NCBI GenBank assembly: GCA_001275005.1
Contig: JWZX01002242.1
Span: forward strand, 1-36,726
Origin: Chrysochromulina tobinii
Taxonomy: Eukaryota; Haptophyta; Prymnesiales; Chrysochromulinaceae
Direction of reading: 5' to 3'
DNA length: 36,726 nucleotides
Shown here: positions 1 to 36,726 of the stretch, one piece after another
How positions within the stretch are numbered: position 1 is the stretch's first letter
How the letters are laid out: the number at the start of each line of letters is the position of its first letter
Translations under genes and position numbers: made by a program
Notes under the pieces: generated by a model
Told to the model about the DNA's origin: nothing
Seen by the model: only the letters and a program-made list of their open reading frames with translations
Databases searched by the model: none

Positions 1-621
1 AAAGCGGATGGCCAATCTTGTACCCTGGCCACGCCAAGAGGGAGCTCAATTCGCGTCCCCATGGAGAGCTTTGGCCTGGAGGCCTTCTCAAGAGGGGTTT
101 TCGCTTCTGGGAGAGAAACCCGATCTAACAGGTTCTTTTTGGGTCCCCAGTGGTGTCCGACCGAGCTACTTTCGCGCCCCCGGCAAGGTCCGAGGATGAA
201 TAAGAGGATGAACAAATTGGGCAACAAATAAAAATGTTGACCCGGTTAATGTGAACCTCGCAAAATACACGCTTCACGCATCCGATCCGATGATAGCACG
301 TACAGCGGCAGCGATTCATATCTCGACGGTACGTGTCCGTGCGTGCGGAAGGTATCGGACGGCCCCGGTCTGGCCGTCGGTCGGCGGACGCCTGTGCTGG
401 TGCTGTGTTTCCTGTAAAGCAGTCCGCCGTCTCGCTCTGGTACGACGACCGCCCTGACGTCTGAGCGGAGGGCCTCTTACAACTCCATCGATGCTGGCTG
501 GGTTAGGCAAGGACGCGCGAGCCATACACGCACGCTCGACCACAGGTTTGAATGGCACCGCACAGCACACCAACCCTTGGAAGCCGGCACCGCACGCGTC
601 GCAGCCTCCACTCCCACGGCG
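1..621. other. Left-edge region without a supported gene
   Basis: Short open frames occur on both strands, but none exceeds about 90 codons unless it is antisense to the CBS gene, and none shows a recognisable motif. The stretch 200-310 is more AT-rich than the rest and may be untranslated or intergenic. It probably includes the 3' UTR of the minus-strand CBS gene that ends at 622. A gene cut by the window edge cannot be excluded. Confidence 0.4.
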
Positions 622-2190
622 TCACACCACGGGCCCCTGCTTGAGCCGTCCGACAACGCTGCTCGGAAGCAGCGCTGACGCACGTGCCACGGCTGACGTG
701 AGAGCAGCATGCAGAGCAGCATGCGTGGAGGCGAGCGTCGCCTTGTATGCAAGCTTCAATGTGGCCAGCGTCTCGCTCAGCGTCTCCCTCGCCCTGACCT
801 TGGCCAGTGCAAAGGCCCCTAACCCCGAGGCGAGTGTGGCACTCGAGGCAAGCTTCATCTTGGCAAGAGTCTCGCTCGCAGTGACCTTCACCTTGCCGAG
901 CACCACGAGGACCGTGGGCGAGCGCGGCACCACCAATGCAGCTATCAGAGCGCAGCCACCGAGGGCGAGTGGCAGTCTGTGGGTGCGTCCGAAGGCCAGT
1001 ACCTTGGCCACGGCGGCCGACGAGGTAGCTGCCGGAGGCGACATTTCCGGCGCAGCTATCTGTACATCTGGCGGCACGGCTAGCGGCACAGCTCTAGGTC
1101 GCTCGGGCTCAGGAGAGTGCAGAGCCGCCTCGACGAGCGCGAGGACGTCGAGCACGCCCACTGGCTTACCCGTGAGCGGTTCGACGACGGGCACGGAACG
1201 GTAGCCGCCCGTCGAGAGCTGGTGGAGCGCCTGCATCACGGTGGCGCTGGAGGGCATCACGTCCGGCGCAACCGTCATCACCTCCTCCACCGAGACCGTG
1301 TGCGTCGGCTTCCCGGCAGCGACGGCCTTAAAGAGAAGATCTTTGGGGGTCAAGATGCCGTCGACAGTGCTCTGGTCGGCAGTGCGCGACACGAGCAACG
1401 CCGAGCGGCGCTCCGCCATGAGCAGCGCGGCCTGCATCAGCCGCTGCGTGGGCGCGGCGCCAGAACCCTTAGCGCCGCCCATTCGCATGACGGTCTCGTC
1501 CTCGAAGAGATCGGCCAGCTGGCGCTGCCCACCACGCAGGCCCTGCGCCGCTTGCATCACGTCGAAGAGCAGCTTCGCGATGTCGAGCAGGCCGCTGATA
1601 TTGCCCTTGGCGTCAACCACGGGCAAATGGCGGCAGTGCTTGCTGCGCATTTTGGCGAGGGCATGGTCCACGCCCGAGCTCGAGCGCACGCAGATCGGGT
1701 TGCGTGTCATCACGTCGCGGACGAGCACAGTCTGCGGCTCGAGGCCAAGCGCGAGCACCTTTCGAACGATGTCCACGTCCGTCAGGATGCCCTCGAGAGA
1801 TGCCTCCTCGACTTCCGCGCCAGCTGAGGAGAGGACCAGGCACGCGTCCTGCCGCTGCGCGGCGAGGAGCTTTGCAGCCTCGGCTACATTCATTTCAGGG
1901 GTGACGACGACGCCGTGTTTTGGGCGCAGCTCGCCGACGGTTCGGGAAGCCGACGACGACGCGTCGTCCTCCACTGTGCCTGCACCCAGCCGCACGGTTG
2001 TGGAGAGCGTCGTCATGCTGTGGCTCTTGCTCATACCTGCTGACTCGGGCGAAACTGACACCAGGGACCGAGGCAAGTTGATGACGGCGCCGACTATCTC
2101 GTTTTCCTCAGAATTTTGTGCCGGTGTTAGCGCACCGACGTCGTCGGCTCGGTCCGATCGGTCCGTAAGGCGAGAGACGTCTGCACCCAT
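622..2190 (-). CDS. Tandem CBS-domain protein with C-terminal membrane segment
   Basis: Predicted 522-aa protein with four CBS motifs in two pairs, at about residues 95-147, 160-213, 247-293 and 305-357. Motifs such as GILTDVDIVRKV, VMTRNPI, GILTPKDLL and VGVLDVLALVE are typical of the CBS-pair proteins of plants and fungi. CBS pairs commonly bind adenine nucleotides and act as energy or ligand sensors (family knowledge). No C-terminal PB1 domain is visible. Instead there is a hydrophobic stretch at about 408-432, then Ala/Lys/Thr-rich helical repeats with recurring SETLAxxKLA motifs. I chose ATG 2190 because AAAAAATGG is a good eukaryotic context. The protein would then begin MGADVS, which fits an N-myristoylation signal (Gly2, Ser6). 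An upstream in-frame ATG at 2280 would add 30 residues and remove that signal. The gene diverges from the dipeptidase at 2369. The ligand is unknown. Confidence 0.85.
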   Translation of the reverse strand: MGADVSRLTDRSDRADDVGALTPAQNSEENEIVGAVINLPRSLVSVSPESAGMSKSHSMTTLSTTVRLGAGTVEDDASSSASRTVGELRPKHGVVVTPEMNVAEAAKLLAAQRQDACLVLSSAGAEVEEASLEGILTDVDIVRKVLALGLEPQTVLVRDVMTRNPICVRSSSGVDHALAKMRSKHCRHLPVVDAKGNISGLLDIAKLLFDVMQAAQGLRGGQRQLADLFEDETVMRMGGAKGSGAAPTQRLMQAALLMAERRSALLVSRTADQSTVDGILTPKDLLFKAVAAGKPTHTVSVEEVMTVAPDVMPSSATVMQALHQLSTGGYRSVPVVEPLTGKPVGVLDVLALVEAALHSPEPERPRAVPLAVPPDVQIAAPEMSPPAATSSAAVAKVLAFGRTHRLPLALGGCALIAALVVPRSPTVLVVLGKVKVTASETLAKMKLASSATLASGLGAFALAKVRARETLSETLATLKLAYKATLASTHAALHAALTSAVARASALLPSSVVGRLKQGPVV

Positions 2191-2368
2191 TTTTTCTCGT
2201 GAATTTGAATCGTCGGGACGCCGATACGACCTTCGCAGAGGAGTGGAGCGATCCCTGTTAGAAATCACACCGACCTCCATTCGAATGCACACATACACCT
2301 GAAACATATGGTGCCAGAGATGAGTGGCCACCTGTAGCGTCAGTCCTGGGGGGACAGGGACAAAGGAC

Positions 2369-4147
2369 ATGGTCGCACTCTCCAAGGCTCTCCTGCTCAC
2401 GCTGGCGGCTCGCACGCGCGGTTGCACAAACGTGTTGGTTACCGCCGGAGCTTCCGCCGACTCGCACCCAATGGTCGCGTACAATGCGGATGATTCTGCG
2501 CTGCACGGGGCTATCATGCACTGGCCCGCTGGCAACCACTCGCCGGGTGAGATGCGCGAGGTGTACTCGTGGGACCTCGGCAAACGACTCGGCGAGATCC
2601 CACAACCCGCGCACACCTACAATGTCATGGGGAACTCCAACTGCCAGGGCCTCGTCATCGGCGAAACCACACTGGGCGGTCTCGAGGAGCTCTCGAACGT
2701 GGGCAAGGACGAAAAGGATGGTCGTATCCTGGACTATGGTTCGCTCATCTGGATCACGCTGCAGCGCGCGGCCACGGCGCGCGAGGCCATCCAGGTCATG
2801 CAGAACCTGACGGCGACATACGGCTACGCCTCGGACATGGAGGGCTTCAGCATCTCCGACTCAACTACAGGTGAGGTCTGGTACATGGAGCTCATCGGCA
2901 AAGGCAAGTGGGAGAAGGGCATTGTATGGGTGGCCCTGCGCGTGCCCGAGGGCTACGTGCATGCGCACGCCAACCAAGCTCGCATCACCACCTTTTTGCC
3001 CTGCACCGACGAAAGCCAGTGCATGTCCGCGCCCGATACCGTCTCCTTCGCCATCGCACGCGGCTACTGGAAGGGCGCGGTGGACGACACGCGCTTCTCC
3101 TTTAGCGACATCTACGACCCTGTCACGTTTTCCGGAGCTCGCTTTTGCGAGGCGCGTGTGTGGCATGTCTTCAGCGTCATTGCGGACCAGGCCCACTTCG
3201 ACCCGGCGCAGTACCTCGATTACGCGCAGGGCAAGAATCTGACGAATCGCATGCCCCTCTTCGTGAAGCCCAAGACGGCGCTCACGCGCGACGATGTGCA
3301 CACGCTCCTGTCCGGGCACTACGAGGGCACGTGGTTTGACCCGTCCAAAGACGCGGGTGCAGGCGCCGAGCACTCGCCCTATCGCTGGAACGGCCTCGAG
3401 TGGAAGCTCGGCGAGGCATCATACGTCAACGAGCGCATCGTGGGCACTCAGGCGACCAGCTGGCACTTCGTCGCGACGATTAGGACCGAGATGCCCAAGC
3501 CGATGGGTGTGCTGCTGCATTGGGGCGCGGATGATCACTCGTGGAGCCCCAAGATCCCCATCCACGGCGGCGCGAGCGAGGTCCATCTCTCGTACGACGA
3601 CTCCGATTGCACTGGACGCGACGCGTGCCGCATCGCCAAGGGGCTCGAGGGCACCGTGACCAATTTCAGCTGGAGCTCGGCATGGTGGGTCAACAATGCC
3701 GTGGCGGACCAGGTGTACACACGGTCCGACCGCGCAGCTCCCGTCGTGCTCGCGGCGCGCAAGGAGCTCGAGGCGAGCATGGAAACGGCGCTCGCAACTT
3801 GCGAGGCGCAAGCCAAGGCGCAGTTCGAAGCGGGCCACTTTGCCGCGGGGCAGGCGATCCTGAACGCCCATGCGGTGGAGATGGGGGCCACCGCGACCGT
3901 CGCGTGGACGGCGCTGTGGCAACGGCTCACGATGCTCTTCTACGATGGCAAGACCACCACGCTCGACCCGACGAACGAAGTGTGCGGTTGCGATCGCCCG
4001 TCGGCCGTGTTCACCGACGCGTGGGCGCAGAAGGTCGTCCAGGATGACGGAGATCATTATCGCGTGCCCAATCAGAAGTCGCTCGCTGGCCGCCCGCACG
4101 ACAAGCCGACGCGTGACAAGCTCTCCATTCGAGGCGTTGCGCCCTGA
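2369..4147 (+). CDS. Secreted or lysosomal dipeptidase, peptidase family C69 (Ntn hydrolase)
   Basis: Predicted 592-aa protein. The first in-frame ATG is at 2369, in GACATGG context. It opens with a short hydrophobic leader (residues 2-13), then Arg and Gly, and then Cys19 in GCTNVLVTAGASAD. In C69 dipeptidases the equivalent Cys becomes the N-terminal nucleophile after propeptide cleavage (family knowledge), so this Cys is the likely catalytic residue. The run MVAYNADDS and the later NSNCQGLVIGETT, DYGSLIWITLQRA and GFSISDSTTGEVWYMELIGKG segments follow the family pattern through the whole frame. The leader suggests the secretory or lysosomal/vacuolar route. The single frame has no sign of introns. 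It lies divergent from the CBS gene, about 180 bp away, and probably shares a promoter region. Substrate specificity cannot be read from the sequence. Confidence 0.88.
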   Translation: MVALSKALLLTLAARTRGCTNVLVTAGASADSHPMVAYNADDSALHGAIMHWPAGNHSPGEMREVYSWDLGKRLGEIPQPAHTYNVMGNSNCQGLVIGETTLGGLEELSNVGKDEKDGRILDYGSLIWITLQRAATAREAIQVMQNLTATYGYASDMEGFSISDSTTGEVWYMELIGKGKWEKGIVWVALRVPEGYVHAHANQARITTFLPCTDESQCMSAPDTVSFAIARGYWKGAVDDTRFSFSDIYDPVTFSGARFCEARVWHVFSVIADQAHFDPAQYLDYAQGKNLTNRMPLFVKPKTALTRDDVHTLLSGHYEGTWFDPSKDAGAGAEHSPYRWNGLEWKLGEASYVNERIVGTQATSWHFVATIRTEMPKPMGVLLHWGADDHSWSPKIPIHGGASEVHLSYDDSDCTGRDACRIAKGLEGTVTNFSWSSAWWVNNAVADQVYTRSDRAAPVVLAARKELEASMETALATCEAQAKAQFEAGHFAAGQAILNAHAVEMGATATVAWTALWQRLTMLFYDGKTTTLDPTNEVCGCDRPSAVFTDAWAQKVVQDDGDHYRVPNQKSLAGRPHDKPTRDKLSIRGVAP

Positions 4148-4543
4148 GCGTCGGCTCGGGGCTCTGTGCATTGGCCATTGGGGGGAAAAGGAGTAGATAT
4201 CCGGAGACAGCGTATCATGTATTAAGAAAGAAAGCGAATTACACTGTATATAGGTTTATAGGATGTACACTGTTCTGTTCGAATTCCTAACTGTTGTCTC
4301 GGAATAGAGCTTTCCTCACACTGTCAGTGTCACTGAGTGTCAGCTGTCACTCTGTCACAGTGTCAGAACGGAGCAGGCGGATTTGCTTCTATGGTGCAGT
4401 ATGCGTGCCATGTTGGCGAAGTCGAGTGCAGTGCATGGATGCATGGTGGAGTGGTAGCGGCTTGTGACGCAGCGCAAAGCGCCGTAGTGGTGTCAGTGGT
4501 CGAGCGCATCCTTCCGCGCCCCGCCGCGCCAGGCTTCGCGAAG
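4148..4543. other. Intergenic region with short TGTCA repeats
   Basis: It holds the 3' flank of the dipeptidase gene and the upstream region of the next gene. A relatively AT-rich part lies at 4190-4310 and includes TATATAGG at about 4246. Between about 4318 and 4366 there is a cluster of direct and inverted copies of GTGTCA/TGACAC-like pentamers to hexamers. This could be a regulatory cluster or simple local duplication. No gene is seen. Confidence 0.4.
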
Positions 4544-5206
4544 ATGTTTTCTCGAGGCATTCTCTTCTCGTTGGTAGCTGTTTCGGAGTTACGATGCGAT
4601 ATCAGGCAGCGGCTACCGTCCGGGAAGGTACAAACACATGCGTCCACGAATTGCCGGGGCTGCTCCATGATGGTCGACAGCACGGAGGAGGAGGCGAAAA
4701 AGCGAATGCTGGCAAGGCTGAATGAGGGCCCAGTGTCGAGGCGAGCCCGAGACGAGCCGACTCGAGACGCGGGCCCAGACGTCCCAAAGGCAATGCAGCG
4801 GCTTGAGCAGGAGCAGGAGGCTCGCAAGCGAATGCTTTCCCTCATGGGCAGCAAAGGCAGCGACAAGCTCAAGCGCGGGATGGGTGCCTACGGTGGCTTT
4901 GGGGCTGAGGATGATGAGGACTATGGCTACGGGCCGCCGCGCCGCCGCGAGCAGCCGGAAGAGGTGGATTTGGCAACCGGCAAGCCGCTCAACGAGCGCA
5001 TCGATGAGGAGATGCAAGGCATGCTCGACCCAAGGCGCTCCACGGAATGGAGACGTAAGGCTGAACTCATCGATCCCAACCCGCCCCCGATGGCGAACAC
5101 GCTCCGCGCGCCAGGCCAGCGACCGACGCCAGAACAGGTGCAAGAAGGGCTACGCGAGGAGGACAGCTTACTTGAAGCGCTCAGGAGTGCCGTTGACGAC
5201 CCTTGA
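4544..5206 (+). CDS. Unrecognised protein with paired [KR][KR]ML motifs
   Basis: Predicted 220 aa from ATG 4544, which has A at -3. I do not recognise the family. The N-terminus is hydrophobic then basic (MFSRGILFSLVAV...), so it could be a targeting peptide. If instead the start is ATG 4670 (MVDSTEEEAKKRML), the protein is cytosolic and about 178 aa. Two similar charged helices occur, EEAKKRMLARLNEGP and QEARKRMLSLMGSKG, followed by an acidic and Tyr/Gly-rich patch (EDDEDYGYGPP) and a Pro-rich C-terminus ending in an acidic helix. The frame stays open about 70 codons upstream of 4544, with other ATGs such as 4391, so the start is uncertain. It is in the same orientation as the genes on either side. 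No function is assigned. Confidence 0.55.
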   Translation: MFSRGILFSLVAVSELRCDIRQRLPSGKVQTHASTNCRGCSMMVDSTEEEAKKRMLARLNEGPVSRRARDEPTRDAGPDVPKAMQRLEQEQEARKRMLSLMGSKGSDKLKRGMGAYGGFGAEDDEDYGYGPPRRREQPEEVDLATGKPLNERIDEEMQGMLDPRRSTEWRRKAELIDPNPPPMANTLRAPGQRPTPEQVQEGLREEDSLLEALRSAVDDP

Positions 5207-5648
5207 TACTGTGATACTGTGTCGCAGTCGGCGGAGCTCGCGGCACGCGGCACTGATCAGCGCATCGAGTCGCAGGCAGAGCGCAGCGCGGGAGACACTA
5301 CATCGGGGCGACTCGAACACAGTCAACTTACAAATCAGCTAAATGTCTCACAATCTTGTTAATACATTGTATCAAGCCACCCCGCACCCGGTCTTTAAAT
5401 ACTAAGAAAAAAGGATACTCCGCGCCCGCGCCGCCGCCGGACGAGGTCCGAGCCCCGAACCGGCCGCGGGATTCGGATTGCCGGGTGCTGCCCTGATCAG
5501 CTGCAGCTCAATGCGTTCGGCGGACACGCGACACGGCACGTCCATGGATTTGTCATGTACGCAATGGTTATAATTCACAGTCCATGTTTATAATTCACAC
5601 ATCCCTGAAGGAAAATCCGAGCGAGGGCGAGGCCTGAGTGCTTGCGAG
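5207..5648. other. Intergenic region
   Basis: Between two + genes of unknown function. It contains short repeats of GATACTGT at about 5203-5221, a poly-A-rich patch near 5400 and an otherwise GC-rich spacer. A GTTCGAGTC-like string on the minus strand near 5315 lacks a pairing T-stem, so I do not call a tRNA. No gene is seen. Confidence 0.4.
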
Positions 5649-6227
5649 ATGCAGACGGGCACGCTGCGTAACTGTGGCAGCTCAATTTTCTCAGGAAGCC
5701 GTGAAAAGCGAGACCCTTACACACGGTCAGAGCTCTTCGCCTGCCTCGAGGCGCTCCTGCTTGAGCGCCTCGAAAACGACGCAACACCACATCTCGACCT
5801 GGAGTCCGTTAGTGCAGAACTCGTCGCCGGCACGCCTGCGCGATGCAAGGCCACGCTGGCCACGCGCGGAGAGTGCGTATTCCGTGATCTACTCACTGAC
5901 CTTCAGGCCGACCGACGGTTCGTCGTTGACACGAAGCTCGGCACCGTGCGCCGAGCACGTGCCGTGGTGTCGGACAGTGAAGAGTTTGTCACCGACGACG
6001 GCGACAGTGTGTCACCGCTTGTCACTGCGCTGCCAGATCCGCCGAGCTGTTCCGGGCTGCTGTCACGTCCCGCTGGTCTACCGCTGTCGGAGTGCTCCAG
6101 CGTTACACCAAGCCCATGCAGGGCGAAGGGTGTGGCCTTTTCTGGCACGGCTGGCAGCGGGGGTGGCAGCAGGCGAGGCGTCGACTACAGCAGGTGGGAT
6201 CGCATCGGCGAAGAAGATAGCGACTAG
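5649..6227 (+). CDS. Hypothetical acidic-tailed protein
   Basis: Predicted 192 aa, starting with MQTGTLRNCGSS. I do not recognise the family. The N-terminal half has helical segments with regularly spaced Leu, Glu and Arg (SELFACLEALLLERLEN). The middle is Ser/Asp-rich and the C-terminus reads VDYSRWDRIGEEDSD. That ending resembles the short DYSxWDxI plus acidic stretch found in several Hsp90-cochaperone-type and TPR proteins, such as the Cdc37 N-terminus. This is a motif resemblance only. A longer frame overlaps it in another phase but is Arg/Ser/Ala-rich without structure, which fits a shadow frame. The gene converges on the large minus gene that ends at 6845. Confidence 0.5.
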   Translation: MQTGTLRNCGSSIFSGSREKRDPYTRSELFACLEALLLERLENDATPHLDLESVSAELVAGTPARCKATLATRGECVFRDLLTDLQADRRFVVDTKLGTVRRARAVVSDSEEFVTDDGDSVSPLVTALPDPPSCSGLLSRPAGLPLSECSSVTPSPCRAKGVAFSGTAGSGGGSRRGVDYSRWDRIGEEDSD

Positions 6228-6844
6228 TCCGTGCGCGATAGTGCGCGTAGGCAAAAAACTCAGGCGTGACGAGGTGTTCGCCCGGGCTCATGCCTACGGC
6301 CATCGGTCATGCCCTTCTGCCGCGCACACACGACCGCAGTCGACGACCGCACGCCACGGGCGGCGCGCGAGTCCCTCTCGCACGTTCTCGGCGTGCGGTC
6401 CGATGCGGTCCACGGCGGTTCGCGGCGGTTACGTTCGCGTTGCATAGGTTGTTTCATTCCAATTGTGCTGAACTGACAAGTTTGAATATAACGCGTTTTC
6501 GTATTCACCTTCCGGCGGCCCGCGCTTCTCGCCGCGCGCGCAGCATAATTATGCGATAAAATTATTGAAGACGCGTCTGAACAGAGATCAGAGTCAGTGA
6601 ACACTAAATATGACACGTGGTTGGCACCGCGACATCTCAGCATGCTTGTGGGCCCATGAGGGTGGCCAGGCGCGCCAGCCACCCACCTCCCCAGCAGCGG
6701 CACATAGCGCCGAGGGCATACTTATGCGCGGCTCGGATCGTGTCCGCTCCTTGCCGTGCCCGACAGAAAAGTCGCGGAGGCACTGAAGCAGAGAGGGTGC
6801 TCTCGACGCGCGACACGCTTGGATGCCATGACCTGCAGCAGCTA
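6228..6844. other. Convergent intergenic region
   Basis: Lies between the 3' ends of two converging genes, so both 3' UTRs are expected here. It includes an AT-rich patch at 6470-6610 within otherwise GC-rich DNA. No frame with recognisable protein features was found. Confidence 0.4.
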
Positions 6845-9800
6845 TCACGAAGCGCCCCAGTCGGCGGCGCGCTGCCTCATGCCGTCGTCGTCAAAGCCGC
6901 TAGGCGTCGGACGTGAAGGAAGCCGCGAGGGTACACCCAGCATGGAGCTCTGCAGGAGCGGGTTAAGCGAGGAGGCAAGCAGGCTGCTGCCACCGCCACC
7001 ACCGCTCGTAAGTCCGGACGCGCAATCAGCGGGCGGGGGGAGGTTGGCAGCGGGCAGCGCGGCTGCGAGCTGTGCTGGGAAGACTGCGGCCGTGGAAAGA
7101 GGCGACCAATTGAGACCGCTGCCCGCGCCCCAGGTCGCCTGGGGCGTGCCTGCGCCAAGGGCGGCCGATGGGCCGATGGACGGGAGCGAAGGGGTGACCA
7201 AGGAGGAGGGCACCGTGCCAAGCGGCGGCTGCAGCGAGGGCTGCCACGTGCTCGTCGAGGTAGCGAGGCCCTGCCAGCCGCCAGCCCATAGGCCATGGCT
7301 ACCACTACCGCCACCACCACCGCCCACGGCGCTGCCACCCACGCCGCCGCCCACGCCGCCGCCCACGCCGCCGCCCACGCCGCCGCCCACGCCGCCGCCC
7401 ATGCTGCCGCCCACGCCGCCGCCCACGCCGCCGCCCATGCTGCCGCCCGCGGCGGCTGCCGAGCTCCACGGGCGTGACGAGTCGAGGGTGGGTCCCGCCG
7501 CCCCGGCCGTCGAGGGTGCTGCCCCTGGCAAGCCGTAACCGCCCACTCCAGGCAGCCCGAGCCCGAGCCCGAGCCCCGCCGCGCCGCTGGTGGTGGTCCG
7601 GGCGGCTGGCAGCGGATGGGTGGGTGACAGCAGGTGCGCCAGGTGCGCGGGCGGCGCAGTGGCGAGTGGCGAGGTGCCGGCGGCCGCACCGGCGAGGGCC
7701 GGATAGGCTGCCGGCGGCGCGCTCGGGTTGAGAGCTTGGCGATAGTCGGCGGGCTTCGCATTGGGATTGGCAAAGAGGGACGTGCTTGGCATGGGCATGG
7801 GCATGAGCATGGGAATGGGCGTGGGCTTGGCAGTGGACGATGGGCTTGGAGTTGGCGTGGGCGTGGGATGCGAGTTCACAGCGGAGTGCGCCCGGTTCAC
7901 AGCGGAGCCGAAGCCTGTGGCGAAGCCAGTGGGAGTCGACTCGCTCGAGGCGGAGCGATTGGGCGCGCCAGCGTACAGGGAGGACGCGTAGGCTCCGATG
8001 GGCGTCGCGGCCACGCCTGCGCTGGCCACGCCGCCAACGGCCGCGGTCATCCCGGGAAGGAGCGCCGTCGCGGGCGTCCCGGGGAGGAGCGCGGTGCCAT
8101 CCTGGCTCACGATCGCCGCTCGCACGACGAGCTGCCGGCCGAGCACTGAGGGAGGGCGGCCGTTCGCGTGCACGTGTGCGAGCAACGCGCGACACGCCTC
8201 GGCAGAGCGAAGGTAGACAAAGGCCGCTCCGTTGGTGGTGAGCAGTCGCCAGCCCGCCACCTCGCCCCACGGCGCGAAAGCTGTCCGGAGCGGCTCCTCC
8301 GAGTCGAGAGCCGCGGAGCACAACGGCGCCACCCACACGACATGCGGCGTCGCATCACCGTGGCTGAGTCCCACCGTGGCCGTGCCAGCGCGTGCGTCGA
8401 CGGTGGCGGCGGGTGCCGCCGCGCGCTCAGGCGTCGTGACGGGCGCGGCCACAGGGGCGGCGCTGGGCGGTGAGACGGCGCCCGCGCTGCCCTTGCGCGC
8501 TCTGCCATCGGTCGCGGACGATCTCGCCGCCTCGGCCGCGGGCGCCGCCTCCGCCGCAGGAGAAGGCTTAGCGGTCGTGGAAGAAGCAGGCTTGTCGGCC
8601 GCAGAGGGTGACGCGAAGCTGTTGCGGGCAGCCTTGCGGGCAGTGGCGCCCTTGGCGGAGAGTTGCCAAGGTTCCTCTCTCTCCTCACCCGCACGCTTCT
8701 CCTCATCAGCAAGCCGCTCTTGCTCCCGCCGCGTCCCCCCCTTGGTCGCCGCTCCGCCGCCGGCTCCGCTGCCCGCTCCGCTACCCACTGCTCCGCCGGC
8801 TCCGCTGCCCTTGTCCCCGCCGCCTCGACGCTCGCCCTCGCCGCTCGGCACCTCGCCCGCCGCCGTCGAGGTATTCACCGCGCGCTCCCTGATGTCCGTC
8901 TTTGTCGTAGCAGCTTTGGCATCCTTGGCAGCAGCCTCATTGGCAGCAGCCTCCTTGGCACCAGAAGGCTCCTTGCTTATCTCTTTGCCGCTCTTGGCTC
9001 CTGCGCGCCTAGGCGTCTCCGCTGCACCCTCTTCGCTGCACCGGCGCTGTCGAAGCCCATTCCCACTGAGCGCGCTGTGCGAGCTCGTCGCGCTGCTCGT
9101 GCTGCTGCTGCTCGCGGTGCTGCTGCTGTCGTCGATCCCGGCGCCGGCGACAGCTGGTCGCTCGGCCGTTGCGGCAGGCTTGTCGTCGGCGTGTGCGATG
9201 GTGCTGCCGTTCTTGGGATGCGCGCTGCCATTCTTAGCGTGGCCGCCGCCGCCGCCGCCCTTGCGACCGGCCTTGCCACCCCCCACAGCCGCCTCGCCCT
9301 TGGCGGCAGAGCCGCGAGGCTGCGAAGCGGCTGCGGAGAGCACTCCGGCGACCGCATTTTGCTGCTGCTGCTGCCACTGGACGACCGCGAGTCCGCCGAG
9401 CGCGACGAGCCCGAGGACGAGGACGATGCCCCCGATGGATGCGAAGCTCAAGCTGCCATCCGCGTCACTTCCTCGCCTGCCACCCAGGCCCGACGCTGCG
9501 CCCCAGCTGCCAGCCGCCACGCTGCCAGCCACGCTCTCCCAGCCAGGGTCGCCCCAGCTCGTCGGATCGCCGAAGGCGGCCGCGACGCCGAAGACCGCGT
9601 CGCCGGTGAGCCGCTGGGCGGTGGCGCGGCCGGGGATGGAGATGCGCGAGAGCACCTGCTCCTCCGCATGCACCTGTTGGATGATACTCTGCCGCTCGGC
9701 CGACGTGAGCCCGTCCAGCACGCCCGCCGCCTCGAGCTCGGCGGTGAGCTCAGCCAGATCGACCGCCGGCTGCACGGGCGCAGGTCGGGTGCTCACAGTG

Positions 9801-11578
9801 ATGTCGAAGCCCTCAGGCGGTGCGAGCAGCGTGACCCCTATGTGCACAGAGCGGTCGTTGTGCGCTGAGCGCATCTTGATGATCGCGGGCGATCCAGGGA
9901 GCCCTTCGGCGAGCAGCCGCGGTGACGTGCTCACGAGGGACGCGAGCCCGTCCTGCGAGGCCGCGAGCACCACCGGCTGCGATGCCTCGACGGTGACATG
10001 AAGCTCATGGAGCGCGGCCACGCGGATGACATAGAAGTACATGAGCGGCAGCAGCGCTTCTGAGATCACCGTGCCATCGGCAGTCCCGTTGCGTGCGCCG
10101 ATCGGCACCATAGAGGGCGCGAGCGCTCCTGTGGAACCACTGCCGCTCTCGGACGCGTCGTCGGCCACCTTGGCGTCGGCCGTCTTGGTGGCGGTGGCAG
10201 CTGCAGGCGCGCTACCTGCGGGCACCCGCACGATGCGGTTTTCGTTTGGCTGCAGCCGCGTCACCGAGATGGGTTGCGAGTGCACCACGAAGCGGAAGCG
10301 ATCGGCCGACGGGTGCAGCGCGACGTTCCGCAGCGACAGCAGTAGCGGTGAGTCGAGGCCGCTGTCGACGATGAGGCGCTGCAAGCAGAGAGACGAGGGG
10401 GCGAGGGGATGAGCGAGGAGCGAGGGAGGGATGGAACGCATGGGCAGCACCCGTGAGGGCAATCTCGTGGAGGCGCGGGCAACGCGATCAGGGAGACGTG
10501 CCGGCTGCTGCTGTCGCACCTGATACGAGCAGATCTCGACGCCGCACTCGACGGGCAGGGCCCAGTGCGCCTCCTGGAAGCCAGCGGAGGCGCTCGAGTA
10601 CGAGAGGAGGAGCACGGGTTGCCCCGAATCGTGCGAGAGCGCCCCGAGCAGCACCTTCTGCCCGCGGGGCAACCCTGCTGTCGCCACCTGATAGTGATAC
10701 ACCTCCCGTGGCTCTGAGGACGTGAGCTGCAGGTGGCGGTGTAGCGAGGCCACGGGCCGCCCGAGCGGTAGCACGACCCTCTCGACGTTGGCGTCGCCGT
10801 CGAGTGAGGGCAGCAGCGGCAGCGGCGAGGACGCTTCGCTAGGCTCCTCGGGCTCGTCGGGCACCAGTAGCTCGCCGCTCTCGACGATGCGCACGCTGCA
10901 GCTGCCGCTCTTGCGCTTGCGCTGCGCTGCGTCGTGCATGTCCTTGAGCACGTCGTGCCCCTGCACCACCTCGGCGACCGCCACATGACGCTGCGCGGGG
11001 TCCCAATCGTGCCGCGCCAGCATCAGGCCCGAGGTGAGGGCCCTACGCGACCGCGCACCGTCCACCTCCTCCTGCGGCGTCGGCAGCTGCGGGTCCAGTG
11101 GGTTCACGGCTCCATCCCCGTCCTCGTGTAGCGTCAGGAGAAGAGACTGGGCGACGACGCGCGCGTCAGCTTTTTCACGCTCGCGCGCCTGCAGGCGCTG
11201 CTGCTCGACCGGCGGCCAAGATTCTCTGGTACTACCTGCAGCCAGCAGCGGCAGTGCCACCGTACCGTTGCGCCGCCAGAAGCGCGTGGAGAGCGCCGCA
11301 GGTGACTCGCTGCCGTGCGCCCGGTCCATGCACAGGCCGAGAAGTTCTCTCCCTCGTAATAGCTCGAAGAGAGGTCGTTGCACGCCCTCGAGGGCTGGAA
11401 CTGCAAAAACGACCCGCCGTGGGCCGCCGCGTGTGCCTGCCTGCTGCTCGAGGAAGCCGAGACGCGGCGCCGACGTGGGCTGACTGTGGTGCTCAGGCGG
11501 TACCACGGGTGACCTCTGAGAGCTCACGGAGGGCGCGGCAGGCAGGGAGATGAGAAGAAGGAGCTGTGCAGCCTTCAT
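6845..11578 (-). CDS. Single-pass membrane protein with cytosolic RNA-recognition motif
   Basis: Predicted 1577-aa, apparently intronless protein. Residues 1-20 form a signal peptide (MKAAQLLLLISLPAAPSVSS). Residues about 21-712 form an ectodomain of unknown family with beta-rich segments. A hydrophobic helix at about 713-735 (SIGGIVLVLGLVALGGLAVV) is followed by a Gln run and then Lys/Arg-rich sequence, so the C-terminus should be cytosolic. Residues about 736-1075 are low-complexity Ala/Ser/Gly/Lys-rich with a charged helix (REQERLADEEKRAGEEREE). An RRM lies at about 1079-1156 (bases 8344-8111): RNP2-like VVWVAPL, FAPWGEV, RNP1-like GAAFVYL and a final QLVVRA strand. The tail is Gly/Pro/Ser-rich, including repeated GGGV units. 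Signal peptide, membrane helix and RRM all fall in one minus-strand frame, which argues against the long plus-strand frame opposite. It may tether RNA at the ER or another endomembrane (inference). It diverges from sideroflexin. Confidence 0.8.
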   Translation of the reverse strand: MKAAQLLLLISLPAAPSVSSQRSPVVPPEHHSQPTSAPRLGFLEQQAGTRGGPRRVVFAVPALEGVQRPLFELLRGRELLGLCMDRAHGSESPAALSTRFWRRNGTVALPLLAAGSTRESWPPVEQQRLQAREREKADARVVAQSLLLTLHEDGDGAVNPLDPQLPTPQEEVDGARSRRALTSGLMLARHDWDPAQRHVAVAEVVQGHDVLKDMHDAAQRKRKSGSCSVRIVESGELLVPDEPEEPSEASSPLPLLPSLDGDANVERVVLPLGRPVASLHRHLQLTSSEPREVYHYQVATAGLPRGQKVLLGALSHDSGQPVLLLSYSSASAGFQEAHWALPVECGVEICSYQVRQQQPARLPDRVARASTRLPSRVLPMRSIPPSLLAHPLAPSSLCLQRLIVDSGLDSPLLLSLRNVALHPSADRFRFVVHSQPISVTRLQPNENRIVRVPAGSAPAAATATKTADAKVADDASESGSGSTGALAPSMVPIGARNGTADGTVISEALLPLMYFYVIRVAALHELHVTVEASQPVVLAASQDGLASLVSTSPRLLAEGLPGSPAIIKMRSAHNDRSVHIGVTLLAPPEGFDITVSTRPAPVQPAVDLAELTAELEAAGVLDGLTSAERQSIIQQVHAEEQVLSRISIPGRATAQRLTGDAVFGVAAAFGDPTSWGDPGWESVAGSVAAGSWGAASGLGGRRGSDADGSLSFASIGGIVLVLGLVALGGLAVVQWQQQQQNAVAGVLSAAASQPRGSAAKGEAAVGGGKAGRKGGGGGGHAKNGSAHPKNGSTIAHADDKPAATAERPAVAGAGIDDSSSTASSSSTSSATSSHSALSGNGLRQRRCSEEGAAETPRRAGAKSGKEISKEPSGAKEAAANEAAAKDAKAATTKTDIRERAVNTSTAAGEVPSGEGERRGGGDKGSGAGGAVGSGAGSGAGGGAATKGGTRREQERLADEEKRAGEEREEPWQLSAKGATARKAARNSFASPSAADKPASSTTAKPSPAAEAAPAAEAARSSATDGRARKGSAGAVSPPSAAPVAAPVTTPERAAAPAATVDARAGTATVGLSHGDATPHVVWVAPLCSAALDSEEPLRTAFAPWGEVAGWRLLTTNGAAFVYLRSAEACRALLAHVHANGRPPSVLGRQLVVRAAIVSQDGTALLPGTPATALLPGMTAAVGGVASAGVAATPIGAYASSLYAGAPNRSASSESTPTGFATGFGSAVNRAHSAVNSHPTPTPTPSPSSTAKPTPIPMLMPMPMPSTSLFANPNAKPADYRQALNPSAPPAAYPALAGAAAGTSPLATAPPAHLAHLLSPTHPLPAARTTTSGAAGLGLGLGLPGVGGYGLPGAAPSTAGAAGPTLDSSRPWSSAAAAGGSMGGGVGGGVGGSMGGGVGGGVGGGVGGGVGGGVGGSAVGGGGGGSGSHGLWAGGWQGLATSTSTWQPSLQPPLGTVPSSLVTPSLPSIGPSAALGAGTPQATWGAGSGLNWSPLSTAAVFPAQLAAALPAANLPPPADCASGLTSGGGGGSSLLASSLNPLLQSSMLGVPSRLPSRPTPSGFDDDGMRQRAADWGAS
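7324..7447. repeat. 12-bp tandem repeat coding for GGGV units
   Basis: About ten copies of a 12-bp unit, ACGCCGCCGCCC on the + strand, with a few copies changed to ATGCTGCCGCCC. It lies inside the C-terminal tail of the RRM membrane protein and encodes repeated GGGV and GGSM units on the minus strand. The length is probably variable between strains. Confidence 0.85.
7786..7872. repeat. Hexamer-based repeat coding for Pro-Met and Pro-Thr runs
   Basis: Imperfect repeats of GGGCAT/GGGCGT on the + strand. On the minus strand they encode alternating Pro-Thr, Pro-Ile and Pro-Met residues (PMLMPMPMP, TPTPTPSPS) in the disordered tail of the RRM membrane protein. Confidence 0.75.
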
Positions 11579-11822
11579 TGCAGGTGAGAATGATTGGGCT
11601 CAAGTTCATTCACAACACACCATAAGTTCACCACAGCGCGTGTGAGTCAGATTCGCTCAGCTAACTCGCTTGATTTCTCGTCATCCTCAATCGCTCCGTC
11701 AAAACACGTTCATTCTTTGGGAGATCATCTCTTTCCCCACAGCACGCTGTTTGACGCTCGGGCAATGCCGCTTCGCTTGTCAATGAGAGGAGAGGTGTTC
11801 ACTCGGCAGGGAGATCATTCTC
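11579..11822. promoter_or_regulatory. Shared upstream region between the RRM membrane protein and sideroflexin genes
   Basis: A 244-bp gap separates two divergent start codons and is less GC-rich than the coding sequence on either side. It must hold both promoters and 5' UTRs unless these lie within the genes. No TATA box is convincing. Confidence 0.45.
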
Positions 11823-12950
11823 ATGCTCGTTCGTGTCACGAATTACAAGGTTGGCGTCGCCGCGAGTGCGGCGGCCTTGGCCGCCTACTCCGCCCGCCGC
11901 CCGCCAACCCTGAACGAGCGTGCCTCCTCCTCGAGCGCCTCCTCGAGCGCCTCCTCGTCCAGCGCCTCAACGCTTGAAAACCTCTCACGCGTCTGGGCAC
12001 CGCCACCCTTCTCCTCCACCGCACCGAGTCGCTTTGATCTATCGACGTACGTGGGCCGAGCTCTGCACTATCTGGACACATTGGGAGACCTATCGATGCT
12101 CACTGTCGACCAAACACGTTGGGCGGCGAGCAAAAGGCTGCTGCATGAGCATGCCTCTGGCCAGGGCGAAGGCGCCGCCGCTTCAGACGCACAGCTTTGG
12201 CGTGCACGCAAGATCGAGGCCGCGTGCGTACACCCCGAAACGGGCGTGCTCGTGCCGGCGCCCTTTCGCTTCGCGGCCTTTGCGCCCGTCAATCTCTTCA
12301 TCTGCTCGGGGCTGCTGTGGGCGAGCGGCGTCAGCTTGCGCGCCTCTGCCTTCTTTCAGTGGTTCAATCAGAGTTACAACGTTGGCGTGAACCACTGCAA
12401 CCGCTCGAGCGCTTCGCCGCCTCCCGAACGCCTCGCGGCGGCCTACATTTGTGCGACACTCTCGTCGGTCGGCATCGCTCTTGGCCTTCAGCACCTTGGC
12501 GCGAGACACCTACACGGCCGTGGACGTCTGCTCCAGCTCACAGTACCTATGCTCGGGGTCTCCGTGGGTGCCATCGTGAACCTGATGCTCACGCGCAGCC
12601 AGGAGCTGCAGAACGGCATCCCCGTCACCGATGCCGACGGCCGCGAGCTCGGTACCTCGGAGCTCGCGGCTCAGTACGGTCTCGGGCAGTGCGCAGCCAC
12701 GAGGGTCGCATGGACTGTCGCGCTGCTCACGCTCGCGCCCGTGGCATCGACCGCCGCGCTGCGCGTGCTACCAGCTGGCCTGCCGAGGAGCATCGCCGCT
12801 GTCGTCGACGTGGGATCCACGTTTGGTGTCATTTGGATCTCCGTGCCGCTGTGCATTGCCATCTTTCCACAGCACACTGACCTTCCGGGGACGCGTGTCG
12901 AGGAGCGCTTTGCGGCGCACGAGCGCGTGTTCTTCAACAAAGGCTTGTGA
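11823..12950 (+). CDS. Sideroflexin (mitochondrial amino-acid carrier, SFXN family)
   Basis: Predicted 375 aa. After a Ser/Ala-rich extension of about 65 residues, possibly mitochondrial targeting, the protein follows the sideroflexin pattern: RFDLSTYVGRALHYLDT (70-86), HPETGVLVPAPFRFAAFAPVN (137-157; usual form HPDTGE...), FNQSYNVGVNHCNRS (181-195; usual form NQSxNAxVNYxNR), several hydrophobic segments, and the typical ending FFNKGL. Characterised sideroflexins sit in the inner mitochondrial membrane, and human SFXN1 carries serine into mitochondria for one-carbon metabolism (family knowledge). The substrate here is inferred. The start is the only ATG ahead of the conserved region in a good frame, but the long low-complexity N-terminus leaves the exact start open. 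The gene is divergent from the RRM membrane protein. Confidence 0.93.
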   Translation: MLVRVTNYKVGVAASAAALAAYSARRPPTLNERASSSSASSSASSSSASTLENLSRVWAPPPFSSTAPSRFDLSTYVGRALHYLDTLGDLSMLTVDQTRWAASKRLLHEHASGQGEGAAASDAQLWRARKIEAACVHPETGVLVPAPFRFAAFAPVNLFICSGLLWASGVSLRASAFFQWFNQSYNVGVNHCNRSSASPPPERLAAAYICATLSSVGIALGLQHLGARHLHGRGRLLQLTVPMLGVSVGAIVNLMLTRSQELQNGIPVTDADGRELGTSELAAQYGLGQCAATRVAWTVALLTLAPVASTAALRVLPAGLPRSIAAVVDVGSTFGVIWISVPLCIAIFPQHTDLPGTRVEERFAAHERVFFNKGL

Positions 12951-13652
12951 AATCTTCGTAGACTTGTGCCCGACCCTGAGCTCGCACGCGCGCGCGCACC
13001 CAGCGCGCAACCCGGTGGTTGCGCGCTCCCGCTGCGGGGTCGGGCCCCTAGTGCTTAGGGCCGTCGGTTAGTGCTGCGCCGGACCGCCGGAGGTGCAGGT
13101 GGCCTCTCCAAGGCTCCTCCCTCCCCCGCTCACTGCGCGCTGCCGCTGGCGCTGGCCGGCCGGGGCGACGGACTGGGCCGGACTGCCCCCGCCGAAGTTT
13201 GTCATTTCTGGGCTTTCTTGTTTATAACAGTGAACGCAAGACACAGACTCGGACTGTGACCGTCCCGCGCGACCGCGGACACCCGCGCCGGCCGGCTCCG
13301 GTCCCGCTCCCGGCGCGAGCGGCCCTGCATAGACCAAATCAGAAATCTCTTCATTTGTCATTTCCTGTTAAAAAAGCCATCAGCAACCACACAGACATTC
13401 ATAGTTTACCAGATATGGCGCCGCAAGTTGCCCCTACGGCTTACCACTACGGCCGTCGGTCCGGCCAGGACGCAGGGAGCAGGTCGCTCCGTCCAGACAC
13501 AACTCGACTAGAGAAGCGACAGTGCAGCCCTCGCGGCCTCGGCTCGGGCCGGTCTCTTAGATCTCGTCCCCGCGTCACAAAGGGCGTCGCCCCTGCTCTC
13601 ATTCGCCAAGCCGCATGTGTGGGGGGGTCCAACGAAGCGCACCTAAGCACGC
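12951..13652. other. Convergent intergenic region
   Basis: Lies between the 3' ends of sideroflexin (+) and the RRM export adaptor (-). The sequence is GC-rich to about 13330 and then AT-richer at 13330-13420. Open frames on both strands are short and Arg/Pro/Ala-rich without motifs. No gene is supported. Confidence 0.4.
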
Positions 13653-14566
13653 CTACTCCGCGGCCGATGCGTCCTTCTTCTGCGCAAAGTAGGAGTCGAG
13701 ATCATCATCGAGGCCACCCGAAGTAGGTGCCTTGCCCTTGCCCTTGCCCTTGCCGCCGCCGCCGCCGCTTTTCTTGGCGGGCGCGTCGCCATCGCCGCCA
13801 TCGCCGCCATCACCGCCCTTGCCCTTGAAGTACGAGTCCAGGTCGTCGTCGAGATCCGACGCTGATCGACTGTGAGACGCACACGTGAGTGATGGGGACC
13901 CTTAGGTAGCAAACGCACGGGTCGGCTTGTGGCACTGGGCGGTGGTACTCACGGCTTGCTGCCCTTGCCCTTTCCGCCCTTGCCCTTGCCCTCGCCCTTT
14001 CCGCCGCCCTTTCCGCCGCCCTTGCCACCGCCCTTGCCGCCACCTTTGCCACCGCCTTTGCCGCCGTCGGACCGCACGATGAGCTCGCGCTCGCCGAGCA
14101 TCGAACCATTCAGCGTGTTGATGGCCTCCTGTGCGCTCTCCGGGTCGTTGTAGCGCACAATGCCGAAACCGCGCGAGCGGCCATCTTCGCCCGTCTTGAC
14201 ATCTGCACGGCAATCACCAGCCCCACTCCTGCAGGTACCGAGAAGGAATCAACGCGCCGCAGCCGGCGTTTTGCGCGACGATGGGAGTCAAAGAAGTGCA
14301 GCCCGGCCGGGCGGCACGACAGCTTTTGGAAGTGAAGAGTTTCAGCGGAGCAGAGGCGTATTGGAGTGCGTGCAGCGCGTGAGAAAGCGAGGTTTCGCCT
14401 ACATGTGGTCCTTCAGCTCTTTCCACGTGACATCGTAAGGCAGGTTGCCCACATAAACCGCGCAGCCATCGTCGTCACCGCCGCCGCCGTTGCCGCCACC
14501 GTAGCCGCCGCCGCCGTACGGAGAGGGCCGCGACGAGCCACGCTCGCGCCCACCGCGCATCGCCAT
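13653..14566 (-). CDS. Gly-rich RRM protein with two C-terminal LDxxLDxY boxes (ALY/REF- or CHTOP-like)
   Basis: Three exons on the minus strand: 14566-14403, 14228-13953 and 13869-13653, giving 218 aa. Intron 1 is 174 nt (GTAGGC...CTGCAG) and intron 2 is 83 nt (GTGAGT...TCACAG). Joining them rebuilds one RRM at residues about 35-108, with RNP2 VYVGNL, then LKDHMSGAGDCRADV spanning intron 1, RNP1 RGFGIVRY and INTLNG. The RRM follows a Gly/Tyr-rich N-terminus and precedes a Lys-Gly-Gly-Gly repeat tail. Exon 3 carries two near-identical boxes, LDDDLDSYFKGKG and LDDDLDSYFAQKK. These resemble the C-terminal LDxxLDxY element of ALY/REF and CHTOP/FoP mRNA-export adaptors, which bind the DEAD-box helicase UAP56 (family knowledge). 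The start is ATG 14566 (AAACATAATGG). A role in nuclear mRNA packaging or export is inferred. A plain glycine-rich RRM protein is the alternative. Confidence 0.85.
13870..13952 (-). other. Intron 2 of the Gly-rich RRM gene
   Basis: 83-nt GT-AG intron (GTGAGT...TCACAG) inside a Pro codon at the end of the Lys/Gly repeat tail. Splicing joins GKGSK to the duplicated LDDDLDSYF boxes. Without splicing the frame stops at once. Confidence 0.85.
14229..14402 (-). other. Intron 1 of the Gly-rich RRM gene
   Basis: 174-nt GT-AG intron (GTAGGC...CTGCAG). It splits the RRM after helix 1, inside the Met codon of LKDHM. Removing it restores the conserved GRSRGFG half in frame, which is the evidence for it. 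Confidence 0.85.
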
Positions 14567-15417
14567 TATGTTTGCCGAGACGGCGCGACTCGGCGCTCGG
14601 GTCTGTCGAGTACGCCTCACCTCTCATTCACAAGTGCAGAGAGCAAGCAAGCAAGGAAACAAAGCATTTCGACTAATTAGCTTGCTTGCTTGAAGAGAGC
14701 GAAGTGGCATTGTGCCCGAGTGTCAAACAGCGTGCTCGGTGCTGTGTGTGGAGAAACGGTGAAAGAGAGGTGTTCATTACACTCGACAGCCTCGTGGTAC
14801 TCTAGCTATTCTAGCAAGCAAGGAAGAGCGCACTTTTTAGAGCTCATAGAGTCTTACTCTTAGACTTATTAGTCTTTGCTTGCTTTTCACCAATATCCTC
14901 CACATGCCAACGTAACGCTAACGGTACGTCCTGTGCTCGCCAAACGGTTATCGATGTCGCGTAGATGTCGCGCGACGAGCTTTCGTTTGTCGGCGTACGG
15001 CGACCTCCACCTCGCACATCTTGTCAGACTTCACACTATACATGTACACACATGTTCGACTGTTGAACTCCACTAGACGTAGACCACTACCGTCTTCGGT
15101 CGACGGACGTGGGCAGACACTGTGTACACCAAGCTCCAAGGCTCACGTAGAGACACATGAACACCCAAGGCAAACACCTCCACAACGTAATCTCTCTCGC
15201 GCGCTCTGTTCGTGCGTCTGCTCTGCGTGACTGTGTCACTGTGAGTTCTGCACACCCATCTGCCGCACAGGTATGTAGAGGTATGGTGGGAGGTATGTCT
15301 CTTGCTCACTGCCTCACTCTTTGCGCTCCTTCCTCTTCTCTGCTCTCTCGCACCTGATCTTGCTCAACATTCACGGCGAGCGATGGGGCCCTTGGGCATC
15401 ATGACATTAAATGCCTC
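14567..15417. other. Intergenic region with CAAG/CTTG repeats
   Basis: An 850-bp gap holding the upstream region of the RRM gene and the 3' flank of the PG-rich repeat gene. AGCAAGCAAGCAAGG at about 14640 faces GCTTGCTTGCTTG at about 14681 and can form a hairpin. Further GCAAGCAAGG and TTGCTTGCTT copies occur near 14813 and 14876. A GGTATGT-like repeat lies at about 15270-15298. No coding region is recognised. Confidence 0.5.
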
Positions 15418-17171
15418 TCAACCAAAGAGCAAGCCAGTGTCAGCTGCATGCGCTGCAAGGGTCTCGCCCGAGAGAAGGGCTCTCGCCGGCGCCGGGCGGT
15501 TCGCTTTCGGCTTTCGCAAGGTGGAAGTGAGTTGGTACGACGAGGGCGAGCGGCTCAACAAGCGGACTGGTACGCCCGTGTCCGAATAGCCGTGGAGATC
15601 AGTCGCGCCCACCGGTGAGCCGAGCGCGCGACTCGGGCCGCGGCTTGGCGACGCCAGGTTACCCGTTCCAAGGCAGGCCCGAGAACCCGGCGAGCCGTTA
15701 GAGCCGGGGCCCAGGCTCGGCCGCCACGGGGTAGGGGAGCCGTGCTGCGCACGGCTCGGCGAGGGGTGTGGGGGGAAGTGCTCGACAGAGTCGACCCTTG
15801 AGAATCGACCATCAAAGGACGATTGCGAGTAGGCGCTCATCGGACGCTCGATTGAGTACATGGTGATGCGGCCGCCTGCGCAAGAGGGGGGCGGGGGGGG
15901 TGCACAGTATACACATCCAGTGCCAGGCCAGTGGTGAGTCTGTTGCAGTCCACAGGCGCGCAGGCGGTAGAACACAGAGGGTGGCGCCGACCCGGCAGCC
16001 ATGACGCACCTTCATGCTCGACCTTCGTTTTGGGCACGCTGCGCGGGATGGAATTCGGGCCCATCGGCTGCACGTAGGCCGCACGCAGCGGGCCCGACTT
16101 GGGTGGGGGTCCGAAGGCCGTTCCTCCACCCGAGGATGGAACCACCTTGCTCTCGCGCCACTCGCGGTCGATGCCGCCAATAGTGCCAAGGAAATCCTTG
16201 CTGTTCAGGCTGCCAAAGACGTTGGCGAGGGGCGGGTCGGCGCACGCGTCTGCAAGCTGGCGCAGCGGCTTGCGCGATGGCGATCGGTTGCGGTCCGTGT
16301 AATAATGTTTCTCGGCGCCATCCTGCAGCTCGTGGCCGTAGCAGCTGTGGCGTGATGCCTCGACCCATGGCTTCCGGTCTGCCTGTGCGTTTGCCTTGTC
16401 TAGCTGCGAGTGGAATTCATGGTCCTGCGCGGTCGTCGCCTTGTTCCAGAAAGCCTGCGGCGGCAGGCCTCTCGACCTCGGGCTGGTCGCCGGGCGCGAC
16501 GCACGGGTTTGGTCAGCGTAGCTGCCCGGCGTGAGCTTAAAGATGGGCTCCGCTCCGTGCGGCGCCGGGTGGAGCACGCCACGGTCCGCGGTTTTGCCAT
16601 GGCTTCCGCCGAGCAGCTTCTCATTCCTCTTCTGAAGCGACTTCTGATAAGTAAATGAATTTCCCTGCGCGCCACCAATCGTCGTAGGAATCGTGTATTG
16701 TGGACCGGGCGAGAAGTGCCCCCTCATCTCGCGCATGTGGTCATTGCTGATGAAACGCATCTCATCGACACGCGCGCGACTCAGCTTCTGCGAGTCGTAT
16801 TTGGGCGGTGGGCCCCACGTTGGGCGTGCCTTTTGCTTGGCAGCATCGGCGAAGCACATTCCGGGCAAATGGTACATTCCGGGCCCAGGAGAGATCAGGC
16901 CTCTTATGAGTGGCACGCCAAGAATCACCTCCGTGTGCAACGCCGAGATCCGCTCGTCCATCGGGTCGAACACTCGCGACACACGCGACACGGATGTAGA
17001 TGCGCGATCCGGACGACAGGAAGTGACGTCAAAGTGGCACAGCTGCTGACCGACGCCGCAGGCTCTTGAAACTTCTGTGGTCGAGTCAGGAGGCCCGAAA
17101 TTACCGGACAGAACTTTCTCGAAGAGACCAAATTGCATGCTAACGAGCAAAACCGCAACCAACTTGCCCAT
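15418..17171 (-). CDS. Sperm-tail PG-rich repeat (STPGR/SHIPPO) protein, probably flagellar
   Basis: Two exons, 17171-16010 and 15875-15418, separated by a 134-nt intron (GTGCGT...GCGCAG with a strong C-rich tract). Splicing joins KVEHEG to GRITMYSIERP and gives about 539 aa. Repeats of the Pro-Gly-Pro type are visible: SPGPGMYHLPG, FSPGPQYTIPTTIG and LTPGSYADQ. Segments such as TWGPPPKYD and GTAFGPPPK look like further degenerate repeats. STPGR proteins are associated with axonemes and flagellar microtubules (family knowledge), which suggests a flagellated cell. The start is uncertain. ATG 17171 gives a hydrophobic N-terminus (MGKLVAVLLVSMQFGLF) that would be odd for an axonemal protein, so ATG 16961 (MDERISALH) or an unseen upstream exon is possible. 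The gene diverges from the EF-hand gene. Confidence 0.8.
15876..16009 (-). other. Intron of the STPGR gene
   Basis: 134-nt GT-AG intron with donor AAG|GTGCGT, a long C-rich tract and acceptor GCGCAG|GCGG. It interrupts a Gly codon. Reading through it hits low-complexity sequence, while splicing continues a Ser/Pro/Arg-rich tail to a stop at 15418. Confidence 0.75.
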
Positions 17172-17592
17172 ACTCCAAGCAACTTCATCGTGTAGATCCG
17201 GGTGTAGATCTCCGCTGTGGAACGAAGCGCCCTAGTTTCTCCGAAAATAAGCCCGAAACTAGAAGGGTGCGCGGGGCTGCGGGTACATCGGGCCCCAATG
17301 CTTCCACCATATTTGGCGGGCGCCAGAGTCTCGATGCACCTGTGTAGAGCAGGGATGATCACGAGGGCCTCGCCGTACAGTACGTACCTGTATGTCATTT
17401 AGCTCTGAGCGCTTCACCATGTCATGTTCCTTCCAAGGGTTCCTTCTAATACTGGTGCTCCTTCAGCGGCGAGCGGCCCGTGAGAAAAAAGGCCGCGCCG
17501 AAGCGCGACTCTCAGCATTAACAGTTGAGTGTCACATGACGGAAACCTTGAGCGGGTTGTGAAGCACGTTCACGTACGATTGTTCACACGAG
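17172..17592. promoter_or_regulatory. Shared upstream region of the STPGR and EF-hand genes
   Basis: A 421-bp gap between divergent starts. It would hold the promoters of both genes and perhaps 5' UTRs. Nothing resembling a known element is clear. Confidence 0.4.
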
Positions 17593-20052
17593 ATGACTGT
17601 TCACCAGCGAATAGGGATTCTTAGGATGGGGGCTACGAAGGAGGACGTACCGCACGATTCGGCCCTCGCGGCCACGCGCGTGCAGGCTGCATTGCGCGGT
17701 CGGCAGGCACGCAAGGAGGTCGAGACCATGGAACGCGTTCGTGAGCTCCGCGCCATCCTTGCCGATTCGAACAAGCGGGTCTTTGAGTTCTTTCGCCTTT
17801 GGGATGTGGACGGTTCCGGCGAGGTTGACCGCAGCGAGTTCGCACCGGCGCTGCGCGCGCTCGGCCTCGACCTGACCGACGAGGACGCGGCGGCGCTCTT
17901 CGCATCCTTTGACTCCGATGGCTCAGGCCAGCTTTCCCAACTGGAGATGTACCGGCAGCTGCGCTCAGGCAAAGACGTCGACCTCTCCTCCCATTTGGTG
18001 GCCGACCGCTTTGGGACGGTGCACCGCGTCAAAGTCGCCCAGGGTTCCGCTGGGGAGATCGTGCTCGAGGCAAAGAATGCGATCGCGATCACGCATACCT
18101 CGAGGCGCAAGCGCTACTCGGCGCTGCCTGCGGCTGTCGACCTCGTCGAGATCGAGGATGGCGGCGCGCCGATCGTGGAGCAGCTGCGCGACCTACTGAC
18201 CGAAAATTCGACGCGGGTGGTCGACCTCTTCCGCGACTGGGACGTGGACCAGAGCGGTACGATCACGCGAAAGGAATTCTGCCGCTCAGTTGCCGCTCTC
18301 GGCTTCCTACCAGCCAAGGGGCCCGAGGAGGTCCTCACTCTCTTTAATGAGCTCGACGCGGACGGTTCGGGCACGATCGAGTACGCCGAGCTCAACAAGG
18401 TGCTGCGCCGCGGCGCCAGCATCGAGCTCGCCGCGGTGCTGCGGGATGGCGCCGTCGCGTTCGGGGTGACGAAACTTGTCAATCGCGGGAGGTTGCTCGC
18501 ACTGCGCGCAGCCAAGGCGGCCGCGCTCGACCCGGACGCGGACCCGTACGCGGCCTTGCGTCGCGTGGGCGTCGCGCGCAGCATCACGACAGCCGCCAGC
18601 GCGCGCGCCGCCGCACCCGACGACGCGCGCCCGCCGCAGTCGCCTCGCTCCTTCCAAAGGGCTGCCCTGCTGTTCAGTCGTGACCTCTTCGCGTCACATC
18701 GCGCCTCGAGGCCTCCGAAGGTGGAGCCGTTTCGTGCGTCGCCTCGTGCGAAGAGCGTGGCACACCACGCCCACGGCGCTGCAGAAAGCGAGGCGCCAAT
18801 CTCGGGGGAGATCTCGCCGAGAATCATCTCGCATCTGCTGTATGCCCCGAACGCGCCCCCGGGCACCGCCGTCGGCCATACTCGTGGACGGCTCGGAGTG
18901 GTGCCGCCCACTCCTAGGGAACTGGTCGCGGCAGCGATGGCGGAGCAGGAGGCGATGGCGCAGCAGGCTGCGATGCAGCGTTTGACAAGCGCACGCGAGC
19001 TCTACTCAACGGCGGAGTCGACGTACAAGGGAGCACACGCGGAGATGAAAGGGATGGGGGCGCACCGGCTCTCGGGTACGGGGGGCACCGGTAAAGGGGG
19101 CCTGCTCACAGGCACCACGAGCACCCTATCCGTCGGCGGTGCGCACCCGACCTCCTCCGTCCGCACGCTTCCGCCACTCTCGCCGCACGCGTCTCCACGT
19201 GGTCTCGAGGCGAACGCCGCGGGTCCCTCAGTGCCGTGGCTGCCGCCCTACTGGCTCGGCGGCGGCGGAGCGGGGGACTTTTTCGGGCCGCAGCCCGAGA
19301 AGCCGACGCCGCGACCGCCGCAGACACCGGCACCGCGTGCTGCACTGCAGCGACCCAGAGCCGCGTCGAGAGGGCACGTGCGAGCGCGGTTCGACACGCC
19401 GGCAACCGCGCCAGACGAGGCAGCGGAAGCAACAGAGCCATCGCTCGAGGCGATCGAAGCGCATGCGCTGGCTGAGGCGATGGCAGAAGCGGTCGCCTCT
19501 GCCCTTCGGCCCGACGAGGGCTTCAGATTGGACGAGGTACCGAGGTTGGCCCCCAAGCTAGCGACAGAGCCAGCAGCACTCGCACCCGCGGACGCGACCG
19601 CGACCGAGCCCGCGCCCGAGGCGCCTAATCCCGAGCCTGAGCCTGCGCGTGAGCCGGGTGCCGCCCCGTCGGCCGAGGCGCCGACGGCGTTGGCCGACGC
19701 TGCTGTAAGGCCCCAAAGCCCTGGTGAGGCTGTGGTAGAGGAGGTGATCGCTGCCAGTGTCCTGGCCATTACCGGCGAGGCGCTGCCGCCAGCGCCGCCG
19801 CCAGAGGTGCCACCAGCGCCAGCGACGGAGCCGGCGGTGCCGGAGATGGTGCCGGAGCCAGAAGCGGAGCCTGCAGCGGCGGGGCTAGCGGAGGCGGAGC
19901 CAGTGGCGGAGCTAGCGGAGGCGGAGCCAGCAGCGGCGGAGATGGAGCCAGCAGCGGCGGAGATGGAGCCTGCAGCGGCGGGGATGGTGTCAGAGCCAGC
20001 GGTGGAAACAGCAGCAACAGTGGCAGATGCACCTGCCGACAACGAGCCCTGA
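17593..20052 (+). CDS. Four-EF-hand calcium-binding protein with IQ motif and disordered tail
   Basis: Predicted 819 aa in one exon. An IQ-like motif at about 28-42 (TRVQAALRGRQARKE) is followed by two EF-hand pairs. The loops are DVDGSGEVDRSE (71-82), DSDGSGQLSQLE (107-118), DVDQSGTITRKE (217-228) and DADGSGTIEYAE (255-266). All four keep Asp at position 1, Gly at 6 and Glu at 12, so all should bind calcium. Each pair is followed by a similar basic-hydrophobic strap (LRSGKDVDLSSHLVAD, LRRGASIELAAVLRD), which suggests internal duplication. From about residue 320 the protein is Ala/Pro/Glu-rich and disordered. It ends in repeats of EPAAAEM near bases 19850-19985. A calcium sensor that also binds calmodulin or a light chain is inferred. 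Divergent pairing with the STPGR gene makes a flagellar role possible. Confidence 0.85.
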   Translation: MTVHQRIGILRMGATKEDVPHDSALAATRVQAALRGRQARKEVETMERVRELRAILADSNKRVFEFFRLWDVDGSGEVDRSEFAPALRALGLDLTDEDAAALFASFDSDGSGQLSQLEMYRQLRSGKDVDLSSHLVADRFGTVHRVKVAQGSAGEIVLEAKNAIAITHTSRRKRYSALPAAVDLVEIEDGGAPIVEQLRDLLTENSTRVVDLFRDWDVDQSGTITRKEFCRSVAALGFLPAKGPEEVLTLFNELDADGSGTIEYAELNKVLRRGASIELAAVLRDGAVAFGVTKLVNRGRLLALRAAKAAALDPDADPYAALRRVGVARSITTAASARAAAPDDARPPQSPRSFQRAALLFSRDLFASHRASRPPKVEPFRASPRAKSVAHHAHGAAESEAPISGEISPRIISHLLYAPNAPPGTAVGHTRGRLGVVPPTPRELVAAAMAEQEAMAQQAAMQRLTSARELYSTAESTYKGAHAEMKGMGAHRLSGTGGTGKGGLLTGTTSTLSVGGAHPTSSVRTLPPLSPHASPRGLEANAAGPSVPWLPPYWLGGGGAGDFFGPQPEKPTPRPPQTPAPRAALQRPRAASRGHVRARFDTPATAPDEAAEATEPSLEAIEAHALAEAMAEAVASALRPDEGFRLDEVPRLAPKLATEPAALAPADATATEPAPEAPNPEPEPAREPGAAPSAEAPTALADAAVRPQSPGEAVVEEVIAASVLAITGEALPPAPPPEVPPAPATEPAVPEMVPEPEAEPAAAGLAEAEPVAELAEAEPAAAEMEPAAAEMEPAAAGMVSEPAVETAATVADAPADNEP
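19850..19990. repeat. Degenerate GCGGAG-based coding repeat
   Basis: Imperfect tandem copies of units such as CCAGCAGCGGCGGAGATGGAG in the 3' part of the EF-hand gene. They encode EPAAAEM and similar acidic/Ala/Pro repeats. Confidence 0.7.
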
Positions 20053-20644
20053 GTGTGCAATCGGCATGTCCGAATTCGTCTGGCATCATACATCGTCACA
20101 CGCGTCAGCGCCGCAGGCGCGAGGCGGACAAGAGCGTCAAAAGATAAGCATGAAGTTGTAAGGTCAATGGCAGCCGTGGCACGACCCCGTCCCGCTCGGC
20201 CCGCGCTGAGACCCCGCGACCACGCGCGAGTCGTGACACGACTAAGACACGAGCACACGACACGACGACGGTGCCCGTCCGCGGTCGGGTCGCGGTCGGC
20301 GTCGCACATCGCTGTGGGGGTGGGGGTTCAGGCTGCGTGCGGGTCCGTTCATAATTGTGGACGCTACACGCTTCTCGCTTGAGGCGAAAAATCTTAGAAA
20401 AATCAAAAAACGACGAAAATCCGTTAAAGGAACACTCCCCTGCCCGAAACCAACTCCCATGGAAAACACACGAAAAAACTCAAAAAACTCTAAAAACTCT
20501 AAAAACTCTCGACCTCGGCGTCTCGTTGCAGGGCACCACCTTTCCAAAAAACAAAAAAAATTAATTCTGCGGATTCGGACCGGTCCGAATCCCTGCAGGA
20601 ACGTGGAACGACGTCGCGTTCGTTTCGGAAATCGGACTCTTCCT
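20053..20644. other. Intergenic region with AT-rich island and 22-bp palindrome
   Basis: Downstream of the EF-hand gene. From about 20385 to 20565 the composition becomes A-rich, with a 9-bp tandem repeat CTAAAAACT at about 20478-20508. A perfect 22-bp palindrome, centred on GGACCGGTCC, lies at 20571-20592. No gene is recognised. The A-rich block could be a decayed mobile element. Confidence 0.5.
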
Positions 20645-21012
20645 TTAAGGTAGTCCGCTCGCACTCATTAGGGTAATTTTGGAAATCAGCCCTACATAAA
20701 TCAATGAGTCCCAAGGCCCCCGGGGCGGGGGAGGGTGGTGAAAGAATGGACAACGGTGGAGCCAAACAGTGAAAAGAAGCTGGTTCGAGTCTCACGGGGG
20801 GCACTTCCCGCGCTTGCTTTTTTAGGCAAAATTAGGGTTTTGGGCTGGTTTGTGAACTAGAGTATGGGATTTCCACGTTCGATTCTGAAAGTTTTGAGCT
20901 AGAACTCAATGGGAGTGCGTGGGACACCTCTGGCTTGAGTTTCGGTCAAATCCCTTCAGTGCTTTTAGAGATCAGGTTTCGCCCCATGTACACCATAAGC
21001 GGACTACCTTAA
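20645..21012. mobile_element. Small non-autonomous DNA transposon (MITE) with TTAA target duplication
   Basis: A perfect 11-bp inverted repeat, GGTAGTCCGCT at 20649-20659 and AGCGGACTACC at 20998-21008, bounds a 360-bp element with no open frame of its own. It is flanked on both sides by TTAA (20645-20648 and 21009-21012), so the matching ends read TTAAGGTAGTCCGCT. A TTAA duplication is typical of piggyBac-type elements, but the ends do not start with the usual CCY, so the superfamily is uncertain. The interior is less GC-rich than the surroundings. It lies between the EF-hand gene and a gene of unusual composition. Confidence 0.75.
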
Positions 21013-21131
21013 GAGGTTCTTCACGGAACAAAAGCTGTGGGAAGACGAGATGTTAGCATGGCTTCTCTCTCGTGCGCGGCTCCACTCTCCCTTCCGTCCT
21101 GCCGCGACGCTTCATACACGCTCTCGACCCC

Positions 21132-21788
21132 ATGTATTCCTTTTGGCGTGCCGAGCCGCTTTCGGTCAAACTTCGTCAAGAACTCGACGAGCTACCTCCG
21201 ATCGCAGAGTGTGATAAGTCACGGCGCTTGAAGCTCCTTGAGCGCCTCGTGTCACAGCTCAGCGAGGAAAACGAGATCTTGCAACGTGCAAATTCGTCAG
21301 CGTCACGTTCTCGTTCCTCAGCGCCTTCGAAGTTGGCCGAACCAGCAAGGCCATACTCGATCGTATTTTCTTCCAAAGGAACGCTGTTTACGCATGTGGA
21401 GTGCATCCAAGCCGAAGTGGTCCGTCAATGCCCAGGCGTGCAGTGGACTAAATCAGAATATCCCGATGGACATCAAAGCAGTGATATTGCACGCGTCTTG
21501 TTCTTTCGACCCGGGCAGCGCGTATCGGATTCCGAGTTCAAGGACCTGGAGAAATTTTGTGTCGGAAAAGCGAATTTTGTGGTCTTCATGCACAACGAGA
21601 TGCGTGACTGCGACTCAGTCGGCGTCGAGACGTACGTCACTAATCGTATCTCCAGTTTAAAGCACTCGACTACGTCTGCATCCATGGCCTTCAAGGAGGA
21701 TGCACTATATCCGATCAGCGAAGGTTTGAACGCAGCCTCATTGGCTAAGCTCGCGTCTTTCGTGAAGGCGCAGGCGCCGCGTGCCTGA
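21132..21788 (+). CDS. Hypothetical coiled-coil protein, low-GC codon use
   Basis: Predicted 218 aa. The first in-frame ATG is at 21132; the frame extends upstream without an ATG. I do not recognise the family. Residues about 30-60 form a leucine-spaced coiled coil (RLKLLERLVSQLSEENEILQ), followed by a Ser/Arg-rich linker. The C-terminal half alternates hydrophobic strands and charged helices (YSIVFSSKGTLFTH, ARVLFFRPGQRV, FVVFMHNEM) and looks like a small alpha/beta domain. Codon choice is clearly less GC-biased than in its neighbours, with many A- and T-ending codons. The gene begins about 120 bp after the MITE. It could be a recent arrival, a weakly expressed gene, or viral in origin; none of these is shown. 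Confidence 0.6.
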   Translation: MYSFWRAEPLSVKLRQELDELPPIAECDKSRRLKLLERLVSQLSEENEILQRANSSASRSRSSAPSKLAEPARPYSIVFSSKGTLFTHVECIQAEVVRQCPGVQWTKSEYPDGHQSSDIARVLFFRPGQRVSDSEFKDLEKFCVGKANFVVFMHNEMRDCDSVGVETYVTNRISSLKHSTTSASMAFKEDALYPISEGLNAASLAKLASFVKAQAPRA

Positions 21789-22824
21789 GATGCAATGACC
21801 GGGAGAGCCGGCAGGGTCAAGGGCCATGTTGACTTTGTCTTGAATTGAGAGACGTACCGACTGCCACGCAGCAGCTCTACGGCTGTGAAAGGATACAGCA
21901 TGGAGGAGACTGGGCAACTGTGACTGTGAAGGGCAACTGGGGCTTTGACCACCGGTATCTATGGGTATCCCTATGAGCAGTCGTAGGTATCCCATTCGGG
22001 GCTCAGGAAGCTGCTGCGGCGCCTGCAGCTGCAGCTGGCGTGGGGCGTGGCCGAGGGCGAGGGAAGGGCAAAGGGCGCGGCAGAAGCGGCAAGGGCGGGC
22101 GAGCCAGCGCTCCGAGCGCCGCGCCAGCAGCTGACTCTCGAGCGGCATCAAAGTAACGGTGGCAGCACGTCGCCTCGCACACGCCCACGCCACGTACGAC
22201 GGTACGCTCAAGCCGGAGTCTGTCGAAAACAATCGTGGCGCTGTCATCTCGAAGCCGCCCGTGGCAGTGCTTCCCGCGCTTTGACGTTGTCGGAGCGCCC
22301 GGGTGGCAAAAGACGCGCTCCACGAGCATTCAGTGCATGAACAAAAACTAATCCACATCGACATGTGGACGGGACGGTGTGTCCGAGAAGGTAGCTCCGA
22401 GAATATAAACTGAAATAAACCCACACTCAATCTCAAGAAGCGAAGAATGGTGCGTGTGGCCGGCCAAATGCTATTTGTTTGGCTCAACACGACCGCGGCC
22501 GCGCACCGGTGTGACGTGTGGGTGTGCCGTGTAGTCCGCGGACCGCGGCCCCGCCAGCGCCACGAGCACATTCACTCTGAAACGCTCTGGGAAAGCTGGA
22601 CAACACGACGCACGCACCCGACACCGAGTGGGCCGAGCGGGCGGCCATAATTGTGGTTTATGCCGCGTTTCCGTTTTCGGGCGGGCCGCGAGTTTTCCAC
22701 ATGACCGAACTATCGCAACTAACCGCGGCACAACGCCCCTCCCTTCGCGGCCACATGTACGCAGCGCCGCTTTCTAGATTCTCGAGACCGGGTAAACTTT
22801 CCCCGGCTATCGCTCTCAGAACTA
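21789..22824. other. Long intergenic region, possibly with a small unresolved gene
   Basis: About 1 kb without a clear gene. On the + strand, bases about 22010-22155 read as an Ala-rich and RGG/GKG-type stretch (GVGRGRGRGKGKGRGRSGKG) ending at a TAA. Another frame at about 22185-22282 reads HATYDGTLKPESVENNRGAV then PPVAVLPAL and a stop. Either could be a terminal exon of a gene whose other exons I cannot place. On the minus strand a 108-codon frame (22329-22003) also looks partly protein-like. None has a convincing start and splice pattern. Confidence 0.3.
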
Positions 22825-23955
22825 TTAATCGAGCATCCACCACGACGCGCTCCCCTTGGTGAGCGTCTTGGTGTTGCCCTTGTGAGTGCGCGCGAAGCAG
22901 CGCTCCGTGGTCTCCTGTGCAGCCAACAGGGTTCCGAAGCAGAGGGCGCCCGCAAAGCGCCAGCAAACCTTGCCTTTGGCCTTGCTCACCTGGCCCTTGG
23001 GTGGCTGCTGCCTCATCTCCTCGGTGGACGGCGCCAGCTTCGTCACATCCGCGGCGAGGACGAGCGCCGTGTTGGGCGTGGGCTCGACTTCCAGCGCGTC
23101 GTCCTGAGCGTCGTCCGCGGAGGTGGCGCATGCGGCGGCGGGCTCACCTGTGGTGAGTACCTGCGCGAGCACCTCGCGATCTTCCCCCTCGAGCTCCCCG
23201 AGCCCCACGATCCCGTCAAAGGCCGCCTGCCGGCCGTTGGCATCCTCGCCGAGTGCGCTGAAGACAGGCCGTAAGAGCGACACTGCCGCAGAGAGCTTCA
23301 CGTGGTTGGTGGTGATGTGGGCGCTTGCCGAGAGCCGCCGCTCGCCCGCGGCAAACGCCTGCTTCGTCTGCTTACACTTGCCGCGGCCGGTGGCCTCTGT
23401 CGTGATCTTGAGTGCACTCACGAAGCACTCGGGATGCTGCCACGTCATCACCTGCCGCCCGACCATCCAAGTCTCCATGCCGACGCGTGGGGCGCCGGCG
23501 GGGAGCATCTCGAGGCATTTGCGGCACTTGCTCCGGCCCGTCTTGGCCGCCTCGACCACGATGCACGAGCCCTCCGGACCAGATGGCTCCACGTCCAGCT
23601 TCACCGTGGCTGCGGCTGGCGAGGCACGCGTGGTGCCCTTTCTGGACGCCTTGACCGGCCGCGGAATGTCTTCATACTCGTCGTCTTCGTCTTCGCCGTC
23701 GCCGTCGCCGTCTTCGTCGTCGTCGTCGTCCGAGCCATTCGAGTCCTTTGCGGCTGTGCGATTAGACACCCGAGTGGTCCGCTTGGGCACAGCGTAGTCG
23801 GGGTCGTCGTCCCGGCGCCTTTTCTGAATCAGCGCTTTCTTCGGCTGCTTGGAAGCGAGGATTGGCTTGTCCAGCCCCAGACTCTTGAGCACGGCGTTGT
23901 TCGCCGCGATCGTCTTCTCGCGCTCGAGCTCGTACGCCGAGAGGGAGGCCGCCAT
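22825..23955 (-). CDS. PARP-type zinc-finger protein without a PARP catalytic domain
   Basis: Predicted 376 aa with a good ATG (GCCATGGCG-like context) at 23955. The N-terminus AYELEREKTIAANNAVLKSLGL resembles the YExxRxxNIxxNxxxLxxLGL element that opens WDR76-like chromatin proteins. It is followed by basic and then strongly acidic (Asp/Glu) low-complexity sequence. A PARP-type zinc finger lies at about 135-182: TGRSKCRKC (Cys144, Cys147), then WQHPECF (His174, Cys177). All four ligands are present. A second, degenerate copy at about 189-235 (GRGKCKQTKQ) has lost most ligands. The C-terminus (CFGTLLAAQETTERCFARTHKG) is unassigned. PARP zinc fingers bind DNA breaks (family knowledge), so a nuclear DNA-binding role is inferred. 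No ADP-ribosyltransferase domain is present. Confidence 0.8.
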   Translation of the reverse strand: MAASLSAYELEREKTIAANNAVLKSLGLDKPILASKQPKKALIQKRRRDDDPDYAVPKRTTRVSNRTAAKDSNGSDDDDDEDGDGDGEDEDDEYEDIPRPVKASRKGTTRASPAAATVKLDVEPSGPEGSCIVVEAAKTGRSKCRKCLEMLPAGAPRVGMETWMVGRQVMTWQHPECFVSALKITTEATGRGKCKQTKQAFAAGERRLSASAHITTNHVKLSAAVSLLRPVFSALGEDANGRQAAFDGIVGLGELEGEDREVLAQVLTTGEPAAACATSADDAQDDALEVEPTPNTALVLAADVTKLAPSTEEMRQQPPKGQVSKAKGKVCWRFAGALCFGTLLAAQETTERCFARTHKGNTKTLTKGSASWWMLD

Positions 23956-24197
23956 GTTGCGGGAAAAAGCGAAAAGTCAAGGAAAAGTCGAAGCTGTTCA
24001 ACACGACGCATTCGGGCACCCGAGCGAGCCAGCCGCGCCAGAGCGAGCCAGCCGGGTGCCGCGGGTCGGATTTTCCATGTTAAAAGTCTCCTGAGGCAGA
24101 CCCAAGATGCCATCGGACCCGCCCCACGACCCGCACCCCGCTGACCCCCACCTCAACACTCTTCATGGTTGTTGCAGCCCGGTTTGTCACACAGCTC

Positions 24198-25730
24198 TCA
24201 CAGCACCCACACGAGCTTCGAGTCCGCTCCCGCGACGCCCGGCGCGTCGGAGATCTCACCATCCGAGACCTTGAAGGCCGATTTGGGCATGATGGGAAGC
24301 GTCATCTTGGGCACTCCGTGGAGGGAAGGCCCGCGCAGCATGCTCGCCTTCATCGGCGCGGCGCGCGTCACGGCAAAGGCGCGCTCCCAAGGGGCGCCTG
24401 TGATCTCCATCTCGGGAAGCAGAGCACTGAGACTGTCGGTGTCGGTGGGCTGCAGCTTGCGCGGACCCGCAGGCTCGTCCAGGGTGGCGCCGCAGCGGGA
24501 GCACACCCCGGATCCCTTCTTGATCTCCGCCACTGACATGGCCCACGTCTTGCGGTCAAAGTACACGGCGTACTGGCGCAGGAAGGGCATCCCTAAAATG
24601 GACATCGGGCCCAGCATGGTCGTCTCGTCGATCGAGGAGAGCAGCGGCACGCATCGGATCCCTTGGGTGTACTCGGGCAAATAAACCTCGTACTCGCCCA
24701 CCTTGGCTTTCTTGGACGTCGGGATGTCGACGTTCATCTCGCCCATGTACACCGAGGGCGGGAGCACCAGATCCTGCCCGCCCACGCGCAGCTCGAGGTT
24801 CGGCATCGCCTCGAAGTGGGGTCCATCGCATGTCTCCTGGTCCTGAAGCGAGAGCAAGCAGTTCGTCTGCGTGCAGCCCGCCTCGATCGTACGGTAGAGC
24901 GTGTCCACCACACTCTCCGGGAATGCGAGCAGCGTCGTGCCCGAGTCGATGATCGTCGCGCACGGCTCGTCGCCGGAGCACGTCGACGAGCCGACCTGGC
25001 CGGCCACGCCCACGTGGTCCAGCACGGCTCCCCACACGTGCTCGCCGATCGTCTCGACGGGCTTGTACGCGTTGCCCACGTCGAGCTGGCTGTGCATGTC
25101 GAGCCGGCCGCCGACGCCATCGCCTGTGAGCTTCGGGTCGCCCATGCACAGCGTGAAGCCCTCGACCTTCATGTCCTCGAGGAAGGCCGTGTCCTTCAGC
25201 TCGGTCTTCTTGCGCTTGCCCAGGCCCATGATGCCGTCGTACGGCGCACTCGCAAAGCCTGACAGGGTCTCGTTCACTATGAGCGCGACGTTCACGATCT
25301 CGCCCTCGTGAATGGGAACCGTCGACTTCTCGGTGCCGAAGAAGCTCACCTTTGTCTCCGTGTCTTTCACGGTGATGCCGCCCTGCCCGTATTGGAGCAG
25401 AAAGGTTTTGGGTGAGACCCCCAAAGGCTCGTCCGGCTCAAAGCGACGGTGAGCCTTGCAGGCATCGTCTGCGCAGTACGTCGAGGCCGCCACGAGCACA
25501 TACGAGCCAGTGTCCGGCACCACGGACATGTGCGTCGGGGGAGTGCCGACCCCAACGATGGTGGTGTACACGATGCCGTCATTGTTGGTCAGCGGTGCAC
25601 AGAAGGCCGCCTTGCCCTGCGGCACGTTAAAGAGGCCTACTGGGTCGGTGTCGAGCGGCAGCGCTGCACTTGTAGACCCAACCACTTCTGATGATGGCAG
25701 GGTGAATACCCCGAGGAAGAGTGCCAACAT
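24198..25730 (-). CDS. Pepsin-like aspartic protease (family A1)
   Basis: Predicted 510 aa starting MLALFLGVFTLPSSEVVGST, a signal peptide. Both catalytic loops are present: PDTGS (Asp73) and IDSGT (Asp262). The typical YDGIMGLG and ILGMPFLRQYAVYFD strands are also there. The propeptide region is short. A C-terminal extension of about 80 residues after the protease fold begins with a CSRCG pair and has no recognised domain. A1 proteases act in secretory, lysosomal/vacuolar or extracellular compartments, usually at acid pH (family knowledge). The single exon diverges from the Gemin6-like gene across about 270 bp. Confidence 0.93.
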   Translation of the reverse strand: MLALFLGVFTLPSSEVVGSTSAALPLDTDPVGLFNVPQGKAAFCAPLTNNDGIVYTTIVGVGTPPTHMSVVPDTGSYVLVAASTYCADDACKAHRRFEPDEPLGVSPKTFLLQYGQGGITVKDTETKVSFFGTEKSTVPIHEGEIVNVALIVNETLSGFASAPYDGIMGLGKRKKTELKDTAFLEDMKVEGFTLCMGDPKLTGDGVGGRLDMHSQLDVGNAYKPVETIGEHVWGAVLDHVGVAGQVGSSTCSGDEPCATIIDSGTTLLAFPESVVDTLYRTIEAGCTQTNCLLSLQDQETCDGPHFEAMPNLELRVGGQDLVLPPSVYMGEMNVDIPTSKKAKVGEYEVYLPEYTQGIRCVPLLSSIDETTMLGPMSILGMPFLRQYAVYFDRKTWAMSVAEIKKGSGVCSRCGATLDEPAGPRKLQPTDTDSLSALLPEMEITGAPWERAFAVTRAAPMKASMLRGPSLHGVPKMTLPIMPKSAFKVSDGEISDAPGVAGADSKLVWVL

Positions 25731-26003
25731 GCTAGTCTACCGCACGTCTTTCGAGCCGAGCACGCTCTCTTGCTGCGCAATGTAAGACAGTCGAGAGCGC
25801 AGCGCACACGGACGACCTGGACGCTGGACCTTGACACAGGTGACCTAAAGTAGGACTGAATTTTGCGTGTGCATGTATTTGCTTTTTGTAAATGATTTTT
25901 GGGAAACATTCAATCCAAAGGCTTCTGGTAGGAGCCTGTTGCGAGAATTCACACACGTAGCCCGGTGTCGCATCTGACGTGTTAACGTTCACACGGTCCG
26001 CTG
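25731..26003. promoter_or_regulatory. Shared upstream region of the aspartic protease and Gemin6-like genes
   Basis: A 273-bp gap between divergent starts with an AT-rich patch at 25855-25915. Both promoters must lie here or overlap the genes. No specific element is recognised. Confidence 0.4.
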
Positions 26004-26549
26004 ATGGCGCAATCGACCCCGAACTTGCGCACCCCGAACGTGCGCTGCGCCTCGTGTCGTCGTGGCGCATGGGCCGTGGTGAAATTGATTGACGGCAGCC
26101 GGCATGCCGGTGTGCTGTACGCAGTCGATCCAGAGAGCGGCCACGTGGTGCTGCTGAGGCCCGCTAAGGCCGAGGCTGATGATCAGGCAGCTGGGTCTCG
26201 AGTTGCGCCGCTTGTGCTCTTTGGCCCATCAATCGTCTCGATAGCGCAATCACCTGACGCGGCCGGCGCCGCCAGCGAGGCGCACCTGGATCGCATCGCT
26301 CCCGCCGACGCATCGCTCCCGTCGACGCAAAGGACCACTGACTCGGAGCAGCGCCGTGCCGCCGTGCGAGCGGCGTTGCGTGCAGAGCGAGCACCCTTTG
26401 AGGAGCATTTGGACGGCACGTTTGTGGTTCTCGACTGCTTGCAGATTGGACCGCCGTACGCGCGCCACTCGTGCCGCTGCGAGAACGAGATTGTGCTCGA
26501 TCGCATCCTCGAGCTGCTGGATGGCGTCTTGTTGGGCGGGAATGGATAG
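26004..26549 (+). CDS. Gemin6-like protein (SMN complex): Sm fold plus AD-type domain
   Basis: Predicted 181 aa in a single exon. Residues about 22-83 form an Sm-like fold (AWAVVKLIDGSRHAGVLYAV, then SGHVVLLRP and APLVLFGPSIVSI). After an Ala/Ser linker, residues about 115-176 match the AD-type domain shared by Gemin6 and LSM12: RAPFEEHLDGTFVVLDCLQI, GPPYARHSCRCENEIVLDRI. The order Sm then AD and the PPYxxxSCxxxNEIVLxR signature favour Gemin6. In animals, Gemin6 pairs with Gemin7 in the SMN complex that loads Sm rings onto snRNAs (family knowledge). That role here is inferred. An LSM12-like protein is the alternative, but its AD domain usually lacks the C-rich CxCxNEI motif. Confidence 0.82.
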   Translation: MAQSTPNLRTPNVRCASCRRGAWAVVKLIDGSRHAGVLYAVDPESGHVVLLRPAKAEADDQAAGSRVAPLVLFGPSIVSIAQSPDAAGAASEAHLDRIAPADASLPSTQRTTDSEQRRAAVRAALRAERAPFEEHLDGTFVVLDCLQIGPPYARHSCRCENEIVLDRILELLDGVLLGGNG

Positions 26550-26953
26550 CGCTGCAACCGAACTCGACATTAAAACCCCCGCGGTCCAAGAGACGGATAA
26601 GTGTGCACGTCGTACGGTCGCCCATTTGTATGACGCCGTGCGCTTCAAAGGAGCTGTTGCACCTGCACACCAAATGAGAGAAACATTTCCCCACGCACTT
26701 TTACGTATACACACGTGACTGCATCACATAACGCACGACAATCGTGTGTGGCCCCTCCCGCCCAAACGCGCCCCGCTCCAGGCGCGCGGTCGCCCGCGCC
26801 ATCAAGCCGCAGCGCACCAGGAGAGGGCAGTCGGTGTCTGAAGTCTCTCCCCCACCACCCCCGCCATGCTGCCGTGTGCACACACGCTCCGTCTCTCCTT
26901 ACATGAAGGCTGTGAGAGCCGCTCCCTTTCTCTGTCACGCCCGCATGCATCCC
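26550..26953. other. Convergent intergenic region
   Basis: Lies between the 3' ends of the Gemin6-like (+) and CHAT/GBP-like (-) genes. It is GC-rich with no recognised element or gene. Confidence 0.4.
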
Positions 26954-29900
26954 TTATACCCCTTGCAGCTTGGTGCCCGCCTCGAGCGCATTGAGACGCG
27001 AGGCCACGTGTTCCATCCAAGCGGCCAGAGCCGCGCCGTCCAGCTCACGTAACGGTCGCAGCTCGGAGGTGAGGTCGAGATCGCGTAACGGTCGCAGCTC
27101 GGAGGTGAGGTCGAGTGCGCTGCGAGCGAGCGCGCCGGTGAACGAGCTGGCAGGTTGCTGCTGCAGTGGCGGCGGCGACGGCGCCGGGCTAGGGGCTGTG
27201 CTGGGGGCTGTCTCGATGGCAACCTCTGCCAGCCACGCCCTCTCCTCCGCCGCCTCCGCTGTATCTAACGCAGGCGGGGCGCCGTGTTGGGCCGGCGCGG
27301 CGGGCGGCGGCGAGGGGGGCGGCATGCGCTGACGTGGCATGCCATTCACTTCGAGCTGCCGAAGGTCCGCCTCTGTAGGCGGCCGAATGCTGAGCAAGTC
27401 TGTGGAGCGGACCGCCGCCCGAAGCGCGCGCCCCGCACTCCCGGGGAGCCATCGTGACCAGACCGCTGCCGACCTCGCCGCCCTCGCCGCCTCCGCCGCG
27501 TACGCCGCCGCATGCGCCGCCGCCGCCGTCGCACTCTCGGCCGCTCCCGCCGCGGCCGCCGCCGCGGTGGCAGCGGCCTCGGCCGCAGCCGTTGGCGAGC
27601 CAACACTCTCGAGAGAGTCGCGTAGCACCATCACCAGGGCTGCGCGGCGATCATACGCGTCCGGCGGCGACGGGGGGTCCGGCGCGGCGCCGCCGTACGC
27701 GGTGCCCGCCGCCACGTGCACCGCCTCGCCCTCATCGCAGTCGCGGGCCGTCGGGGGGGGCGGGAGGGCCGGGAGCGTTCGCCCGCCGTCGCCCGCGCAC
27801 GAAGGTCCGCCTCCCGCCGCCGCGGCCGCGGCCGCCTCGACCTCATCGGCCGCGTCCTCCATTGGACGCACCGCGTTGGCCGCCAGCGCAGCCCCGACCA
27901 ACCTCTCGAGCAGCTCGAGGGGGGGCTGGCGGCGCACGTTGATGGCGACCTTGGAGGCCGCGAGCAGGAGGAAGCTGAGCATGCGCTGGCGGGCGCCGTC
28001 CGAGGCGGCGGCGCCGTACCGGGCGTTGGCGGGGAGCAGGGAGGTACCGCTGATCGGCGCCGTGTCGAGCACGAGTACGCTTCCACAGCTGCGGTTCAGA
28101 TGGGCGGGGGGGGCATCCGAGAGCCACATCCAGATGCCCTCGCCGCCGACGCCCTCTCCGGCAGACCGTATGGCGAAGCCTACGGCGTGGGCACTGCTGG
28201 CAACGGCATGGGCACTGCGGCCACCGGCCGTGCCGCTCACAACTGCCGATGGTGCGGGTGCAGGTGCCTCAGGTGAGGCGAGGGGCCGAAGGACAGACAC
28301 GATTGCATTGGCGAGGGTGGACGTTCCTTCACCCGCCGGCCCAGCCACGCCGACGACGCACATGCTGCCGGGCGCGCCGCGGATCGCCGCGAGCGCGCCA
28401 GGGTGAAGGCTGAGCCGGCCTTGACTATCAACGGTCACAAGGGGGAGGGGGGGGCGGTCCGCGAGAGGCACTGGCTGGCTGAGGGTGGTGGCGGCGCCGG
28501 AGCGGGCGCCAAAGGGGGCGAGCGGGCCGCCGCCAACGCCGAGGGCGGCGAGCAACGCGAGGCCGCCGAGGGCAATCCCAACGAGGGCGATTCCCCACAG
28601 CAGCCTCGGCGCCGTACCGGGCGTCCCCTCGGCTGCTGTGGGGACTCGGCGTCGTACTGGGCGCGCGCCGGCGTCGGTGAGGGAGGCGTTCTCGAGTAGG
28701 ATGGGCAAGCCGGCCGCCACACGCCCCGCGCCCACGCCGCTACGCACGCGGTAGAGGGCTCGCGGCTCCGCATGACCGGCAGCCACATCTGCCGGTTGAA
28801 TGACCTTCGTTGGGTCGGTCGGGTCCACGAACATGAAGCGCTGCGTGCGCGCGCCCGGCACGGCGCTGGACATGGGGACGGCGCATACGTTGCGCTTGCC
28901 GCGCTCGAAGGCGGACGCATAGATCGAGCGCGGCGCATCGTCGGCGGAGGCGTAGGACGCGGCGTCGTCGTCGTTCGCGCCCTTGGCGCTCGCGTGCCCG
29001 GCGCCGTCGTGGGCGGCCGGAGGGCGTGTGGATCGTTGCATGAGAGCCGCACCCATCCCGGCCGCAAAGTACGCACACGCCACATTATCCGCCGGAGAGC
29101 CCCAGCAGACGACCGAGGGGGCTCCCATCTGATGCAGGAGGTCGCCCAGCCGCCCCTCGGACGCGTCCTTGCCGCCGGTGCAGCATGCATTAAGTACGAT
29201 GCACTCGAGGCATCCCCCAAATAAGGGAAGGTGCGGCTGCACCTCGAGAGCGATCGCCACCTGATGAGGGATGCAATCATCCACAATCAGACGTAATCAG
29301 ACGCAATCAGGCGGTCAATCGTAGAGCTCGAGAGCGATCGCCACCGGATCAAACGTCTCAAGCACGCCATCAGAGGCGCTGAAGCCGAGGGTACGGCGCC
29401 CATCGCCCTCGCCCAGTCGAGCGTCGCCGTGGCCCGCGAACCAAAGCAGGTGCGGCTGCACGGCGTACAGGGCGTGCCTCAAGTCCTCAAACGAGCCGCC
29501 CCGCATGGGCGGTGGCGAGGTGCGCAGCAGACCGGCCGTTTGCAGCCCTCGCACCTCGAGCGTGCAGTCGAGTGGCGCACACACGGGGCTGCAGAACATG
29601 AGGAGCGCCCGCTTCCCATTCGGGAGCACGCACACATTCAGAGGGCCATGGCCCATCGGCCCAACGGCCACGTTCACAGTGTGCCCCACGTTCACAGGCC
29701 CGTTCAGAGGGCCATGGCCCATCGGCCCAACGGCCGGCAGCATGGGCGTCGGCATGCCGGGCGCCGTGCCGGGCGCGCAGAGCATCGAACGCTCGCGATG
29801 GCGCTCGCAATTCTGGGCGGGCGCGTTCCACAGCCCGAAGACCCAAGCGCACACGCGACCCGCGGCCTCAGCGAGGGCAGACGAGGAGGTGGTGGAGGTG

Positions 29901-30788
29901 GTGGTGGTGGTGGTGGCGGCGAGGGTGCCTGCGGGCGCTTCCTCGGCGGCAGTGGCAGGGAGCGGTGCTGAAGCCGCGACGATCTCGGCGATCTCGGCGG
30001 GGTCGCGTGCGGTGGCGCCGCACGTCTGCTGCAAATGTGCGAGCACGCGCTCGCACCGCTTCGCGACGATCCGCAAGCAGCGCCGGCGCTCGTCGTACTT
30101 TCGGCGCTCGGCCTCCGCCCGCGCCGCATCGGGCGCCGAGCGATGGACTCGCTGCAGCTGGGCGGGCGGCTCGGCTGTCGCAGCGACGAGGGCCTGGACT
30201 CGCTCGAGCATCCGGTCGACTGTTGCGAGCTCGGCGAGCATGCGATCGTGCCTGGCGCGCTTGCGTGAGCGAGGGACGGAGCCACCGCTAGGCAACGGCC
30301 CGATGACATCGCCTGCCTCCGCCGAGGACGTCGAGGATGCCGATGAGGATCGGCCGAGGACCCCGGGCGGACCCTCGATGCTCTCGAGGATGCCACTCAG
30401 ATCGTCCTCGTCCTCGTCGCCGCCGCTGAGCTGGTCGCTCAGCTGTCGCACGAGCGTACGAACCTGCCCGAGCATCTCGGGGGCTGCCATCGCCTCGACA
30501 TCCACGACATCGGCGGCTGCCTCCTCGAGCTCCGCGATCGTCCAGTCCGCCATCGGGTCGCCTTCGCCCATCGTGGAATGTGGAAGATCGCCATCCCGCC
30601 GCCCCGGCTCAGCCGCTCCCGCCTCCTCGGTCTTCCACATACGAGCGGTGCCCGGGACGGCGCGCCCAGCCGCTCCCGCCCCCTCGGTCTTGGATGATTG
30701 CGACGCCCAGTCCGCCCGGGACGACGCCCAGTTCGCCCCATCGCCCGGTCCGCCGTGCCCGAGGTCCTCGCCACTGCCCCTACCGCCG

Positions 30789-30829
<41 letters not shown>

Positions 30830-32214
30830 GACGACGACAACGACGCCGACGCCGCCATCGCCCCCCCCGAGGCCCAGCTCATCGTACGCGAGCAGCTCGT
30901 GCAGCCGTCGCAGGTCCACCTCGCGCGTCGCCGATGCCGCTCTCATGCGCTCGTTGGGGCGATCGGCGCCATGGATGCCGTGGGGGGTGGCGCGTAGGGG
31001 GGTGAGTGGATATCCCAGGAGGCCCTGTGGGGTAAGGAACCCCTGTGGGGAAAGGAGCCCCTGTGGGGAAAGGAGCCCCTCAGCCGAGAGGACGCGATGC
31101 ACGAGGCGAGTGCTCTCAAGCAGAAGCACCTCCGCCGCATCGGCCCCCTCGGAGCCACGAGACGCGTCAGTCGCGTCCACAGTGCCCTCATCAGCGACAC
31201 TCTCCGCTTCCGATGACCACCAGCCACCGCACATGCCCGCATACGAGCCGCCGCCGCCGCCGCCGCCGCTCCAGCCGCCGCCGAAGGGAGTCAGCACGCA
31301 ATCCGTGGCGGGTACGGCGGGGGTGCTCCCGCCGCCGTACCCGCCGCTCCCGCCGCCGTACCCGCCGCTTGAGCTGAGGCTGCCGTCGCTTGACGACGCG
31401 CTTGAGGGCTGGCGCGACGCATGGCGCTCGGGATGCACCTGTGGCGGCAGCAGCCAGCCGCCGCCGCCGCCGCCACCGCCGCCACCGCCGCCGCCGGTAA
31501 CCAGGCCGCCGAAGCCATCGAAGCCACCAAAGCTATGGAAGGCGCCGGTGCGATCGTCGTCGAGCGGCGCAGGGCAGCGCTCGTCCATCGAGGCCGCCGA
31601 GCTCGAGTGCGCGGGTGAGTCGGTGAGTGAGCCCGTCGTCGCGTCGTCGATCGCGTCAGCGGACCCGTACGAGTCGGTACGGCCGCAACGGCCGACGGCA
31701 CCGCGGGTCGAGAGAGCGCGCGCAGCGGCCGGCGGCTGGAGAAGAGACGCACGCTTCTCGTCGAAGAGACGCACGCATGTTTCGCATCGGTTGCCAAAGC
31801 AGAAGCCCTCCTCCGCCACCTTCTTGGCAAAGCGCTTGCAGTCGGTCGGCACCTCCCACGCGGCAGTGTCCACCTTTGTCTCGCTGAAGCCGACGCGGCT
31901 GAGCAGCTCGTACGGCGGCAGGGCGACGCCGTGCAGGATGGCGAGGTGGCGGCACCGGCCGACGGAAATATGCTGCGAAACGTGGCAGGGGCACACGAAA
32001 CGGTGTGAGCCGCGCGCGAGAGCTGGACCTGGTGCTTGCTTGCCATGCTGCGCGGCCTGAGAGCTTTTCTGTCGACTGCCGCGGCGCACACCTTGTTCTT
32101 CTTATGCGGATTAAGGATGTTGCTGCCGAGCTTGGCATGGAGGATGCGCTCGTAGGCGTTGCGGCACCGATTCGAATCGCCTTTCTCGAAGGAGTGCGCC
32201 TCCAAATCCTCCAT
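26954..32214 (-). CDS. CHAT protease - transmembrane - GBP-like multidomain protein
   Basis: At least two exons: one ending at 29345, then 29260-26954, joined in phase across an 84-nt intron, about 1,700 aa. From the N-terminus: a Cys/His-rich module (HRFVCPCHVSQHI, CRHLAILHG, FCFGNRCETC); long Gly/Ser-rich linkers; a basic/acidic coiled coil (about 30280-30010); and a CHAT domain with His in WFAGHGDA (codon 29431-29429) and Cys in VLNACCTGG (codon 29185-29183), split by the intron. Next come one membrane helix (about 28604-28530) and a domain resembling the guanylate-binding-protein GTPase: GRLSLHPGALAAI, GPAGEGTST, GIWMW, VLVLDTAP and MVLRD. The P-loop Lys and DxxG Gly are missing. An Ala-rich tail ends with duplicated LDLTSELRPLR. 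The Cys/His frame has no ATG before that module, so an upstream exon is needed; ATG 32214 (MEDLEAHSFEKG) is a candidate, its splice unresolved. A membrane-anchored cysteine protease in stress or immune signalling is inferred. Confidence 0.75.
27041..27117. repeat. Tandem duplication encoding LDLTSELRPLR twice
   Basis: Two near-identical copies of about 36 bp (CGTAACGGTCGCAGCTCGG...) in tandem. On the minus strand they encode DLTSELRPLRDL and DLTSELRPLREL near the C-terminus of the CHAT/GBP-like protein. Confidence 0.85.
29261..29344 (-). other. 84-nt intron splitting the CHAT catalytic dyad, with 18-nt terminal repeat
   Basis: Donor GATCCG|GTGGCG and acceptor CATCAG|GTGGCG. The intron opens with GTGGCGATCGCTCTCGAG, and the next exon opens with the same 18 nt. 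The middle holds three copies of a CTGATTRCGT-like decamer. Removal joins ETFDP to VAIALEVQPHLPLFGGCLEC in phase 0 and restores a continuous CHAT domain. Reading through meets an in-frame TGA at 29317-29315, which would end the protein before the catalytic Cys. Confidence 0.85.
29637..29735. repeat. 33-bp direct repeat encoding GPMGHGPLN
   Basis: Identical 33-bp copies at 29637-29669 and 29703-29735, each containing GGCCATGGCCCATCGGCC. They lie in the linker just before the CHAT domain and encode two GPMGHGPLN units. The two copies start 66 bp apart, keeping the reading frame. Confidence 0.9.
30785..30826. repeat. CCG trinucleotide run encoding poly-Gly
   Basis: An almost pure GCC/CCG run coding for a glycine tract on the minus strand, in the disordered linker of the CHAT/GBP-like protein. 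A similar run lies at about 31460-31495. Both are likely to vary in length. Confidence 0.8.
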
Positions 32215-32592
32215 TCGTGGTCCTCCGAAGACGCCACCAACGCGATAGGCAGGGTGCTCGCGTTTTCTTTAGTCGCCCCGTCGTCTCGAGCACTTGCTTC
32301 GATTTTGAAACTCGCTACCCAGGATCCCTCTTTTTCCGATCGAATGGGCGGTCACAACTCGGTGGAACGTGGCTCAACATCGGTTCTGATCTTCTGAAGG
32401 ACACCCCCACCACAACGTGCTCTGGAAACCGCAAACACAAACGTTGCACCGGTAGACCGGTTTCGCCTCCAGCTTCCTGAAAAACCGCGTTCCGACCGTG
32501 ACGATCACCTTCACAGGGTCTGACACAGTAGACGTCGGCACACGCAACACGCGCCGTGCCGACGCCCCTGCCCTCGTAGGTCGCCACGCCGC
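32215..32592. other. Upstream region of the CHAT/GBP-like gene
   Basis: The spacer between the candidate first exon and the minisatellite. It may hold the promoter and further 5' exons of the CHAT/GBP-like gene. A minus-strand frame just upstream of ATG 32214 reads HPAYRVGGVFGGPRMEDL without a start, so an earlier exon is possible. Nothing else is recognised. Confidence 0.35.
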
Positions 32593-32932
32593 TCACGGCT
32601 GCAGCCAATAGCCATTAGCCATTAGCCATTAGCCAATAGCCAACAGCCATTAGCCAATAGACAGTAGCCAGTAGCCATGAGCCAATAGCCAATAGCCATT
32701 AGCCAATAGCCAACAGCCATTAGCCAATAGCCAGTAGCCAGTAGCCATGAGCCATTAGCCAATAGCCATTAGCCAATAGCCAACAGCCATTAGCTGATAG
32801 CCAGTAGCCAGTAGCCATGAGCCAATAGCCATTAGCCATTAGCCAATAGCCAACAGCCATTAGCTAATAGCCAGTAGCCAGTAGCCATGAGCCAATAGCC
32901 ATTAGCCCATCACGGCTGCAGCCAATAGCCAT
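32593..32932. repeat. Heptamer minisatellite flanked by 23-bp direct repeats
   Basis: About 45 degenerate heptamers of the form TAGCCAN (TAGCCAT, TAGCCAA, TAGCCAG, CAGCCAT, GAGCCAA) run from about 32605 to 32905. Blocks of about 60-70 bp recur as a higher-order repeat. Identical 23-bp sequences, containing CACGGCTGCAGCCAATAGCC, sit at 32593-32615 and 32910-32932. The right copy includes the stop codon and last codons (GYWLQP) of the minus-strand gene beside it, so the left copy is a duplicate of that gene's 3' end. Confidence 0.9.
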
Positions 32933-33680
32933 GCCGGCCCACGCCCATCGACGTCGAGCCCACCCCGAAGCTGGTGTTTGCGGGCCGTGGCGAGACGTAG
33001 TCGCGCATGACGCGACGCGGGGGATGAACAGTGGGTCTGTCGGCGGGTGCGCCGAACACGGTAGTCCGCGAGGGGTCGCGCAAGGGCGAGCGGATGCGCG
33101 TCATCGGGAATGGCGGTGGGTACAAGCGCTCGCGTGACACCTGCCGTTGCAGCCCCCGTGGCGAGAGCGAGTTGTGCGGCGGCCACACGTGCGCCTTGTA
33201 AAGGAGTGTCGGCATCGATAAGGTGGAGATTCGCCCGCGGCGACTGCGCATGAGATCGCTCGTCGAAGACATGTGGAATGAGGCATCCAGCCGGCCCATC
33301 GTTTCGTGATGCGCTCTTGCAACCACGAGCAGCGACGCCGACTGCCAGCAATCGCTGCGATGATCGAATGGCGACCAGGGGCGCCCAGGCGGGTCATCAT
33401 CGTCATCATACGCGCTCGGCCCGATGCTCTTGAAGTTTGGATTCTTCGGGGTTGCGATCCCCGTCGGTGCCGGCCTTCCTGCTGGTAGTGGGCGCACCCA
33501 TTTCTCGGGGGTCTTTGCGCGCTCCGGCAGGCTCGCGGAAGATGCAGAGGGACCGCGATACGACCAGGGCATGCGATGTGGTCGAACGACGCAACCGTAG
33601 GTATAGAGGCCCGCGGCGACCCCCGCACCGACGATTGACCGCCGACTTTGAAAGTTTTGAAACGTCGTTCCTTCCACCAT
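32910..33680 (-). CDS. Hypothetical basic protein ending in the repeat array
   Basis: Predicted 256 aa from ATG 33680 (TTTTTATGG), the first in-frame ATG. I do not recognise the family. The sequence is rich in Arg, Pro and Ser with short order-prone stretches (HMSSTSDLMRSRRGRISTL, RVMRDYVSPRPANTSFGVGS) and one acidic run (DDDDDPP). The Pro-Arg style and VSPRPANTSFG-type segments recall intrinsically disordered cytoskeletal or flagellar proteins, but this is only an impression. Its last codons lie in the 23-bp repeat that borders the heptamer array. It diverges from the armadillo-like gene at 34047. Confidence 0.5.
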   Translation of the reverse strand: MVEGTTFQNFQSRRSIVGAGVAAGLYTYGCVVRPHRMPWSYRGPSASSASLPERAKTPEKWVRPLPAGRPAPTGIATPKNPNFKSIGPSAYDDDDDPPGRPWSPFDHRSDCWQSASLLVVARAHHETMGRLDASFHMSSTSDLMRSRRGRISTLSMPTLLYKAHVWPPHNSLSPRGLQRQVSRERLYPPPFPMTRIRSPLRDPSRTTVFGAPADRPTVHPPRRVMRDYVSPRPANTSFGVGSTSMGVGRHGYWLQP

Positions 33681-34046
33681 AAAAATTTTCGGAGAGGACA
33701 GTGTGAATTTGAACGCACACACAGTGAACACCGCTTTGTCAGCTCAACATCGCTCTCTGTCCTCTACGCTCAGCGAGGCGCTGCGCGTGCGCGCGCCGCG
33801 CGCGCCGGTCGCCGGCATTACCGGCACGGCGAGAGCGGGCGAGAGGGGGACCGACGTCCGCCCGAACTGCCTTCCGCCGCACCCCCTTCCCACCCACATT
33901 CACAAGTTTTGACGAATTCCTTTTCCCATACGCTTTCGCTTCACGCGTGAAACGGTGGGACGGAACGATATCGTGACAAGAAACAAGGCTGGGTGACTTG
34001 CTGGGCGCGTGTGCGCGGATTGCACACGCGCTCAACGATCGCGTAG
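33681..34046. promoter_or_regulatory. Shared upstream region of two divergent genes
   Basis: A 366-bp gap between the starts of the hypothetical minus gene and the armadillo-like plus gene. It is mixed in composition, with a GC-rich centre at 33780-33850. No defined element is seen. Confidence 0.35.
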
Positions 34047-35286
34047 ATGGTATCCAAGAAAGAGGAGTGGATGTCCAAGAAAGAGGAGGATAAACGAAAG
34101 AGGCTTTCAAAAGAGGAGGAGCAATTACGTGAAGCTGAGCAAAACAGCCAGGCCATGAAGGATCACGAGGCGGAGCAAGTGCGGCAAGCACTTGAGGATG
34201 AGGGTACCGCTGCGGTGTCCCGGCTTGCCTTGGTTGGCACTGCCCGCTCGTCGAGCATGGACGGCTGGAAACAGGCATCAGTGAAGGCACTGCCTGCGCT
34301 TGTGGAGAGGCTCTCGGTCGGCGTTTCTAAAATGGCCGCTCAACGAGGCTCCACCTCCGTGGACCCCACAGGCCCGGAGGCGTCGGTGGTGTGCGAGCTG
34401 ACGACGCTGCTGGCAAGGATAGCAAGCGCATCGCCCGCGTGCCGAGTGGCGATCCGTCAGTCGGGCGCCGCAGCCGCGCTCCTTCCGCTGCTCCACCTGT
34501 TCCCGGCTTTCGACGGCAGCGCGGCTGCCACGCAGTGCCTCACGTTTCTGCTCTATGGCGACGACTGCGAGCAGAGCTCAGCGGTGCATATACTCGAGGT
34601 GCTGCGTAAGCACGGGGTGGAGCAGCCGCTCGCGGCACACAAGGGTCTGCTCTCGCTGCTTCGGCCCGTTGCCATGGCGCGCCTCCTCGCCGCGCAGAAT
34701 GGCTCCGATGTGGACTTTTTGGAGGCTTGCATGGCGGATGCGCGCGCAGTCGGGGTGAGTCAGACGCTGCTGGACGCGGGGCGAGAGCGCAAAGCAGAGG
34801 TTGATAAGGCTGCGCTAGAGAACGAGCGACTGATCGCGCTGAGACACAAAAAGAAGCTCCAGCGCACCAACGTCGCGAAACGTGACTTCAGCAGTAGCAG
34901 CTTCAAGGTGCCTGATGCAGCAGCAGTAGCAGCGAAAGCGCTTGCCCTTGCCGAGGCGGCCGAGGCGGTCGAGGCGCAAGCCAAGGCCAGGAAGGCGGCA
35001 GAGGCCAAGGCGAAAGCGGAGAAGGACAGCCAAGGAGAAGGCGCCGGCGCCGGCGCCGGCCGCGACGGCCGCGACGGCCGGCGCCGACGCCGCAACTGCA
35101 GCCACAACCGCGGCCGCAGGGATGCCACCACCAGCCGCTGCGGCCAAGGCGGCGAAGACCGCCACGCCCGCTGCCGAAGAAGAAGGAGACGAAGACGATG
35201 ACGATGACGATGACGATGAAAAAGAAGCGGACATGCCAAAGAAGAAGTTGAAGAAGAAGAAGAAGAAGAAGAAGAGGGGAAAATGA
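34047..35286 (+). CDS. Armadillo-like protein with charged ends; reading frame shifts near the 3' end
   Basis: From ATG 34047 the frame encodes a highly charged N-terminal helix (SKKEEWMSKKEEDKRKRLSK). A helical region at about residues 110-215 has armadillo-like spacing (LTTLLARIASASPACRVAI, QSGAAAALLPLLHL, AATQCLTFLLYGD). After it come a coiled coil (RKAEVDKAALENERLIALRHKKK) and an Ala/Lys-rich linker. At about 35020-35045 the good coding signal moves to the +1 frame. The original frame becomes an Arg-rich shadow that stops at 35201. The +1 frame continues AKEKAPAPAPAATAA, then EEEGDEDDDDDDDDEKEAD and a poly-Lys tail ending at 35286. No GT-AG intron fits in the overlap. A sequencing error, a real frameshift or a polymorphic 1-base change could explain it. 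Function is unknown beyond a likely protein-binding scaffold. Confidence 0.65.
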
Positions 35287-35754
35287 GCGCTCCCTCCGCG
35301 GCTCGCGTAGTGCGTAGACTGACGACGCGACCTTGCGGCTTTAGGTTTGAAGATAGATTAGTCAGAGAACGCGTCAAGTCCCGGCTTGGCTTTTTGACGC
35401 GACGTGCTTGTTGTCTCCATTCCGGTCGAACCGGAACGTCACCTCCGCTCCATCCGCTCCGAATTGGAATTCGGAAATTCGCCACGAAACGGCCCCGACC
35501 GGACCGGCCCGCGACCCGCGGCCGGGCGGGGTCGCGGTCGGGTGCGGTGCACGCGACGCGCGCGGGCGGCCGGCCGGGGCGGGTGGAACGCTCGCCGGAC
35601 GCTGCGTCCGGTGTGCGATCGCAGAGACCCGCACCACGGAATAAAAGTACCGGGCTCGTCCTCGAGTCACATGTAACGGCACCACTCAGACACGCTCAAC
35701 GGGAGACCGCGACCCAGGGGTCCGCACAAACGCTCAGTACGACGACTTCTGGGC
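35287..35754. other. Convergent intergenic region
   Basis: Lies between the armadillo-like gene (+) and gamma-carbonic anhydrase (-). It includes a very GC-rich stretch at 35490-35585 with CCGGCC/GGCCGG inverted runs. No gene is recognised. Confidence 0.4.
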
Positions 35755-36459
35755 TTATGCGTTGCGATAGTTGGCGGCGAGCCGTGCGTACTTCTCGGCA
35801 AGCTTGCGGTGTACCGCCTCCTTCTCGGGCGAGAGGGTCTTGACGACCTTTCCAGGCATGCCGAGCACCAGCGAGAGCGGCGGGATCACCGAGCCCGACG
35901 GCACGATCGCGCCGGCCCCAATGATCGAGCCCCTGCCAACGACGGCGCCATCTAGGATGGTGGCCTGCATGCCGATCAGCACATGGTCCTCGAGCGTGCA
36001 GCCATGCAGCACCGCGCGGTGGCCGACAACGACGTACTCGCCGATGACGGTGGGGTCGTTGTCGCCCAAATGGATCACGCTTCCGTCCTGGATGTTGCTG
36101 TACGACCCCACCTCAATGTAGTTCAGGTCGCCGCGCAGCACGGCACCGTACCACACGGATGCGCCCTGCCCGATGCGCACGTCCCCGACGACAACGGCGC
36201 CTGCACAGATGAGTGCATCCGAGGCAATGCGCGGCACGCGGTCCAGGTATCGGCCAATGATCGCGTCAGGATGTCGCGTGCGCAGCTCGTCCAGTGTAAG
36301 GTTCAGCTCGGCGAGGTCGGATGGCCGGCTGTGCACAAGCGGCACAGTCTGCTCTCCGACCACCATCGTCTTCACGGGCTTACGAACTGGCGCCGCGGAG
36401 CATATCGGGCGAAGGTAGCGACCGCTCGTGATCCGCGGTACCAGAGAGCGCCACAGCAT
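35755..36459 (-). CDS. Gamma-type carbonic anhydrase, mitochondrial
   Basis: Predicted 234 aa. The first 30 residues (MLWRSLVPRITSGRYLRPICSAAPVRKPV) are basic and free of acidic residues, as in a mitochondrial presequence. The body is a left-handed beta helix of hexapeptide repeats (VVVGDVRIGQGASVWYGAVL, then NIQDGSVIHLG and YVVVGHRAVLHG). The three zinc-binding His residues of the family are present at 130, 147 and 152 (VIHLG, GHRAVLHG). A C-terminal helix follows (SPEKEAVHRKLAEKYARLA). In plants and many algae, gamma-carbonic anhydrases are subunits of mitochondrial complex I (family knowledge). With all His ligands kept, this copy could also be an active enzyme. Single exon. The start is ATG 36459. 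Confidence 0.93.
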   Translation of the reverse strand: MLWRSLVPRITSGRYLRPICSAAPVRKPVKTMVVGEQTVPLVHSRPSDLAELNLTLDELRTRHPDAIIGRYLDRVPRIASDALICAGAVVVGDVRIGQGASVWYGAVLRGDLNYIEVGSYSNIQDGSVIHLGDNDPTVIGEYVVVGHRAVLHGCTLEDHVLIGMQATILDGAVVGRGSIIGAGAIVPSGSVIPPLSLVLGMPGKVVKTLSPEKEAVHRKLAEKYARLAANYRNA

Positions 36460-36636
36460 AATCGGAGCCCTCGGTGATCAAACCACCCGACTCGCCAGGC
36501 GCCAAGAGGACGGAGCGCCCCAGGTTCCCCAGGTAGCGCGAGCACTGGTTGCTTGCTCACTCGAAGCCACAGATGTCGATTCTTTTCGGGGGAGGCGACA
36601 ATTCGGCGACAATTCGGTGCCGGTAGAATCCCACAC

Positions 36637-36666
36637 TGGCGCCGGAGTCCGCGGACTCCGGCGCCA
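36637..36666. repeat. 30-bp perfect palindrome
   Basis: Bases 36637-36666 read the same on both strands, centred on GGAGTCCGCGGACTCC. The site lies about 180 bp upstream of the gamma-carbonic anhydrase start and could form a hairpin or cruciform or bind a dimeric protein. No gene is called between 36460 and the window end. Confidence 0.85.
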
Positions 36667-36726
36667 TTGGCCAGTACTGGCTGAGCTCTCGGCTGCCGAC
36701 GCGGCCATCCCACCTGCGCGAACATG

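What the first reader, a model, noticed from the sequence alone, without database searches (positions are those of the whole stretch)
26954..32214. A CHAT protease joined to a membrane helix and a GBP-like domain in one algal protein
Splicing one 84-nt intron gives a single protein with an N-terminal Cys/His-rich module, a coiled coil, a CHAT domain with both His (FAGHGD) and Cys (LNACC), a membrane helix, and a C-terminal part matching the guanylate-binding-protein layout (LSLHPGALAAI, P-loop-like GPAGEGTST, GIWMW, VLDT, VLRD). Caspase-like proteases and GBPs are separate players in animal cell-autonomous immunity, and CHAT proteases drive bacterial abortive defence. I know of no described protein that fuses the two. 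A membrane-anchored death or stress sensor is inference.
Basis: partly seen in the sequence, partly recalled or inferred. Interest (0 to 1): 0.9.

Follow-up and report, generated by a model that had tools for sequence, protein, structure and literature searches.

The report
CHAT protease with GBP-like domain
A gene from an unnamed eukaryote thought to be an alga joins a caspase-type (CHAT) protease through one membrane helix to a decayed relative of guanylate-binding proteins, a combination for which we found no description and which looks like a membrane receptor that switches on a protease.

The parts
26954..32214 (-). gene: CHAT protease - membrane helix - GBP-like protein, three exons, 1685 aa
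   Evidence: spliced frame without internal stop; homologues P0002-P0010
32092..32214 (-). exon 1 (aa 1-41, MEDLEAHSFEKGDSNR..HKKNK)
   Evidence: aligns with the N-terminal module of P0002, P0004, P0006, P0007, P0008 and P0010
31973..32091 (-). intron 1, 119 nt, GT..AG
   Evidence: inferred from P0002 and relatives, which run HKKNK-HIS(V/I)GRC without insertion
31754..31972 (-). second part of the N-terminal module (HISVGRC..DCKRFAKKVAEEGFC..CETC), aa 42-114; no Pfam family, no convincing PDB match
28709..29626 (-). CHAT domain (aa 824-1101), interrupted by intron 2
29429..29431 (-). predicted catalytic His889 (WFAGHGD)
   Evidence: conserved in 10 of 10 sequences, window and P0002-P0010
29261..29344 (-). 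intron 2, 84 nt, GT..AG; introner-like: 18-nt direct repeat, body found dispersed in the genome
   Evidence: absent from P0002; 59 matches listed, itself included; end motif 175 exact copies, itself included
26954..29260 (-). exon 3 (aa 918 to stop): second half of CHAT, helix, GBP-like domain, C-terminal tail
29183..29185 (-). predicted catalytic Cys943 (LNACC)
   Evidence: conserved in 10 of 10 sequences
28535..28591 (-). single hydrophobic helix (aa 1141-1159)
   Evidence: one hydropathy peak in 9 of 9 GBP-bearing members, none in P0010; basic residues on its N-side
27335..28459 (-). GBP-like segment as modelled (aa 1185-1559)
28316..28342 (-). degenerate P-loop GPAGEGTST (Lys replaced by Thr)
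   Evidence: Lys present in P0003, P0004, P0005, P0006, P0009
28358..28360 (-). Cys1218, six residues before the P-loop, invariant
   Evidence: 9 of 9
28085..28087 (-). Cys1309, seven residues before the G3 Asp, invariant; possible disulfide partner of Cys1218
   Evidence: 9 of 9; bond not measured
27617..27625 (-). G4-type LRD motif
   Evidence: (L/I)RD in 9 of 9

Best explanation
Shown by sequence: one conserved protein with an N-terminal module of unknown kind, a variable region, a CHAT (caspase/separase-type) domain with an intact His/Cys pair, one hydrophobic helix and a C-terminal GBP-like domain. Inferred mechanism: a single-pass membrane receptor-protease, N-terminus inside. The GBP-like domain lies on the outer or lumenal side, tied by a disulfide between its first and third core strands, and has kept the GBP fold as a binding or oligomerising surface while GTP hydrolysis has decayed. 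Ligand binding or clustering outside brings the cytosolic CHAT domains together, activates them by proximity, and they cut cytosolic targets. The likeliest setting, by analogy with the CHAT-NB-ARC-LRR and CHAT-NACHT-TPR proteins of the same genome and with fungal and bacterial CHAT systems, is response to infection or damage, possibly regulated death. Ligand, activation, substrate and outcome are unknown.
Against: N-glycosylation sequons are not enriched on the presumed outer side (7 seen, 10.0 expected; N-side 8 seen, 17.9 expected). The charge bias of the window copy itself is a tie at 15 residues. Four of nine members keep both Lys and DxxG, odd for a compartment without GTP. The GBP model is of low confidence (pLDDT 53.8, pTM 0.45). 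The disulfide was not measured; Cys are also invariant on the CHAT side. No gasdermin-family match in this genome, so the best-known CHAT target is not at hand. No expression, infection or activity data.
Confidence: 0.45

Rival explanations
1. Cytosolic GTPase-switch protease: the hydrophobic stretch is a one-leaflet or hairpin anchor, both domains face the cytosol, and the GBP-like domain binds nucleotide and polymerises on membranes as GBP1 does, activating CHAT. Members that lost the P-loop lysine work as partners of intact ones.
For: P-loop Lys and DxxG both intact in 4 of 9 members (P0003-P0006), G4 RD in 9 of 9; fold closest to GBP1; true GBPs polymerise and support caspase activation (PMC12091997, PMC6600649, abstract starts in the listing).
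Against: The window copy has lost the Lys and the DxxG glycine; G2 Thr is absent in 8 of 9, including the four members with intact Lys and DxxG; charge bias across the helix; invariant Cys pair; no GBP_C helical domain reported by Pfam for the family.
Confidence: 0.25
2. Ordinary endomembrane regulator: a signal-anchored protease for organelle quality control or regulated cleavage, unrelated to defence.
For: CHAT and caspase-type folds occur in non-immune proteins too (separase and DdvA rows); one gene with the N-terminal module found in this genome, apart from a weak match of E 0.19; the module is very conserved (76% mean column identity), unlike fast-evolving immune sensors.
Against: Three other CHAT frames here carry NLR-type NTPase modules and two of these carry repeats; the region between the N-terminal module and CHAT diverges strongly.
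Confidence: 0.22
3. Both catalytic parts are relics and the protein is a membrane scaffold.
For: GBP motifs decayed; some caspase relatives are inactive pseudo-proteases (PMC7889975 and PMC6426788, titles and abstract starts).
Against: His and Cys are kept in 10 of 10 CHAT domains, against expectation for a relic.
Confidence: 0.06
4. Gene-model artefact: two neighbouring genes wrongly joined.
For: The joins here rest on predicted introns; no RNA reads from this organism were seen.
Against: P0002 is continuous across both joins; P0003-P0009 carry CHAT, helix and GBP-like part in one predicted protein.
Confidence: 0.02

Closest known systems
Fungal CHAT-NLR and CHAT-TPR proteins that activate gasdermin-like proteins (PMC12881547, PMC10197012, PMC9815663; passages seen)
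   Same: CHAT protease covalently joined to a sensor module in one eukaryotic protein ('contracted' pathway)
   Different: Sensor there is an NLR NTPase or repeats; here a membrane helix and a GBP-like domain. No gasdermin-family match found in this genome
Bacterial SAVED-CHAT filament protease (8tl0)
   Different: Named for a SAVED sensor; no membrane helix or GBP part (from the entry title and recall, not examined)
Guanylate-binding proteins and atlastin/RNF112 (2b8w, 9jju, 3qof)
   Same: closest fold for the C-terminal domain; G4 RD and the WMW-type strand kept
   Different: Window copy lacks P-loop Lys, G2 Thr and DxxG Gly; extra Cys pair; fused to a protease; probably exoplasmic
Zebrafish Gbp4 with a CARD domain (PMC4932187, abstract start) and animal TRADD-N-GBP fusions (PMC8195603, passage seen)
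   Same: GBP joined to a death/immune signalling domain in one protein
   Different: Those are adaptor domains, not a protease
Plant GBPL2 and GBPL1 (PMC12489281, passages seen)
   Same: GBPL2 clade has a signal peptide and membrane helices; GBPL1 lacks the G2 threonine
   Different: No CHAT domain is named in the passages seen

Membership tests
CHAT protease (PF12770) | profile score above curated cut-off | tested here: met
   spliced window segment 31.5 bits against 24; 7 of 10 family sequences above; P0006, P0007, P0010 give no hit
CHAT protease (PF12770) | His and Cys of the catalytic pair | tested here: met
   10 of 10
CHAT protease (PF12770) | caspase/separase-type fold | tested here: met
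CHAT protease (PF12770) | proteolytic activity | not testable with these tools
   needs a purified protein
GBP (PF02263) | profile score above curated cut-off | tested here: not met
   window 18.7 bits against 21.1; of 9 members P0005 (24.4) and P0009 (21.1) reach it; P0002, P0007, P0008 give no hit
GBP (PF02263) | GBP/atlastin-type G-domain fold | tested here: met
GBP (PF02263) | G1 P-loop GxxxxGK(S/T) | tested here: not met
   GPAGEGTST in the window; Lys in 5 of 9 members
GBP (PF02263) | G2 threonine before the GIWMW strand | tested here: not met
   absent in the window; 1 of 9 members (P0008) has Thr there; the 4 GBPs of this genome have it
GBP (PF02263) | G3 DxxG | tested here: not met
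   DTAP in the window; DTAG in 5 of 9, P0003-P0007
GBP (PF02263) | G4 RD motif | tested here: met
   9 of 9
GBP (PF02263) | C-terminal helical domain (PF02841) | tested here: inconclusive
   no Pfam hit, while two true GBPs of the genome give it
CHAT-NLR | NB-ARC/NACHT NTPase plus repeats | tested here: not met
   no such hit in the window frames (E up to 1) or in the typed CHAT and GBP segments (E up to 10); the whole spliced protein was not scanned in one piece

The most novel reading that the evidence does not exclude
A new kind of receptor: an exoplasmic, disulfide-tied pseudo-GTPase derived from guanylate-binding proteins that controls, through one membrane helix, a cytosolic caspase-type protease in a eukaryotic plankton lineage; a one-protein pathway from outside signal to proteolysis, with the GBP fold reused as an ectodomain.
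Probability: 0.35. Interest if true: 0.87.

Novelty: new variant of a known kind. Interest (0 to 1): 0.72.

Why it matters
GBPs and caspases work as separate partners in animal cell-autonomous immunity, and CHAT proteases drive defence in bacteria and fungi. A conserved protein that physically joins the two folds outside animals would show that they can be coupled directly, gives algal virus biology a testable candidate switch for cell death, and, if the topology holds, shows the GBP fold used as an extracellular or lumenal receptor without GTP hydrolysis.

Tried and rejected
Two genes or a frameshift artefact: rejected for the family by continuous relatives. Chance GBP resemblance: rejected by shuffled, reversed, dynamin and NB-ARC controls and by the fold search. 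A PDB phmmer of exon 3 alone gave one chance match, E 0.8; the A2 profile against the PDB gave a designed P-loop protein first (E 0.0039), then ClpC, RNF112 (0.017), GBP2 (0.027) and the CHAT protein 8tl0 (0.043) among unrelated rows. The P0005 full-length model left most of the GBP part under pLDDT 50, and its Foldseek list had no match at E 0.001, though hGBP1 ranked first (E 0.38, prob 0.57). Sequons as support for topology: not supportive. Viral origin: none of three viral-contig scans encoded a relative. Prokaryotic CHAT-GBP: 45 loci, 44 cyanobacterial and one Anaerolinea, all matching only within query residues 205-463, i.e. CHAT; the seeds of that scan were CHAT motifs. Gasdermin PF04598: none in the genome. 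N-terminal module: no Pfam, PDB best E 0.099, taken as chance. PADLOC and NCBIfam: nothing for P0005, only weak P-loop-region matches for P0009. Loss of the P-loop Lys needs at least three changes on the CHAT tree, but three losses and one loss with two regains are equally short (my count on the tree). A paper search for lumenal GBPs led only to the plant GBP review.
Full report
Observation. The two frames lie on the minus strand at 29315-32089 and 26954-29284. Between them an 84-nt GT..AG stretch (29344-29261) begins with an 18-nt sequence, GTGGCGATCGCTCTCGAG, that is repeated exactly just after it. Removing it joins the frames in phase. The start lies in exon 1 at 32214, and a second intron of 119 nt (32091-31973) is needed: homologue P0002 reads HKKNK-HISIGRC without a break, as do P0004, P0006, P0007, P0008 and P0010 in the same region. 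The resulting protein has 1685 aa and no internal stop.

Relatives. Three protein searches of a 5.8-billion-sequence set gave ten entries, P0001 being the window's own exon 3; each search scored only the roughly 8000 candidates sharing most words. P0002 carries an MMETSP name and EukProt source, so the order N-module, CHAT, helix, GBP-like exists as one predicted protein from a transcriptome. Nine sequences (window, P0002-P0009) have CHAT, one hydrophobic helix and the GBP-like part; P0010 has the N-module and CHAT but no recognisable continuation. P0003, P0005 and P0009 lack the N-module, perhaps by incomplete gene calls.

Decayed nucleotide site. P-loop Lys is present in P0003, P0004, P0005, P0006 and P0009, replaced by Thr in the window, P0002 and P0007 and by Ser in P0008. 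DxxG is kept in P0003-P0007 and lost in the window (DTAP), P0002, P0008 and P0009. The G2 Thr that precedes the GIWMW strand in the genome's true GBPs is absent in eight of nine; P0008 has a Thr there but has lost Lys and DxxG. So no member keeps all three, and Lys with DxxG is intact in four of nine. (L/I)RD is kept in all nine.

Topology. No signal-like start is seen by eye in the members with the N-module. Around the helix, K+R counts over nine proteins are 23 before and 3 after (10 residues), 33 and 7 (15), 40 and 10 (20), 51 and 16 (30); the N-side is higher in 9 of 9 at 10 and at 30 residues, with ties for the window and P0005 at 15 and for P0005 at 20. This predicts CHAT in the cytosol and the GBP-like part outside. 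Two Cys in the GBP-like part are invariant (9 of 9), six residues before the P-loop and seven before the G3 Asp; the four canonical GBPs have none there. In a Ras-like sheet these strands are neighbours (established knowledge), so a disulfide is plausible but was not measured. A GBP-like gene on contig C19, whose N-terminus looks like a signal peptide by eye, has Cys at both positions and aligns with the family at score 97.8 (its exons were joined approximately). Against this: sequons are not enriched outside (7 seen, 10.0 expected), Cys are also invariant on the CHAT side, and an exoplasmic domain would not normally meet GTP, which fits decay in some members but not the four with Lys and DxxG.

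Company in the genome. The 53-Mb genome (2253 contigs) has ten PF12770 matches on nine contigs, this intron-split gene not among them. Architectures: C434 CHAT-NB-ARC-LRR_5 (CHAT 30.4 bits and 56.0 with the family profile, but not listed by the Pfam scans), C1782 CHAT-NB-ARC with LRRs in an overlapping frame, C920 CHAT-NACHT/NB-ARC-TPR, C1172 CHAT with an overlapping TIR_2 frame upstream on the same strand, C1336 CHAT with C-terminal hydrophobic stretches seen by eye. On a 29-row tree (15 of the 45 prokaryotic loci used) the family CHATs form one group (100/99), joined with those of C434, C1782, C1172 and C1336 (99/94) apart from the prokaryotic ones and C1673; the own-genome branches are long and the tool warns that long branches meet, so this is a lean, not proof. 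Canonical GBPs are present too (C2040, C986, C2110, C1218).

Mechanism. Fungal CHAT proteases sit in NLR or repeat receptors, and one has been shown to activate a gasdermin (PMC12881547, PMC10197012; passages seen). The simplest analogy is a receptor in which clustering activates CHAT. Here the sensor would be the GBP-like domain across the membrane. No gasdermin-family match was found, so the target is open. Everything after the anatomy is inference.

Literature. Open-access full-text searches for CHAT with GBP or NLR terms returned no paper that, from its listing, describes the fusion: 0 papers; 0; 47 papers; the 20 listed show no 'CHAT'; 1, a fungal review, passages seen; 1343, 12 listed; 25, 12 listed; 48, 8 listed. 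GBPs fused to immune adaptors are known (Gbp4-CARD, abstract start; TRADD-N-GBP, passage). I therefore call it a new variant of a known kind: a CHAT receptor with a new partner.

Noticed in passing
window 29261-29344; loci L089-L120: Introner-like elements: the body of the 84-nt intron recurs (59 matches, itself included) and its end motif TGATTGCRTCCCTCATCAGGT has 175 exact copies genome-wide, none for the backward-read control. In 10 of 30 sites examined the sequence after CATCAG recurs upstream with a score of 15 or more, against 28 of 300 control sites in the same loci; nine of the ten lie 80-111 nt away. This suggests longer target duplications than the 3-9 bp reported for some other introners (PMC9860276, passages seen).
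   Followed up: partly
G000 C434, C1782, C920, C1172 (L082, L084, L086, L085): NLR-like proteins with CHAT: CHAT-NB-ARC-LRR, CHAT-NB-ARC, CHAT-NACHT-TPR-KH, and CHAT overlapping a TIR_2 frame.
   Followed up: partly
L015 (G000 C19:3384-6509): Separate GBP-like gene with a signal-peptide-like start (by eye), the same Cys pair and a P-loop with Lys (GAAQEGKS); no CHAT seen in the locus frames read.
   Followed up: partly
L012 (G000 C1218): GBP (116 bits) with a hydrophobic N-terminus and hydrophobic C-terminal stretches by eye, reminiscent of plant GBPL2 (PMC12489281, passages).
   Followed up: no
L013 (G000 C2024:9477-12644): One frame with a GBP/MMR_HSR1-type GTPase match and a C-terminal Hsp20 domain.
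   Followed up: no
window 31754-32214: N-terminal module FEKGDSNR..HKKNKHISVGRCRH..CKRFAKKVAEEGFC..C..C: 76% mean identity over 7 sequences, no Pfam, one clear copy in the genome plus a weak match of E 0.19 on C2187.
   Followed up: partly
G000 C1629 (L020, L027): Two CHAT matches in one 3051-codon open frame.
   Followed up: no
window 625-25730: Neighbours look ordinary: CBS, peptidase C69, sideroflexin, EF-hand, zf-PARP, aspartyl protease; 4 of the 10 frames scanned gave no family.
   Followed up: no
window 32606-32700: Tandem run of TAGCCATTAGCCAATAGCC-type units beside the gene.
   Followed up: no
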